From NCBI RefSeq assembly GCF_016463295.1, contig NZ_JAEMRO010000001.1:1-64000 (forward strand): a stretch of 64,000 nucleotides of DNA. The letters are read 5' to 3'. A program made the position numbers and the translations under genes. This DNA comes from Brevundimonas sp. Its GTDB lineage: Bacteria > Pseudomonadota > Alphaproteobacteria > Caulobacterales > Caulobacteraceae. Below, in pieces: positions 1-64,000 of this stretch. Numbering within the stretch: position 1 is the first letter of the stretch; each line of letters begins with the position of its first letter. The notes beneath the pieces were generated by a model. That model had not been told where the DNA came from, searched no databases, and worked only from the letters and a program-made list of their open reading frames with translations.

Positions 1-788
1 CGGGGCGGCGGAAGATCTTGTCCGGGCGGCCGTTGTCGTCGCGGTTGGTCCAGAATATCCACTGGCTGTCGGGCGAGAAGGCGAAGTTGCCGCCCGCCGA
101 GCCGATCGGATCGGGCAGGACCTCACCGGTGGCCAGGTCCTTCACATAGATCTGATGCACCTCGGACCCTTGCGCGTCCTCGGCATAGGCGAACAGGCTG
201 TGGTCGGGGCTGTGGTCGGCGGCGGACACCTCCGAATAGGCCTTGCCCTTCGCCAGTTCATTGGCGTCCAGCAGCAGTTGCGGCGTTGGAGCGACGACGA
301 AATTCTTGGTCACCGGCTGGCCATCGACCATGAAGGTGCCCTGGCGCTGGACCCGCATATAGCGGGGATGCTGATCGCCGGTCTTGTACTCGACATAGTA
401 TTCCCATGGCCCGTCGGCGGCGGGAACGGAGCTGTCGTCCTGCTTGATCCGGCCCTTCATCTCCTCGAACATCGTGGCCTGCAGGGGCAGGGTGGAGGCC
501 AGCATGGCCTCGCGATAGGCGTTCTCGGCGGTCAGGTGTTCCTTGACGTCGGCCTTGATCAGTGTCGGGTCGCGCAGCACCGTCTGCCAGTTGTCGTCCT
601 TCATCCACTGATAGTCGTCGGTCCGGGTGCGGCCCAGTTGTTCGATGGTGACCGGGATCTTCTTGGCGACAGGCGGGACGGGGCGGGCTTGCGGCATCGG
701 GACTCCAGACGGGCGGGCGAGGGCGTTGGCAGGAAGGGCGGTCGCGGCCAGGGCGGCGGCGGAGGTGGCGAGAAGGTCGCGGCGGTTC
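1..788 (-). CDS. ptrB: Oligopeptidase B-like S9 peptidase, N-terminal part
   Basis: The gene runs off the left edge, so only about the first 262 residues are visible. The catalytic Ser-Asp-His domain would lie outside. The protein opens with MNRRDLLATSAAALAATALP, a twin-arginine signal followed by a hydrophobic stretch and an Ala-rich cleavage region. The next part has the S9A pattern (a TDDYQWMKDD segment, then YYVEYKTGDQHPRY and FAYAEDAQGSE), typical of the beta-propeller of oligopeptidase B, which cuts small peptides after Arg or Lys. Start at 788 is chosen because it gives the complete Tat signal. A Tat signal suggests periplasmic folding after export, while E. coli PtrB is cytoplasmic. 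Prolyl oligopeptidase is the alternative within the same family. Confidence 0.85.
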
Positions 789-876
789 ATGATCGGCCCC
801 TGTCGGTGAGGGCCGCACCTTGTGCGCGGTGTCGCCGCGCCGTCAAATGAACAAACGCCCATGAGGGGATTGAGCC

Positions 877-1701
877 ATGTTCGACCTGCTGCCGCCCCCT
901 CAGGATGTCGCTGCCCCCACGTGGGACCTGACCGTCGGGTTGATCAATGCGACGGTCCAGATCGACCAGCCGAACGATGACGGGACGCGACGGGTGGGTA
1001 CGGGCTTTCTGATTGACGCGCCGCGTCCGGACGGCCAGCCGCGCACCGTACTGGTCACCGCCGCCCATGTGCTGGACGGGATGGCCAAGCCCGAGGCCCG
1101 TATCGGTTGGCGGGTGCAAATGCCTGAGGGGCGCTGGCGGTTTGCGCCCGAGCCGGTGCGTATCCGCACGGAGGAAGGGCAGGCGGTCTGGACGCGGCAT
1201 CCCGAGCGCGACATCGCCGTGATGGAGGTTTCGGCGCCGCCCGCCTTCGCTCGCGGGGCCATTCCGCTGGACTGGCTGGCTGACCGGGACGCTTTCGAAC
1301 GCTGGCAGGTCGGGCCGGGGGACGAGATGCTGACCTTGGGCTATCCGCACGGCTATTCGGCGAATACGGCGGGGTTCGCCATTCTGAAAACCGGGCGGAT
1401 CGCGTCCTGGCCGCTGACGCCGATCGACGCCTTTCCCAGCTTCCTGCTGGACTTCGCGGTCTTTCCCGGCAACTCGGGCGGGCCAGTGTTCTGGGTGCCG
1501 TCAGCGCGGCGGACGTCAGCCGCTGCCGTGCCTGATCATCCCTATATCGCGGGCATTCTGGCGCAGGAGATGCGGGTGCGGGGCGAGAGCACCGGCATCG
1601 GCTTTGTTCTGCACGCCACCTATATCCGCGAGGCCGTGGCCCTGCTGGATCAGCCCGCCAGCACCTCGGCCGACATCCGCTCCAGCAGCGCGCCGCCCTG
1701 A
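877..1701 (+). CDS. Trypsin-like serine protease (S1 fold)
   Basis: A 274-residue protein with a complete chymotrypsin-type triad: His64 in TAAHVL, Asp112 in ERDIAVMEV and Ser200 in PGNSGGPV. There is no signal peptide, no PDZ domain and no membrane segment, so it appears to act in the cytoplasm or leaves by an unusual route. It is much shorter than DegP/HtrA proteins and resembles the stand-alone 'trypsin-like peptidase' group. It is divergent from the oligopeptidase gene with an 88-base gap. Its last 52 bases overlap the 3' end of the convergent acyl-CoA dehydrogenase. The substrate cannot be told from sequence. Confidence 0.85.
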   Translation: MFDLLPPPQDVAAPTWDLTVGLINATVQIDQPNDDGTRRVGTGFLIDAPRPDGQPRTVLVTAAHVLDGMAKPEARIGWRVQMPEGRWRFAPEPVRIRTEEGQAVWTRHPERDIAVMEVSAPPAFARGAIPLDWLADRDAFERWQVGPGDEMLTLGYPHGYSANTAGFAILKTGRIASWPLTPIDAFPSFLLDFAVFPGNSGGPVFWVPSARRTSAAAVPDHPYIAGILAQEMRVRGESTGIGFVLHATYIREAVALLDQPASTSADIRSSSAPP

Positions 1702-3434
1702 CCGATGGTGGCCAGGCGGCTGGAGGCGTGGCCCAGTACGTTGGCGGCATAGACTTCGTACAGAGCGATCTTGCCTTCCAGCCAGGCCGCGTCCCCACCG
1801 CCTGCGTCCAGATGCGCCTTGGCAGCGATGGCCCCCTTCGCCAGCATCCAGCCGCCGGTGACGTCGCCCAGCAGCTTCAGATAGCCGTCAGCGGCAGCCA
1901 GAACGTCGGGAGCCCCATCCGTGGCCGCCTTGCGGTCCAGAATCCAGAGGGTGGCGTCCTGTACCGCCTCGATAGCATTGGCGAACCGCTCGACGGGCTT
2001 GCCGGAATACAGACGGCCGAGGGCGGGCAGGGTGGCCTTGAACTCGGCGATCAGGTCCTTGGCCGCCTGGCCGCCGTCCATCGAGAGTTTGCGGCCCACC
2101 AGATCCATGGCCTGGATGCCATTGGTGCCTTCATAAATCGGTGCGATGCGGGCGTCGCGGTAGTATTGGGCCGCGCCGGTCTCCTCGATGAAGCCCATGC
2201 CGCCGTGAATCTGTACGCCCTGCGAGGCGACCTCGCAGCCGATGTCGGTTGACCAGGCCTTGGCGATGGGGGTGAACAGGTCCTCGCGGCCCTTCCAGCG
2301 ACGGCGATCCTCTTCGGTCGCGGCATGTTTCGCCAGATCGGCTGCGACCCCGGTGGCCAGGCAGATGGCGCGGGCGGCGGCGATCCTGGCCTTCATCACC
2401 GACAGGGTGCGGCGCACGTCCGGGTGATCGATGATCGGGGCATTGGACTGACCGGTCCAGACGGATCGGCCCTGCTTGCGGTCCAGCGCATAGGCCAAGG
2501 CATGCTGATAGGCCATTTCGGCGATGCCGACGCCCTCGACGCCGACGGCCAGGCGCGCGGCGTTCATCATGACGAACATATGCGACAAGCCCTGATTGGG
2601 CTCGCCGACCAGGGTCGCGGTCGCGCCCTCATAGCTCATGACGCAGGTGGGCGAGGCGTGGATGCCCAGCTTGTGCTCGACACCGACGGGCCGGAAGGCG
2701 TTGCGGGCGCCCAGGGTGCCGTCCTCCTTCACATGGAATTTGGAGGCCAGGAACAGGCTGATCCCCTTGGGACCGGCCGGCGCATCGGGCAGGCGGGCCA
2801 GCACCATGTGGACGATGTTGTCGGTGGCGTCGTGGTCGCCCCAGGTGATGAAGATCTTCTGGCCGTTCAGGGCATAGGTGCCGTCGCCGTTCGGCGTCGC
2901 CGTGGCCGTCAGCGATCCCAGGTCCGACCCGGCCCCCGGCTCGGTCAGGACCATGGCCCCGGTCCATTCGCCGCTGACCAGCTTGGGCAGATAGACGCGC
3001 TTCTGCTCCTCCGTACCGTGGGCCTCCAGCGCCTCGATCGCGGCCAGCGACAGCATGGGGCACAGGCCGAAGGCCATGTTGGCGCTGTGCACGGTCTCGT
3101 AGGCCGCCAGTTCCAGCGCCTTGGGGAGGGCCTGTCCGCCCGCTTCGACCGACGCGGTCAGGCCGGTCCAGCCGCCCTCCGCGAACTGGCGATAGGCATC
3201 GGCGAAACCGGGCGCGGCCGTCACCGTGCCGTTGGCATAGAGCGAGCCCTTCTGGTCCCCGATCTTGTTCAGGGGGGCAAGCACGCCCTCAGAGAACTGG
3301 CCTGCCGCCTCCAGCACAGCGCCCATCAGCTCGGCGTCATAGTCGGGAAACGCCCCGGTGGCGGCGACATCGTCGATGCCGGCGACCTCGGTCAGGGTGA
3401 ACATCAGGTCGCGGATCGGGGCGCGATAGGTCAT
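1650..3434 (-). CDS. Acyl-CoA dehydrogenase, long form with C-terminal extension
   Basis: A 594-residue FAD enzyme, longer than the roughly 380 residues of classical acyl-CoA dehydrogenases. An N-terminal segment (MTYRAPIRDLMFTL), the usual N-, middle and C-domains, and an extra helical C-terminal domain put it in the DmdC-like branch (3-methylmercaptopropionyl-CoA dehydrogenase relatives). MVLTEPGAGSDLGSL and the IFITWGDHD region form the FAD/substrate site. The base is expected to be Glu435 in IYEGTNGIQ. It oxidises an acyl-CoA to the 2-enoyl-CoA and passes electrons to ETF. An upstream in-frame extension exists, but 3434 is chosen because MTYRAPIRD is the conserved beginning of this family. 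Chain-length preference is unknown. Confidence 0.92.
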   Translation of the reverse strand: MTYRAPIRDLMFTLTEVAGIDDVAATGAFPDYDAELMGAVLEAAGQFSEGVLAPLNKIGDQKGSLYANGTVTAAPGFADAYRQFAEGGWTGLTASVEAGGQALPKALELAAYETVHSANMAFGLCPMLSLAAIEALEAHGTEEQKRVYLPKLVSGEWTGAMVLTEPGAGSDLGSLTATATPNGDGTYALNGQKIFITWGDHDATDNIVHMVLARLPDAPAGPKGISLFLASKFHVKEDGTLGARNAFRPVGVEHKLGIHASPTCVMSYEGATATLVGEPNQGLSHMFVMMNAARLAVGVEGVGIAEMAYQHALAYALDRKQGRSVWTGQSNAPIIDHPDVRRTLSVMKARIAAARAICLATGVAADLAKHAATEEDRRRWKGREDLFTPIAKAWSTDIGCEVASQGVQIHGGMGFIEETGAAQYYRDARIAPIYEGTNGIQAMDLVGRKLSMDGGQAAKDLIAEFKATLPALGRLYSGKPVERFANAIEAVQDATLWILDRKAATDGAPDVLAAADGYLKLLGDVTGGWMLAKGAIAAKAHLDAGGGDAAWLEGKIALYEVYAANVLGHASSRLATIGQGGALLERMSAEVLAG

Positions 3435-3556
3435 GGGCGGGCACTCGGTTGCAGATCGATACCCACTTTTGCCGTGATCGCTCCCTATCTTGCAAGCGGG
3501 CGCTTGGCCACAGGCGCGACCTGGGCCAAGGTGGCGGCGCACGATCAGGAGTTCCC

Positions 3557-4102
3557 GTGGCCGAACCTCGCAACCGCTACTCGACCGTCTCGCTGATCCT
3601 GCACTGGCTGATCGCGGCCCTGGTCCTGACCCAGGTCCTGCTGATCACGGCGCATGAGGCGTCGGAGGGTACGCGGACCTTCATAAGCCTGCACAAGTCG
3701 GTAGGGCTGGGCATACTGGTGCTGACCCTGGGCCGGATCGCCTGGCGGGTGGCCAATCCCGCCATCGCCCTGCCGTCGCGCCTGCCGGTCTGGCAGAGGC
3801 TGGTGGCCCGGGTGACGCATGTTCTGTTCTATGTCGTGCTGATCGTCATCCCGCTGACGGGATGGGCGGCGTCCTCGGCCATGGGGCGCGACATCGCCTG
3901 GTTCGGCCTGTTCAACTGGCCCCTGTTGCCTATCGGCGGCGGACGCGAGACGGCGGGCCTGCTGATGGACATCCACGGCCTGGTGGTGAAGGGCCTGTAT
4001 GTCCTGATCGCCCTGCATGTGCTGGGCGCTCTGAAGCATCACTTCATCGACAGGGACAACGTCCTGCACCGGATGATCCCGCTGATTCCGCGCCGTCCAT
4101 GA
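3557..4102 (+). CDS. Cytochrome b561
   Basis: A 181-residue protein of the bacterial b561/Ni-hydrogenase cytochrome b fold with four membrane helices. Likely heme-ligand histidines are visible in ILHWLIA, SLHKSVG and the C-terminal DIHGLVVK/ALHVLGALKHH region. It would carry electrons from quinol across the inner membrane. The start is GTG at 3557, since it follows an AGGAG ribosome site by a normal distance and gives the usual short VAEPRNRYSTVSLILHW opening. It overlaps the YceI gene by four bases (ATGA), a common pairing in Proteobacteria, so the two are probably translated together. Confidence 0.93.
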   Translation: MAEPRNRYSTVSLILHWLIAALVLTQVLLITAHEASEGTRTFISLHKSVGLGILVLTLGRIAWRVANPAIALPSRLPVWQRLVARVTHVLFYVVLIVIPLTGWAASSAMGRDIAWFGLFNWPLLPIGGGRETAGLLMDIHGLVVKGLYVLIALHVLGALKHHFIDRDNVLHRMIPLIPRRP

Positions 4103-4653
4103 TCCGGCGACTGCTCCTCGCACTGGCTCTGCTGGGCCTAACTGCGGGCGCGCAGGAGGGAGGCGACTGGACCGTCGAGCGCGACGCCTCGCGCATCGAG
4201 ATGTCCGTGCGGGCTTTTGGCGGGACCCATTCGGGCCGGTTCGAGCAATGGTCCGGAAACATCGTCTTCGATCCGGAGAATGCCACGGCCAGTCGTGCCG
4301 ATGTGACCGTTCAGACCGCGTCCTTGCGCATGCAGCCGTCCGCCGTCACCGCGCGGGCCAAGGGGGCGGGCTTTCTGGATGCGGCGCGCTATCCCACCAT
4401 CCGGTTCGCCCTGAAGTCGCTGGAGCCGCTGGGCGGGGATCGCTATACGGCGCGGGCCGATGTGACGATCAAGGGCGTGACGCGACCGCTGGCCTTTCCG
4501 GTGGACTTGCGTCTGACCGACGGTCGGGCGCATCTGACCGGCGCGTTCGTGGTGGACCGCACGCAGTTCGGCATAGGGACGACGGGGCCGTGGAACAGGC
4601 TGGTGGACAGGCGGGTGACCGTGCGGGTGCAGCTTCAGGCGCGTCCCGCCTGA
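4099..4653 (+). CDS. YceI family periplasmic protein
   Basis: A 184-residue secreted protein. Residues 1-19 (MIRRLLLALALLGLTAGAQ) are a signal peptide. The rest is a YceI lipocalin-like beta-barrel, with WTVERDASRIEMSVRAFGG near the start and VDRTQFGIG near the end. Members bind isoprenoid-type lipids such as polyprenyl-pyrophosphate or quinones in the periplasm. The start overlaps the stop of the cytochrome b561 gene (ATGA), which fits the idea that YceI and b561 share a quinone-related task. The exact ligand here is not known. Confidence 0.92.
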   Translation: MIRRLLLALALLGLTAGAQEGGDWTVERDASRIEMSVRAFGGTHSGRFEQWSGNIVFDPENATASRADVTVQTASLRMQPSAVTARAKGAGFLDAARYPTIRFALKSLEPLGGDRYTARADVTIKGVTRPLAFPVDLRLTDGRAHLTGAFVVDRTQFGIGTTGPWNRLVDRRVTVRVQLQARPA

Positions 4654-5570
4654 CGTCGGCCTCGGACGCGCAAGCGGCTGACGCCTTGCGCGCGGGTCGA
4701 CTGGTTATCCTGCCGACAGAGACCGTCTATGGCCTCGCTGCCGACGCCTCCAACGCGGCCGCCGTCGCCTCGATCTTCGAGGCCAAGGGCCGCCCGCGCT
4801 TCAACCCCCTGATCGCCCATGTCGCTGACGCGGTGCAGGCCGAGAGCCTGGCTGTGTTCGACGACCGCGCCCGTCGCCTGGCCGAGGCCTTTTGGCCCGG
4901 ACCTCTGACCCTGGTGGCTCCCGTCAGGGACACCCGCGCAGTCTGCGATCTGGCCCGCGCCGGGCTGGACAGCATCGCCGTCCGTGTTCCCGGCCATGCT
5001 CGCGCCCGTGCCGTCATCTCGGCCTTCGGAGGGGCGGTCGTCGCGCCCTCGGCCAATCGTTCCGGTCGGCCCAGCCCGACCACCTTTGCCGATGCGGTGG
5101 AAGAGACGGGGGCGTCTGCCGCCGCCGCCATCGACGGCGGGCCGTGTGCCGTCGGGGTGGAAAGCACGGTGGTGTCGGTGCTTGACGGCCGCGTCGCCCT
5201 ACTGCGCCCCGGAGCGGTGACGCGTCAGGAGATCGAGGCCCTGATCGGCCCGCTGGACACGGCAGGGGAGGGGCACAGGTCGCCCGGCCGCCTGACCCTG
5301 CACTATGCCCCCGACGCCCCCGTCCGGATCGAGGCGACCGAGCGTCGACACGGCGAAATCCTGCTCGGTTTCGGTCCCGGCGTGGGCGATCCCCGCTGGA
5401 GCCTGAGCCCCTCCGGCGACATGCGTGAGGCGGCGGCCAGCCTGTTCCGCCTGCTGCGCGAGGCCGATCGCGATAGGCCTGCGGGGATCGCGGTGTCGCC
5501 TATTCCGAACGAGGGACTTGGCGAGGCGATCAACGATCGGCTCAGGCGGGCGGCAGGGTTCGTCGGCTAG
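4590..5570 (+). CDS. L-threonylcarbamoyladenylate synthase (Sua5 type)
   Basis: It makes threonylcarbamoyl-AMP from threonine, bicarbonate and ATP, the first step of the t6A37 modification of ANN-decoding tRNAs. The YrdC core is clear: LPTETVYGLAADA, KGRPRFNPLIAHV, WPGPLTLV and the SANRSGRPSPT loop. A C-terminal Sua5 domain follows after SPGRLTLHYAPDAP. The start is uncertain. No ATG lies before the core, so GTG at 4590 (326 residues, inside the end of yceI) is given here. CTG at 4650, which overlaps the yceI stop, and TTG at 4686 are alternatives. Its stop shares a CTAG palindrome with the stop of the convergent patatin gene. Confidence 0.9.
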   Translation: MEQAGGQAGDRAGAASGASRLTSASDAQAADALRAGRLVILPTETVYGLAADASNAAAVASIFEAKGRPRFNPLIAHVADAVQAESLAVFDDRARRLAEAFWPGPLTLVAPVRDTRAVCDLARAGLDSIAVRVPGHARARAVISAFGGAVVAPSANRSGRPSPTTFADAVEETGASAAAAIDGGPCAVGVESTVVSVLDGRVALLRPGAVTRQEIEALIGPLDTAGEGHRSPGRLTLHYAPDAPVRIEATERRHGEILLGFGPGVGDPRWSLSPSGDMREAAASLFRLLREADRDRPAGIAVSPIPNEGLGEAINDRLRRAAGFVG

Positions 5571-6595
5571 AGAAACCGCTCGCGCACATCCACGCTGGAA
5601 CGCTCGCCCACCGCGTCGAAACACGTATCAAGCCACTGCTCTCCTGCCTCGCGCCCGCGCGCTTTCAGGTCATTGAGAAAGCTCCACTCCGTGTCGAACT
5701 TGCTGGACAGGGGCAGGCCACCGAGCCACAGGCCCGGCTCCACCGCGTGCATCAGCAGCCGTCGGTAGCGGTCCTTGCCGACCTGTTTCAGCGTGCCTGC
5801 CTCAATCAGCTCCTGGACGAAGGCGACGGCGCGCAGTTCGGCGACCAGCGGGGCGTTGAAGACGATCTCATTCAGGCGGTCGGCGATCTCGTCGGCGGCG
5901 CGCGGCACCTGATCTCGAGCGAAGGGGTTGAGCGGCAGCATCAGGATGTCGTCGGGCGTGTCCGCATAGAACAACGGCCATAGCGCCGGATTGGCCAGAT
6001 AGCCGCCGTCCCAATAGGGCTCTCCCTCGATCTCCACCGCCTGAAACAGATGCGGCAGGCAGCCGGAGGCCAGCAGGACATCCGCCGTCATCTCCGGCGT
6101 CTTGAACACCCGGGCCCGTCCCTGACGGACCGCCGTGGTCGAGACGAACAGAGCGATGTCGGAACTACGCACCGCTTCGAAGTCCACGGCGTTTGCGATC
6201 ACCCGCTTCAGCGGGTTCAGGTTGAACGGATTGAACTGATAGGGACTGAGGGACAGGGCCAGGGTTTCGCCCGCCCGCCAGGCCGCGCTGTCCTTGAGCC
6301 ACGATGGGGCAGCTCCCGCCGAGGCCCCGAAGACATTGCGGCCGCCCGCTTGGTTCACCTCACGCCACAGCAGATCCAGCTGCGCCCGCGCACCCTCGGC
6401 CCCGTCTTTCGCCAGTCCGGTGATCAGGGCGGCCGCATTCATCGCACCGGCCGAAGCGGCGGTGACGGCGCGGATGTCCAGCCGGTCGTCTTCCAGCAGG
6501 CGGTCCAGAACGCCCCACTGGAAGGCACCGTGCGAGCCGCCCCCTTGCAGGGCCAGGCTGACGGGACGGCGTTTCGGGGCGGACGTCTTCGGCAT
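5567..6595 (-). CDS. Patatin-like phospholipase
   Basis: A 342-residue patatin-family lipid acyl hydrolase using a Ser-Asp dyad. The oxyanion loop is LQGGGSHGAFQWG (residues 16-28). The nucleophile elbow is AASAG with Ser48, so the usual first glycine of GxSxG is alanine. The partner is Asp196 in WDGGYLANP. No signal peptide is present. It lies 23 bases behind the 3-hydroxybutyrate dehydrogenase gene and is presumably co-transcribed. This gene pair recurs in Proteobacteria and suggests a role in polyhydroxybutyrate or lipid mobilisation. The product could be a phospholipase or a granule-associated hydrolase. Confidence 0.9.
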   Translation of the reverse strand: MPKTSAPKRRPVSLALQGGGSHGAFQWGVLDRLLEDDRLDIRAVTAASAGAMNAAALITGLAKDGAEGARAQLDLLWREVNQAGGRNVFGASAGAAPSWLKDSAAWRAGETLALSLSPYQFNPFNLNPLKRVIANAVDFEAVRSSDIALFVSTTAVRQGRARVFKTPEMTADVLLASGCLPHLFQAVEIEGEPYWDGGYLANPALWPLFYADTPDDILMLPLNPFARDQVPRAADEIADRLNEIVFNAPLVAELRAVAFVQELIEAGTLKQVGKDRYRRLLMHAVEPGLWLGGLPLSSKFDTEWSFLNDLKARGREAGEQWLDTCFDAVGERSSVDVRERFL

Positions 6596-6618
6596 CGTCT
6601 CGGCCCCTTCCTCTGCGG

Positions 6619-7470
6619 CTACTGCGCGGTCCAGCCGCCGTCGATGGAGAAGCTGGCTCCGTTGGCCGAGGCCCCCAAGTCGCTGACCAGATACAGGAAC
6701 ATGCCCACCAGTTGATCGGTGGTGACGAACTGCTTGGTCGGCTGGGAGCCCAGGATAACGTTTTTCAGCACGTCCTCCCTGGACATGTTGCGGGTGCGGG
6801 CCTGGTCGTCGATCTGCTTGTCCACGATGGGTGTGTGGACGAAGCCAGGGCAGATGGCGTTGCAGGTGATGTTGTCCTGGGCCAGCTCCAGAGCCACGGT
6901 CTTGGTGAAGCCGATGACGCCGTGCTTGGCCGCGACATAGGCCGACTTGAACGGGCTGGCGACCAGACCGTGGGCACTGGCGATGTTGACGATCCGGCCG
7001 CGCCCTTGAGCCTTCATGATCGGAATGGCGGCGCGTGTCGCATAGAAGGCCGAGGACAGGTTGATGGCGATGATCTGCTCCCACTTGTCGGTGGGAAAGG
7101 CCTCGACCGCCTCCACATGCTGGATGCCGGCGTTATTGACCAGGATGTCGACGCGGCCCAACTGGGCCTTGGCGAAGGCGACCATGTCGGCAACCTGATC
7201 GCCATGGGTCATGTCGGCAGGGTGGTAGAGGACGCGCGCGCCGGTCTCGGCCTCCAGACCCGCCCGTGTCCGCTCGATCTGATCCGCGTCGCCCAGCCCG
7301 TTCAAGACGACATTGCCGCCGCGCTTGGCCACCGCCTTGGCGATGGCCAAGCCGATGCCTGAGGTCGAGCCCGATATGACGGCGACCTGGCCGCTCAGGT
7401 CGCCGATGTCACGCAGGCGCTGGTCGGAGGTGGCGTTGTCGTTACGCGCGGGCTGCTGAACCATGGTCAT
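6619..7470 (-). CDS. bdhA: 3-hydroxybutyrate dehydrogenase
   Basis: A 283-residue short-chain dehydrogenase that interconverts (R)-3-hydroxybutyrate and acetoacetate with NAD. Visible motifs are the cofactor loop SGSTSGIG (residues 33-40), VNNAG (111-115), catalytic Ser165, and Tyr178/Lys182 in SAYVAAKHG. The ITCNAICPGFVHTP and QPTKQFVTTDQLV segments are characteristic of bacterial BDH. The N-terminus is about 20 residues longer than in the family; a second ATG two codons later is possible. It stands upstream of the patatin gene in the same minus-strand run and would feed monomers from polyhydroxybutyrate into central metabolism. Confidence 0.93.
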   Translation of the reverse strand: MTMVQQPARNDNATSDQRLRDIGDLSGQVAVISGSTSGIGLAIAKAVAKRGGNVVLNGLGDADQIERTRAGLEAETGARVLYHPADMTHGDQVADMVAFAKAQLGRVDILVNNAGIQHVEAVEAFPTDKWEQIIAINLSSAFYATRAAIPIMKAQGRGRIVNIASAHGLVASPFKSAYVAAKHGVIGFTKTVALELAQDNITCNAICPGFVHTPIVDKQIDDQARTRNMSREDVLKNVILGSQPTKQFVTTDQLVGMFLYLVSDLGASANGASFSIDGGWTAQ

Positions 7471-7531
7471 CTCGCAAACTGGAATCCGCAGTCAGCCTAG
7501 CCGTTCGCGCTTGCGAAGGCGACACAAGGAA

Positions 7532-8299
7532 TCACGAATTTCCCGATCTGGTGAATATCCAGTCGACCTCGGTCGAAGCCGACTTGTCGAAGCGGTAGCC
7601 GTCGCGGTCGAAGGCCTTGAGATCCTCGGCCTTGTCGATACGCTCATCGATGGCGAAGCGGGCCATGGAGCCGCGGGCCTTCTTGGCGAAGAAGGAGATG
7701 ATGCGGGCCTCGCCATCCTTCTGTTCCTTGAAGTGCGGGGTCACGACCGGCAGTTTCAGCGCCTTGGCGTCGACCGCTCCGAAATATTCCTGGCTGGCCA
7801 GATTGATCAGGGTCGGATCGGCCTGACCCTCGGCGTCGGCGTTGAGCTGTTTAGAGATCCGGTCGCCCCAGAAGTCATAGAGGCTGGACCCGCGCCGGGT
7901 CTTCAGACGGGTTCCCATCTCGAGCCGGTAGGGCTGGATCCGGTCCAGCGGGCGCAGAAGACCGTAGAAACCTGACAGAATGCGCAGGTGATCCTGGGCC
8001 CAGTTCAGAGCCTTCGTGTCCAGGTCGCGCGCGCTGAGTCCCTCATAGACATCACCTGCAAAGGCAAAGGCCGCCTGGACGCCTTCGTCCGATTCGGGAT
8101 CGAAAGCCTGGAACCGCTCGCGGTTCAGATCGGCCAGCTTGTCGGAGATGGACATAAGCCGCCGCAGGTCCGGCCGGGTCAGCCGCTTGGTCGTGACGGC
8201 CAGAGATGCCGTATCTTCCCTGAAGCGCCGCGCCGTGGCGGGCGCATCGGCGACTTCGGTGAAATCCAGCCGCTTGGCCGGGGACAGGACGATCAGCAA
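7532..8299 (-). CDS. yaaA: YaaA peroxide stress response protein
   Basis: A 255-residue member of the YaaA/DUF328 (UPF0246) family, recognised by the opening MLIVLSPAKRLDF, the LNWAQDHLRILSGFYGLLRPLD segment region and KARGSMARF near the C-terminus. In E. coli YaaA lowers intracellular free iron under hydrogen peroxide stress and so limits Fenton damage to DNA; it also binds DNA in vitro. Length matches the family. It sits between nnrD and bdhA on the same strand with gaps of 60-70 bases, so it may have its own promoter. Confidence 0.93.
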   Translation of the reverse strand: MLIVLSPAKRLDFTEVADAPATARRFREDTASLAVTTKRLTRPDLRRLMSISDKLADLNRERFQAFDPESDEGVQAAFAFAGDVYEGLSARDLDTKALNWAQDHLRILSGFYGLLRPLDRIQPYRLEMGTRLKTRRGSSLYDFWGDRISKQLNADAEGQADPTLINLASQEYFGAVDAKALKLPVVTPHFKEQKDGEARIISFFAKKARGSMARFAIDERIDKAEDLKAFDRDGYRFDKSASTEVDWIFTRSGNS

Positions 8300-8366
8300 G
8301 GCGGCACTCCAAAAGCGAAGGCGTGCAGATAGTCGGCTTTGATGACGAATTGAACCGGGCGCGCGG

Positions 8367-9206
8367 TCACAGGCCTTCGGGACGTTGATCGTACAGCGCC
8401 GCCAGCACGGCGGGCAGTCGCTCCGGAAGGTCCTCGGCGATCAGGCCCGGCCCGAACCCGCGCGCCGCCTCGGCATGCATCCAAGCGGCGGCGCGGGCGG
8501 CGTCGAAACTGTCCATCCGCTGGGCCATCAGGCCGCCGATGATCCCGGCCAGCACATCGCCCGATCCCGCCGTGGCCAGCCAGGGCGTGCCGTTGTCGTT
8601 GACCGCCAGGCGTCCGTCGGGGGCCGCGATCAGCGTCTGTGGCCCCTTCAACAGAACGGTGCAGCCGACCTGTTTCGCCGCCTCTCGCGCCGCCGCCTCA
8701 CGGCCCTTGTCCAGCAGGCCGGGAAACAGTCGCTTAAACTCGCCCTCATGCGGGGTCAGCACGTCGTCGCGGTCCAGAACGTCGAACAGATCCTGGGGCC
8801 AGCCGTCGAAGACGGTCAGGGCGTCCGCATCGACGACCAGGGCCGCACCCGTCGCGGCCAGCGCCCGTACATTGGCCCTTGTCGCATCGGTGATGCCGGC
8901 CGCCGGTCCGATTACCACCGCATCCATGCCCTCGGTCGCCTCGATCAAGGCCTCGACCGATCCGAAAGGCGTCAGCATGACGGCCTCGATGGCCGGAGCG
9001 ATCACGGCGACGGCGTCGGGCGGGCACAGGATACGGACAACGCCGGCGCCGATCCGCAGACCGGCCCGCGACGCCAGTCTGGCGGCCCCGGTCTGATGGG
9101 CGCGCCCCGACACGACGCCCAGTCTGCCACGCTGGTGCTTGTGCGTCTCTGGTCCCGGCCAGGGCAGGGTTGCGCGCCAGTCGGGCAGGAGAGGTTGGCC
9201 GCTCAT
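8367..9206 (-). CDS. nnrD: ADP/ATP-dependent NAD(P)H-hydrate dehydratase
   Basis: A 279-residue ribokinase-like enzyme that returns damaged NAD(P)H hydrate to NAD(P)H. Motifs are KHQRGRLGVVSG near residue 22, LTPHEGEFKRLFP in the middle and ATAGSGDVLAGIIGG near residue 220, the catalytic/phosphate loop. Only the dehydratase domain is present; the epimerase (NnrE) domain that is fused in many bacteria is absent, so the epimerase is either elsewhere or missing. Start at 9206 gives the family's natural beginning. It is divergent from glnB with 117 bases between, which must hold both promoters. Confidence 0.92.
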   Translation of the reverse strand: MSGQPLLPDWRATLPWPGPETHKHQRGRLGVVSGRAHQTGAARLASRAGLRIGAGVVRILCPPDAVAVIAPAIEAVMLTPFGSVEALIEATEGMDAVVIGPAAGITDATRANVRALAATGAALVVDADALTVFDGWPQDLFDVLDRDDVLTPHEGEFKRLFPGLLDKGREAAAREAAKQVGCTVLLKGPQTLIAAPDGRLAVNDNGTPWLATAGSGDVLAGIIGGLMAQRMDSFDAARAAAWMHAEAARGFGPGLIAEDLPERLPAVLAALYDQRPEGL

Positions 9207-9249
9207 GCCTGTTCTCCGTTCACGGATGACGACAGATGCGAAAATACCC

Positions 9250-9265
9250 TTGCGTAATTGTGCAA
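9250..9265. promoter_or_regulatory. Inverted repeat in the nnrD-glnB divergent region
   Basis: A TTGC-N8-GCAA dyad in an AT-richer patch about 60 bases before the glnB start. It resembles an operator, and NtrC half-sites (GCAC/GTGC) are similar, but the match is partial. No clear sigma-54 -24/-12 element was found beside it. Confidence 0.3.
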
Positions 9266-9296
9266 TGCAATGTCCCTTTAGCTCCCGAGCGGATAG

Positions 9297-9662
<366 letters not shown>

Positions 9663-9739
9663 CCGTTCTAAATCCACCTGGCCACGCTTTCGGGCGGGGT
9701 CGTCTTTCTCCTCTCCGACAAGACCCAAGGACCTTTAAA

Positions 9740-11149
9740 ATGAGCGCCGCAGCCAAGATCCTCAAGGAGATCAAGGAGGGTGACGTCCAATACGTCGACC
9801 TCCGTTTCACCGACACCAAGGGGCGCATGCAGCACGTCACCTTCGACATCGACCTGGTCGACGAAGACTTCCTGGAAGAGGGGACCATGTTCGACGGCTC
9901 GTCCATCGCGGGCTGGAAGGCGATCAACGAGAGCGACATGTTGCTCAAGCCCGACCTGTCTTCGTCCTGGATCGACCCCTTCTATCAGCAGAAGACCCTA
10001 TTCCTGTTCTGCGACGTGCTGAACCCCGACACGGGCGAGCCCTATAACCGCGACAGCCGTTCGATGGCCAAGAAGGCCCTGGCCTATGTCCAGTCGGCGG
10101 GCGTCGGCGACACCGTCTTCTTCGGACCGGAAGCCGAGTTCTTCATCTTCGACGACGTGCGCTGGAGCACCCAGCCGCACGACACCGGCTACACCTATGA
10201 CTCCATCGAATTGCCGGCCAATACGGGGGCGGAGTATTCGGAAGGGAACATGGGCCATCGCCCGGGGCCCAAGGGCGGCTACTTCCCGGTCAACCCGACC
10301 GACAGCGCCCAGGACCTGCGCGGAGAGATGCTGGGCGTCATGCGCGACCTGGGCATGCAGCCCGAGAAGCATCACCACGAGGTGGCGCCGGCCCAGCACG
10401 AGCTGGGTCTGAAGTTCAGCGATCTGCTGACCATGGCCGACCGGCTGCAGCTCTATAAATACGTGATCCACAATGTCGCCGCCGCCTATGGCAAGTCGGC
10501 CACCTTCATGGCCAAGCCGACCTTTGGCGACAACGGCAGCGGCATGCATGTGCACCAGTCGATCTGGAAGGACGGCAAGCCGCTGTTCGCGGGCGACAAG
10601 TATGCCGGCCTGTCGGACATGTGTCTGTGGTACATCGGCGGCATCATCAAGCACGCCAAGGCCATCAACGCTTTCGCCAACTCGACGACCAACTCCTACA
10701 AGCGACTGGTCCCCGGCTATGAAGCCCCGGTGAAGCTGGCCTATTCGGCCCGCAACCGTTCGGCCTCGATCCGTATTCCGTGGGTCAATTCGCCCAAGGC
10801 CAAGCGTATCGAAGCCCGCTTTCCCGACCCGATGGGCAACCCCTATCTGACCTTCGTCGCCCTGCTGATGGCGGGCCTGGACGGGATCGAGAACCGCATC
10901 GATCCGGGCGCACCAGCCGACAAGAACCTGTACGACCTGCCGCCCGAAGAGCGCGGCAACATCCCCGAGGTTTGCGGCTCGCTGCGTGAAGCCCTCGAAA
11001 GCCTCGACAAGGACCGCGCCTTCCTCAAGAAGGGCGGCGTCATGGATGACGACTTCATCGACAGCTATATCGATCTGAAGATGGAAGAGGTGATGCGCCT
11101 GCAACTGCATCCGCACCCCGTCGAGTTCGACATGTACTACAGCTGCTGA
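9740..11149 (+). CDS. glnA: Glutamine synthetase, type I
   Basis: A 469-residue GSI enzyme joining ammonia to glutamate with ATP. Recognised segments are [15 protein letters not shown] at the start, [18 protein letters not shown], the metal site [23 protein letters not shown] and [19 protein letters not shown]. The adenylylation site is Tyr398 in [11 protein letters not shown]-like context, so activity should be shut down by GlnE when nitrogen is ample. ATG at 9740 follows an AAGGA site and matches family length; in-frame sequence upstream runs through glnB and is not part of the gene. A strong terminator follows. Confidence 0.98.
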
Positions 11150-11174
11150 TCTCCCGATCAGCCCGACCAAAGAG

Positions 11175-11203
11175 CCCCGGACGGTCCGCCGTCCGGGGTT
11201 TTT
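11175..11203 (+). terminator. Rho-independent terminator of glnBA
   Basis: A perfect 10-bp GC stem (CCCCGGACGG / CCGTCCGGGG) with a 4-base loop, followed directly by five T. It stands 25 bases after the glnA stop. Confidence 0.93.
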
Positions 11204-11347
11204 CGCATCCGGACGACCTGTCGCGGGTCATGCCGTCACATTCCTGGGGCATCGGGTTAGCGAAGCGGGGCACCGCGTGATAAGAGCCGCCCCCAATCGT
11301 CGGACCCCGGTCCGGCCTACGATCTGTTGAGCCTAAGGAGTGCTTGA

Positions 11348-12553
11348 ATGAGCAAGGTGCTGGTTATCGGTGCGGGCGGCGTCAGTTCCGTCGCGGTCCA
11401 CAAGATGGCGATGAATACCGACATCTTCTCGCACATCACCCTGGCCAGCCGGACCAAGTCCAAATGCGACGCCATTGCCGAATCCGTGAAGGCGCGCTTT
11501 GGCGTCGATATCGATACCGCCGCGCTCGATGCCGATGACGTCGCGGCGACCACGGCCCTGATCAAGCAGGTTGAGCCGGCGCTGGTCGTCAACCTGGCCC
11601 TGCCGTACCAAGACCTGGCCATCATGGACGCCTGCCTGGCCGCCGGCGTGCACTACCTCGACACCGCCAACTACGAACCCCGTGACGAGGCCAAGTTCGA
11701 ATACAAGTGGCAGTGGGCCTATCAGGATCGCTTCAAGGAGGCCGGTCTGATGGCCCTGCTGGGCAGTGGGTTCGATCCCGGCGTGACCTCGGTGTTCGCC
11801 ACCTATACCAAGAAGCATCTGCTGGACCGGATCGACACGCTCGACATCCTGGACTGCAACGGCGGCGACACCGGCCTGCCGTTCGCGACCAATTTCAATC
11901 CCGAGATCAACCTGCGCGAAGTGACCGCCAACTCGCGTCACTGGGAAAACGGCCAGTGGGTCGAGGGCCCGGCCCTCAGCCACAAACAGACCTTCGACTT
12001 CGAGGGTGTGGGGCCGAAGAACATGTACCTCATGTATCATGAGGAACTGGAATCGCTGGCGAAATTCTATCCGGAGATCACACGCATCCGCTTCTGGATG
12101 ACCTTCGGCGACAGCTATCTGAAACACCTCGAGGTGCTGGAAAACATCGGCATGACCTCGATCGAGCCGATGCAGTTCCAGGGCCGCGAGATCATCCCGA
12201 TCGAATTCTTGAAGGCCCTGCTGCCCGAGCCGTCGTCGCTGGGGCCCATCACCAAGGGCAAGACCAACATCGGCACCATCGCCACGGGCGAAAAGGACGG
12301 CGTGCAGAAGACCTTCTATGTGAAGAACATCTGCGATCACCAGGAAGCCTATGCCGAAACCGGCAACCAGGCCGTCAGCTATACGACCGGCGTCCCGGCC
12401 ATGATCGGCGCGGCCCTGATGCTGACCGGGCAATGGAGGGGCGAAGGCGTGTTCAACATCGAGCAACTGGACCCCGATCCCTTCATGGACATGCTGAACA
12501 AGCATGGCCTGCCCTGGACGGTCGAGGAGCTGGACGCTCCTCTGCCGTTCTGA
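11348..12553 (+). CDS. Carboxy(nor)spermidine dehydrogenase
   Basis: A 401-residue saccharopine-dehydrogenase-fold enzyme. It starts with a Rossmann motif (VLVIGAGGVSSVAVHK) and has VNLALPYQD, GVHYLDTANYEPRD and GSGFDPGVTSVFA. It condenses putrescine (or diaminopropane) with aspartate semialdehyde and reduces the imine with NADPH to carboxyspermidine (or carboxynorspermidine). The decarboxylase gene follows 14 bases later, which settles the assignment over lysine-pathway saccharopine dehydrogenase. An AAGGAG site precedes the ATG. In alphaproteobacteria this pair is the usual replacement for SpeD/SpeE in spermidine synthesis. Confidence 0.92.
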   Translation: MSKVLVIGAGGVSSVAVHKMAMNTDIFSHITLASRTKSKCDAIAESVKARFGVDIDTAALDADDVAATTALIKQVEPALVVNLALPYQDLAIMDACLAAGVHYLDTANYEPRDEAKFEYKWQWAYQDRFKEAGLMALLGSGFDPGVTSVFATYTKKHLLDRIDTLDILDCNGGDTGLPFATNFNPEINLREVTANSRHWENGQWVEGPALSHKQTFDFEGVGPKNMYLMYHEELESLAKFYPEITRIRFWMTFGDSYLKHLEVLENIGMTSIEPMQFQGREIIPIEFLKALLPEPSSLGPITKGKTNIGTIATGEKDGVQKTFYVKNICDHQEAYAETGNQAVSYTTGVPAMIGAALMLTGQWRGEGVFNIEQLDPDPFMDMLNKHGLPWTVEELDAPLPF

Positions 12554-12567
12554 TGGCGGCCTGACGC

Positions 12568-13740
12568 ATGGAAACACGAGCCGGTGATCCGGGAGCCTTC
12601 GCCCGTTTTGACCTGAACCGCGTCGCCTCACCGGCCTTCGTGGTCGACGAGATGGCGGTGCGGCGCAATCTGGCGGTGCTGAAGGATGTGCGCGACCGGG
12701 CCGACGCTCGCGTCCTGCTGGCGCTCAAGGCCTTTTCCATGTGGTCGCTGGCCGATGTCGTGGGCGAGTACCTCGACGGCGTCTGCGCCTCCGGTCTTTG
12801 GGAGGCGCGGCTGGCGCGTCAGTTCTACAAGGGTGAACTGACCACCTATTCGCCGGCCTACACGGCGCAGGATCTGCCCGAGATCCTGCGGTTGTCGGAC
12901 CACGTCATCTTCAACAATCCGCAGCAGATCGCGCGCTTCGCCGGACTGATCGCGGCCGCCCGCGCCGAGGGCGAGGTATTCGAGATCGGCCTGCGCCTGA
13001 ACCCCGAACATTCGGAAGGGGAGGTGGCCAAGTATGACCCGGCCCAGCCCTGTTCGCGCCTGGGCTTTCCGGTGTCGCAGCTCAAGCCCGAGCATATGCA
13101 GGGCGTCGACGGCCTGCATATCCATGCCCTGTGCGAGCAGGATTTCGAGCCCCTGGCCCGCATATGGGCCGCGGTGGAGCCGAAGCTGGCCCCGCTGATG
13201 GGTGGGGTGAAGTGGTTGAACCTTGGCGGTGGTCACCACGTCACACGCGCTGATTACCAGACGGACCAGCTGATCGACTTCCTGCGCGACATCGCCCGGC
13301 GGCACGGCGTGCAGGTCTATCTGGAGCCCGGCGAGGCCGTGGCCCTGGATGCGGGCATCTTGATCGGAGAGGTGCTGGACACGTTCGACAACGGCATGCC
13401 CATCGCCATCACCGACCTGTCGGCGACATGCCATATGCCGGACGTGATCGAGGCTCCGTACCGCCCCGCCATGCTGCATGAACCGGAAACGGGTGTCACC
13501 GTCCGCCTGGGCGGGCCATCCTGCCTGGCGGGCGACACCATCGGCGACTACGTCTTCTCCGAACGCCCCGTGCCGGGTACGCGCATCGCCTTCCTGGATC
13601 AGGCCCACTATTCGATGGTGAAGACGACGACCTTTAACGGCGTTCCCCTGCCGGCCATCGCCCTGTGGAACAGCGACACCGATGTTTTGCGGATCGTGAA
13701 GACCTTCGACTGGACCACGTTCCGCGACCGGCTGTCCTGA
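12568..13740 (+). CDS. nspC: Carboxy(nor)spermidine decarboxylase
   Basis: A 390-residue PLP enzyme of the alanine-racemase fold (group IV decarboxylases). The PLP lysine is Lys54 in LALKAFSMW. Other motifs are LRLNPEHSEGEVAKYDP, GLHIHALCEQ, WLNLGGGHHVT (phosphate loop), YLEPGEAVAL and GPSCLAGD with the catalytic Cys of the second subunit. It removes the carboxyl group from carboxyspermidine to give spermidine. It is 14 bases behind the dehydrogenase and surely in the same operon. Confidence 0.94.
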   Translation: METRAGDPGAFARFDLNRVASPAFVVDEMAVRRNLAVLKDVRDRADARVLLALKAFSMWSLADVVGEYLDGVCASGLWEARLARQFYKGELTTYSPAYTAQDLPEILRLSDHVIFNNPQQIARFAGLIAAARAEGEVFEIGLRLNPEHSEGEVAKYDPAQPCSRLGFPVSQLKPEHMQGVDGLHIHALCEQDFEPLARIWAAVEPKLAPLMGGVKWLNLGGGHHVTRADYQTDQLIDFLRDIARRHGVQVYLEPGEAVALDAGILIGEVLDTFDNGMPIAITDLSATCHMPDVIEAPYRPAMLHEPETGVTVRLGGPSCLAGDTIGDYVFSERPVPGTRIAFLDQAHYSMVKTTTFNGVPLPAIALWNSDTDVLRIVKTFDWTTFRDRLS

Positions 13741-13768
13741 TCGTCGTCGATTGGGCGAGGCTGAGGCC

Positions 13769-14830
13769 ATGAGCCCTCAGGAACTCGACGTCATCGTGCG
13801 TGTCGCAGGCGCGACCCTGCTGCTGACTGCTGTCCCGATCACTGCGCACGGTGATCGTCGGTTGGCGGTGACCTTCCTGCCACTGGCCCTCTGCCTGACC
13901 GGCTTTCTGGCAGGCAATACGCCCGATCCTGCGCTGCGACTGTCAGGCGTGGCGGGCCATCTGGGCTATGTGCTGACCGGTTATGCCGCGGTTTTCCTAT
14001 GGTGGTTTTGTCTGGCAGTGTTCGATCGCAATTTCAGGCCACGGGGTCTGGTGCTCGCTGTCGGTCTGGCCTGGATCGTCATTGCCAGCGCGGATCGCGG
14101 CCTGTTCGGACCAGCTCCGCTCGATTGGGGCTTGTCGCGGCTGCTGGTCGGACTGGGCTTCGTCATGATGCTTTATCTGGCGTGGAGGCTTATCCGGGAC
14201 CGGCGTGGCGACCTGATCGACACACGGCGCAAGGCGCGCATCGCTGTGGTGCTGTTGCTGGGCGGACAGCTCCTGGCCGATCTGATCATCGACACGGTCA
14301 TGGGATTTGACTGGCAGCCCCAGACGTTCAGCCTTCTGCAGAATGCTGCCTTCCTGCTGTTTACGGGGTGGCTGATTTTCATTGCTCAGACAGGTGCGGT
14401 CAGGTCTGACCCGGCTGTCTCATCTTTGCCGCTCTCCATTCCATCGCTGTCGCCGGAAGACGTTCGACTGACCGAACGACTGCGTGTTCTCATCGAGAAG
14501 GAACGGGTTCATCTCGACCCCACTCTGACCTTCAATCGTTTCGTCGCCCTGATGGGAGGCTCGGATCGTGCGGTGCGTCGCCTGATCAATCACCGGCTTG
14601 GCCACGATCATTTCCGCAGCTTTCTGAACACCCACCGCCTGATCGAGGCACGTCGGCGACTGGCCGATCCGGCCCATAGACAGGACAAGCTGATCGCCAT
14701 CGCCATGGACAGCGGCTTTGCCTCCCTGGCGTCGTTCAACCGCGTGTTCCAGGACGCCGAAGGCCAGTCGCCCGGGGCCTGGCGAAAGGCCAGCATGTCG
14801 ACTTCTGAGACACGTTCCGCCGTCTTCTGA
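13769..14830 (+). CDS. AraC-type regulator with a seven-helix membrane domain
   Basis: A 353-residue protein with two parts. Residues about 8-204 hold seven predicted membrane helices (for example GYVLTGYAAVFLWWFCLAVF and AFLLFTGWLIFIAQTG). Residues about 225-345 form an AraC helix-turn-helix pair (TFNRFVALMGGSDRAVRRLI, then KLIAIAMDSGFASLASFNRVF and the QSPGAWR end). It would thus be a membrane-bound one-component regulator; the ligand is unknown. ATG at 13769 is preferred over TTG at 13751. Local GC is near 57-60%, below that of the neighbours. A CPBP protease gene follows 59 bases downstream on the same strand, a likely partner or target. Confidence 0.88.
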   Translation: MSPQELDVIVRVAGATLLLTAVPITAHGDRRLAVTFLPLALCLTGFLAGNTPDPALRLSGVAGHLGYVLTGYAAVFLWWFCLAVFDRNFRPRGLVLAVGLAWIVIASADRGLFGPAPLDWGLSRLLVGLGFVMMLYLAWRLIRDRRGDLIDTRRKARIAVVLLLGGQLLADLIIDTVMGFDWQPQTFSLLQNAAFLLFTGWLIFIAQTGAVRSDPAVSSLPLSIPSLSPEDVRLTERLRVLIEKERVHLDPTLTFNRFVALMGGSDRAVRRLINHRLGHDHFRSFLNTHRLIEARRRLADPAHRQDKLIAIAMDSGFASLASFNRVFQDAEGQSPGAWRKASMSTSETRSAVF

Positions 14831-14889
14831 GAAGCGCGATACGCCCCGTCCCCGTATCCGGTCTTCGTCACAGCAACGGAGATCATCGC

Positions 14890-15606
14890 GTGGACGGCAT
14901 CATCGGTATATCGGGCGTCATTGCCATTCTTCTGGTGATGGGTGGGGGTCTTGCTCTCCTGCGTCCTAGTCAGTTCGACGGGCGCTGGCTGCTGGTCGCG
15001 GCGCTGCTGGTTCTCGTCAACGATGCGATGCTGACGAATGTCTACGGCCTGCTACCGAATGTGTTCCGGGGCAGCGACTGGAACTGGCAGGGCAAGATTC
15101 TGGCCCTTATTGCCACACTGGCCATTGCCGCCTTGCCGGCGTTCGGTTGGAAGCGTTCGGGACTGACATGGCATCAGGCGGCGGGCAGTCTGAAAGCCAG
15201 TCTTCCCGTCATGCTGATCTACATGGGCTTCTTCGTCGGTCTGGCCTGGGCCTTTCCGTCCGCGCCGGCTTCGGCTGAAACCATCGCCTTCCAGCTGACC
15301 ATGCCGGGCTTCGAGGAAGAGCCCTACTATCGCGGGATCCTGCTGTTCGCGCTGGATCGTGCGTTTCTGGCCCGAAAGTCGTTTCTGGGCGTGGAGTGGG
15401 GATGGGGCGCGGTCCTGTCCTGCATCCTGTTCGGCCTGGCCCATGCCTTCGGCTATTCGGACGGGCAGTTCAGCTTCGATCCGCTGACCATGGCCCTGAC
15501 GGGCGTTCCGTCCCTGATCGGCGTCTGGCTGGTCCTGAAAACCCGCAGCGTGCTTTTGCCAGTCGTGCTGCACAACTTCGGCAACGCCATCACCCTGATC
15601 TTTTGA
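14890..15606 (+). CDS. CPBP family intramembrane glutamic endopeptidase
   Basis: A 238-residue membrane protein with about six to seven helices and the CPBP (Abi/Rce1-like) catalytic motifs: EEPYYRG with Glu143, Glu144 and Arg148, FGLAHAFGY with the first His, and LHNFGNAI with the last His/Asn pair. The family cleaves prenylated or small membrane proteins and includes bacteriocin self-immunity proteins. The start is GTG at 14890. Its position 59 bases after a membrane-bound AraC regulator suggests a signalling or self-protection pair, although no substrate peptide gene is visible nearby. It converges on tatC with only three bases between the stops. Confidence 0.88.
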   Translation: MDGIIGISGVIAILLVMGGGLALLRPSQFDGRWLLVAALLVLVNDAMLTNVYGLLPNVFRGSDWNWQGKILALIATLAIAALPAFGWKRSGLTWHQAAGSLKASLPVMLIYMGFFVGLAWAFPSAPASAETIAFQLTMPGFEEEPYYRGILLFALDRAFLARKSFLGVEWGWGAVLSCILFGLAHAFGYSDGQFSFDPLTMALTGVPSLIGVWLVLKTRSVLLPVVLHNFGNAITLIF

Positions 15607-15609
15607 GGA

Positions 15610-16503
15610 TCAGACCGTCAGCCCCTCGGCCTCATCCGCCTTCTTACGCCGCATCTCGATCAGGCGAACGCACCAGATCGAGATTTCGTAGAGCAGCACC
15701 AGAGGCGTCGCCAGCATCAGCTGGCTGATGGGGTCGGGCGGGGTGACGACGGCGGCGACCACGACGACGGCGACGATGGCATAGCGGCGGCCCTCGCTCA
15801 TCATTTTGGAACTGATAATGCCGGCCATGCCCAGCAGGGTCGTCACGACCGGCAACTGGAAGCACAGGCCGAAGGCCAGCATCAGCGAGGTCACCAGGCT
15901 GAGGTATTCGGAAATCTTGGTGTTCAGCTCGACCGTGATGCCCTCTGTCACGATCTGCTGGCTCAGCGAGAACCACATGACGAAGGGCAGCATGACGAAA
16001 TAGACCAGCGCCCCGCCAATCACGAACAGAACCGGCGCGATGAACAGGAAGGGCAGGAAGGCCCCCTTTTCATTGCGGTACAGGCCCGGGGCCACGAATT
16101 TGTAGAGCTGCCAGGCGAGGACTGGGAAGGCCAGCACCACGGCTCCGAACCCGGCCACCTTCATCTTGGTGAACAGCTGTTCCAAAGGCCCGGTGGCCTG
16201 GAGCACCAGGTCGGTCGGTGCTCCGGCGGGCAGGGGGTGCAGACCCAGGGTGACGGCGATCAGCTCGAACGGATTGGACCCGTGACCGCCCTCGGCCTGG
16301 GCTGTGGCGTGCAGGGCATAGGCCGCCTGAAACGGCTTGATCAGCCAGATCTGGATGTCGGCCGCAAAGAAGAAGCAGACGAAGAAGGCCAGGATGAAGG
16401 CCACCACGCAGACGATCAGTCGCCCGCGCAACTCGATCAGATGCTGCATCAGGGGCGCGCGCGACGCCTCGATCTCGGCCTCGTCGGCCTCGGCCCGGCT
16501 CAC
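15610..16503 (-). CDS. tatC: Sec-independent translocase subunit TatC
   Basis: A 297-residue six-helix core of the twin-arginine translocase, the subunit that reads the RR signal. Family marks are MQHLIELRGRLI at the first helix, the conserved FELIAVTLG-type periplasmic loop region, LAWQLYKFVAPGLYRNEK and the VTPPDPISQLMLATPL segment. A charged C-terminal tail (MRRKKADEAE) remains in the cytoplasm. It overlaps the end of tatB by four bases and is last in the operon tatA-tatB-tatC. The Tat substrate oligopeptidase at 1-788 is a plausible client. Confidence 0.97.
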   Translation of the reverse strand: MSRAEADEAEIEASRAPLMQHLIELRGRLIVCVVAFILAFFVCFFFAADIQIWLIKPFQAAYALHATAQAEGGHGSNPFELIAVTLGLHPLPAGAPTDLVLQATGPLEQLFTKMKVAGFGAVVLAFPVLAWQLYKFVAPGLYRNEKGAFLPFLFIAPVLFVIGGALVYFVMLPFVMWFSLSQQIVTEGITVELNTKISEYLSLVTSLMLAFGLCFQLPVVTTLLGMAGIISSKMMSEGRRYAIVAVVVVAAVVTPPDPISQLMLATPLVLLYEISIWCVRLIEMRRKKADEAEGLTV

Positions 16504-17048
16504 AGGTCTACCTTGCTGGCGCGGGGCGTGCGGGGTTTGGCTTGAGTAGTCTTGCCGACAGGCCTTTTCGCCTTCGGCTTGGCCACTGCCTTGGGCTTGA
16601 CCGGTGTCTTGCGAGCGCGCGGCTTGGCGGAGACGGGCTGTGGCGACGCTTCAAGCGCTGGTGTCGTCAGGGGCGCCATAACCGGCGGACTATCCGGCCA
16701 CTCACCCGGCGCCGCCAGCATCGCGGCGGGTTCGGGCGCGGGTTCCAGCGGCTTGTTCAAATCGGCGCGAATATCCTTGAAGGCCGCGTCGGCGTCAGCC
16801 CCGAGGGCGTGCATGGTGCCGCCGGTGCGCAGGGCCTCGACCTCCTTGCGCAGCTCGTCCAGCTCGGACTGACGGGCCATGTCCTCAAAGCTGTTGCGGA
16901 ATTCATTGGCCATGCCGCGCGCCTTGGCGACCAGCTTGCCCAGCTTGCGCAGAAGCAGCGGCAAACGCTCGGGCCCCACAACCAGCAGGGCCACGACCGC
17001 GATCACAAGATATTCGGCACCCCCGATACCGGGGCCCAGACCACCCAT
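16500..17048 (-). CDS. tatB: Sec-independent translocase subunit TatB
   Basis: A 182-residue TatB: a single N-terminal membrane helix (YLVIAVVALLVVGPERLP) ending in the conserved GPERLP motif, an amphipathic helix (LLLRKLGKLVAKARGMANEF), then an acidic region and a long Ala/Pro/Lys-rich tail with repeated KPKAKRP-type blocks. TatB joins TatC to form the signal-peptide receptor. It is 25 bases behind tatA and overlaps tatC by four bases. The basic low-complexity tail is variable among species. Confidence 0.96.
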   Translation of the reverse strand: MGGLGPGIGGAEYLVIAVVALLVVGPERLPLLLRKLGKLVAKARGMANEFRNSFEDMARQSELDELRKEVEALRTGGTMHALGADADAAFKDIRADLNKPLEPAPEPAAMLAAPGEWPDSPPVMAPLTTPALEASPQPVSAKPRARKTPVKPKAVAKPKAKRPVGKTTQAKPRTPRASKVDL

Positions 17049-17073
17049 CCGTCAGTTCCTCAGCCGGATGCGG

Positions 17074-17295
17074 CTATTGCTTCAGGTCTTCTTTTTCGGC
17101 GTCGGTGCGGGGCAGGGCACCCGCGCGTTGCTGGTCCGACGACTTGGTCTCATCGGTGTCTTTCAGACCATCGCGGAAGGCCTTCACACCCTTGGCGGCA
17201 TCGCCCATCATGGCGGACAGCTTGCCACGTCCGCCGAACAGCAGAAGGACCACGATGGCGACGATGGCCCAGTGCCAGATGCTGAATGAACCCAC
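17074..17295 (-). CDS. tatA: Sec-independent translocase subunit TatA
   Basis: A 73-residue TatA with one membrane helix ([19 protein letters not shown]), the FGGRGKL hinge, and an amphipathic helix with [16 protein letters not shown]. The tail is charged. TatA oligomers form the pore or membrane-thinning patch during export of folded proteins. It is the first gene of the tat operon and is divergent from rnhA with 104 bases between, where both promoters should lie. Confidence 0.96.
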
Positions 17296-17399
17296 GGAAC
17301 TCTCTCCTCGGTCGGGCGACGATGCGCCCCTTCTTAATCTTACGCCGCATATAGGCGCTTCAGTGGCGCGACGCCAAGCGAACCTGTTAGGACGCGCGA

Positions 17400-17840
17400 A
17401 TGAGTCACGTGATCATCCATACCGACGGTGCCTGCAAGGGCAATCCTGGGCCCGGCGGCTGGGGCGCGATCCTTCAGACCGGCGGGGGGCACGAAAAGGA
17501 GTTGTGGGGCGGCGAGGCTCTGACCACCAATAACCGCATGGAGCTGATGGGGGCCATCAGTGCCCTGGAGGCCCTGACCCGGCCTTGCCGCGTCGATCTG
17601 CATACCGACAGCCGCTATGTGATGGACGGCATCACCAAATGGATCGGCCCGTGGAAGGCCCGGGGCTGGAAAACCGCCGAGAAGAAGCCGGTCAAGAACG
17701 ACGATCTGTGGAAACGCCTTGATGCGGCGCGCGCCCGGCACGAGGTCAAATGGCACTGGGTCAAAGGGCACGCCGGGCACGAACTCAACGAACGGGCCGA
17801 CCAGCTGGCCAATCGCGGCATCGAGGATATGCGCGGCTGA
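17400..17840 (+). CDS. rnhA: Ribonuclease HI
   Basis: A 146-residue RNase HI that degrades the RNA strand of RNA-DNA hybrids. All four acidic metal ligands are present: Asp9 in [14 protein letters not shown], Glu48 in [10 protein letters not shown], Asp70 in HTDSRYV and Asp134 in ERADQLAN, along with the flexible-loop His124. The basic handle region ([19 protein letters not shown]) is intact. Length is normal and no extra domain is fused. Confidence 0.97.
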
Positions 17841-17860
17841 CGGTACCCGGAAAAGTCAGA

Positions 17861-17890
17861 AGCCGCCGGCGGATTGCTCCACCGGCGGCT
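17861..17890. terminator. Possible hairpin terminator between rnhA and the glycine-zipper gene
   Basis: A 9-bp GC stem (AGCCGCCGG / CCGGCGGCT) with a 12-base loop in the gap between two convergent genes. No T-run follows on either strand, so it is only a candidate. Confidence 0.4.
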
Positions 17891-17925
17891 CCCGTCACGT
17901 CGTCGATCGACAGGGGGGCTGAAAA

Positions 17926-18594
17926 TTAATCGACGACGCGATAGCGGCCGGACTGGTCGGGGCAGGTCCGCACATAGCGGGTTTCCGAGCGACCGTCGGG
18001 AAGGCGGATGCGACTCTCGGCCAAGCGGCAATTGTCGCGGTCGGTATTGCCGTAGCCGTAGCTGGAGGAATAGCGGCTGGAGTAGTCGTCGCCGTAGTCG
18101 TAGTTCTGGGACGGATAGACCTGAACGTAGCGGCTGTCCGAATAGCGATCGTCGTACCGGTCGTCGGCATAGCGATCGTCATACACCGGGGCCGAATAGG
18201 CGCGATCGTCGTAGTAGGTCGACGGGTAGGTTTCACAGTTGGCGGCCGAGTTGCGACCGACGGCATTGCCGATCACGGCACCAACGACGCCGCCGAGGAT
18301 GCTGCCTTCCGTCCGGCGCCCCCGCGCGGCCAGTTGCGAACCGGCGATAGCCCCGGCGGCACCACCGATGAAGGTGCCCGCACCCTGGCGCTGGCCGCGA
18401 TCGTTGCGGCAATAGTCGGAACTGTAGCGGTCGTCGCCATAGTAGCGGCTGTTGTAGTCATAGGGCTGGCTGTAGGCCCCGGTACCGTAGTTCTGCGAAT
18501 AATAGCTCTGGGCCGAGGCGGGCAGGGCGCTGAGCCCCACGGTAGCCAGGGCGGCGGCTGCGGCGACGGCGGATCTGGCGGACAGAACGGACAT
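17926..18594 (-). CDS. Secreted glycine-zipper protein, Tyr/Asp-rich
   Basis: A 222-residue exported protein. Residues 1-28 form a signal peptide ending in LPASAQS. Residues about 70-115 are a glycine-zipper 2TM segment (GAGTFIGGAAGAIAGSQLAA, then GSILGGVVGAVIGNAVG), as in the Rickettsia 17-kDa antigen/SlyB group of outer-membrane proteins, but without a lipobox. The flanks are very rich in Tyr, Asp, Ser and Arg (YDDRYADDRYDDRYSDSRY). The end (CRLAESRIRLPDGRSETRYV) is compact and Cys-containing. It is probably an envelope protein; its function is unknown. Confidence 0.85.
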   Translation of the reverse strand: MSVLSARSAVAAAAALATVGLSALPASAQSYYSQNYGTGAYSQPYDYNSRYYGDDRYSSDYCRNDRGQRQGAGTFIGGAAGAIAGSQLAARGRRTEGSILGGVVGAVIGNAVGRNSAANCETYPSTYYDDRAYSAPVYDDRYADDRYDDRYSDSRYVQVYPSQNYDYGDDYSSRYSSSYGYGNTDRDNCRLAESRIRLPDGRSETRYVRTCPDQSGRYRVVD

Positions 18595-18752
18595 GGCGTG
18601 TTCCTGAAATCGTTAACGGATAACGGGCCCAACGGCTGGACCGGCTGTCTGTTGCATCGCTGTCTAGGCCTGCGAAGCTGAACGGCGATTGAGCGTCGCG
18701 TTCATCTTCGTTCATGTTTCGCGCCGGCCCGATATGCCGCTAGAAGCGCGCC

Positions 18753-19997
18753 ATGACGCAGACGCTGACCATCGCCCGCGTGGGGCACCAGGGTGACGGG
18801 ATCGCCGAGACGACCGAGGGCCCCGTCTTCGTGCCTGGAGCCTTGCCGGGTGAAGTGGTCGAGGGGGCTGTGCACGCCGGGCGGATGGAGCGGTTCGAAC
18901 TGATACAGCCGAGCGCGGACCGCCGGCCGATCCATTCGCAGACCTATGCCGAATGCGGCGTCGCGCCCATGCAGCACTGGGCCGATGCGCCTTATCTGGC
19001 GTGGAAGCGGGAGCTGGTGGTCGCGACCCTGGCGCGCGAAGGGATCGAAACGGAGGTCGGGGCGACGGTGGCGGTGCCGCCCGCCAGCCGCCGGCGACTG
19101 GCGCTGCATGCGCGACGTGCCGAGGACGGTCGTATCGTTCTGGGCTTCAAGGCGAGGCGGTCGTGGCGGCTGGTCGAACTGACCGACTGTCCGGTGTCGG
19201 ACCCGCGTCTGACGGCAGCCTTGCCGGCGTTGCGAGACGTGGCCGCGCCGTTTCTGGGCCATCCGAAGTCGGCCCCGACGCTGCATGTGACGCTGACCGA
19301 TACAGGTCTGGACGTCGACGTGACGGGCGTCGAGAAGAAGTCCGGCGGTCTGACAGGTGATGTCAGGGCTTTGGCCATCGCAGCGGCGGCAAGGGCCGGG
19401 CTGGCGCGGCTCAGCTTGGACGGCGAGGTGTTGATGATGGAACGTCAGCCGCGGGTGGCGTTCGGTCGGGCCAGCGTACCCCTGCCGCCGGGCAGCTTTC
19501 TGCAGGCCGCGCCGTCAGCCGAGGCGGAGATGGTCCAGCGGGCGGTGGATGCTGTGAAGGGGGCGAAGACGGTCGCGGACCTGTTTTGCGGTGCAGGCAC
19601 CTTCACCTTTCCTCTGGCCGAGGTCGCCAGCGTCATGGCCGCCGATTCTTCCGCCGCCTCCATCGCGGCGCTGAAGGCCGGGATCGGCACGGCTCAAGGT
19701 TTGAAGACTATCCGGGCCGAGGCGCGTGACCTGTTCCGCCGCCCGCTGTCGCCGTTCGATCTGAAGGGCATCGAGGCCATCGTCATCGACCCGCCGCGCG
19801 CAGGGGCGCTGGAACAGACGGGTCAGATCGCGCGGACGAAGGCCGGCGTCGTGGTCGGGGTGTCATGCAATCCGGCCACCTTTGCGCGCGATGCCCGCGT
19901 GCTGATCGACGCGGGATTTCGGCTGGAGATCGTCACGCCCATCGACCAGTTCCTGTGGTCGACGCATGTAGAGCTGGTCGGCATATTCCGGCGCTGA
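18753..19997 (+). CDS. RNA m5U methyltransferase (TrmA/RlmC/RlmD superfamily)
   Basis: A 414-residue SAM-dependent uracil-5-methyltransferase. An N-terminal TRAM-like barrel (GHQGDGIAETTEGPVFVPGA) precedes the Rossmann domain, with VADLFCGAGTFTFPLA for SAM, VIDPPRAGAL, the nucleophile in GVSCNPATFARD and the C-terminal base in STHVELVGIF. RlmC/RlmD enzymes hold a 4Fe-4S cluster through four cysteines. Here the cluster region reads YAECGVAPMQHW instead of a CGGC-containing one, so only one of its cysteines plus that in DCPV remains. Methyl transfer should be intact, but the cluster is probably lost. The target, 23S rRNA or tRNA, is uncertain. Confidence 0.85.
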   Translation: MTQTLTIARVGHQGDGIAETTEGPVFVPGALPGEVVEGAVHAGRMERFELIQPSADRRPIHSQTYAECGVAPMQHWADAPYLAWKRELVVATLAREGIETEVGATVAVPPASRRRLALHARRAEDGRIVLGFKARRSWRLVELTDCPVSDPRLTAALPALRDVAAPFLGHPKSAPTLHVTLTDTGLDVDVTGVEKKSGGLTGDVRALAIAAAARAGLARLSLDGEVLMMERQPRVAFGRASVPLPPGSFLQAAPSAEAEMVQRAVDAVKGAKTVADLFCGAGTFTFPLAEVASVMAADSSAASIAALKAGIGTAQGLKTIRAEARDLFRRPLSPFDLKGIEAIVIDPPRAGALEQTGQIARTKAGVVVGVSCNPATFARDARVLIDAGFRLEIVTPIDQFLWSTHVELVGIFRR

Positions 19998-20000
19998 CGT

Positions 20001-20846
20001 TTAGCGGGGCGTAAGCGCTGCGGCCACCCGGGCCTCGAAGTCCGGCTGTTGGCCAACGTCGTTGTGACCGGCTTGGGGAAAGACCAGGGTCTGAACGTCA
20101 TGGCCTTTGGCACGCAGTTCACGCGCGAGGCGCCGACTGAGGGCAGGGGGCAGGGTGTCGTCCTTGCCGGCCTCCAGCACAACGATGCGGCCCCGATAGC
20201 CCGCCAGCGATCCGGGCACATCCACGGCCGCCAGGGCCGGTGCCATATTCACGCGGACCAGCGGGCGGGCGAGGCCGACCATCTCGTCGATGGCGGCGCG
20301 GGCGCTGGGGGTCGTGGTCTCGAGAACCAGGGCGTCGGCATCGACCTCATTGGCGATGGCGGAACAGACGATGCCGCCCAGCGAATGACCCCAGGCGATC
20401 AGGGGACGACCCTCGGCATCGGCCTGGGCGCGCGCCTCTCGAGCGATGACACGACCGACAGCCTCGAAGCCGGCGAAATTGGCCGTACCGTCCGTTTCGC
20501 CGTAGCCCGGATAGTCGAACATGAGCACGTCCCCGAAAGGACTGAGTTCTTCGGCCACGGCACCGCCGCCACTCGATCGCCGAAACAGATTGCCGCCGCA
20601 GAAAAGGATCAGGGGCCGAGGCACAGCCGTGGCGCGGACGCGTGTCGTGCCGATTCTGCCACCGTCATAGCTCAGGCTAAGGGTCTGCGATCCCGCAGGT
20701 GGCGGGGCGCTGGGCAGATCGATCTTCTCGGCCCTGACGCGGCTGTCGGGATAGAAGAAATTGCCTTCCGGTACCTCCACCGTGAAACAGCCGCCCAGGC
20801 CGATCACCAAGACGGCGGCAATGGCTTTTAGGTAGACCTTCGACAT
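20001..20846 (-). CDS. Alpha/beta hydrolase lipoprotein
   Basis: A 281-residue hydrolase exported as a lipoprotein: the signal ends in the lipobox GLGGC with Cys20. The nucleophile is Ser155 in GHSLGG, with a later Asp in EAGKDDTLPP and His in AGHNDVG completing the triad. The ILFCGGN and FDYPGYGETDG segments match the FrsA/BAAT-like 'BD-FAE' type of serine hydrolase. It should be an envelope esterase or peptidase. The stop is three bases from the stop of the convergent methyltransferase gene. No signature predicts the substrate. Confidence 0.85.
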   Translation of the reverse strand: MSKVYLKAIAAVLVIGLGGCFTVEVPEGNFFYPDSRVRAEKIDLPSAPPPAGSQTLSLSYDGGRIGTTRVRATAVPRPLILFCGGNLFRRSSGGGAVAEELSPFGDVLMFDYPGYGETDGTANFAGFEAVGRVIAREARAQADAEGRPLIAWGHSLGGIVCSAIANEVDADALVLETTTPSARAAIDEMVGLARPLVRVNMAPALAAVDVPGSLAGYRGRIVVLEAGKDDTLPPALSRRLARELRAKGHDVQTLVFPQAGHNDVGQQPDFEARVAAALTPR

Positions 20847-20917
20847 CGATATCCCCGTGATTTCGCCGATAGCGCCACACGGCGCAGCCGCTGTCCAGCC
20901 ACCGAAGCTGACGCGAC

Positions 20918-22000
20918 CTAGATCGCATGGGGCAGGTCGAACAGGTCCATCTGGGGCCGGGCTTCGGCGGGCACGCGAAACTGGCTTTCGTCCAGCAGGT
21001 GACGTGGCGCGTCCAGGCCATAGCGTTTGACAGCGGCACGGAACCGGGTCGCGATCAGCTCGGCGACGGGGCCCGTGCCCTTCATCCGGGTGTTCCAGTC
21101 GGGATCGTAATCGCGGCCACCGCGCGTCTGGCGGATCAGCGACATGACGCGGGCGGCGCGGTCGGGGCGGGCGTCGGCCAGCCATTCGCGGAACAGGTCC
21201 TTGATCTCCAGCGGCAGCCGCAGGGTGACATACATGGCGGTCGTGGCCCCGGCCTTTGCGGCGGCCTCTAGCACAGCTTCCAGCTCGTGGTCGTTCAGGC
21301 CGGGGATGACGGGGGCGAAGCCGACGCCGACTGGCACCCCGGCTTCGGCCAGCCGCGAGATGGCTTCGAGGCGCTTTGCGGGCGTGGAGGCGCGAGGCTC
21401 CATGGCGCGGGCCAAACCCCTGTCCAGGGTGGTGATGGAGACGAAGGCCGAGGCCAGGCCATCCCGTCCCATGGGGCCCAGGATGTCAGCGTCACGCGAG
21501 ATCAGCACCGACTTGGTGATGATGCTGAACGGATGGCGGAAACGCTGCAACACTTCCAGCACGGCGCGCGTGGACTTCAGCTCGCGCTCGACCGGCTGAT
21601 AGGGGTCGGTGTTGCCGCCTATGTGGATGCGTTTGCAGACATAGCGGGGCCGGGTGAGTTCCTGCTCCAGCAGACGCGCCGCTTCGGGTTTCCAGAACAG
21701 TCGGCTCTCGAAATCCAGGCCCGGGGATAGGCCCATGAAGGCATGGGACGGACGGGCGTAGCAGTAGATGCAGCCATGTTCGCAGCCCTTGTAGGGGTTG
21801 ATGGACCGGTCGAAACCGATGTCCGGACTTGTATTTCTGGCGATGATGGTCCGGGCGTGCTCGGGCGTCAGGGTGGTGCGCAGGGGCGCTGCCTCGGCAT
21901 CCTGATCGGTCCAGCCGTCATCGAAGGCCTGAACGGTTTCCGGCTCGAACCGCCCGGTCGCATTTGACCGCGCCCCTCGTCCCTTTGCCGCTTCAGCCAT
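20918..22000 (-). CDS. PA0069-family radical SAM protein (SplB-like)
   Basis: A 360-residue radical SAM protein. The 4Fe-4S ligands are Cys73, Cys77 and Cys80 in KGCEHGCIYCYAR, the CX3CX2C form. GGNTDPYQPVE and IITKSVLISRD are shared with the COG1533 group, often called 'DNA repair photolyase' from its likeness to spore photoproduct lyase. The real substrate of this family is not established. ATG at 22000 is chosen because a -10 element ends only six bases before it, predicting a leaderless transcript. A perfect LexA-type box overlaps the -35, so it is probably induced by DNA damage. Confidence 0.9.
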   Translation of the reverse strand: MAEAAKGRGARSNATGRFEPETVQAFDDGWTDQDAEAAPLRTTLTPEHARTIIARNTSPDIGFDRSINPYKGCEHGCIYCYARPSHAFMGLSPGLDFESRLFWKPEAARLLEQELTRPRYVCKRIHIGGNTDPYQPVERELKSTRAVLEVLQRFRHPFSIITKSVLISRDADILGPMGRDGLASAFVSITTLDRGLARAMEPRASTPAKRLEAISRLAEAGVPVGVGFAPVIPGLNDHELEAVLEAAAKAGATTAMYVTLRLPLEIKDLFREWLADARPDRAARVMSLIRQTRGGRDYDPDWNTRMKGTGPVAELIATRFRAAVKRYGLDAPRHLLDESQFRVPAEARPQMDLFDLPHAI

Positions 22001-22006
22001 GACAGG

Positions 22007-22034
22007 AAAATAGCAGAAGGACAGAACAAAGCAA
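22007..22034 (-). promoter_or_regulatory. Predicted leaderless promoter of the radical SAM gene
   Basis: On the minus strand, TTGCTT (22034-22029), a 16-base spacer and TATTTT (22012-22007) form a sigma-70-like promoter. Transcription would start at or next to the A of the ATG at 22000. Confidence 0.55.
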
Positions 22035-22038
22035 GAAC
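22024..22038. promoter_or_regulatory. LexA-type SOS box
   Basis: GAAC-AAAGCAA-GAAC, an exact match to the alphaproteobacterial LexA consensus GTTC-N7-GTTC read on the other strand. It covers the -35 of the radical SAM gene and lies about 60 bases before the divergent gene at 22098, so LexA binding could repress either. Confidence 0.7.
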
Positions 22039-22097
22039 ATTTCGGGGTTGGATTGCTACCCACGCCCGGAAGGTGCACCTTGAGTCGAGGGGTACGC

Positions 22098-23123
22098 ATG
22101 AAAAACATACTCATCGTCAGCACGATAGCGGGACTGATTGCGCAGCCAATCGGGTCGCCCCGTGCGCAGGAAGTGGCACCGAGCGCCATAGTCGGTCTGG
22201 CCAATGGATGCAGGCCTGAAGCGGCGTTCGGGTTTAGTATGACCGATCCCTACAATGGAGGTCGTAATTTGCGGCTGCGCGACACAGTTGCTCCCTTTCG
22301 AACCATGGAAGTCATCGCGACTCCCCGGTCCAAAAAGCTCGTTTCCGTAGACGTTTGGGCCTACGCCCCTGACGACGCTGGCACGGTCGAGCAGAGGCGT
22401 GAGGGCGCGACACAGCTGCTTGATGAACTCGACACGCTGGTTGAGGCCTCAGGTCGTTTCGAGAACCGGCGTTTCGACGACGAAACGGAAACCATAATCT
22501 ATTCGGTCCCAGCCGAGGCACCTGAATCCCGGCTTCAGATGGGGCTGTCACAACTGGGCGTGTCTGTGATCGTCTCATGTGCGGATGAGGGGCGACGGCA
22601 ACTGGCCATGGACGAATTGTTAGGGCGCACTCGTGTCGAGCGACCCGTGAAGCCGATTTTGCCGACGCCTGTTCGTTCCAACATACAGGATTGCGCTGAT
22701 CCTGTTCGAGCCGAGGAAATCTACGACAACTTCGAGCTTGGCGGCAGCTTTGACGTCATGAATGTGGCGCGGAGCTTTCAGGATTATTCAGAACACCTGG
22801 CGCAATGGCATGGCCAGATTCTGATGGACAAAGGCGTCTGGACCCAAGCGGATCGTGATGCATTCCAGATGTCGATGCTCAACGATCAAGCTATTCTGAA
22901 AGGGCTGGAACGGCAGCTTTCCAGAGTTCAGTCCATGCTCGAGCTAACACTGGAGATCCCCGGAAAGCGCGAGGCGGGCGATGCTGTTGGGTCCTGCCGT
23001 GCTGTCGTGGGGCTGGTCGACCTGCTTGCGGATATGGACCGTGAGAACGAAGCGCAATGGGCGCTGTCCACCGCTCGTTATCAGGCTGAAGCCTCAAGAT
23101 TGGGCGTTACGTTGGACGAGTAG
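22098..23123 (+). CDS. Secreted protein of unknown function
   Basis: I do not recognise this family. It has 341 residues and begins with a signal peptide (MKNILIVSTIAGLIAQPIG, cleavage probably after SPRAQ). The body shows no enzyme motif. A few cysteines (NGCRPE, VSCADEG, QDCADP, GSCRA) could form disulfides, and the C-terminal third looks helical (LERQLSRVQSMLELTLEI). Base composition is about 55% GC, clearly lower than the neighbours, and codon use is less biased, which suggests late acquisition or weak selection. It is divergent from the radical SAM gene and shares the intergenic LexA-type box with it. Confidence 0.7.
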   Translation: MKNILIVSTIAGLIAQPIGSPRAQEVAPSAIVGLANGCRPEAAFGFSMTDPYNGGRNLRLRDTVAPFRTMEVIATPRSKKLVSVDVWAYAPDDAGTVEQRREGATQLLDELDTLVEASGRFENRRFDDETETIIYSVPAEAPESRLQMGLSQLGVSVIVSCADEGRRQLAMDELLGRTRVERPVKPILPTPVRSNIQDCADPVRAEEIYDNFELGGSFDVMNVARSFQDYSEHLAQWHGQILMDKGVWTQADRDAFQMSMLNDQAILKGLERQLSRVQSMLELTLEIPGKREAGDAVGSCRAVVGLVDLLADMDRENEAQWALSTARYQAEASRLGVTLDE

Positions 23124-23134
23124 CCAAAGGCCGT

Positions 23135-23219
23135 TGGTGCGGATGAGAGGACTCGAACCTCCACGCCTCGCGGCGCTGGAACCTAAATCCAGTGCGTCTA
23201 CCAGTTCCGCCACATCCGC
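23135..23219 (-). tRNA. tRNA-Leu (UAG anticodon)
   Basis: An 85-base class II tRNA with acceptor stem GCGGATG/CATCCGC, a long variable arm, GGTTCGAGTCC T-arm and an encoded CCA end. The anticodon stem CTGGA/TCCAG encloses the loop TTTAGGT, giving anticodon UAG for CUN leucine codons. Confidence 0.95.
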
Positions 23220-23262
23220 ATAGGTCTTGAGGAAAGGCTCTAGGCGATGCCGCGCAAAAGCG

Positions 23263-23290
23263 AAAGGCCCGGGATCGCTCCCGGGCCTTT
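23263..23290 (-). terminator. Terminator of the amino acid permease gene
   Basis: A perfect 12-bp stem (AAAGGCCCGGGA / TCCCGGGCCTTT) with a 4-base loop, 25 bases after the permease stop. On the minus strand the stem ends in CCTTT followed by a T-rich stretch. Confidence 0.85.
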
Positions 23291-23314
23291 GCCATTAAGT
23301 CGAGACTGAGAACA

Positions 23315-24979
23315 TCAGTCCTTCTGGTTGTCGACACCCTCGCCGAAGGCGGCGGCCGGGGAGGTGATGGTGGTCTCCTCGGTGATGTCGATGCCCTTGG
23401 CCAGCTTGGAGTTCCAGTAGCCGTAGGCGATGTAGACCACGGCCCCGACGACGGCATAGATGCCCAGGATGGTCAGGGGCAGCGGGTTGTCGTTCAGGGC
23501 GTGCTGAACCATCGGGATGAAGTTCAGACCGGCCAGGGCCGCACAGGCCAGGATGCCCAGCACGGCCGTGAAGATGCCGCCCGGAACCTTGAACGGACGC
23601 TCCATGTCCGGATAGCGGATGCGCAGCATGATCACCGACAGACAGACGATGGCGAACGCGCTGGCCGTACCCAGCGACACGAGGTCGCCCAGGATGGAGA
23701 TCGGCAGGAAGGATGCCGCCACAGCGATGACGACGCCCAGCAGGATGGTGCCGATCCAGGGCGTGCGGAACTTCGGATGGATGATGGCGAACGCCTTGGG
23801 CAGCAGGCCGTCACGCGCCATGGTGTAGAAGACGCGCGTCTGGCCGTAGCACAGCACCAGCATGACCGAGGACAGGCCGGTGATGGCGCCGATCTTGATC
23901 AGGAAGCTGATCAGGTTCAGCTGACCGCCCGGTGCGACGGCCAGCGGGATGTTCGCCCAGGTCAGGGCCATGCGGTCGATGGCGACGGCGATGGGGGCAG
24001 GCGAGGCCAGCTCCAGATAGGGCACGACGCCGGTCATGACGGCCGCGACGGCCATGTAGATCAGCGTACAGACCACCAGGGCGCCCAGGATGCCGACGGG
24101 AACATCCTTGGACGGGTTCTTGGCCTCGGCCGCAGCGGTCGAAACCGCCTCGAAGCCGACATAGGCGAAGAAGATGATCGAGGCCCCGCGGAAGATGCCG
24201 CCGACGCCGAACTGGTCCCAGGTACCGCCTTCGGGCGTGGCCGGGATGAAGGGCTGCCAGTTGGCGGGGTTGATGTACTGCACCCCCACTAGGATGAAGG
24301 TCAGCAGGACGATGATCTTGATGACCACGATGGCGTTGTTGATGTTGGCCGATTCCGACACGCCCAGCACCAGCAGGCTGCAGACCGCGGCGATGCCGAT
24401 GGCGGCGACCAGGTTGAAGGTGCCGGTCATGGGGAAGCTGGAGCCGCCTTCACCCGTCACATACTGGACCAGCGGCGTGGCCCACTGAGGCCCTTCGCCA
24501 CCGGCGTACTGTATCGTCGGGAACAGCGTCTCGCTGATGCCGAAATCCGTCAGGATGGACACGACATAGCCGGACCAGCCGACCGCCACGGTCGAGGCCG
24601 CGACGCCGTATTCGAGCACCAGCAGCCAGCCCATGATCCAGGCGAATATCTCGCCCATGGTGCCGTAGGCATAGGTATAGGCCGAGCCGGAGACCGGCAT
24701 GGTCGAGGCCAGCTCGGCGTAGCACAGGCCCGCGAGGGCGCAGGCGATGCCGGCCAGAACGAACGAGAACATGATCGCCGGACCGGCGTGGGCCGAGGCC
24801 ACCTGTCCGGTCAGAACGAAGATGCCGGCACCAATGATGGCACCGATGCCCAGGCTCATGAGGTTGATCGGGCCCAGGGTCCGTTTCAGCTCGCTCTTGG
24901 CGGCTTCCTTCTGGATCTGAGCGATGGATTTTCTGAGGAACAGGCGGTTCCCCTTGGGCCTAAGGCCGTCTGCGGACAT
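23315..24979 (-). CDS. APC-superfamily amino acid permease (cationic amino acid transporter type)
   Basis: A 554-residue permease with about 12-14 membrane helices. The first helix has the APC substrate motif GIGAIIGAGIFVLTG. VGFEAVSTAAAEAKNPSKDVP and the GQTRVFYTMARDGLLPKAF loop are characteristic of the bacterial CAT-like (YfnA) group, which moves amino acids by proton symport. The start at 24979 gives the usual N-terminal basic stretch before LKRTLGPINLM. The gene is monocistronic, with its own terminator downstream and a divergent hrpB upstream. The exact amino acid carried is not predictable. Confidence 0.92.
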   Translation of the reverse strand: MSADGLRPKGNRLFLRKSIAQIQKEAAKSELKRTLGPINLMSLGIGAIIGAGIFVLTGQVASAHAGPAIMFSFVLAGIACALAGLCYAELASTMPVSGSAYTYAYGTMGEIFAWIMGWLLVLEYGVAASTVAVGWSGYVVSILTDFGISETLFPTIQYAGGEGPQWATPLVQYVTGEGGSSFPMTGTFNLVAAIGIAAVCSLLVLGVSESANINNAIVVIKIIVLLTFILVGVQYINPANWQPFIPATPEGGTWDQFGVGGIFRGASIIFFAYVGFEAVSTAAAEAKNPSKDVPVGILGALVVCTLIYMAVAAVMTGVVPYLELASPAPIAVAIDRMALTWANIPLAVAPGGQLNLISFLIKIGAITGLSSVMLVLCYGQTRVFYTMARDGLLPKAFAIIHPKFRTPWIGTILLGVVIAVAASFLPISILGDLVSLGTASAFAIVCLSVIMLRIRYPDMERPFKVPGGIFTAVLGILACAALAGLNFIPMVQHALNDNPLPLTILGIYAVVGAVVYIAYGYWNSKLAKGIDITEETTITSPAAAFGEGVDNQKD

Positions 24980-25172
24980 AGAGTCTCGCCCCCTGATACT
25001 ACGGCGAACCCTCCCCGGGCCACCTTCAATGGCGCGGACGCTAGCGGTGCAAGACCGCGCTGGCAACGCGGTTTAGGAATGGTGAAGGCCAGACGACGCT
25101 TTCGTGAAGCCGGTAGAGGCGTCTAAAGCACATCGAAGATGCGCGTGGCGCACCTCGAATCCGTCGAGCCGC

Positions 25173-27635
25173 ATGACTTCTTTGCCTATTCACGCCGTTC
25201 TGGAGCCGCTGAAGGCCGCGCTGGTGGCCCACAATGCCGTGGTCCTGGCCGCGCCGCCCGGAGCGGGCAAGACGACCGTGGTGCCGCTGGCCCTGCTGGA
25301 TGAGCCGTGGTTGGAGGGGCGTCGGATACTGGTGCTGGAGCCGCGGCGGCTGGCGGCGCGGGCGGCGGCGGAGCGGATGGCGGCGACGCTGGGACAGCCG
25401 GCGGGCGAGACCATCGGCTATCGCACCCGACTGCAAAGCCGGATCGGGCCAAGGACGCGGATCGAGGTGATCACCGAGGGCGTCTTCACGCGCATGATTC
25501 TGGACGACCCCGGCCTGGAAGGATTCGGAGCCGTTCTGTTCGACGAGTTTCACGAACGCAGCCTGGATGCTGATCTGGGACTGGCCCTGGCGCGGGAGAG
25601 CCAGACCATCCTGCGTGACGACCTGAGGCTGCTGGTCATGTCGGCGACGCTGGATATCGCGGGCGTGTCGCGCCTGCTGGCGGGGGCGGACGGCAAGGCT
25701 GCGCCCGTCATCGAGGCAGAGGGACGGATGTATCCCGTCCAGACGCGCTATCTCGGTCGTAACCCGGTCGAGCGACTGGAAGATGCGGTCGCCCGGGCGG
25801 TTGTCCAGGCGCTGGGCGAGGAGACGGGGTCGATCCTGGTCTTCCTGCCGGGGCAGGGCGAGATTCATCGCACCGCGCAACGACTGTCCGAGCGACTGCG
25901 CGATCCGGCCGTCGATGTAGTGCCGCTGTACGGCGGGCTGGAGCGGACGGCGCAGGATAGGGCCATCGAACCGGTGGCACCGGGACGGCGCAAGGTCGTG
26001 CTGGCGACATCGGTCGCCGAGACCAGCCTGACCATCGAGGGGGTTCGGGTCGTGATCGATTCGGGCCTGTCTCGTGTTCCCCGCTTCGAGGCAGCGAGCG
26101 GCCTGACGCGACTGGCGACGGTCAAGGTCAGCAAGTCCTCGGCCGAGCAGCGGCGCGGGCGGGCGGGCCGAACAGAGCCGGGGGTCTGCCTGCGTCTGTG
26201 GGATGAAGAGCAGACGCGGGGCCTGGTGCCGCATCAGAGGCCGGAAATCCTGGAGGCGGACCTGTCCGGGTTCGCGCTTGATCTGGCGCGATGGGGGCGG
26301 GCCGATGTTCAGGGCCTGGCGCTGTTGGACATGCCGCCGGCGGGCGCATTCGCCGAGGCACGATCCGTGCTGGGGCGGCTGGGCGCGCTGGATGAGGCGG
26401 GAGCGCTGACGCCGCACGGACAGAGGCTGACGCGCATGCCACTGACGCCGCGACTGGCGCACATGGTTTGCGTCGCCGCCGATGCCGGGAACGCCCGGCT
26501 GGGGGCGAGGATCGCGGCGGTGCTGAGCGAGCCGGGGCTGGGCGGGAAGGCCGTCGATCTGGGCGAACGGCTGCAAGGGTTGGAGCGCGATCAATCCCAG
26601 CGAGCCCGGGACGCCATGAAACTGATCGAGCGCTGGGGCCGGGCGGCAGAGCTCGGGGCTGGCAGGGATGGCGCGGCTGGAAGCGGAATCGACGCGGGTA
26701 CTCTGCTCGCCGAAGCCTTTCCGGAGCGCGTCGCCAGGGCGCGGGGCAAGCCGGGAGAGGTGCTGATGGCCTCCGGGCGCGGCGCGTTTATGGACCCGAC
26801 CGAGACGCTGGCGCGGGAGTCGTGGCTGGCGGTGGCCGAACTGGGGGGAGGGGACGCCCGCGATCGCATCCGATTGGCAGCACCGGTCGATCCCGTCGAT
26901 CTGGAGGCGCGGATCAATGTCGACGACAGGTTGGTGCAGGAACCGTCGGGACGGATGGTGATGCGCCGCATCCGACGGATCGGGGCCATCGTCGTCGATG
27001 AGCGGATCATGGGCCCGGCGGACCGCGCCGCGATCACCGCTGCCTTGCGTGAGCAGGTCGAGCGTGAGGGTTTGGCGAACTTGAAATGGGGCGAGCGATC
27101 TGCGGGTCTGCGGGCCAGACTTTCGTTTCTGCATGGCCTGGATGCGAGCTGGCCGGATGTGTCGGATTCTGCCCTGCTAGCCTCGCGTGAAGACTGGATT
27201 TGGCCGCTGCTGGATGGCGTCCAGGCGCTGTCCGCGATTCCTGACGTGGCCCTGGAGCAGGGGCTGAAAACCCTCATCCCCTGGGATCGTCATCGGGCGC
27301 TGGATGAGTTGGCCCCGGCGCGCCTGGAGACTCCGCTGGGATCCACCGCCATCGACTATGCCGCCGAGGGCGGGCCGCGGGTGGACATTCGAGTGCAGGA
27401 ACTGTTCGGGGTGACCGCACACCCGACCGTAGGCGGCGGAGCGGTGCCCCTGACCCTGGCCCTGCTGTCGCCGGCGCGACGGCCGGTTCAAGTTACCAAG
27501 GATCTGCCGGGCTTCTGGGCCGGGAGCTGGGCGGCCGTGCGGGCCGAAATGCGGGGGCGCTATCCGCGTCATCCTTGGCCGGAAGACCCGGCGGCCGCGC
27601 AAGCGACATCACGAGCCAAGCCGCGCGGGACGTGA
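25173..27635 (+). CDS. hrpB: ATP-dependent RNA helicase HrpB
   Basis: An 820-residue DExH helicase, normal length for HrpB. Motif I is PPGAGKTTVVP, motif II is DEFHER, motif III is SATLD, and motif VI is QRRGRAGRTEPG. An HA2/ratchet region and the HrpB-specific C-terminal domain follow (PWPE-type end: RHPWPEDPAAAQ). It probably remodels RNA or ribonucleoprotein; its cellular role is little known. ATG at 25173 is preferred over in-frame codons further upstream, since MTSLPIHAVLEPLKAAL is the family's usual opening. It is divergent from the permease with 193 bases between. Confidence 0.95.
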   Translation: MTSLPIHAVLEPLKAALVAHNAVVLAAPPGAGKTTVVPLALLDEPWLEGRRILVLEPRRLAARAAAERMAATLGQPAGETIGYRTRLQSRIGPRTRIEVITEGVFTRMILDDPGLEGFGAVLFDEFHERSLDADLGLALARESQTILRDDLRLLVMSATLDIAGVSRLLAGADGKAAPVIEAEGRMYPVQTRYLGRNPVERLEDAVARAVVQALGEETGSILVFLPGQGEIHRTAQRLSERLRDPAVDVVPLYGGLERTAQDRAIEPVAPGRRKVVLATSVAETSLTIEGVRVVIDSGLSRVPRFEAASGLTRLATVKVSKSSAEQRRGRAGRTEPGVCLRLWDEEQTRGLVPHQRPEILEADLSGFALDLARWGRADVQGLALLDMPPAGAFAEARSVLGRLGALDEAGALTPHGQRLTRMPLTPRLAHMVCVAADAGNARLGARIAAVLSEPGLGGKAVDLGERLQGLERDQSQRARDAMKLIERWGRAAELGAGRDGAAGSGIDAGTLLAEAFPERVARARGKPGEVLMASGRGAFMDPTETLARESWLAVAELGGGDARDRIRLAAPVDPVDLEARINVDDRLVQEPSGRMVMRRIRRIGAIVVDERIMGPADRAAITAALREQVEREGLANLKWGERSAGLRARLSFLHGLDASWPDVSDSALLASREDWIWPLLDGVQALSAIPDVALEQGLKTLIPWDRHRALDELAPARLETPLGSTAIDYAAEGGPRVDIRVQELFGVTAHPTVGGGAVPLTLALLSPARRPVQVTKDLPGFWAGSWAAVRAEMRGRYPRHPWPEDPAAAQATSRAKPRGT

Positions 27636-27638
27636 CGC

Positions 27639-27667
27639 TTGCCTTTTATCCCCAGCGCGCCTAGAGA
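27639..27667 (+). promoter_or_regulatory. Candidate rpsB promoter
   Basis: TTGCCT at 27639-27644 and TAGAGA at 27662-27667 with a 17-base spacer, resembling the Caulobacter housekeeping consensus. It would give an rpsB leader of about 117 bases. Confidence 0.4.
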
Positions 27668-27790
27668 GCGCGCGCACTTCACACGCAGGCGTGGCGCAGG
27701 TCGGGGAGACATCCCGGTTTGCACCGTTCCGAGGGCCATCCGGCCTTTCAGCGCCTGCGGCGGATCAATCGGATAAAGGACACTACACTC

Positions 27791-28702
27791 ATGGCTCTGC
27801 CAGAATTCTCCATGCGTTCGCTGCTCGAAGCCGGCGCGCACTTCGGTCACCAGACGCATCGCTGGAACCCGAAGATGGACCGCTACATCTTCGGCTCGCG
27901 CTCGAACATCCACATCATCGACCTGTCGCAGTCGATCCCGCTGCTGCATCAGGCCCTGGTCGCCGTGCGCGACGTGGCCGCCAAGGGGGGCCGCGTGCTG
28001 TTCGTCGGCACCAAGCGTCAGGCCGCCGATCCGGTCGCCGAGGCCGCCAAGCGCTGCGCCCAATACTATATGAACAACCGCTGGCTGGGCGGCACGCTGA
28101 CCAACTGGAAGACGGTCTCGGGTTCGATCGCCCGCCTGCGCGAGCTGGACGCCCTGCTGGAATCCGGCGGCGAAGGCCGGGTCAAGAAGGAACTGCTGAA
28201 CCTGACCCGCGAACGCGACAAGCTGGAGCTGTCGCTGGGCGGCATCAAGGACATGGGTTCGGTGCCGGACATCATGTTCGTGATCGACACCAACAAGGAA
28301 GCGATCGCGATCCAGGAAGCCCGCAAGCTGAACATCCCGATCATCGCCATCCTGGACACCAACTCGGACCCCGACGGCATCACCTATCCGGTGCCCGGCA
28401 ACGATGACGCCGCCCGCGCCATCCAGACCTACTGCGACCTGATCGCCGACGCCGTCCTGGACGGTCTGGCCGCCGGTGCCTCGCAGTCGGGCGTGGACCT
28501 GGGCGCCGCCGTCAACCCGGACGAGCCGATGCTGCGCGAAGCCAAGGCCCCCAAGGCTGAAGCCGAAGCCGCCCCGGCCGGTACGGAGGCTGTCGCCGCC
28601 GAGATGGAAGCGGCCGCTGAGCCGGCCGTCGCCGACGAAGCCGCCCAGGCCGCCACTTCGGAAGCCAACGACGCCGTCGAAACCGAGAAGGCTGCGGTCT
28701 GA
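27791..28702 (+). CDS. rpsB: 30S ribosomal protein S2
   Basis: A 303-residue S2. The core is standard: [20 protein letters not shown] at the start, then [26 protein letters not shown] and [20 protein letters not shown]. After about residue 245 there is a long Ala/Glu/Pro-rich tail ([16 protein letters not shown] and more) which E. coli S2 lacks; such tails are common in alphaproteobacteria. S2 is needed for 30S assembly and holds S1. It heads the rpsB-tsf operon, with an AAGGA ribosome site before the ATG. Confidence 0.98.
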
Positions 28703-28739
28703 GCCGACCCGCCTTCATCTGACGGCGAAAACTGACATA

Positions 28740-28764
28740 CGGCCGGGCTAAACCAGCCCGGCCG
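28740..28764 (+). terminator. Hairpin between rpsB and tsf (possible attenuator)
   Basis: A perfect 10-bp stem (CGGCCGGGCT / AGCCCGGCCG) with a 5-base loop but only two T after it. It may be a leaky terminator or an RNA-processing or stability element that sets the S2 to EF-Ts ratio. Confidence 0.55.
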
Positions 28765-28796
28765 TTCCCGCATTCGAATACCCAAGGAGCTATACA

Positions 28797-29738
28797 ATGG
28801 CCGAGATCACAGCCGCCCTCGTCATGGAACTGCGCGCCAAGTCGGGCGTCGGCATGATGGACTGCAAGAAGGCGCTTCAGGAAACCGACGGCGACATCAA
28901 CGCCGCGATCGACTGGCTGCGCGCCAAGGGCCTGTCCAAGGCCGCCAAGAAGGCCGACCGCGTCGCCGCCGAGGGCCTGGTCGCCGTCGCGTCCAAGGAA
29001 GTCGGAGCCGGTGAAGTCGGCGCCGCCATCGAGTTCAACGCCGAGACGGACTTCGTGGCCCGCAACGAACTGTTCCAGAACGCCGCCAAATCGTTCGCCC
29101 AGCTGGGTCTGGAGCACGCCACCGTCGAAGGCCTACACGGTGCGGAACTGGAAGCCGGCAAGACGGTCCAGGACGAGGTCACCAACCTGATCGCCACGGT
29201 CGGCGAGAACATGCAGCTGCGTCGCGCCGCCCGCCTGTCGGTCGCTGAAGGCGTGGTCGCCTCCTACGTCCACAATGCCGTCTCGCCCGGCGTCGGCCGC
29301 ATCGGCGTGCTGGTCGCCCTGCACGGCGGTGGCGACAAGGCCGCCCTGCGCGAACTGGGCCGCAAGATCGCCATGCACGTGGCCGCGACGGCTCCGCTGT
29401 CGCTGAACACGGACGATCTGGACCCGGCCGCCATCGAGAAGGAACGTCAGGTCCTGACCGAGAAGGCCAAGGAAGAAGGCAAGCCGGAAAACATGATCGC
29501 CAAGATCGTGGAAGGCCAGATCAACAAGTTCCAGAAGGACGTGGTGCTGATCAAACAGCCCTTCGTCATGAACCCCGACGTGACCATCGAGCAGCTGGTC
29601 GCCGACACGGGCAAGGAACTGGGCGCACCCGACCTGCACCTTGCCGGCTTCGTCCGCCTGGCGCTGGGCGAAGGCGTCGAGAAGGTCGAAGGACCGGACT
29701 TCGCTTCGGAAGTCGCCTCCATGATGGGCGGCAACTGA
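28797..29738 (+). CDS. tsf: Elongation factor Ts
   Basis: A 313-residue EF-Ts, the nucleotide exchange factor of EF-Tu. The N-terminal UBA-like part has [19 protein letters not shown]. The TDFVAR motif that contacts EF-Tu is present ([14 protein letters not shown]), followed by both core subdomains and the coiled-coil region ([17 protein letters not shown]). An AAGGAG site precedes the start. It lies 94 bases after rpsB, with a hairpin in the gap, and a strong terminator follows. Confidence 0.98.
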
Positions 29739-29771
29739 TCGTTTCAGCCCAAGGCTGAATGACTGAAATGA

Positions 29772-29804
29772 AGGGTCGGTGGCGAGGCGTCACCGACCCT
29801 TTTT
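29772..29804 (+). terminator. Rho-independent terminator of rpsB-tsf
   Basis: A 10-bp stem (AGGGTCGGTG / CACCGACCCT) with a 9-base loop followed by TTTTTC. Confidence 0.92.
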
Positions 29805-29873
29805 CTTTGGGGCTTGGCGAGGCGATGTCCGATGCGCCAAATGACGGCCTGCTGATTCAAGGGGTCCGTTTTC

Positions 29874-31490
29874 ATGAAGCGCCTGTTCGCCGCCGTATCC
29901 GCCATCGCCATCCTGACCGCTGTGCCCGTCCAGGCCCAGGATGTTGATCGTGTCGCCGTCAATCGCATCATCGATCAGGGACTGAACCATTCCGAAATCA
30001 TGCAGACGGCGGCCTATCTGACCGACCGGATCGGCGGGCGGATGACCAACTCCCCCCAGATGCGTCAGGCCGAACAGTGGACCCAGCAGCGGTTCCGCGA
30101 TTGGGGCCTGTCGAATGTGCGAACCGAGGGGTTCGAGTTCGGGCGCGGCTGGTCGATCGTCCGGTCCAGCGCCCGGATGACCGAGCCGCGCGTACTCGAT
30201 CTGCGGGTGATCCCTATCGCCTGGACGCCCGGCACCAACGGCGTGATCTCGGGCGACATCGTCGTGGCACCGATCACCAGTCCCGGCCAGTTCGAGCAGT
30301 GGCGCGGCAAGCTGCGGGGCAAGATCGTTCTTCTGACCCGGCCTGACAACGGCTCGGAGCCGACCGAGCCCGCCTTCCGCCGCTGGACCGATGAGGAACT
30401 GGCCGGCCGCAACACCTATGTCCTGCCTCGCAACGACCCGGAGGCCGCCGAACGTGCCGCGCGGTCAGGACGGGCCGATTTCGCCATGCGGCTGGATGCC
30501 TTCCTGGTGGAGGAGGGGGCGATCGCCATGGTTCGCATGTCCCAGCGGGACGGCGGTCTGCTCCACGGAACCGGCTATACTTATCAGGCGGGCGCGACAC
30601 CCCGGACGCCAGGCCTGGAACTGGCCGCCGAGGACTATCGTCGCCTGGCGCGACTGGCCCTGACCGACACCCCGCCGAAGCTGGAGCTGATGAGCGAGGT
30701 CCAGTTCCACGACGAGGACGTCAATGCCTACAATGTCTTCGCCGACATTCCGGGCTCGGACCGGTCTGGCGAATATGTGATGGCCGGGGCCCATCTGGAC
30801 AGCTGGGTCGCCTCCGACGGGGCAGTGGACAATGCCGCCGGTAGTGCCGTGGTCATGGAGGCGGCACGCATCCTGAGAACCATGGGTGTGCGGCCCAAGC
30901 GCACCATCCGGTTCGCCCTTTGGAACGGTGAGGAACAGGGCCTGCTGGGATCGCTGGCCTATGTCGACCGGCATCTGGCGACGCGCGCGCCCATGAGCGA
31001 TGCGGCGGCCGCCGCCCTGCCCAACAGCCAGACCTGGCGCGCCCGCTGGCCGATCCAGCCGCGCGAGGGCCACGACGATTTGGTGGCCTATTTCAATCTG
31101 GACAATGGCTCGGGCAAGATCAGGGGCATCAATGCTGAGGGCAATGTCGCCGCCGCGCCGATCCTGCAGAAGTGGATCGAACCCTTTGCCAGCATGGGGG
31201 CCACGACCGTGTCGTTGCGACCCTCGGGCGGGACGGACCACGTCTATTTCCAGACGGTCGGTGTGCCGGGCTTCCAATTCATTCAGGATCCGCTGGACTA
31301 CGGCAGCCGACTTCACCACACCTCGATCGACAGCTACGACCATCTGCGGGCCGACGACCTGCGTCAGGCGGCGGTCATTCTGGCCAGTGTTCTGCTGAGT
31401 GCCGCCAACTCTGACGAGCCCCTGCCGCGCATGCCTCTGCCGACACGCCCGACCGCCAGTGATCCGTTCGCCTATCCCGGTGGGGAGTAA
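29874..31490 (+). CDS. Secreted M28-family zinc aminopeptidase
   Basis: A 538-residue exported peptidase. Residues 1-22 (MKRLFAAVSAIAILTAVPVQ plus AQ) are a signal peptide. A PA-domain-like insertion seems to occupy roughly residues 110-260, before the catalytic part. The zinc ligands typical of M28 are visible: His and Asp in AGAHLDSW and DGAVDNAAGS, the Glu pair in WNGEEQGLLG, and the final His in RLHHTSIDSYDHL. It probably trims amino acids from peptides in the periplasm. It is transcribed alone after the tsf terminator; the next gene starts 70 bases on. Confidence 0.93.
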   Translation: MKRLFAAVSAIAILTAVPVQAQDVDRVAVNRIIDQGLNHSEIMQTAAYLTDRIGGRMTNSPQMRQAEQWTQQRFRDWGLSNVRTEGFEFGRGWSIVRSSARMTEPRVLDLRVIPIAWTPGTNGVISGDIVVAPITSPGQFEQWRGKLRGKIVLLTRPDNGSEPTEPAFRRWTDEELAGRNTYVLPRNDPEAAERAARSGRADFAMRLDAFLVEEGAIAMVRMSQRDGGLLHGTGYTYQAGATPRTPGLELAAEDYRRLARLALTDTPPKLELMSEVQFHDEDVNAYNVFADIPGSDRSGEYVMAGAHLDSWVASDGAVDNAAGSAVVMEAARILRTMGVRPKRTIRFALWNGEEQGLLGSLAYVDRHLATRAPMSDAAAAALPNSQTWRARWPIQPREGHDDLVAYFNLDNGSGKIRGINAEGNVAAAPILQKWIEPFASMGATTVSLRPSGGTDHVYFQTVGVPGFQFIQDPLDYGSRLHHTSIDSYDHLRADDLRQAAVILASVLLSAANSDEPLPRMPLPTRPTASDPFAYPGGE

Positions 31491-31560
31491 CGAGGCGCTG
31501 CGGCGACACGGACACGTCGTCCGACTTCTGCCGCGCTTCGTGACCAGCTAAGGGTGCAGG

Positions 31561-31986
31561 ATGATCGGAAGACTGAACCACGTCGGTATCGCCACGCCCT
31601 CCATCGAGACCAGTGTCGCGATGTATCGCGACCTGCTGGGGGCGACGAAGGCCCATGCGCCGTTCGACCTGCCTGCGCAGGGGGTGCGGGTCTGTTTCAT
31701 CGACCTGCCAAACAGCCAGATCGAACTGATCGAGCCGCTGGGCGAGGATTCGCCGATCCACGGGTTTCTTGCCAAGAACCCGAAGGGCGGGCAGCATCAC
31801 GTCTGTTTCGAGGTAGACGATATCCTGGCGGCGCGGGATGATCTGCGGGCCAGGGGGGCGACCATCCTGGGTACGGGGGAGCCGAGGATAGGAGCCCACG
31901 GCACACCGATCCTGTTCCTGCATCCCAAGGATATGGGCGGGGTTCTGGTCGAGCTGATGGAAACACCCAAGAACGGAGCGCACTGA
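31561..31986 (+). CDS. mce: Methylmalonyl-CoA epimerase
   Basis: A 141-residue VOC-fold metalloenzyme that interconverts the (S) and (R) forms of methylmalonyl-CoA in propionyl-CoA breakdown. Typical segments are MIGRLNHVGIATPS (first metal His), QIELIEPLG, GGQHHVCFEVDDI and the C-terminal GVLVELME with the second-half ligand Glu. It overlaps the next gene by one base (TGATG), so the pair is translationally coupled. The mutase and carboxylase are not in the window. Confidence 0.93.
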   Translation: MIGRLNHVGIATPSIETSVAMYRDLLGATKAHAPFDLPAQGVRVCFIDLPNSQIELIEPLGEDSPIHGFLAKNPKGGQHHVCFEVDDILAARDDLRARGATILGTGEPRIGAHGTPILFLHPKDMGGVLVELMETPKNGAH

Positions 31987-32246
31987 TGCCCATCGGTCCT
32001 GTCACCATGTTCGCCATCTATGTGGTCTGCTGGTGGGTCGTGCTATTCACCGTGCTGCCGCTGGGGACCTCGCAGGAGGTGCACGAGCCGCCGACCGACG
32101 GCACCCAGTGGGGGGCACCCAAGACGCCGAACCTGAAGCGCAAATTCATCACCACGACCTGGATTTCAGCCCTGGTCTGGCTGCTGGTGATGGTCCTGGT
32201 CTTCATCGGCTGGATGCCCCTGCCGGATCTGGCTCCGCCTGTTTGA
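31986..32246 (+). CDS. DUF1467 family small membrane protein
   Basis: An 86-residue protein with two membrane helices (MFAIYVVCWWVVLFTVLPLG and ALVWLLVMVLVFIGWMPL) joined by a cytoplasmic loop containing GTQWGAPKTPNLKRKF. This layout defines DUF1467, an alphaproteobacterial family of unknown function that is regularly found between mce and proS. It starts on the last base of the mce stop. The function is not known. Confidence 0.9.
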   Translation: MPIGPVTMFAIYVVCWWVVLFTVLPLGTSQEVHEPPTDGTQWGAPKTPNLKRKFITTTWISALVWLLVMVLVFIGWMPLPDLAPPV

Positions 32247-32319
32247 TCGCCTGGCCTAGCTTTCGCCCCGGTCGCCCGGCTAAAGCAGGTCTTTCCTGAC
32301 TTATTGCCGGATTCTGCCC

Positions 32320-33636
32320 ATGCGCCTGTCGCGCTACTTCCTGCCCACGCTCAAAGAGGCGCCCTCGGACGCCACCATCGTCTCGCACCAACTGATGCTG
32401 CGGGCGGGCATGATCAAGCAGGAGGCCGCCGGCATCTATGCCTGGCTGCCGCTGGGGCTGCGGGTGCTGCGCAAGATCGAGCAGATCGTGCGCGAAGAGC
32501 AGGAGCGAGCAGGGGCGGTCGAGCTGCTGATGCCGACACTGCAGTTGGCCGATTTGTGGCGCGAGAGCGGCCGCTATGATGCCTATGGCCCCGAAATGCT
32601 GCGCATCACCGACCGGCACGAGCGCGAACTGCTGTACGGGCCGACCAATGAGGAGATGATCACCGACATCTTCCGCGGCTTCGTGAAGAGCTACAAATCC
32701 CTGCCGCTGAACCTGTTTCATATCCAGTGGAAGTTCCGCGACGAGCGTCGGCCGCGCTTCGGCGTCATGCGGGGGCGCGAGTTCCTGATGAAGGATGCCT
32801 ACAGCTTCGACATCGACGAGGCGTCGGCGCGCAAGGCCTACAACCGCATGTTCGTGGCCTATCTGAATACCTTCGCCCGTATGGGTCTGAAGGCCGTGCC
32901 GATGCGGGCCGACACCGGGCCGATCGGCGGAGACCTGAGCCACGAGTTCATCGTTCTGGCCGATACGGGCGAGAGCCAGGTGTTCTGTGACCGCAAGCTG
33001 GTCGAAATGCCGGCGCCGGGCGGCGATGTGGATTGGAACGATCTGCAGGACATCGTCGACGAGCGGATCGGCCTGTATGCGGCGACCGAGGAAATGCACG
33101 ACGCCGCCCAGTTCGAAACCCAGACGCCCGAGGCGGATCGTCTGACCGCGCGCGGCATCGAGGTCGGCCATATCTTCTACTTCGGAACCAAATACTCCGC
33201 CCCGATGAAGGCCAGGGTCGCCGGGCCGGACGGGCAGGACACCGAGGTCCATATGGGCAGTTATGGCGTCGGCGTCTCGCGCCTGCTGGGGGCCATCATC
33301 GAGGCCAGCCACGACGAAGGTGGGATCATCTGGCCCGACGCCGTGGCACCGTTCGATGTGGCGGTGATCAATCTGCGCAACAGCGACGAGGCCGTGAACG
33401 CCGCCTGCGAAGAGGCCGTGCATCGTCTGGAAGCTGCCGGCCGCGATGTCCTGTATGATGACACCGACGAGCGTCCGGGTGGCAAGTTCGCGCGGGCCGA
33501 CCTGATCGGCGTGCCGTGGCAGCTGACCATCGGGCCCAAGGGCCTGGCCGAGGGTACGGTCGAACTGAAGCGCCGCGCGACGGGTGAGAAAACGTCCGTG
33601 CCGCTGGATGAAGCGATCTCGAGGCTGCTGGCATGA
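32320..33636 (+). CDS. proS: Proline-tRNA ligase, short alphaproteobacterial form
   Basis: A 438-residue class II synthetase. Motif 2 is in [21 protein letters not shown] and motif 3 in [24 protein letters not shown] is also conserved. The editing (INS) domain found between motifs 2 and 3 in the 570-residue enzymes is absent, as usual in this class, so removal of misacylated Ala-tRNA(Pro) must depend on a separate protein. The anticodon-binding domain is at the C-terminus ([19 protein letters not shown]). Its stop overlaps the start of the exporter permease gene by four bases. Confidence 0.97.
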
Positions 33637-34934
33637 CCGACGCGACGGTGGGCAAGCCCACGAAGCCGGCCGGGCCGTTTTCGGCCTGGGAGGTCGGGCT
33701 GGCGCTTCGCTATCTGCGGGCCAAGCGCAAGGAAGGTGGGATCGCGATGATCGCCGTCATCTCCTATGTCGCCATCGCCCTGGCCGTTATGGCCCTGATT
33801 GTGGTGATGAGCATCATGGCCGGGTTCCGCTCGACCCTGCTGGACCGGATGCTGTCCTTCAACAGCCATATGTACGTTCAGGGCCAGATCCTGAACTCGC
33901 CAGATCGCGAGGCGGCGCTGGACCGGATCAGAACCGTGCCCGGCGTCATCAGCGCCGCCCCCATGATCGAGGCGCAGAGCCTGGTGCGGGCGGGCGGCAT
34001 GACCACAGGAGCCATCGTCAAGGGCATCCGCCCGGACGACCTGCGTTCGCTCAACTACGTCTATGACAGCCTGGATTCCGAGGCCCACCGCACATTCGGT
34101 CAGGGGGCCTACGGCGGTGACAATATCATCATTGGCCGGGCCCTGGCCGAGGGCATGGGCCTGCGCGTCGGCGACGCCATCACCCTGTATTCCCCGACCG
34201 GGGCCGACAGCGCCTTCGGCAATCTGGGTGGGCTGGAAAAGAGCTATCGGATCGGCGGGCTGTTCACGTCGGGCACGGCGGACTTCGATCGGGCCTTCAT
34301 CTTCATGCCGCAGGAACAGGCACAGCTGTTCTTCGGCAAGGAGGGCGTCTGGGACGTCATCGACGTCAAGGTCGCCAAGCCGGACGAGGTCGGCACCATG
34401 ATCGCGCCCGTGCGCGATGCGGCGGGGGCAGGGGCCTTCGTCACCGATTGGCGCGATCGCCTGGCCGCCTTCTGGGGCGCGCTGAAGGTCGAGCGGGTGG
34501 CGATGTCGATCATCCTCGGTCTCGTGGTCGCCATCGCGGCGCTGAACATCATCTCCGGCATCGTCATGCTGGTGAAGAACAAGACGCGCGACATCGCCAT
34601 CCTGCGGACCATCGGGGCCAGCCAGTCGTCCATGCTGAGGGTCTTCTTCATGGCCGGGGCGACCATAGGCGTGGCGGGCACGATCACGGGCCTGACGCTG
34701 GGGCTGCTGTTCTGCCTGAACATTGGCTCAATCCAGCATTTCCTGGAGATGGTGTTCCAGACCAAGCTGTTCGATGCGGACGTCTATATGCTGGACGCCG
34801 TGCCGGCGCTGGTCGATCCGCTCGACGTATTCTGGGTCACCCTGTGGTCCACCTTCATGTCCTGCATCGCGGGTCTGATCCCGTCCTGGCAGGCGGCCAA
34901 GCTCGATCCGGTGGAGGCCCTGCGCTATGAGTGA
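33633..34934 (+). CDS. Lipoprotein-releasing ABC transporter permease (LolC/LolE type)
   Basis: A 433-residue inner-membrane permease with four helices (first near [20 protein letters not shown], the other three after residue 290) and a large periplasmic domain. The [14 protein letters not shown] start and the [16 protein letters not shown] end are hallmarks. With LolD it extracts outer-membrane lipoproteins and hands them to LolA. Only one permease gene is present, so it probably works as a homodimer, as described for LolF-like systems. Overlaps are four bases with proS and eight with lolD. Confidence 0.95.
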
Positions 34935-35682
34935 GACCTTGACGCAGGACGCTACCATACAGAGCCGTCCACAGGCTTATCCCTCGGGTGCCGTCTTTTC
35001 CGCACGAAATGTGACCCGGACCTATCCGACGGCTTCGGGCGGGCTGACCGTGCTGAAAGGCGTCGATCTGGACATCATGCCGGGCGAGATCGTCGGCCTG
35101 ATCGGCCCATCGGGGTCGGGGAAATCGTCGCTGCTGCATGCTGCGGGCCTGCTGGAGCGGCCGACGTCTGGCGAAATCCGTTTCGAGGGCGAGGATGTCG
35201 GCAACCTGAGTGAGCGCGAGCGGACGCATATCCGCCTGGCCAGTATCGGCTTCGTCTACCAGTTCCACCATTTGCTGCCGGAGTTCGACGCGCGAGACAA
35301 CGTCGCCCTGCCGCTGCGCATCGCCGGTGTGAGCCTGCCGCAGGCCCGCAAGCGGGCAGACGAGGTTCTGACCAGCCTGGGCCTGGGTGAGCGGTTGACG
35401 CATCAGCCGTCGGAGTTGTCGGGCGGAGAGCGTCAGCGCGTTGCCGTCGCCCGTGCCCTGGCCAATCGGCCTCGACTGCTGCTGGCCGACGAGCCGACAG
35501 GCAATCTGGACCCGGCCACCAGCCAGACCGTGTTCGAGGCGCTGCACGATCTGGTCAAACAGACCGGCGTCGGTGCTCTCATCGCGACCCACAACATGGA
35601 ACTGGCCGGACATATGGACCGCGTCTTCGCCCTGAAGGACGGCCATCTGGAAGAGCGTCCGGCACAGAGCCAGACGTACTGA
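34927..35682 (+). CDS. lolD: Lipoprotein-releasing ABC transporter ATPase
   Basis: A 251-residue ATPase of the MacB/LolD group. Walker A is GPSGSGKSS, the Q-loop region is GFVYQFHHLLPEF (with the LolD motif), the signature is LSGGERQRVAVARAL, Walker B is LLLADEPTGNLD, and the switch His is in IATHNMELA. The N-terminal extension of about 25 residues is longer than in E. coli. The coding start overlaps the permease by eight bases, so the two are made together. Confidence 0.96.
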   Translation: MSETLTQDATIQSRPQAYPSGAVFSARNVTRTYPTASGGLTVLKGVDLDIMPGEIVGLIGPSGSGKSSLLHAAGLLERPTSGEIRFEGEDVGNLSERERTHIRLASIGFVYQFHHLLPEFDARDNVALPLRIAGVSLPQARKRADEVLTSLGLGERLTHQPSELSGGERQRVAVARALANRPRLLLADEPTGNLDPATSQTVFEALHDLVKQTGVGALIATHNMELAGHMDRVFALKDGHLEERPAQSQTY

Positions 35683-35697
35683 ACACTTGGACCGAGC

Positions 35698-35814
35698 CTA
35701 TTTCTTGCCCGGCGGTGTGGTGAAGGGCGAACTGCCCACGCTGACGGGCGGCTTGGCCTTTTCGGCCTTCGGTTTGCGGGCTTCCTTGTTGCTGCGGACC
35801 TGACCCTTGGCCAT
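35698..35814 (-). CDS. Small conserved basic protein, 38 residues
   Basis: MAKGQVRSNKEARKPKAEKA at residues 1-20, then a Pro/Ser/Thr-rich end closing in PPGKK. Short proteins starting MAKGQxRSNKExxKPK are found across many Proteobacteria; their function is unknown. The Lys/Arg-rich half suggests RNA or ribosome contact, which is inference. Start at 35814 is chosen since that is where the conserved motif begins; an upstream in-frame ATG at 35883 would add unrelated residues. It converges on lolD with a 15-base gap. Confidence 0.7.
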   Translation of the reverse strand: MAKGQVRSNKEARKPKAEKAKPPVSVGSSPFTTPPGKK

Positions 35815-35905
35815 GCGCTTGTCTTTCGGGACGCCTGCCGCCGAAGGGCGAGCTGGGCGGCGTCTGCAGCACCCTACGCCCACATCTCGATCTTCACCAT
35901 GAGGC

Positions 35906-35934
35906 TTGACGAGAACAAAGCCGCAACATAGAAC
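35906..35934 (+). promoter_or_regulatory. Caulobacter-type promoter of the sidA-like gene
   Basis: TTGACG at 35906-35911, a 17-base spacer, then TAGAAC at 35929-35934, which fits TTGACGS-N(10-14)-GCTANAWC almost exactly. The expected transcript start is near 35941, about 25 bases before the ATG at 35967. Confidence 0.65.
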
Positions 35935-35945
35935 ATACAGGCAAC
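35913..35945. promoter_or_regulatory. Two tandem LexA-like boxes over the promoter
   Basis: GAAC-N7-CAAC occurs twice, at 35913-35927 and 35931-35945, 18 bases apart. Each differs from the GAAC-N7-GAAC consensus by one base. The first fills the promoter spacer and the second covers the -10 and start point, the layout expected for SOS repression. Confidence 0.6.
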
Positions 35946-35966
35946 ATTCAATCTGGGGACAAGATT

Positions 35967-36056
35967 ATGGCACGTTGGACGAGGGATATGCTGTCGCTTG
36001 CGTCGTGCGGCGGCTTCGTCTGGATGACTTGGCAGGCCGCGTATCTGATTCAGTGA
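35967..36056 (+). CDS. sidA: SidA-like SOS cell-division inhibitor, 29 residues
   Basis: A 30-codon gene for a 29-residue peptide starting MARWTRDMLSLA and containing CGGFVWMTW at residues 14-22. After a short basic N-terminus nearly the whole chain is one hydrophobic helix with three Trp. SidA of Caulobacter crescentus is also a 29-residue inner-membrane peptide, induced through LexA, that halts division by acting on the FtsW/FtsN step. Here the same size, single helix and LexA-like boxes are seen. GGGGA stands about nine bases before the ATG. The stop is nine bases from the dnaE start. The name rests on likeness, not on a search. Confidence 0.7.
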   Translation: MARWTRDMLSLASCGGFVWMTWQAAYLIQ

Positions 36057-36065
36057 GTCGGTGAG

Positions 36066-39572
<3,507 letters not shown>

Positions 39573-40374
39573 ACGGCCCAGACCGCGTCGGTCACCGCAT
39601 AGACCATGATGCCGGTGGCGACGGCCAGGTTCAGGCTGTCGGCCCGACCCCGCATCGGGATCTTGACGTTGACGTCGCAGGCGGCCGCGAGCGCATCGGT
39701 CAGCCCGGCCTGCTCATTGCCCATGAGGATCAGGGCTGGATGCTGGAGAAAGGCCTCGCGGTAGCCGTGGGTCGCATCCAGCCGGGTACCGATCACACTG
39801 CCGGGCCAAGTTTCCCGCCAGGCCAGAAACTCCGCCGGGGTGGCGCGCGCGATGGCGACGGCGAAGACCGAGCCCATGGTCGCGCGCACTGCCTCCACCG
39901 AAAACGGATCGACGCAGTCGCCGATCAGGATGACCCCACCGCATCCTGCGGAATCTGCCGTACGGATGATGGTCCCCAGATTGCCGGGATCGCGCACCTG
40001 TTCCAAGGCGACCCAGGCCGGGGCTGAAGCGGGGTCGATGGCCGAAAGGGGCGTGTAAATCTGGTCAAAGACCCCAAGCACGGTCTGAGGATTGTCCCGC
40101 CGGCTGATCTTTTCAAGGATGGGGTGGGTGACGACGACGACTTCGCCGCCGACCCTGCGCGTCTCGGTCTTCGCGCGGTCGACGATCGGGTGCTCGCGCG
40201 CCTCCATGCCGACCAGAAGCAGGCGAGGGATGCGGCCCTGGTCCAGCGCCTCACCGATGAACTTCAGCCCTTCGGCCAGAAAGCGGCCGGTGGCCTCGCG
40301 CTCCTTGCGCATGTGCAGGGCGCGGACCGCCTTGACGGTGTCATTGGTCAGGGAGGTGATCAGCCGGTCGTCGC

Positions 40375-41265
40375 TCATGCCGACCAACGCGCGAAAAAGC
40401 TGAGACCGATCGCGCGGCCATCAGGACCATCCTCGGCCAATGCCAGTTCGCCCCAGTCGATGGTGCCGCCACGATCCGCCATAGCCTCGGCCATCATATG
40501 CGCCAGCGACAGGCCGGAAATCCGCGCGGCATAGGCGTTGAGCAGGAGGAAGGAGGCATCGTCCGACAAAAGGGCGGCGCAATCCCCTAGCAGTCCCGGC
40601 AGGTCCTCGAACAGCCGCCAGACCTCGCCAGTAGGCCCACGTCCGTATTTTGGGGGGTCCAGAATGATGCCGTCGTATTTGACGCCACGCCGGACTTCGC
40701 GCGCGGCATATTTGCGCGCATCCTCCACGATCCAGCGGATCGGGCGATCCGCCAGGCCGGACAGCTCGGCATTCTCGCGGGCCCAGGCGACCGACTTCTT
40801 GGAGGCATCTACATGGGTGACCTCGGCGCCCGCGGCCGCACAGGCCAGGGAGGCAACACCGGTGTAGCCGAACAGGTTCAGGATGCGCGGCTTGTGAAGG
40901 CTGCCGATCCTGGCATCCAGCCATTCCCAATTCGCCGCCTGCTCGGGAAAGAAGGCGAGGTGTCTGAAAGGGGTGAACCGGCTTGTGAAGCGAACGTCGC
41001 GCCAGGCCAGCGGGAAGCTGTCGATGGGCTTGCCGGCAAAACGCCAGCGCCCGCTTTCATCCTCGTCAGTCGGATCGAAGACGGCGGTGGCCTGATCGAA
41101 AGCCAGGGGATCGCGCGGCGACCAGAAGCACTGCGGCTCTGGTCGGACGACCGTGTGCGGGCCGTACCGTTCCAGCTTTTGCCCGCCGCCGCTGTCCAGC
41201 AGGGCATAGTCCGCCCAGGCGCGGGTGATGAGGGTCTCAGGTAACGGGTTCAGGCGCGGCGACAT
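40375..41265 (-). CDS. Class I SAM-dependent RNA methyltransferase (RlmI-like)
   Basis: A 296-residue methyltransferase. The SAM site is LNLFGYTGVASLACAAAGA, the catalytic-type motif is IILDPPKYGRGP, and VDASKKSVAWARENAELSGL binds the cosubstrate. It resembles the catalytic half of RlmI/RlmK 23S rRNA methyltransferases but lacks a clear PUA domain. Start at 41265 gives MSPRLNPLPETLITRAW and overlaps the glycosyltransferase end by 29 bases. It is followed by another RNA methyltransferase with an ATGA overlap, so the two modification enzymes are coupled. Confidence 0.88.
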   Translation of the reverse strand: MSPRLNPLPETLITRAWADYALLDSGGGQKLERYGPHTVVRPEPQCFWSPRDPLAFDQATAVFDPTDEDESGRWRFAGKPIDSFPLAWRDVRFTSRFTPFRHLAFFPEQAANWEWLDARIGSLHKPRILNLFGYTGVASLACAAAGAEVTHVDASKKSVAWARENAELSGLADRPIRWIVEDARKYAAREVRRGVKYDGIILDPPKYGRGPTGEVWRLFEDLPGLLGDCAALLSDDASFLLLNAYAARISGLSLAHMMAEAMADRGGTIDWGELALAEDGPDGRAIGLSFFARWSA

Positions 41266-42736
41266 GGGACGCTGATAGGCGGACAGGCAAGGCCTCGTCC
41301 AGCCTTGCGCTGTCGATCGCGTGGTCCGTGCCGTCGACGGCAGGCACATCCGGACGGTGAGCGGTCTTGTCCCAGGCGAAGGGTTCGCGGATCAACCTCC
41401 AGACCGCGTGGGCAAGGGCGAGGCTGAGGAGCGACCAGTAGAGGGGTGCCGCCAGCATGTCGAAGACAGTGTACGGTACCCCCGCCCGCCGCGTGCCGAT
41501 CAGGCAGCTGAGCCAGGCCGAGGCGGTGCCGATGCCAAGGACGCTCAAGGCCAGGGCCGGGGTCAGAGGGGGGAGGCCCGCCATGGCGGACACGGCGAAG
41601 GTAACGGCGAACCACGCCAGCGCCGGTCCCTGCAGAATCGCCGAGGCCAGGCCGGCCCCCAGGGTGGCGACCAAGGCGAACACACCGCGCGGGCCAAGTT
41701 CCCAGGCGCATCGGGTGTGGGTGCCCCAGGTCTGCATATACCCCTTCAACCAGCGTGTGCGCTGGGGCAGCCAGCTGCGAATATTGCCCGGCGGCGTTTC
41801 CCAGGTCGGTCGAGAGATGACGCCCAACCGCCAGCCCTTGCGCCACAATCTGAAGCCCAGATCGGCGTCTTCGGTGACATTGAATGCGTCCCAGCCGCCG
41901 ACAGCGCGCAGTACGTCGACCCGGAAATGATTGCTTGTTCCGCCGAGAGGGAACGGTAGTCCCAGTCGCGCCATGCCCGGCAGAACCGTCTCGAACAAGG
42001 CGGCGTATTCGGCGGCAAACTGGCGATTCAGAAACGGCGCATCGCCTGACCCCTTGTGCTTGCGACGAATACGCAGAGGGGCCTGCAGACAGGCCAGTTT
42101 TCCCGTGTCGTCGGTCGCGAACCGCGACGCCGCCTCCTTGAGTTGCAGAGGGTCCGGATCGTCCTCGGCGTCATAGACGGTGAGCAGGTCGCCGGTCACA
42201 TAGGGTAGGGCGCAATTCAAGGCGCGAGGCTTGGTGTGCGGCTCGCCGGGGGGCGCGATAAAGATGTCGAGCCAGTCCGGGCGTGGCATGTCCAGGGCCG
42301 CCTGGATGGTGTCGTGATCGTGGGCTTCGAGCACCAACAGGCCCTGAAGTCGATCGGCGGGATAATCGATCTGGGCAAGCCGCTCGACCAACTGCTCCAG
42401 AACCTCTGTCTCGTCGTACAGGGCGGCAAGGATCGTATAGCGCGGCCAGACCTGCAGCTCGGCCACGACGGCGTCGCTACGGTCACTGGCAACGATCAAG
42501 GCGAGCCGCCAGACCGCAAGACCGAGAAACGCAACGGCGGCCCCGACGATGAGCGCTGTGCCCACGGCATCGGGAGCTACATACAGGCCGACAACAAGCG
42601 CAGTGGTGGAGGCGACGAGCAAAAGCCACTGATCAATAGTGAGCGCACGCAGGGCCGCGCTCTCCCGCACAGGGCGTTCGATGGTCGCGCCGGTGCCGTC
42701 TGCCGTCTTCAGGTTGCTGACCCCCGCCCGCTCCAT
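41237..42736 (-). CDS. Membrane glycosyltransferase, family 2 (cellulose synthase-like)
   Basis: A 499-residue processive-type GT2. Two helices (about residues 32-82) precede a cytoplasmic catalytic domain with YDAEDDPDP (DxD for UDP-sugar and metal), VTEDADLGFRLW (catalytic TED) and QRTRWLKG (QxxRW for the acceptor). Three to four more helices follow in residues 350-460. No PilZ domain is present. It would extend and export a polysaccharide, of unknown sugar. The coupling of this gene with two RNA methyltransferases downstream is odd. A TetR gene starts about 110 bases away in the opposite direction. Confidence 0.9.
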   Translation of the reverse strand: MERAGVSNLKTADGTGATIERPVRESAALRALTIDQWLLLVASTTALVVGLYVAPDAVGTALIVGAAVAFLGLAVWRLALIVASDRSDAVVAELQVWPRYTILAALYDETEVLEQLVERLAQIDYPADRLQGLLVLEAHDHDTIQAALDMPRPDWLDIFIAPPGEPHTKPRALNCALPYVTGDLLTVYDAEDDPDPLQLKEAASRFATDDTGKLACLQAPLRIRRKHKGSGDAPFLNRQFAAEYAALFETVLPGMARLGLPFPLGGTSNHFRVDVLRAVGGWDAFNVTEDADLGFRLWRKGWRLGVISRPTWETPPGNIRSWLPQRTRWLKGYMQTWGTHTRCAWELGPRGVFALVATLGAGLASAILQGPALAWFAVTFAVSAMAGLPPLTPALALSVLGIGTASAWLSCLIGTRRAGVPYTVFDMLAAPLYWSLLSLALAHAVWRLIREPFAWDKTAHRPDVPAVDGTDHAIDSARLDEALPVRLSASHVAAPEPVT

Positions 42737-42845
42737 CCTGAACGGGTAGCGCGGTGACCCGGGCGGGGCAAGCGGGTGACCAACCAGGCGATTGGCGGAA
42801 TGGTGCGATTGCCGCTATTCAGCAGGCTCGCTCCGGAGTGTCCGT

Positions 42846-43472
42846 TTGACCTTGTCCGCTTCCAATGCCCGCTCGCAACGCAAGCCGAAGGGCGAGGGGC
42901 ATGCCCGTCGCGCGGAAATCCTGGCGGCGGCCGAGCGTATATTCGTGGATCACGGCTATGAAGGCGCGACGATCCGCAAGATCGCCGACGAAGTCGGACT
43001 GTCCTCGACGGCCCTTTACATGCACTTCTCGGACAAGAGCGAGATCCTGCACGAAATCTGCGAGCGCGCCTTCGAGCAACTGCTGGTCATGAACCGGGCG
43101 GTGCTGGAAGAGCCTGGCACGCCGGAGCAACGGATGCGGCGGTTGATGCAGTCCTATGTACGGTTCGGCTTTGAAAACCCCAATGCCTATCGCCTCGTCT
43201 ATATGACGCGCCCCCTTGAAGCGCAGCAGGCGCAGAGTGTGGCCCAAAGCCTGGGCCATGAGCTGTTCGGTGCCTTCGTGCGGGTGGTGGAAGAGGCGGC
43301 GGCGGAGGGTCGGCTGCGCGGCGACCCGCGTCCGACAGCCCAGGCCCTGTGGGCCGGGGCGCATGGGGTCGTGTCGCTGATGATCACCAAGCCCTATTTC
43401 GATTGGGTCGATCGGGAGCATCTGATCGATACTCTGCTGGACGCCCTGTTCATTGGGTTGCTGAAACCGTGA
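42846..43472 (+). CDS. TetR family transcriptional regulator
   Basis: A 208-residue TetR repressor. The DNA-binding domain is residues about 18-65 with RRAEILAAAERIFVDHGYEG and the helix-turn-helix TIRKIADEVGLSSTALYMHF. The ligand domain (FGFENPNAYRLVYM) is of the WHG type. There is no ATG; TTG at 42846 is chosen because GGAG stands about seven bases before it, with TTG at 42852 and 42792 as alternatives. Its stop overlaps the GTG start of a substrate-binding protein (GTGA), so it heads, and probably controls, the ABC importer operon. Confidence 0.88.
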   Translation: MTLSASNARSQRKPKGEGHARRAEILAAAERIFVDHGYEGATIRKIADEVGLSSTALYMHFSDKSEILHEICERAFEQLLVMNRAVLEEPGTPEQRMRRLMQSYVRFGFENPNAYRLVYMTRPLEAQQAQSVAQSLGHELFGAFVRVVEEAAAEGRLRGDPRPTAQALWAGAHGVVSLMITKPYFDWVDREHLIDTLLDALFIGLLKP

Positions 43473-44266
43473 GGCTATTCGGAGCCGTAGTCGTCGCGGC
43501 AGGCGTGCTGATCGCGGGATCTGCCGAGGCGCGACCGCTGCGGGTCATGTCGCTTGACCAGTGTGGGGACCAGTATGCAATGGCGCTGGCACCGGATGCC
43601 ACACTGGCCTTGTCGCCGCGGGCCGACGATCCCGACTCTTGGATGCGTGCAGAAGCCTCGCCACATCGTCAGGTCCGGCCGACGCTGGAGGCCGCGATCG
43701 CGTTTAAGCCGGACGTGGTGGTGCGTTACTGGGGCGGGGAGCCGCGGCTGCTGGCCGCCCTGGAGCGTCGTGGCGTGAGGGTGCTGACCATCGACGATGC
43801 GACGACCCTGGAGGGTGTGCGGGCGAACGTCATCAAGGTGGCCGAGGGCCTGGGTGAGCGCCGCAGGGGAGATGCGCTTGTCGTTTCGATGGATGAGCGG
43901 CTGGACGAGGCCCGGCCCGCGTCTGGGCAGGCGAGGTCATCGGCTTTCTATCTGACACCTGGGGGGTTCACGGCCGGCAAGGGGACGCTGGTGGATGCGA
44001 TCCTGACGGCCGCCGGATTTGCCAATCTGGCGACATCCCCCGGCTATGCGCCCGTGAGCCTGGAGCGGATGGCCCTCTCGCCGCCGAAGCGATTCATTCT
44101 GGGCTTCTTCGACCTGTTTCGCTCCGACTGGCGTGGGCCGGGAAGGCATCCGGTCGTTCAGAGGGCCGCGAAGGGTAGGGTCGCGGCACGGCTGCCGGCG
44201 TCGGCCCTCACATGTCCGGCCTGGTTTGCCGCCGATGCCGCCGTGATGGCCAGTGAGGGGCGATGA
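43469..44266 (+). CDS. Periplasmic substrate-binding protein of a metal-chelate ABC importer
   Basis: A 265-residue BtuF/FhuD-type binding protein. The N-terminus from the GTG is a signal peptide (VRLFGAVVVAAGVLIAGSAEA). The mature part starts RPLRVMSLDQCGDQYAMALA and has the long backbone-helix layout of class III binding proteins. LEAAIAFKPDVVVRYWGGEP and TLVDAILTAAGFANLA are family-like. The ligand may be a siderophore, heme or cobalamin. No cobalamin riboswitch or TonB receptor gene is nearby to decide. GTGA and ATGA overlaps link it to its neighbours. Confidence 0.87.
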   Translation: MRLFGAVVVAAGVLIAGSAEARPLRVMSLDQCGDQYAMALAPDATLALSPRADDPDSWMRAEASPHRQVRPTLEAAIAFKPDVVVRYWGGEPRLLAALERRGVRVLTIDDATTLEGVRANVIKVAEGLGERRRGDALVVSMDERLDEARPASGQARSSAFYLTPGGFTAGKGTLVDAILTAAGFANLATSPGYAPVSLERMALSPPKRFILGFFDLFRSDWRGPGRHPVVQRAAKGRVAARLPASALTCPAWFAADAAVMASEGR

Positions 44267-45243
44267 GCCGTCTGCTGTGGGGCCTGGGTCTGTTGATTGC
44301 CGCGGCGGCGGCCTTGGGTATCTGTCTGGGTGAAAGCCTGTTCGATGCCGAGCAGTGGCATTTGGCCCTCACCGACCCGACATCGGGGCCCGCCGAGGTT
44401 CTGTGGCAGGTTCGCGCGCCGCGCGTGGCTACGGCCTTGATGGTCGGGGCGGCGCTGGGGCTGGCCGGTGCGGTCATGCAGGGGTTGCTGCGCAATCCGC
44501 TGGCAGACCCCGGGGTGCTGGGTGTGTCGGCCGTAGCAGCCCTGGGCGCGGCCCTGGCGATTGTCGCCGGCGCAGAGGCGGTGCCGGGTGCTGTCGAGAT
44601 ATCGGCCCTGACCGGGGCGGGCCTAGCGGGAGGGCTGCTGATCTTGTTTTCGGCGAGGGTCAGGTCGCCAGAGGCCCTGATTTTGTTCGGGGTTGCTCTG
44701 TCCAGTTTTGCGGGTGCCGGGACGGCGCTGATCTTCAACCTGTCGCCGTCTCCAATCGCGACGGCCGAGGTCATGAGCTGGCTGCTGGGTTCGGTGCAGA
44801 ACCGCAGCTGGATCGACGTCGCCTGGGTAACGCCGGCGGTGTTCCTGTCGGGCGTACTGGCGAAGATGGCGGCACCGGGCCTGCGGATGCTGAGCCTGGG
44901 TGAGGAGACGGCGCGGACGTCAGGCCTGCCAATGGCGCGATTGAGGTTGCTGGCCCTGCTGGCGGCGGCTCTGGCGACGGGCGCGGCCGTGGCGGTGGCG
45001 GGGGTCATCGGCTTCGTCGGCTTGGCAGCACCACATCTGGTGCGGACACTGGTCAGGGGCGATCCGGGGCGGGTTTTGCTGCCCTCGTCCCTGACAGGCG
45101 GACTGATGCTGGTGGTCGCGGACCTGCTGGCCCGGATGACACCCACGGATCAGGAGTTGAAGCTGGGCGTCTTCACGGCCCTGGTGGGTGCGCCGTTGTT
45201 CGCCCTGATCGCCTGGCGGGCCGCGCGGGAGTGGCGGCTGTGA
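44263..45243 (+). CDS. FecCD/BtuC-type ABC permease
   Basis: A 326-residue permease with about nine to ten helices. Typical FecCD segments are LWQVRAPRVATALMVGAALG, GAVMQGLLRNPLADPGVLGV, VMSWLLGSVQNRSW and the coupling region GVIGFVGLAAPHLVRTLV. It forms a homodimer for import of a metal chelate. It overlaps the binding-protein gene and the ATPase gene by four bases each, so the three parts are coupled. Confidence 0.94.
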   Translation: MSRLLWGLGLLIAAAAALGICLGESLFDAEQWHLALTDPTSGPAEVLWQVRAPRVATALMVGAALGLAGAVMQGLLRNPLADPGVLGVSAVAALGAALAIVAGAEAVPGAVEISALTGAGLAGGLLILFSARVRSPEALILFGVALSSFAGAGTALIFNLSPSPIATAEVMSWLLGSVQNRSWIDVAWVTPAVFLSGVLAKMAAPGLRMLSLGEETARTSGLPMARLRLLALLAAALATGAAVAVAGVIGFVGLAAPHLVRTLVRGDPGRVLLPSSLTGGLMLVVADLLARMTPTDQELKLGVFTALVGAPLFALIAWRAAREWRL

Positions 45244-46034
45244 CGGCTCTGGTTCTGGAGCAGGCGACGGTCCGGCTGGGAAACCGGGCGGTACTGGAGG
45301 CGGTATCGCTGACAGTGCGGAAGGGTGAACTGGTCGCTCTCGTCGGCCCCAACGGCGCGGGCAAGTCGAGCGCCATTCGCGCACTTGCGGGTCTGCTGCC
45401 GCTGTCCGCTGGTCGGGCGCTTCTCGGCGACAAGACAATCGAGAGCCTCAGCCCTCGGGCCCGCGCGGCGGCGGCGGCTTACCTTCCCCAAGAGCGACGC
45501 ATTGCCTGGAACATGCCGGCGGTAGAGGTCGCGGCACTGGGAGTACCGTTCCTGCCGCCCCCCGAGGCTCTGTCGAACGCCCACGCAGCGCTGAAAGCGG
45601 TGGAGGCCGATCATCTGGCAGATCGCGGCGTGGCCGAGATGTCGGGTGGCGAGCGGGCGCGCGTTTTGCTGGCACGTGCTCTGGCGACGCAAAGCCAGGC
45701 TCTGCTGGTCGACGAGCCGATAGCGGGGCTGGATCCGGACGCTCAGTTGATGGTGCTGGACCTGCTGCGGACACGCGCCAGGGTGGGGCAGGCGGTGCTG
45801 GTCAGCCTGCATGATCTGGGGCTCGCTGCGCGGTATGCCGACCGCGTCATCGTCATGCATCAGGGCCGGGCCGTGGCTGATGCAGCACCGACCCAGTCCC
45901 TTACACCGGACATCATGGCCGAGGTTTTCGGCCTGTCTGCTCGCTGGATCGACGGGCCGGACGGGCCGCTACTGATCCAGAGCCGCTACTCGGATGGTTC
46001 CTCGGTAGGTGTGAACTCGCCCGCACCGACATAG
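45240..46034 (+). CDS. ABC transporter ATPase (FepC/BtuD type)
   Basis: A 264-residue ATPase. Walker A is GPNGAGKSS, the Q-loop is AYLPQERRIAW, the signature is MSGGERARVLLARAL, Walker B is ALLVDEPIAGLD, and the switch His is in VSLHDLGLAARYAD. GTG at 45240 is picked for its GTGA overlap with the permease stop, like the other joints of this operon; GTG at 45231 is an alternative. Its last 49 bases overlap the convergent lytic transglycosylase gene. Confidence 0.94.
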   Translation: MTALVLEQATVRLGNRAVLEAVSLTVRKGELVALVGPNGAGKSSAIRALAGLLPLSAGRALLGDKTIESLSPRARAAAAAYLPQERRIAWNMPAVEVAALGVPFLPPPEALSNAHAALKAVEADHLADRGVAEMSGGERARVLLARALATQSQALLVDEPIAGLDPDAQLMVLDLLRTRARVGQAVLVSLHDLGLAARYADRVIVMHQGRAVADAAPTQSLTPDIMAEVFGLSARWIDGPDGPLLIQSRYSDGSSVGVNSPAPT

Positions 46035-48088
46035 GTATAGGGCTGGGCCGAGCCGCGCGGTGTGCCGCGACGCAGGTCCTGCGATAGGGTCAGGGGCGCA
46101 GAGCCGCCGTTCAGTCGGGCCTTGTAGACCGACATGTTTTCCATCACCCGCATCATGTAGTTGCGCGTTTCGGTGAAGGGGGCGCACTCAATGAAATCGA
46201 CCGGATCGACCTGACCGGCACGCGGATCGCCACAGCGCGCGACCCACTGGGGCGGGCGGGCCGGACCGGCGTTGTAGCCAACGGTCGTCAGCAACCACGA
46301 GCCGTTGAAGTTGTTGGTCAGGTCGCCGAGGTGGAAGCTGCCCAGAGTCATGTTGAAGTCCGGGTCGTACAGCCGCTCGTCGCTGTAGGGCAGGCCCAGC
46401 TGGCGGGCGACGGCGCGGCCGGTGCCGGGAACGAACTGCATCATGCCGCGGGCATTCGCGCCCGAGCGCGCCATCGGGTCGAAGCTGGATTCCTGGCGGG
46501 TGATCGCCAGGGTGAACTCCAGCGGTGCGGCACCGGCGACGGGCGGCGGCAGGCGGACGGGATACTGGCGCTCGGGCATCAGGAAGCCGCGCTGGCTGGC
46601 GGCGCGGCCGACCATCATGGCGGTGAAACCCTCACCATAGTTGCGCGACAGGTCCATCAGCAGGGCCAGGTCGCCCGCCGTGGGTAGAGTATCGTCCAGC
46701 TGATAGGCAAAGACGCGGAACAGGCTGGTCTCGCCCGTCTCGCCCAGGATGCGCATGGCGCGGACCATGTCATTGGCTTCGAAGGCCGCGATCTCGGCCT
46801 GGGTCGGGTCCGGGTCGCCGGGCAGGGTCAGGGTCGTCTGACCGGCCTTCTCGGCGGCCAGCTGGCCATAGAAGGTCTGGATGTGGCGGGAGCCTGCTTG
46901 ATAGTATTCGATGGCCATGGGCGTGTTGCCGTTGGCCTCGGCGGCGCGACCCAGCCAGTAGAGGGCGCGCCCTTGCGTGATCGGGGTGGCCGATGACTGG
47001 CGCAGGACCTCGAAATGACGTGCGGCCCGCGCTGGGTCATTCAGCTTGGTCAGGGCGACCCAGCCGGCGAAGAACTCCGCATCGACCTTGCGCTCTCCGG
47101 AGGGGAAGGCGTGGCCGTTCATGGCGTCATAGGCCGCCTGCCAGTTGCGGACCTGAAGGGCATCCAGGAAATAGTTGCGCCGTTCGCTCCACAGCGTGTT
47201 CTGGCCCTCGGTATGCGAGGGAGCCGGGGGCAGGGCGGACAGCAGGGCAAAACCCTCGGACTGACGATTCTGCGAGCGCAGAATGCGGACCCGCTCCAGC
47301 ACGATGTTCGGATCGCGTGCCTGCGAGGGGCTTAGCGAGGCCACCAGGGCGTCGGGGCTGTAAGCCGTGCGCAGGGCCAGGACGGCGTTGGCGACCGACT
47401 GGCGCTCGGGCGAAGCCAGAGCGATCATCGCCCGCGTTGCCGGGCCGTGCGGACCGGACAGCAGCATGGTCAGGCGGGCATCGTGGTCGCCCTGGTTCAG
47501 CCATCCACTCCAGCGGCCCAGGATGCGGCTCTGGCTGGCGTCGTCGAACGAGCGGGTGCGCCACCAGTCGCGGATCAACGCCTGTGCCTCGTCACGGCGA
47601 CCGGTCTGCTCATAGGCTCCGGCGAGGGCGATGGCCCCTTGTACCGTGGACGGCGGAGTCTGGGCGAACAGACGCAGGGTCGCCTCGGCGCTGGCATAGC
47701 CACCGTCCAGGGCCCGCTCGGTCGCGGCGCGGCGGCTGTCGCTGCGGGGCCAGCCGGCGAAGGTCGAATCGGCGACGGCCAGATCGCTGAACCCCATCTG
47801 TGAGGCCGAGGTATCGAGCAGGGCCCATTCGATCAGCTTGCGCCCCGCCGAATCGCGAATACCGGCGGCGGCACTGCGGGCGCCGACGACATCACGGGCG
47901 CGGGCGGCGGCCAGGCCTTGGCGGAAAAGTGCTGTGTCCTGATCGTCCAGCACGCGCGGCTGATTGCTGACGTTCGGGGCCACCGACGTGTAGGGAACCG
48001 CCTGTGGCAGCAAGGCTTCGGGAGCGGGGCCGAGAAGGGCCAGCGCAGCTGCCAGGGAGGTCATCATCATGCCGTGTCTTATCCTCAT
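45986..48088 (-). CDS. Soluble lytic murein transglycosylase (Slt70-like)
   Basis: A 700-residue periplasmic enzyme that cuts peptidoglycan between MurNAc and GlcNAc with 1,6-anhydro formation. A signal ([19 protein letters not shown]) is followed by a long alpha-superhelical U-domain made of TPR-like helices. The C-terminal SLT domain has the catalytic Glu533 in [10 protein letters not shown], then [20 protein letters not shown] and NYMMRVMEN. It is divergent from dapA with 90 bases between. The stop lies inside the end of the ABC ATPase gene. Confidence 0.94.
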
Positions 48089-48178
48089 GCGTCGTGGTTG
48101 CGATCAGGCGACCGGCAACCTACCCTTTGCGCCCGCTGTCGGCGTGTGCCGTCACTTCCTCGCAGGACCATCGTTTCA

Positions 48179-49063
48179 ATGACCGCCCCTTTGTTCAAGG
48201 GCGTGATCACCGCCCTGATCACACCTCTTCGTGACGGAAACGTGGACGAAGCCGCCTTCGCCACCCTGATCGAGCGCCAGATCGCCGCCGGCGTCGATGG
48301 CGTCGTGCCCATGGGCACGACCGGCGAGGGGGCCAGCATGGACCTGGACGAGCACAAGCATGTGATCGATCTATGCGTGCGACTGGTCGCCGGACGGGTG
48401 CGGGTGATCGCGGGCACGGGCTCGCCCTACACCAAGGAAGCCATCGACCTGGCTCGCCATGCCAAGACGGTCGGGGCAGACGGCGCGCTTGTCGTGACAC
48501 CCTACTACATTCGCCCGTCGCAGGCCGGATTGGCGGCGCATTTCGAGGCGATCGCGGATGCGGTCCAGTTGCCGATCCTGCTGTACAATGTGCCGGGCCG
48601 GACCGGCATCGATCTGGCCAATGAGACGGTGGCGCGGCTGGCGAAGCATCCGAACATTGTCGGCATCAAGGACGCCACCGGCGACATGAGCCGGGTCAGC
48701 TGGATGCATGCCAACATCGACGGGCAGTTCGACCTGATCTCGGGCGATGACCCCAGCTATCTGGGCTATCTGGCCTATGGCGGGGTCGGGTTGATTTCGG
48801 TCGCCTCCAACGTCGCGCCCGAGGCCATGGTGGCGCTGCACAAGGCAGCGATGTCGGGTGATGCGGCCAAGGCGCGGGACTGGCAGGATCGTCTGATCGG
48901 CCTGCACAAGGCCCTTTTCCTCGACAACTCGCCGTCACCGACGAAATACGCCTTGGCGAAGCTGGGCCTGTGCACCGAGGAGGTGCGCCTGCCCCTCTCC
49001 CTGACCGCAGACGCGGTCAAGCCCGCCATCGACCGCGCCATGGCGGATGCGGGCGTCGGCTGA
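48179..49063 (+). CDS. dapA: 4-hydroxy-tetrahydrodipicolinate synthase
   Basis: A 294-residue TIM-barrel aldolase that condenses pyruvate with aspartate semialdehyde at the start of the lysine/diaminopimelate branch. The Schiff-base lysine is Lys164 in GIKDATGD and the catalytic Tyr is Tyr136 in [19 protein letters not shown] also is conserved. ATG at 48179 gives the family start [16 protein letters not shown]. It overlaps smpB by one base (TGATG), a frequent arrangement in alphaproteobacteria. Lysine feedback sites are not assessed. Confidence 0.97.
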
Positions 49064-49533
49064 TGGCGGCCGAGAAACCCAAGACCAAGCTGCTGGCCGA
49101 GAACCGGCGGGCCAAGTTCGATTATTTCCTGGAGGATTTCGTCGAGGCCGGGATCCAGCTGCTGGGCACCGAGATCAAGGCCCTGCGCGACGGGCGGGCC
49201 AATATCGCCGAAAGCTATGTCTCGCCCGAGGGCCGGGATCTGGTGCTGATCAACGCCGACATCCCGCCGTACAAACAGGCCAATCGCTTCAACCACGAAC
49301 CGCGGCGCCCGCGCCGCCTGCTGCTGCACCGCAAACAGATCGACCGCATGATCGGTGCCGTCCAGCGTGACGGCCAGACCATCATCCCGGTGCGGCTGTA
49401 TCTGAACGAGGCCGGCAAGGCCAAGATCGAGATCGCCATGGCCAAGGGCAAGAAGCTGCACGACAAACGTCAGGCGACAGCAGATCGTGACTGGGCACGG
49501 GACAAGGCGCGTCTGATGAAGGAGCGGGGCTAA
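49063..49533 (+). CDS. smpB: SsrA-binding protein SmpB
   Basis: A 156-residue tmRNA partner for ribosome rescue. The beta-barrel has [36 protein letters not shown] and ESYV. The C-terminal tail that reads the empty mRNA channel is [20 protein letters not shown]. Start at 49063 shares a base with the dapA stop. In Caulobacter SmpB and tmRNA are cell-cycle controlled; no such site is evident here. It converges on the glycosylase gene with a four-base overlap of the stops. Confidence 0.97.
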
Positions 49534-50171
49534 GCGTCGATCGCCGCCTTCGCCCGCTCGAAAATTTCCTCGAACATCGCCGCTGTAAGCCGTCCCGTGT
49601 TCGTGTTCAGGCGCGAGCAGTGGTAGCTGTTGATCAGGGTGTAGCCCGCGACCTGACCCTCGACACCGTGGCCCGGCGGGATGGCGGTGCCGGGCAGGCC
49701 CAGGGTCTTCAGGATGCTGCGACGCGAGACGTCGCCCAGGGTGACGATAACCTTCAGCCGGGGCAGTTGGGCCAGGCGGGCCTTCAAAAAGGGGCGGCAG
49801 GTCGCCTCTTCGACCGGCAAAGGCTTGTTCAGCGGCGGGGCGCAACGGACGGCATTGGTGATCATGCAATCGACCAGTTCCAGATCGTCATTCCCGTCCG
49901 GATCGTAATGGCCGCGCGCGAAGCCGGTCTTCTTCAGCGTCTCGTACAGGATGATCCCCGCCCCATCGCCGGTGAAAGGCCGACCCGTACGGTTGGCTCC
50001 GGTCCGGCCGGGGGCCAGTCCCGCGATCAGCAACCTCGCCTTCGGATCGCCGAACGACGGCGCCGGGCCGTTCCACCAGTCGGGATGCGCGGCCTGATTC
50101 TCAGCCCTGTAGGCGACCAGGCGGGGGCATAGCGGGCAGTCGCGGGGCGGTTCGGGCGGGAAGGGGCTCAT
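49530..50171 (-). CDS. Uracil-DNA glycosylase, family 5 type (4Fe-4S)
   Basis: A 213-residue glycosylase of the UdgB group that removes uracil and deaminated bases. Iron-sulfur cysteines are likely those in DCPLCPRL near the N-terminus plus later ones (VRCAPP, EATCRPF). The active-site motif is [20 protein letters not shown], where Ala replaces the catalytic Asp of other families, as expected for family 5. The C-terminal motif is in [15 protein letters not shown]. Start 50171 gives the natural [15 protein letters not shown] opening; sequence further upstream in this frame belongs to the other strand's folK. Confidence 0.9.
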
Positions 50172-50243
50172 CGGTCGCTGAATACACTGAGCCTGCACGG
50201 CGTCACACTCCCGCAATGTCTGCGATTGGAGTAGGGTGTGTGG

Positions 50244-50756
50244 ATGGAACGCTATGACGGCCCTCTGGATGAAGCGGTGATCGTGGCGCTTGGCTGCAAC
50301 GACTGCGGCGTCTGGCGCGACTGCCGCGAGGCGCTGGAGGCGGCGCTGGCGCGGTTCCGGGCCGAGGGCATCGATGTGCTGGCCCGATCGTCCTGGTGGT
50401 CGTCGCTGGCCTGGCCAGACCCCACCGATCCACCATTCCTGAACGGCGTCGTCATCGTGCGCAGCGACCACGACCCGCACGGCCTGATGCAGGCGCTTGG
50501 GCGGATAGAGGAAGCCTTTGGCCGCCAGCGCCACCAGCAGAATGCACCACGAACCCTCGATCTGGATCTGATCGCCTACGGCCGGCTGAGTGGAGACCTG
50601 AACGGCCTGATCCTGCCTCATCCGCGGGCGGCGGAAAGGCGCTTCGTCATGGGGCCGCTGGCCGAGATCGCCCCGGACTGGGAGCATCCGCACGGGGGCA
50701 GGGCGGTCGATCTGGTGGACGCCACGACCGTCGGTCGGGACGCGCGAGCCGTCTGA
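50244..50756 (+). CDS. folK: 2-amino-4-hydroxy-6-hydroxymethyldihydropteridine pyrophosphokinase
   Basis: A 170-residue HPPK of folate synthesis. It moves pyrophosphate from ATP to the pterin. Motifs are IVALGCNDCGVWRD at the start, FLNGVVIVRSD, RTLDLDLIAYG with the metal-binding aspartates, and LPHPRAAERRFVMGPLAEI. ATG at 50244 is preferred to GTG at 50238. It stands alone between the divergent glycosylase gene and rpoZ; folB and folP are not nearby. Confidence 0.92.
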   Translation: MERYDGPLDEAVIVALGCNDCGVWRDCREALEAALARFRAEGIDVLARSSWWSSLAWPDPTDPPFLNGVVIVRSDHDPHGLMQALGRIEEAFGRQRHQQNAPRTLDLDLIAYGRLSGDLNGLILPHPRAAERRFVMGPLAEIAPDWEHPHGGRAVDLVDATTVGRDARAV

Positions 50757-50780
50757 CGCCGTATTGCTGCCCATGTGGCG

Positions 50781-50809
50781 TTGCACAATCAGGCTCAACA
50801 CTCTATTTT
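50781..50809 (+). promoter_or_regulatory. Candidate rpoZ promoter
   Basis: TTGCAC at 50781-50786, a 17-base spacer and TATTTT at 50804-50809, the most AT-rich patch in the gap. It predicts a transcript start about 26 bases before rpoZ. Confidence 0.55.
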
Positions 50810-50841
50810 GTGCGGTTCTGATTGCCGCCCGAGGATTTTGA

Positions 50842-51201
50842 ATGGCCCGCGTAACCGTCGAAGACTGCATCGAAAAGGTGCCGAACCGTTTCGGTCTGGT
50901 CCTGCTGGCCGGTCACCGTGCCCGCAACATCGCCAATGGCGCGCCTCTGATGATCGACCGCGACAACGACAAGAACCCCGTCGTCGCCCTGCGTGAAATC
51001 GCCGAGGACAAGGTCGTTCCGGACGACATGACCGAGACCATCATCGTCACCCTGCAACGTGTCGATGAGCGCACCGAAGCCGAAGACGAGGCCGAGATTG
51101 TCGGTCTGCTGGCCGAGCCGCAGCACATGAACATGGCCGAAGCTGAACTGATCCGTGCGCTGCAAAGCGATCGCGACGGTGGCCAGGAGGAGCGGTACTG
51201 A
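50842..51201 (+). CDS. rpoZ: RNA polymerase omega subunit
   Basis: A 119-residue omega that helps assemble the beta' subunit and forms part of the ppGpp site 1 in RNA polymerase. The start [20 protein letters not shown] and [29 protein letters not shown] are diagnostic. A charged C-terminal tail is longer than in E. coli. The (p)ppGpp synthetase/hydrolase gene follows after 98 bases, so the alarmone enzyme and part of its target are co-transcribed. Confidence 0.96.
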
Positions 51202-51299
51202 CGGCCGAACCCGCCAACGGTATCACCATCCTGCCGGCGCGGCAGTCCGCCCCGCCGCTGCAAGCTGCCAATCTGAACGACCCGGACGGAGCCCGTCCG

Positions 51300-53486
51300 G
51301 TGAAGGAAGCATCCGAGCCCAAGGCCCGGGTGCTTCGTCAATTCGAGCTGGTGGAGGCGGTCCGCGCCTATGACCCCACTGCCGACGAGCAGCTGCTGAA
51401 CCGCGCCTATGTCTATGCGATGAAGATGCATGGCTCCCAGCTGCGGGCCAGCGGCGATCCCTATTTCGCCCATCCGATCCAGGTCGCAGGCATACTGACC
51501 GACTACAGGCTCGACACCGCCACCATCGTGACGGCCCTGCTACACGATGTGGTCGAGGACACCTCGGCCACGCGCGACGACATCGCGGCCATGTTCGGCG
51601 AGGAGATCGCAGTCCTGGTCGAGGGCGTGACCAAGCTGAGCCGGCTGGAGCTTCAAGCCGAGCACACGCGCCAGGCGGAGAACCTGCGCAAATTCATCCT
51701 GGCCATTTCCAAGGACGTGCGCGTCCTGCTGGTCAAGCTGGCCGACCGTCTGCACAACATGCGGACGCTGAAATACGTCAAGCCGGAGAAGCGCGAGCGG
51801 ATCAGCCGCGAGACGCTCGAAGTCTATGCGCCGCTGGGCCGGTCGATCGGCATTCATTCGATCGCGTCCGAGCTGGAAGAGCTGGCGTTCGAGCATCTGA
51901 ACCCGACCGCCCGAACGGCCATCGAGCGGCGCCTTGAAGCGTTGAAGCTGGAGCATGGTCGCGCCATCGAGGGCGTATCGCGCGAGGTGGAGCGGGTTCT
52001 TCAGGAGGGTGGGGTCAAGGCCAAGGTCTATGGCCGCCAGAAGACGCCCTATTCGATCTGGCGCAAGCTGCAGCGCAAGTCGGTGGGCTTTTCCTCACTG
52101 TCCGACATCTATGGCTTCCGGGTGATCGTGGAAGCCGAAGACGACTGCTACCGCGCTCTGGGGATCATCCACCGGGCCTGGCCGATGGTGCCCGAGCGGT
52201 TCAAGGATTTCATCTCCACACCCAAGTCTAACAACTATCGCAGCCTGCACACGACGGTCGTGGGACCGTCCGGCCTGCGGATCGAGATGCAGCTGCGGAC
52301 CGAGGCCATGGACCGCGTAGCCGAGGACGGGGTGGCCGCGCACTGGGCCTACAAGAACAAGTCTTATGGCTTCGACAAGGAAGCCATGGAGGCGGACGGC
52401 GGGCGCGACCCCCTGCAGAATCTGCGTCACCTCGTGCAGGTCATCGAGCATGGCGAGGGCGGCGAGGACTGGGTCGAACACGCCAAGCTGGAGATGTATC
52501 TGGAGCAGGTCTTCGTCTTCACGCCCAAAGGGTCGCTGATCACCCTGCCACGCGGCGGTATGGCGCTGGATTTCGCCTATGCCGTACACACCGAGGTCGG
52601 CGACACGGCGGTGGGCGTCAAGATCAACGGCGAGCTGAAGCCGATGCGGACGCAGCTTCAGAACGGCGACGTCGTCGAGATCGTGCGGGGAGCCAAGCGG
52701 GAAATCCCGGTCGACTGGCGCTCCCTGACGGTGACCGGGCGCGCGCGATCGGCCATTCGCCGGCATATCCGCACCTCCGAGCGCGGTGAATTCCAGAAGC
52801 TGGGCCGGACGACCTTCGAACAGACCCTGTCGCGCGCAGGCAAGACGGCGGCGGAGGTGTCCCTGGCCCCGGTGCGGGAGACGCTGGGGTTTATGTCCGA
52901 TGACGACCTGTTCGAGGCGATCGGTCGTGGACGGCTGTCGGCGGCCAAGGTTGGCGAGACCCTGTTCCCCGCACTGAAGGGGCGTCTCAAGGCCGGGCCG
53001 GACCGCAAGCGGATCGCCGACGATCAGGCGCGGTTGTTCGTGCGCGGCGGCGGACTGACGCCGGGTGTCAGCATCCACTTCGGCCACTGCTGTTCGCCGG
53101 TGCCGGGCGACCGCATCGTCGGGATCCTGGAGCCGGAGGCCGGGCTGACGGTCCACACCATCGATTGCCAGAAGCTGGCGGACTTTGCCGACGACGATTC
53201 GGTCTGGCAGGACCTTCAATGGACCCCTCAGGCCGAGCAGGGGGCTGTGGCATCGGCGCGCATCCGCGCCACCATCCAAAACGCACCCGGCGTCCTGGGC
53301 CAGGTCGCCACCCTGATCGGCGAGGCGGGCGGAAACATCCTGAATCTGGTCATGAGCCACCGCCAGCAGGACTTCTTCGACGTCGACATCGACGTGGAGG
53401 TCGAGGACGCCAAACACGCCACCCTGCTGATGGCCGCGCTGCGCGCCAATCCGGCGGTCGATACGGTCGAGCGGGCGCGGGGATAG
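51300..53486 (+). CDS. Bifunctional (p)ppGpp synthetase/hydrolase (Rel/SpoT)
   Basis: A 728-residue long RSH protein. The HD hydrolase domain has [18 protein letters not shown] and [15 protein letters not shown], with [14 protein letters not shown]. The synthetase domain has [24 protein letters not shown] is the bifunctional version of the motif, while RelA-only enzymes have an acidic one. TGS, a helical/zinc-finger region ([12 protein letters not shown]) and a C-terminal ACT domain follow. As the sole visible RSH it should both make and remove the alarmone. The start is GTG at 51300. It follows rpoZ in the same operon. Confidence 0.96.
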
Positions 53487-53523
53487 GCTTGGACGGCGCG
53501 GCAACGCTCGCTATGACGATGCC

Positions 53524-54108
53524 ATGAACACCGAAGATGTCCTGAACGAATTCCGCGATGCCGGGGCCCTGCGCGAGGGGCATTTCGTGCTGTCATCCGG
53601 CCTGCACAGCCCGGTCTTTCTGCAGAAGAATCTGGTCTTCATGGATACGGCTCGCTGCGAGCGGCTGTGCAAGGCGCTGGCGGAGAAGATCGTAGCCACT
53701 GTCGGCGCGGTCGATGTCGCCATCTCCCCGGCCGTCGGGGGCATCATCCCGGGCTACGAGACGGCGCGGCACCTGAAGGTGCGCTCGCTCTACGTCGAAC
53801 GTGAGGGCGGACAGTTCAAGCTGCGTCGCGGCTTTAAGGTCGAACCGGGCGAGAAGGTCGTGATGGTCGAGGATATCGTCACTACGGGGCTGTCCTCGCG
53901 CGAATGTATCGCTGCCATCCAGGCGGCGGGCGGTGAGGTGGTCGCGGCGGCCTGTATCGTCGATCGCTCCGGCGGTCGTGCCGACGTCGGGGTGCCGCTG
54001 GTCGCGCTGGCGACGCTGGATGTGCCGGCCTATGCGGCGGATGCCCTGCCGCCAGAACTGGCGGCCCTGCCCATTGAGGATCCGGGTAGCCGGCGGTTGA
54101 GCCGATGA
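53524..54108 (+). CDS. pyrE: Orotate phosphoribosyltransferase
   Basis: A 194-residue type I phosphoribosyltransferase of UMP synthesis, turning orotate and PRPP into OMP. The PRPP loop is [14 protein letters not shown], and [17 protein letters not shown] and [15 protein letters not shown] are typical. It follows the rsh gene by 37 bases and overlaps pdxJ by four bases (ATGA). Confidence 0.95.
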
Positions 54109-54866
54109 CCCATCCTCTGCGTCTGGGCGTCAATATCGACCATGTGGCCACGGTGCGGAATGCGCGTGGCGGTCTGAATCCCGATCCGGTCCGGGCGGCG
54201 CGTGAGGCCTTGGAAGCCGGTGCAGACGGCATTACGGCGCACCTTCGTGAGGATCGTCGGCATATTTCGGATGCCGACATCGATGGCCTGTCGGCACTGC
54301 TGCGAGAACAGGCGCGGCCCCTGAACCTGGAAATGGCCGTCACCCAGGAGATGCTGGCCATCGCCCTGCATCATCGCCCCCACGCCGTCTGCCTGGTGCC
54401 GGAAAAGCGCGAGGAGCGCACGACCGAGGGCGGGCTGGACGTCGTCGGTGGCCACAACTGGATCACGCCCTTCGTCGGTCAGCTGAATGAAGCGGGGTGC
54501 AGGGTGTCGCTGTTCATCGGGGCCGACCCCGAACAGATCCACGCGGCCCAGCGAACGGGGGCCGCCGTCGTCGAGCTGCATACCGGGGCCTTCTGCGACG
54601 CCGTGCGCGAGGGTCGGGTCGAGGATGCGCAGGCGGAGCTGTTCGCACTTCGGGACGGGGCCACACTGGCCGCTCGGCTGGGACTGGAAGTCCATGCCGG
54701 ACACGGCATCGACTATGAAACGGTCACAGCGGTCGCGGCCATCCCCGAGATCGCCGAGCTGAACATCGGCCACTTCCTGATCGGAGAGGCGATTTTCGTC
54801 GGCTTGGGCCCGGCTATCGACAGGATGCGAGCCCTGATGGACGCGGCGCGCGAGCCTGCCGCATGA
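54105..54866 (+). CDS. pdxJ: Pyridoxine 5'-phosphate synthase
   Basis: A 253-residue TIM barrel that joins 1-deoxyxylulose 5-phosphate and 3-amino-2-oxopropyl phosphate to give PNP in the DXP-dependent vitamin B6 route. [45 protein letters not shown] and [10 protein letters not shown] are diagnostic. It has four-base overlaps with pyrE and acpS, a typical pdxJ-acpS pair. Confidence 0.97.
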
Positions 54867-55264
54867 TCATCGGTGTCGGGGCTGACCTGTCGGACATCCG
54901 ACGTATCCAGGCCTCGCTGGACCGGTTCGGCGACCGGTTCAAGCAGCGCTGCTTTACCGAACACGAACGCGCCCGTTCCGACCGCAAGCCGGACCCGGCC
55001 TGGAGCTATGCCAAGCGGTTCGCGGCCAAGGAGGCCTGCGCCAAGGCACTGGGCACGGGCATGCGGGCCGATGTCTACTGGCGGGACATGGGGGTGGTGA
55101 ACCTGCGCACGGGCCAGCCGACCTTGGCCCTGACCGGTCATGCCGCCGAGCATCTGCATCGCCTGATGCCGCCGGGCCATGAGCCGCGTATTCATCTGAC
55201 ACTGAGCGACGAACACCCCTATGCACTCGCCTTCGTGGTGATCGAAGCCTTGCCCGTGGCGTAA
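54863..55264 (+). CDS. acpS: Holo-[acyl carrier protein] synthase
   Basis: A 133-residue phosphopantetheinyl transferase that activates ACP for fatty acid synthesis. The metal/CoA sites are [15 protein letters not shown] and [20 protein letters not shown], followed by W(R)DMGVVN and [18 protein letters not shown]. It starts with ATGA overlap on pdxJ and is 60 bases before lepB. Confidence 0.96.
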
Positions 55265-55324
55265 TCAGCCTATACCGACCGTTCGACTTTGATCCGCGTT
55301 CACGCGGCTGGGAATGACTTTCTG

Positions 55325-56140
55325 ATGAGCGACGACACCACGTCCAATGCGCCGGTTACGGACATCAAGCGCACCCCCATCTTCGGTGGCGGCAAGACCG
55401 AGAAGAAGAAGCCACAGAACGAGGGTCTGGAGATCTTCAAGACCATCTTCTACGCCCTGTTGATCGCCCTCGTCCTGCGGGTCCTGCTGTTTCAGCCGTT
55501 CACCATCCCGTCGGCCTCGATGGAGCCCAACCTGTACGAGGGCGATTATATCGTCGTGTCGAAATGGTCCTATGGCTATTCACGCCATTCGATGCCGTTC
55601 AGCCCCGAGATTTTCGAAGGTCGTATCTTCGGTTCGGCTCCGAAGCGGGGCGACATCGCTGTCTTCAAACTGCCGCGTGACAACCGCACCGACTATATCA
55701 AGCGCGTGATCGGTTTGCCCGGCGACCGGGTGCAGATGATCGACAACGTGCTGCACATCAACAACGTCGCGGTTCGTGACGTGGTGGTCTCCGGCAACGA
55801 ACTGTCCGGCATGTTTGGCCAGCAGGTGATCCAGGCGCGCGAAACCCTGCCGGGTGGCAAGACCTTCACCATTCAGGATTTCGGTCCCGGAAACGATCTG
55901 GACAACACACCTGCGTTCGAAGTGCCCGCCGGTCATTACTTCATGATGGGCGACAACCGCGACAACTCGATCGACAGTCGGGTCGAGCAGACCCAGGGCG
56001 TGGGCATGGTCCCGGAAGAGAACCTGGTCGGCAAGGCCGAGATCATCCTGCTGTCGTGGGAGCCGGGTGCTTCGCTGTGGAACCCGGTCAGCTGGTTCTC
56101 CAACATCCGCCCAAGCCGGTTCTTCCGCGTCCTCGACTGA
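55325..56140 (+). CDS. lepB: Signal peptidase I
   Basis: A 271-residue membrane protease that removes Sec (and Tat) signal peptides. One membrane helix (IFYALLIALVLRVLLFQPF) precedes the catalytic Ser65 in PSASMEPNL and Lys126 in DYIKRVIGLPGD; GDNRDNSIDSR is the last conserved box. A basic N-terminal region of about 45 residues is cytoplasmic. ATG at 55325 is chosen over one 12 codons upstream, as the MSDDTTSN start is simpler and typical. One base overlaps rnc. The lepB-rnc-era order is highly conserved. Confidence 0.96.
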   Translation: MSDDTTSNAPVTDIKRTPIFGGGKTEKKKPQNEGLEIFKTIFYALLIALVLRVLLFQPFTIPSASMEPNLYEGDYIVVSKWSYGYSRHSMPFSPEIFEGRIFGSAPKRGDIAVFKLPRDNRTDYIKRVIGLPGDRVQMIDNVLHINNVAVRDVVVSGNELSGMFGQQVIQARETLPGGKTFTIQDFGPGNDLDNTPAFEVPAGHYFMMGDNRDNSIDSRVEQTQGVGMVPEENLVGKAEIILLSWEPGASLWNPVSWFSNIRPSRFFRVLD

Positions 56141-56856
56141 TGGCCGATCGTCGCGCAGAGGCGGTGCGCGCGCTGTCGACGGCCCTGGGCTACCGCTTTG
56201 CCGATCCGCGCCTGCTCGACCTTGCCCTGACCCATGCCAGCGTGGGGGAGGGGGCGGAGCGCGATGCGCGTGGCCGCCCGTTCGCCGACAATCAGCGGCT
56301 GGAGTTTCTGGGAGACCGGGTCCTGGGCCTGCTGGTCGCCGACCGGCTGATGCGCGACTTCCCCAACGCAAACGAAGGCGACATGTCCTCGCGTCTGCAT
56401 GCGCTTGTCGACAAGGCCGCCTGCGCCCGCGCCGCAGAGTCGCTCGGGGTCGGGCCCGCCATGCGATTGTCGCCCGGCGAGGCCAAACAGGGCGGGCGGC
56501 GTCGCGAAGGCGTTTTGGGCGATGCGATGGAGGCCCTTCTGGCGGCCGCCTGGCTGGACGGCGGCATGGAGGCCGCGCAGACCGTGTTCGATCGCGCCTG
56601 GGCTGCCGAACTGGCCGCGCCGCCCGTGCGCTCGGTCAGCAATCCCAAATCGGCGCTGCAAGAGTGGGCCCTGGGTCAGGCCAAGGCCCTGCCCACCTAC
56701 CGCATTCTCGAACGGACGGGCTCCGACCACGCTCCGACCTTCACGGTCGAGGTGAACGTCGATGGCTATGCGCCCTTGACCGCACAGGGGCGTTCGCGTC
56801 AGGACGCAGAGAAGACGGCCGCCATCGGCCTGTTGCAACGTGAAGGCGTCATTTGA
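56140..56856 (+). CDS. rnc: Ribonuclease III
   Basis: A 238-residue double-strand RNA endonuclease for rRNA and mRNA processing. The signature is RLEFLGDRVLGLLVAD (catalytic Glu/Asp), with DAMEALLAAAWLDGG for the second metal side. A C-terminal dsRNA-binding domain begins at NPKSALQEWALGQ and ends in KTAAIGLLQREG. It starts on the last base of the lepB stop and ends in a TTGA overlap with era. Confidence 0.96.
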   Translation: MADRRAEAVRALSTALGYRFADPRLLDLALTHASVGEGAERDARGRPFADNQRLEFLGDRVLGLLVADRLMRDFPNANEGDMSSRLHALVDKAACARAAESLGVGPAMRLSPGEAKQGGRRREGVLGDAMEALLAAAWLDGGMEAAQTVFDRAWAAELAAPPVRSVSNPKSALQEWALGQAKALPTYRILERTGSDHAPTFTVEVNVDGYAPLTAQGRSRQDAEKTAAIGLLQREGVI

Positions 56857-57812
56857 CCGAGCCCCAGGACAGCAGCCTGACCACCCGTGCGGGCTTTGCC
56901 GCCATCATCGGCGCGCCCAATGCCGGCAAGTCCACGCTGGTCAATCGGCTGACGGGCACCAAGGTTTCGATCGTCACCCAGAAGGTCCAAACGACGCGCT
57001 TTCCCGTGCGCGGCATCGCCATCGAGGGCGACGCCCAGATCGTGCTGGTGGACACGCCGGGCATTTTCACACCCCGCCGCCGGCTGGACCGGGCCATGGT
57101 CGCCTCGGCCTGGGGCGGAGCGGACGATGCCGATGTGGTGATCCACCTGATCGACGCGGCCTCGCACATCGCCTCCGAGGGCAAGGAGGGTCAGGCGGCG
57201 GATCGGCGCTCGGCTGAAGACACCGAAACGATCATCGCCAATCTGAAGGCGGCCGGCAAACAGGTCATCCTGGCGCTGAACAAGATCGACGGCATGCGCC
57301 GCGACACCCTGCTGGCCCTGTCGCATCAGCTGTTCGAGACAGGTGTCTACTCCGAAGTTTATATGATTTCGGCCCTGAGCGGCGATGGCGTGGACGACCT
57401 GAAGCAGCGGCTGGCCCGCGCCATGCCTGTGGGGCCGTGGCTCTATCCGGAAGACCAATCCGCCGATGTGCCGATGCGCGTTCTGGCCGCCGAGATCACG
57501 CGCGAGAAGGTCTATCTGCGCGTTCACGAAGAACTGCCCTATTCGGCGGCGGTCGAGACGACGTCCTTCGAGGACAAGGCCGACGGTTCGGCCCGCATAG
57601 AGCAGACCATCTATGTCGAGCGCGAGAGCCAGCGGCCCATCGTCCTGGGCAAGGGCGGCCAGACCCTGAAATGGATAGGGCAGAAGTCGCGCGAGGAACT
57701 GACGGAGTTGCTGGATCGGCCCGTTCACCTGTTCCTGACCGTCAAGGTCGATCCGAAGTGGCAGGACAGCCGCGCCCTGTACGCCCAGTTCGGGCTGGAT
57801 TTCGACGTCTGA
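56853..57812 (+). CDS. era: GTPase Era
   Basis: A 319-residue GTPase for 16S rRNA maturation and 30S assembly. G1 is GAPNAGKSTLVN, G3 is DTPG, G4 is NKID, and the KH RNA-binding domain lies in the C-terminal part (ERESQRPIVLGKGGQTLKWI). The start is TTG at 56853, overlapping the rnc stop by four bases, an uncommon joint but the only start that fits. The linked rnc product acts on the same rRNA precursor. Confidence 0.96.
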   Translation: MTEPQDSSLTTRAGFAAIIGAPNAGKSTLVNRLTGTKVSIVTQKVQTTRFPVRGIAIEGDAQIVLVDTPGIFTPRRRLDRAMVASAWGGADDADVVIHLIDAASHIASEGKEGQAADRRSAEDTETIIANLKAAGKQVILALNKIDGMRRDTLLALSHQLFETGVYSEVYMISALSGDGVDDLKQRLARAMPVGPWLYPEDQSADVPMRVLAAEITREKVYLRVHEELPYSAAVETTSFEDKADGSARIEQTIYVERESQRPIVLGKGGQTLKWIGQKSREELTELLDRPVHLFLTVKVDPKWQDSRALYAQFGLDFDV

Positions 57813-57816
57813 TCTC

Positions 57817-59049
57817 TTGTTCCACGTCCCCCGACATTCCGGTGGCCACCCGCGCCTGACCATTGCGGTCATCAGCGCCGTGCTGATCGCCTCGGCCGGC
57901 CTGATCGGCTGGTTCAGCGTGCGTCCCAACGCCGAGGCCTCGGCTGTGACGGGAACCTCCGCACCGTCACGCCCGCCTCTGGTCGTGGTCGAGAGCCTGC
58001 CGAACCTGAAGGCGCATCTGGACCGCTGGGGTGCCAACGATCAGTTCACGGGCGCGGTGCTGGTGGCGAAGGGCGACCAGATCCTGTTTCGCCAGACCTA
58101 TGGCATGGCGGATCGCGCGACGGGTGAGCCGTTGAGGCTGGATTCCCGCTTCCGCCTGGCCTCGGTCAGCAAGCAGTTCACGGCCGCCGCCATCCTGCGC
58201 CTGCAGGACGAGGGCAAGCTGTCGGTGGACGATCCCCTCTGCCGATGGATCGAGGACTGCCCGCCCGCCTGGGCTCCGATCCGTCTGCATCATCTGTTGT
58301 CGCACACGTCCGGCATCCCGGACCTGATGGCGCGACCCGGCTGGGGCAATCGGCGGGTCACGCCAGCGACGCCGCAGGAATTGACAGAAGACTCAAAGCG
58401 TTTTGGGCTCAGCTTCACGCCAGGTACCAAGGTCGGTTACAACAATGCGGCCTATAATCTGCTCGGCATCGTGGTCGAGAAGGCCAGTGGTCAGCCTCTG
58501 CACGACTACCTCCGCACCGCCTTCTTCGAACCGCTGGGCATGAAGGATACGGGCTATGACGACGACCGGTCCGGTGTCGTCATGGGCTATGCCAATCTGG
58601 CAGGCGGGGTGACCCCGCAGCCGAATGCCAACCTGTCCATCATCTTCGCGGCAGGCGCGCTGTATTCCACGCTGGACGACCTTCTCATCTGGGAGCGGGC
58701 CCTGCATCAAGGCGATCTTCTGACCCCCGCCAGCTATGCCCAGATGATCGCCGACCATTCGCCAGCCGATACGCCGGACGAACGAGGGCGACCGCACCGG
58801 GCCTGGGGCTATGGGGTCTTCGCCAACAGTCTGGGTCGTCGTGTCAGCCCCGGCTTTAACGAGCGCCAGATCTACCACACCGGCAGCTGGTCCGGGTTCC
58901 GCAACATGATGACCCACCAGCCGGATCAGGATGTGACGGTGATCGTCCTGTCCAACAACTACCACCAGCGTGATGCGGTCTTCCTGATTTCCCAGCAGGC
59001 CATGGCCGAGGCGCTGGGGCATTCTTTTCCGACGACCATGTCGCGTTGA
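57817..59049 (+). CDS. Serine hydrolase of the class C beta-lactamase fold
   Basis: A 410-residue exported or membrane-anchored hydrolase. Residues 15-33 are a hydrophobic helix. The SxxK motif is Ser116-Lys119 in LASVSKQF, the YxN motif is in GYNNAAYNLLG, and YHTGSWSGF provides the HTG triad. This is the beta-lactamase/D-alanyl carboxypeptidase/esterase (EstB) family; the actual substrate is open and nothing marks it as a resistance enzyme. The start is TTG at 57817, five bases after the era stop. It interrupts the otherwise standard era-recO order. Confidence 0.85.
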   Translation: MFHVPRHSGGHPRLTIAVISAVLIASAGLIGWFSVRPNAEASAVTGTSAPSRPPLVVVESLPNLKAHLDRWGANDQFTGAVLVAKGDQILFRQTYGMADRATGEPLRLDSRFRLASVSKQFTAAAILRLQDEGKLSVDDPLCRWIEDCPPAWAPIRLHHLLSHTSGIPDLMARPGWGNRRVTPATPQELTEDSKRFGLSFTPGTKVGYNNAAYNLLGIVVEKASGQPLHDYLRTAFFEPLGMKDTGYDDDRSGVVMGYANLAGGVTPQPNANLSIIFAAGALYSTLDDLLIWERALHQGDLLTPASYAQMIADHSPADTPDERGRPHRAWGYGVFANSLGRRVSPGFNERQIYHTGSWSGFRNMMTHQPDQDVTVIVLSNNYHQRDAVFLISQQAMAEALGHSFPTTMSR

Positions 59050-59106
59050 GCCTGGAACGCGCTGTCGTCGCAGGGGTTGGGTCTGGTGAAAACCGGAGCC
59101 CCCCCC

Positions 59107-59718
59107 ATGAAAGCCGTCGTCCTCAACTGTACCCTCAAGCCGTCGCCCCAGACCTCCAGCACGGAGGCCCTGGCGAAGGTGGTGATCGCCGAGCTCGAGA
59201 AGGGTGGGGCCGAGGTCGAGATGATCCGTCTGGTCGATCTGGACATCAAACCCGGGGTCAGTGCCGACGAGGGCAAGGGTGACGAATGGCCGTCGGTGGA
59301 CAAGAAGCTGAAGGCGGCGGACATCATCGTCTTCGCCACCCCGACCTGGCTGGGGCAGATGTCCAGCGTCTGTCTGCGCGCCCTCGAGCGAATGGATGCA
59401 TGGTTCGGCGAAACCGACGACAGCGGCCGCCCAGTCGCCTTCGGCAAGGTGGGCGGGGTCGTCATTACGGGCAATGAGGATGGGGCGCACAACATCGTCG
59501 CCACCGTCTGTCAGGGCCTGATCGACATGGGTTTCACCATCCCGGGACAGAGCTGGACCTATTGGCACCTGGGGCCAGGGCCCGGGCCGGACTATGTTGA
59601 AACCGATCAAGGTCACGACTATTCCGACCGCGTCGGTCGCAACGCCGCCCGCAACCTGCTGGCCTTGGCCAAGGTTCTGAAGCCGACCACCTATCCGGTT
59701 CCGGAAAGCGGAGAGTAA
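59107..59718 (+). CDS. Flavodoxin/NADPH-dependent FMN reductase family protein
   Basis: A 203-residue flavodoxin-like protein. MKAVVLNCTLKPSPQTSST holds the FMN phosphate loop, FATPTWLGQMSS the isoalloxazine loop, and GGVVITGNEDGAHN the third contact. It could reduce quinones or other small acceptors. ATG at 59107 follows a CGGAG site. TTG at 59077 would add ten residues. It is the second of three genes inserted between era and recO. Confidence 0.87.
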   Translation: MKAVVLNCTLKPSPQTSSTEALAKVVIAELEKGGAEVEMIRLVDLDIKPGVSADEGKGDEWPSVDKKLKAADIIVFATPTWLGQMSSVCLRALERMDAWFGETDDSGRPVAFGKVGGVVITGNEDGAHNIVATVCQGLIDMGFTIPGQSWTYWHLGPGPGPDYVETDQGHDYSDRVGRNAARNLLALAKVLKPTTYPVPESGE

Positions 59719-59747
59719 GGCTAGGCTGACCGCTCGTTTTTGGAGCC

Positions 59748-60239
59748 ATGCTAATGCTGAGCCTCTTCGCTGCTTTTGCCCTGCTCTCCGTATCGCCGGA
59801 GGCCGATGCTGAAGCGGTAATCGACCGCATGCATCAGGCGGCGTCTCGTGCTGACGGCCAAGAGTATTTCGCCCAGTTCACGCCCGACGCCCGCTTCATC
59901 GGCACCGACGCTAGCGAGCACTGGTCGCTGGCGGCCTTTCGCGCCTATGCCGAGCCCTATTTCGCGAGGAGCCAAGGCTGGACCTACACGCCCCGCGAAC
60001 GAAGCCTGACCATTGCTCCCATCGATTGCCGCTGCATCGCCTGGTTCGACGAGACGCTGGACAACGCCAGCTATGGCCAGGTGCGTGGTTCAGGCGTGCT
60101 GCGATTGACGGACGAAGGCTGGAAGATCGAACAGTATGTACTCAGCTTCGCCATTCCTAACGACCTGGCTGGAGCCGTGGCCCATACGATCAAGGGCTAC
60201 GAGACGGACCGGGCCATGACCGGGGCTGCGAGCGAGTAG
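59748..60239 (+). CDS. Exported NTF2-like (SnoaL-type) protein
   Basis: A 163-residue protein with a hydrophobic start (MLMLSLFAAFALLSVSPEAD), probably a signal peptide. The body matches the NTF2-like fold: a helix with EAVIDRMHQAASRADGQEYF, FTPDARFIGTDASEHW and the cone-shaped beta-sheet region RGSGVLRLTDEGWKIEQYVL. Many members are catalytic, many only bind ligands; the function here is unknown. Its last base is the first base of recO, so they are coupled. Confidence 0.8.
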   Translation: MLMLSLFAAFALLSVSPEADAEAVIDRMHQAASRADGQEYFAQFTPDARFIGTDASEHWSLAAFRAYAEPYFARSQGWTYTPRERSLTIAPIDCRCIAWFDETLDNASYGQVRGSGVLRLTDEGWKIEQYVLSFAIPNDLAGAVAHTIKGYETDRAMTGAASE

Positions 60240-60970
60240 TGGATTTCACCGACGACGCCTTCGTGCTGTCCGCGCGTGCGCATGGCGATACGGGTGTGGT
60301 GGTCGAGCTGCTGACCCTGGATCACGGCCGGCGCGCGGCCTATGTGGCTGGCGGGGCGTCGCGCAAGATGAAGCCGTTTCTGCAGGCGGGCGCGCGCGTG
60401 ACCGCCGACTATCGCGCCCGCACCTCCGATCATCTGGGCTCGGCCCGGCTGGAGCCGCTGGGGGAGGGGCCCAGCGCCCTGTTCGACGACCCGATGGCTC
60501 TCACAGGGCTCGCCGCCGCTGCGGCGGTGGCGCAGGGCGCTATGCCGGAGCGGGAGCCTCATCCCGGAGCCTTCCTGGCGTTCGAGGCCCTGATGGGAGC
60601 CTTCGTCCTGCCCGACGTCTGGCCCGCCATCTTCGTGCGGTTCGAGGCCGGGCTGCTGGAGGACCTGGGTTTCGGTCTGGACCTGTCCCGCTGCGCCGTC
60701 ACGGGAAATATGGACGAACTGATCTGGGTCAGCCCGCGGACGGGTCGCGCGGTCAGCCGCAATGCCGGCGCGCCCTATGCCGACAAGCTGCTCACCCTGC
60801 CGCCCTTCATGCTGGGGGCGCAGGCGGGGCTGGGCGAAGGTGATGTTGGTGCGGGCCTGGCCCTGACGGGACATTTCCTTGAGCAGTTCGTCTTTCACCC
60901 CCAGAACCGGCCCATACCGCCCGCACGGGTGTGGATGATCGACAAGCTGGGCGAGGCAGGACGACTTTAG
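60239..60970 (+). CDS. recO: DNA repair protein RecO
   Basis: A 243-residue RecFOR-pathway mediator that helps load RecA on SSB-coated single strands. The OB fold has FVLSARAHGDTGVVVELLT and GRRAAYVAGGASRKMK, and a helical C-domain follows. The Cys4 zinc site seen in some RecO proteins is missing apart from one Cys (RCAVTG), which is usual in this clade. GTG at 60239 overlaps the preceding TAG by one base. parC follows after 39 bases. Confidence 0.93.
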   Translation: MDFTDDAFVLSARAHGDTGVVVELLTLDHGRRAAYVAGGASRKMKPFLQAGARVTADYRARTSDHLGSARLEPLGEGPSALFDDPMALTGLAAAAAVAQGAMPEREPHPGAFLAFEALMGAFVLPDVWPAIFVRFEAGLLEDLGFGLDLSRCAVTGNMDELIWVSPRTGRAVSRNAGAPYADKLLTLPPFMLGAQAGLGEGDVGAGLALTGHFLEQFVFHPQNRPIPPARVWMIDKLGEAGRL

Positions 60971-61009
60971 GCGCTAGACTGCGGCGCTGGGATTATCGAT
61001 TCGGACGCC

Positions 61010-63214
61010 ATGACCATTCATACCCCGCCGCCGGAAGGTGGACGCATCATCGACGAACCGATGAGCGAGGCGCTGAGCCGTCGCTATCTGGCCTATGCGC
61101 TGTCGACCATCACCAACCGGGCCTTGCCGGACGTGCGCGACGGCTTCAAGCCCGTGCATAGGCGCATCATGTACGCCATGCAGCAGATGCGGCTAAACCC
61201 GCAGGCCGCGGCCCGCAAATGCGCCAAGGTGGTCGGCGAGGTCATGGGTGGCTATCACCCGCATGGCGACGCCTCGATCTATGACGCGCTTGTGCGTCTG
61301 GCCCAGGATTTCTCGCAGCGCTATCCGCTGGTCGACGGACAGGGAAACTTCGGCAACATCGATGGCGATAACGCCGCGGCCATGCGCTATACCGAGTGCA
61401 AGCTGACGCCTGCCGCCGTCCTGCTGATGGACGGGATCGACCAGGATGCCGTCGACTTCAAACCGACCTATGACGATCAGGACGAAGAGCCGGTCGTCCT
61501 GCCTGCCGGCTTCCCCAACCTTCTGGCCAACGGCTCGTCCGGTATCGCGGTCGGCATGGCGACATCCATTCCCCCGCACAATGTCGGTGAGTTGATCGAC
61601 GCCTGCCAGCTGCTGCTGGAGCGGCCGGACGCGACGACCGAAGACCTGGTTGCCATCGTGCCGGGGCCGGATTTCCCGACGGGTGGCGTCGCTGTCGAGG
61701 GGCATGCTTCGATCCTGGAGGCCTATGAGACCGGTCGGGGCGGCGTGCGTCTGCGCGCGCGCTGGGAGCGGGTGCCGCTGGATCGCGGCGGTTATCAGAT
61801 CGTCGTCACCGAGATGCCGTATCAGGTCGGGAAGTCCAAGCTGGTCGCCGATCTGGCCGATCTGATCGAGCACAAGAAGGCCCCGCTGCTGGGTGACGTG
61901 CGCGACGAGTCCGCCGAGGACATCCGACTGGTGCTGGAGCCCAAATCGCGCACGGTCGAGGCCGACGTCCTGATGGAGAGCCTGTTCAAACTGTCCGATC
62001 TGGAGGTGCGCTTTCCGATCAACATGAACGTCCTGGACGGCACAGGCACGCCCGGCGTGCTGGGTTTGAAGGCGTGCCTGCAGGCGTTTCTGGAGCACAG
62101 GCGCGAGGTTCTGGTGCGCCGGGCCCACTGGCGCATCGAACGGGTCGAGAAGCGGCTGCATCTGCTGGAAGGCCTGCGGATCGTCTTCCTGAACCTCGAC
62201 GAGGTCATCCGCATTGTCCGCGAGGAAGAGCAACCCAAGGCCGTGCTCATCGCCCGTTTCGGCCTGACGGAGCTTCAGGCCGACTTCATCCTCGACACCC
62301 GGCTGCGTCAGCTGGCGCGGATCGAAGAGATGACGATCGAGAACGAATTCAAGGCCCTGATGGAAGAACTTTCGGGCCTGAGGTCGCTGTCCACCACCCC
62401 CGCCAAACAATGGAAACAGGTCGGCAAGGACCTGGAGGCGGTGCGCAAGGCCATGGTTTCGCCACGCCGCACCACCATCGCCGAAGCCGTCGACAGTTCG
62501 GCCTTCGCCGCCGCCGTCGAAGCCTTCATTCCGCGCGAGGCCATCACCGTCATCCTGTCCGAACGCGGCTGGATCCGGGCGGCCAAGGGCAAGGTCGAGG
62601 ATCCTTCGGAGCTGAAGTTCAAGGAGGGCGACAGCCTGGCCTGGCTGGTGCCGGCCTATACGACCGACAAGCTGCTGGTCGCGGCCTCGGACGGGCGCAT
62701 CTTCACCATCGGAGCAGACAAGCTGGCGTCCGGGCGCGGGCATGGCGAGCCGCTACGTCTGATGATTGATCTCGACGAAAAGGCCGAGATCGTGGCCCTG
62801 CTGTCCCATCAGCCGGGTGGAAAGCTGCTGGTCGCGTCACGTGCCGGGTATGGGTTCATCGCCCCGGAAGACGAGCTGCTGGCTCAGAAACGTGGCGGCA
62901 AACAGGTGCTGAACGGCGAGCTGAAGGCCGTACTGCGTGTCGCCGGCGACCACGTCGCGACCATCGGCGACAACATCAAGGCGCTGATCTTCCCCGTCGC
63001 CGAACTTCCGGAAATGGGCCGGGGCAAGGGCGTCAAGCTGCAGAACTACAAGCAGGGCGGGCTGGTGGATGTGACCGTCTTCGACGGCGCACATGGCCCC
63101 GAATGGGTTGATGGCGGCGCTCGGCGCCGGAACTGGCCGGACTGGAAGGACTGGCTGGGCAAGCGCGCGGGCGCGGGACGTCAGGGACCAAGAGGGCTCA
63201 GAAAGTTCCGGTGA
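61010..63214 (+). CDS. parC: DNA topoisomerase IV subunit A
   Basis: A 734-residue type IIA subunit that separates linked daughter chromosomes. The catalytic tyrosine is Tyr127 in AAMRYTECK. The quinolone-determining region reads [29 protein letters not shown] and the [14 protein letters not shown] segment are conserved. The C-terminal DNA-wrapping domain is short, as in ParC rather than GyrA. The last residues ([17 protein letters not shown]) are strongly basic. It ends the rpoZ-to-parC cluster. Confidence 0.97.
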
Positions 63215-63303
63215 GGACAGGTGACGCCGATTTCACTATCCGACACCTTATGGCCGCGCGATAATCCCTGAGTGGTCCATTCCGGGCCGGGTTGGAGATG
63301 TTC

Positions 63304-63876
63304 ATGCTCATCACCCTGATCGTCATCGCCGTCATCGTGGCCGTGGTGCTGTTCGTCGTCGTCGGCGCCTACAACAAGCTGGTTGCCCTGGATCAGCGTG
63401 CGGATCAGTCGTTCGCCGATATCGATGTGCAGCTGAAGCAGCGGCAAGACCTGATCCCCAATCTGGTCGAGACGGTGAAGGGCTATGCCTCGCATGAGGC
63501 CGGGACCCTGGCCGCCGTGACCCAGGCCCGCGCGGCGGCTGCGGGCGCGACCACGGTCAATGACAAGGTCCAGGCCGAAAACATGCTGACCGGGGCTTTG
63601 GGCCGTCTGTTCGCCGTGTCAGAGGCCTATCCGGACCTGAAGGCCAACGCCAACTTCCAGCAGCTGCAGGCCGAGCTGTCGGACATCGAGAACAAACTGG
63701 CGGCCGCGCGTCGGTTCTTCAACAATGCCGTGGCCGAGTTCAACGCCGTGCGCCGCCAGTTCCCGACCGTCCTGTTCGCGGGCATGGTCGGCTATGGAGC
63801 GGACAAGCCCTTTTTCGACGTGGGCGAGGGGGATCGCGCCGCCATGACTGCCGCACCGCCTTCGGTGAAGTTCTAG
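63304..63876 (+). CDS. LemA family protein
   Basis: A 190-residue membrane-anchored coiled-coil protein. One N-terminal helix (MLITLIVIAVIVAVVLFVVV) is followed by YNKLVALDQRADQSFADIDV, a QRQDLIPNLVETVKGYASHE segment region and ARRFFNNAVAEFNAVRRQFP, all diagnostic for LemA. Start 63304 is preferred because GGAG lies seven bases before it; ATG at 63298 is too close. LemA is commonly paired with an HtpX-like M48 protease, which begins nine bases downstream. Its function is not well known. Confidence 0.93.
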   Translation: MLITLIVIAVIVAVVLFVVVGAYNKLVALDQRADQSFADIDVQLKQRQDLIPNLVETVKGYASHEAGTLAAVTQARAAAAGATTVNDKVQAENMLTGALGRLFAVSEAYPDLKANANFQQLQAELSDIENKLAAARRFFNNAVAEFNAVRRQFPTVLFAGMVGYGADKPFFDVGEGDRAAMTAAPPSVKF

Positions 63877-63885
63877 GCCTCAGTC

Positions 63886-64000
63886 ATGGCCGCTGTCGGT
63901 CTCCAGACCCACATCTGGGCGAACAACACGCGCTCGGTGATCCTGCTAGCAGGCTTTCCCGTGCTGATGGTCGGCATCCTGTATGGGTTGCAGCTGGTGC
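63886..64000 (+). CDS. M48 family metalloprotease (HtpX-like), N-terminal part
   Basis: Only the first 38 codons are in the window. The visible protein begins MAAVGLQTHIWANNTRSVIL and continues into a membrane helix (LLAGFPVLMVGILYGLQL). This start and the place directly after LemA match the lemA-M48 protease pair. The HEXXH site would be beyond the edge, so the call depends on context. Confidence 0.65.
   Translation, partial: MAAVGLQTHIWANNTRSVILLAGFPVLMVGILYGLQLV

What the first reader, a model, noticed from the sequence alone, without database searches (positions are those of the whole stretch)
35906..36056. SidA-like 29-residue SOS division inhibitor hidden before dnaE
The sequence shows a 29-residue single-helix peptide gene (35967-36056) with a ribosome site, a near-perfect Caulobacter promoter (TTGACG-N17-TAGAAC) and two GAAC-N7-CAAC elements across it. 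SidA of Caulobacter crescentus is an SOS-induced inner-membrane peptide of exactly 29 residues that blocks division at FtsW/FtsN. Such short genes are missed by most gene finders. The combination of size, helix and LexA-like control is unlikely by chance. Identity with SidA is inferred.
Basis: partly seen in the sequence, partly recalled or inferred. Interest (0 to 1): 0.87.

Follow-up and report, generated by a model that had tools for sequence, protein, structure and literature searches.

The report
SOS division inhibitor SidA before dnaE
The 29-amino-acid gene is real and is very probably this Brevundimonas-type bacterium's version of SidA, a known membrane peptide that stops cell division while damaged DNA is repaired, though it scores too low to be named automatically.

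Summary
ORF 35967-36056 (+) encodes 29 residues, MARWTRDMLSLASCGGFVWMTWQAAYLIQ. NCBIfam's SidA model matches residues 1-28 (E 2.8e-6) but at 27.2 bits, below its cut-off of 35. In the genus (Brevundimonas) an intact frame was found in 116 of 121 genomes; dnaE follows within 427 nt in 110 of 111 loci examined. The frame is under purifying selection: pN/pS 0.35 in frame, 0.65-2.16 in the five others. Two tandem LexA-type operators in a fixed register occur in 101 of 111 loci. The GAAC-N7-CAAC form also stands before recA in 11 of 23 genomes, this one included. All 19 other Caulobacteraceae genera with a match keep it before dnaE; two genera gave no match; outside the family none was found. Size and hydrophobicity alone are not unusual by chance; conservation carries the case. 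Action on FtsW is inferred from C. crescentus. It is a divergent ortholog of a known inhibitor. Less expected are the sidA-dnaE linkage, with ATGA overlap in some species, and the imperfect tandem operators.

The parts
35906..35934 (+). promoter TTGACG-N17-TAGAAC
   Evidence: TTGAC-N18-TANA found in 91 of 111 loci
35913..35927 (+). first LexA-type operator GAACAAAGCCGCAAC, between -35 and -10
   Evidence: same register in 101 of 111 loci
35931..35945 (+). second LexA-type operator GAACATACAGGCAAC, overlapping the -10
   Evidence: GAAC-N7-CAAC also upstream of recA in 11 of 23 genomes
35955..35959 (+). Shine-Dalgarno-like GGGGA
   Evidence: a purine-rich core within -20..-4 in 111 of 111 loci
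35967..36056 (+). sidA ortholog, 29 aa
36066..39572 (+). dnaE, DNA polymerase III alpha subunit, 9 nt after sidA; likely same transcript (inferred)
   Evidence: no terminator-like site found between 35683 and 36200
34927..35682 (+). lolD-like ABC ATPase gene upstream (neighbour, not part of the unit)

Best explanation
The gene is the sidA ortholog of this Brevundimonas-type bacterium. Shown by sequence: a conserved, selected 29-residue frame with a basic N-terminus and a hydrophobic stretch, placed before dnaE, under a promoter covered by two tandem LexA-type operators. Inferred: LexA holds the promoter shut; after DNA damage RecA triggers LexA self-cleavage, the peptide is made, enters the inner membrane as one helix with its N-terminus inside, binds FtsW and holds FtsW/FtsI/FtsN in an inactive state, so septum synthesis waits for repair. 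Because dnaE follows within 9 nt, derepression probably also carries transcription into dnaE.
For: SidA profile match. Frame intact in 116 of 121 genus genomes. pN/pS 0.35 in frame against 1.10, 2.16, 0.89, 0.65 and 2.15 in the other five. dnaE downstream in 110 of 111 genus loci, 30 of 30 best-scoring family loci and 19 of 19 other genera fetched. Tandem operators in 101 of 111; the same variant half-site at recA in 11 of 23 genomes. LexA residues from GVSPSF to RALEV identical in 7 of 7 genomes compared, with strict boxes before lexA in 7 of 7. FtsW residues A31, F145 and A246, where C. crescentus suppressors map (PMC4211646, passages), are conserved in two g22 and two genus genomes; in the window's own genome only A246 is readable, and it is A. 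A 31-residue relative is predicted as one helix, residues 3-30, mean pLDDT 91.8.
Against: Score below NF033228's curated cut-off (27.2 against 35). Lowest Kyte-Doolittle 19-residue mean of all 111 loci (1.01; median 1.54), so membrane insertion is less certain here than elsewhere. Both operators depart from strict GAAC-N7-GAAC, and of the nine double-CAAC genomes whose recA was read only the window's has CAAC at recA. At the loose E <= 10 used the model also rings in 9 of 14 control genomes, so those hits count only together with their place before dnaE. No expression or phenotype data. Own FtsW lacks its N-terminal half in the assembly.
Confidence: 0.91

Rival explanations
1. The short frame is a leader peptide whose translation controls dnaE, and not a division inhibitor.
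For: 9-nt gap here; dnaE ATG overlaps the sidA stop as ATGA in 16 of 28 short-gap loci.
Against: The gap runs to 427 nt; in one genome dnaE is not within 12 kb downstream. The residues, not only the frame, are conserved, and the C. crescentus counterpart is an experimentally proven inhibitor (PMC4211646, passages).
Confidence: 0.05
2. It is a sidA ortholog that is weakened or being lost in this species: less hydrophobic, with both operators imperfect.
For: Lowest hydrophobicity of 111 loci; double CAAC in only 11 of 111 loci.
Against: Frame intact; nearest relative L084 differs by 6 synonymous and 2 nonsynonymous changes over 28 codons; GAAC-N7-CAAC also at recA in this genome.
Confidence: 0.08
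3. Another kind of SOS-induced membrane peptide (TisB- or DinQ-like, depolarising the membrane) that happens to resemble SidA.
For: Same general type: short, one helix, SOS-controlled (recalled for TisB; DinQ from the abstract start listed).
Against: Specific profile match and position.
Confidence: 0.02
4. A chance open frame.
For: Frames of this size arise in half of shuffles (1008 of 2000).
Against: Conservation and pN/pS.
Confidence: 0.005

Closest known systems
SidA of Caulobacter crescentus (CCNA_02004, PMC10769358 passage; NCBIfam NF033228)
   Same: 29 residues (PMC4211646), before dnaE in family proxies, LexA-type control; FtsW suppressor positions conserved
   Different: 41-45% identity to four family proxies (no C. 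crescentus record aligned); below the NCBIfam cut-off; less hydrophobic; GAAC-N7-CAAC operators
DidA of C. crescentus
   Same: DNA-damage-induced small membrane inhibitor of FtsW/I/N (PMC4211646, passages)
   Different: SOS-independent, driven by DriD, binds FtsN; no sequence test made here
YneA (Bacillus subtilis), SosA (Staphylococcus aureus), ChiZ (Mycobacterium)
   Same: damage-induced membrane division inhibitors; YneA acts at FtsW (PMC13396833, abstract start and passages)
   Different: larger proteins with extra parts outside the membrane helix (LysM domain or extended region); no relation by sequence claimed or tested
SulA of Escherichia coli
   Same: SOS-induced division inhibitor (PMC4211646)
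   Different: blocks Z-ring formation (PMC13396833 passage); not a membrane peptide (recalled)

Membership tests
SidA (by descent and place) | profile match over the whole peptide | tested here: met
   NF033228 positions 1-28 of 29, E 2.8e-6
NCBIfam NF033228 equivalog (formal) | score above the curated cut-off of 35 bits | tested here: not met
   27.2 bits. Only 1 of 121 genus genomes passes (one more, G202), against 118 of 199 in the family sample; the cut-off under-calls this genus, so formal membership of the model is not claimed
SidA (by descent and place) | conserved position before dnaE | tested here: met
   110 of 111 genus loci; 19 of 19 other genera with a match; two genera had no match
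SidA (by descent and place) | protein-coding selection | tested here: met
   pN/pS 0.35 in frame against 0.65-2.16 in five other frames, summed over pairs, not corrected for relatedness
SidA (by descent and place) | LexA control | tested here: inconclusive
   tandem operators in register, same variant at recA; binding and induction not testable here
SidA (by descent and place) | single inner-membrane helix | tested here: inconclusive
   helix predicted for a 31-aa relative; the window's peptide has the lowest hydrophobicity of 111
SidA (by descent and place) | binds FtsW and blocks division | not testable with these tools
   only suppressor positions of FtsW could be checked

The most novel reading that the evidence does not exclude
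Across Caulobacteraceae, sidA and dnaE form one LexA-controlled unit: in the short-gap lineages (7-9 nt, or ATGA overlap) the replicative polymerase alpha subunit is made partly from an SOS promoter and translationally coupled to the division inhibitor. Damage would then raise DNA polymerase III at the same moment that division stops.
Probability: 0.3. Interest if true: 0.6.

Novelty: new member of a known kind. Interest (0 to 1): 0.4.

Why it matters
It shows that the SidA gene is spread through Caulobacteraceae and not only Caulobacter, that the present model's cut-off misses nearly all of one large genus, and which residues are kept across the family (S13 and V18 in all of 27 aligned sequences; R6, F17, W19 and M20 in at least 90%), a guide for mapping the SidA-FtsW contact. 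The steady linkage to dnaE and the tandem imperfect operators make a testable proposal that the replicative polymerase is tied to the SOS response in these bacteria.

Tried and rejected
Chance-ORF explanation: rejected on conservation. A changed LexA specificity as the cause of the CAAC half-sites: LexA from GVSPSF to RALEV is identical in 7 of 7 genomes (two positions before it vary, R/K and Q/K/R) and lexA keeps strict boxes in 7 of 7. CAAC occurs at recA in species whose second sidA box is strict, and eight of nine double-CAAC genomes read have a strict recA box, so a tolerated half-site fits better than a shifted repressor. Genome-wide counts of the patterns (84 strict, control 39; 58 variant, control 28) are too noisy to define a regulon. 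Mobile origin: no relative by these searches in viral contigs, plasmids or phages. Spread beyond the family: 31 of 150 order genomes matched at E <= 0.01, all listed as family f1; 3 of 289 class genomes at E <= 0.001, all the same genus. Those two searches used profile A2, which contains the window's own peptide, so its self-score means nothing. I assumed that the 356-aa ORF at 22053 behind a LexA-like box was RecA and spent a genome search on it; it matches no NCBIfam family, and recA was then found on another contig. One search had 12 loci in the wrong orientation, put right; one search failed on a motif and was redone. Row L078 of alignment A1 carries two extra leading residues.

Papers not held: Modell 2011 and da Rocha 2008; what is said of them is second-hand. 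I saw passages, not whole texts, of PMC4211646, PMC12700426, PMC13384398, PMC9578287, PMC4117421, PMC13396833, PMC1839093, PMC10769358 and PMC8102061, and otherwise search listings. No paper on sidA in Brevundimonas was recognised in the listings (36 papers, 20 listed; none; 39 papers, 15 listed); of these I opened PMC13384398, PMC13396833, PMC4211646, PMC12700426 and PMC4117421, and of PMC13384398 saw 12 of 26 places.

Full report
Observation. The peptide is MARWTRDMLSLASCGGFVWMTWQAAYLIQ. The neighbours are dnaE 36066-39572, a lolD-like gene and a lolC/E-like gene.

Is it more than chance? Size and hydrophobicity alone are not: 1008 of 2000 dinucleotide shuffles of the 383-nt intergenic stretch hold an ATG frame of 25-35 aa, and 236 of 2000 one as hydrophobic. 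Single boxes are not either (5 in the window, reached by 12 of 100 shuffles). The pair in its register is: 1 of 20000 mononucleotide shuffles of 284 nt reaches its score. Conservation settles the rest. The NCBIfam SidA model finds the peptide at E 2.8e-6, 27.2 bits, under its cut-off of 35. In 121 genomes of the genus, 115 have a match at E <= 10, only 1 over the cut-off; at that loose limit 9 of 14 control genomes ring too, so I relied on the place and not on the count. I fetched the locus from 109 other genomes (110 loci, one genome giving two) and with the window examined 111: all 111 begin with ATG and run 29 (64), 30 (12) or 31 (35) codons, and dnaE follows in 110, at a projected gap of 1-427 nt.

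The other 11 genomes were checked through dnaE: its start was found in 7, of which 6 carry a SidA-like frame with tandem boxes and 1 (G111) a frame that looks shifted; in 4 no dnaE start was found. Thus 116 of 121 genomes have an intact frame. Over 101 distinct sequences (28 codons, pairs with at most 25 differences, not corrected for relatedness) pN/pS is 0.35 in this frame, 1.10 and 2.16 in the other forward frames, and 0.89, 0.65 and 2.15 on the other strand.

Regulation. TTGAC-N18-TANA is present in 91 of 111 loci; many of the other 20 read TTGC or have a different spacing, and one is cut by its contig end. In 101 of 111 loci four half-sites stand in one register, GAAC-N7-NAA(C/T)-N3-GAAC-N7-NAAC: 43 GAAC/GAAC, 38 CAAC/GAAC, 11 CAAC/CAAC including the window, 9 other; 10 do not fit. 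At least one strict box lies within 200 nt in 97 of 111. C. crescentus LexA has the motif GTTC-N7-GTTC, and about 97% of its SOS promoters carry a single box (PMC12700426, passages). The CAAC half-site looks like a working variant: the box upstream of recA is GAAC-N7-CAAC in 11 of 23 genomes, the window's own among them, and GAAC-N7-GAAC in the other 12, 92-117 nt before the start (25 genomes were asked, recA was found in 23). The two genes do not go together, though: of nine double-CAAC sidA genomes whose recA was read, eight have a strict recA box. LexA from GVSPSF to RALEV is the same in 7 of 7 genomes. The window's nearest sidA relatives (L084, L098, L108) and the loci nearest in DnaE (L111, 88%; L078, 86%) keep a strict second box, while the other ten double-CAAC loci are at 71-74% DnaE identity, so the window's double CAAC probably arose on its own (inference).

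Family view. A family sample gives matches in 166 of 199 genomes and 20 of 22 genera at E <= 0.05, 118 over the cut-off; 3 of 14 controls ring at that limit. Some misses are false, since G010, G077, G094 and G110 carry the frame; the two genera without a match (g16, g17) were not followed up. One locus from each of the 19 other genera with a match has sidA before dnaE with projected gap -5 to 102 nt, as do 30 of 30 best-scoring family loci. Outside the family none was found: in the order sample 31 of 150 matched at E <= 0.01, all f1; in the class sample 3 of 289 at E <= 0.001, all the same genus. No relative was found in viral contigs, plasmids or phages.

Mechanism. In C. crescentus SidA is a 29-residue inner-membrane protein that binds FtsW (and FtsN in two-hybrid) and is thought to hold FtsW/I/N inactive; FtsW(F145L) and (A246T) suppress it (PMC4211646, passages). 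The equivalents of A31, F145 and A246 are unchanged in two g22 genomes (taken as Caulobacter-like, unnamed) and two genus genomes; the window's genome holds only the C-terminal part of FtsW, with A246 present. AlphaFold2 gives a single helix for a 31-residue relative (the tool's 30-residue minimum excluded the window's own peptide). R3 and R6 suggest N-in topology (inference from the positive-inside rule). Against: the window's peptide is the least hydrophobic of the 111, so insertion should be tested.

Link with dnaE. Of 110 loci, the projected gap is at most 20 nt in 28, 21-100 in 36 and over 100 in 46. In 16 of the 28 short-gap loci, not the window's, an in-frame dnaE ATG overlaps the sidA stop as ATGA. 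No terminator-like site and no consensus promoter was found between 35683 and 36200 on a simple scan, which also misses the sidA promoter, so it says little. In long-gap species a block recurs before dnaE (GATGTGAGAC in 21 of 46, starting 28-59 nt before the projected dnaE start) and may be a promoter of its own. Whether dnaE rises in the SOS response was not found in the papers searched and passages read; supplementary tables were not available.

Verdict. A real, conserved gene; a divergent ortholog of a known inhibitor.

Noticed in passing
22024-22038 (+) and ORF 22098-23123 (+): Strict LexA-type box GAACAAAGCAAGAAC before a secreted-looking 341-aa protein with no Pfam match at E <= 0.01 and none in NCBIfam for the longer frame (sequence); 1 of 25 genus genomes (its own) matches at E <= 1e-60. 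Possible species-specific SOS gene.
   Followed up: partly
35698-35814 (-): Small basic 38-aa frame MAKGQVRSNKEARKPKAEKAKPPVSVGSSPFTTPPGKK, divergent from sidA; no family match.
   Followed up: partly
L312 (own recA) and 22 other recA loci: recA carries GAAC-N7-CAAC in 11 of 23 genomes and GAAC-N7-GAAC in 12 of 23, pointing to a tolerated LexA half-site variant.
   Followed up: yes
L292 (genome G141): A second SidA-like frame of 37 aa, with no dnaE found in the stretch and no LexA-type box in the 85 nt shown; E 9.6e-6 with NF033228. Possible paralog.
   Followed up: no
L179 (genome G111): sidA frame before dnaE looks shifted, with one strict LexA-type box kept; a real loss or an assembly error.
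   Followed up: no
L020, L275 (genome G072): sidA present with its promoter, but dnaE not within 12 kb downstream.
   Followed up: partly
long-gap loci with more than 100 nt between sidA and dnaE: A recurrent block before dnaE (GATGTGAGAC in 21 of 46 loci), perhaps a separate dnaE promoter.
   Followed up: no
G005:C128 and G005:C138 (L048, L059): One incomplete genome (66%) holds two different sidA-dnaE loci, probably a mixed assembly.
   Followed up: no
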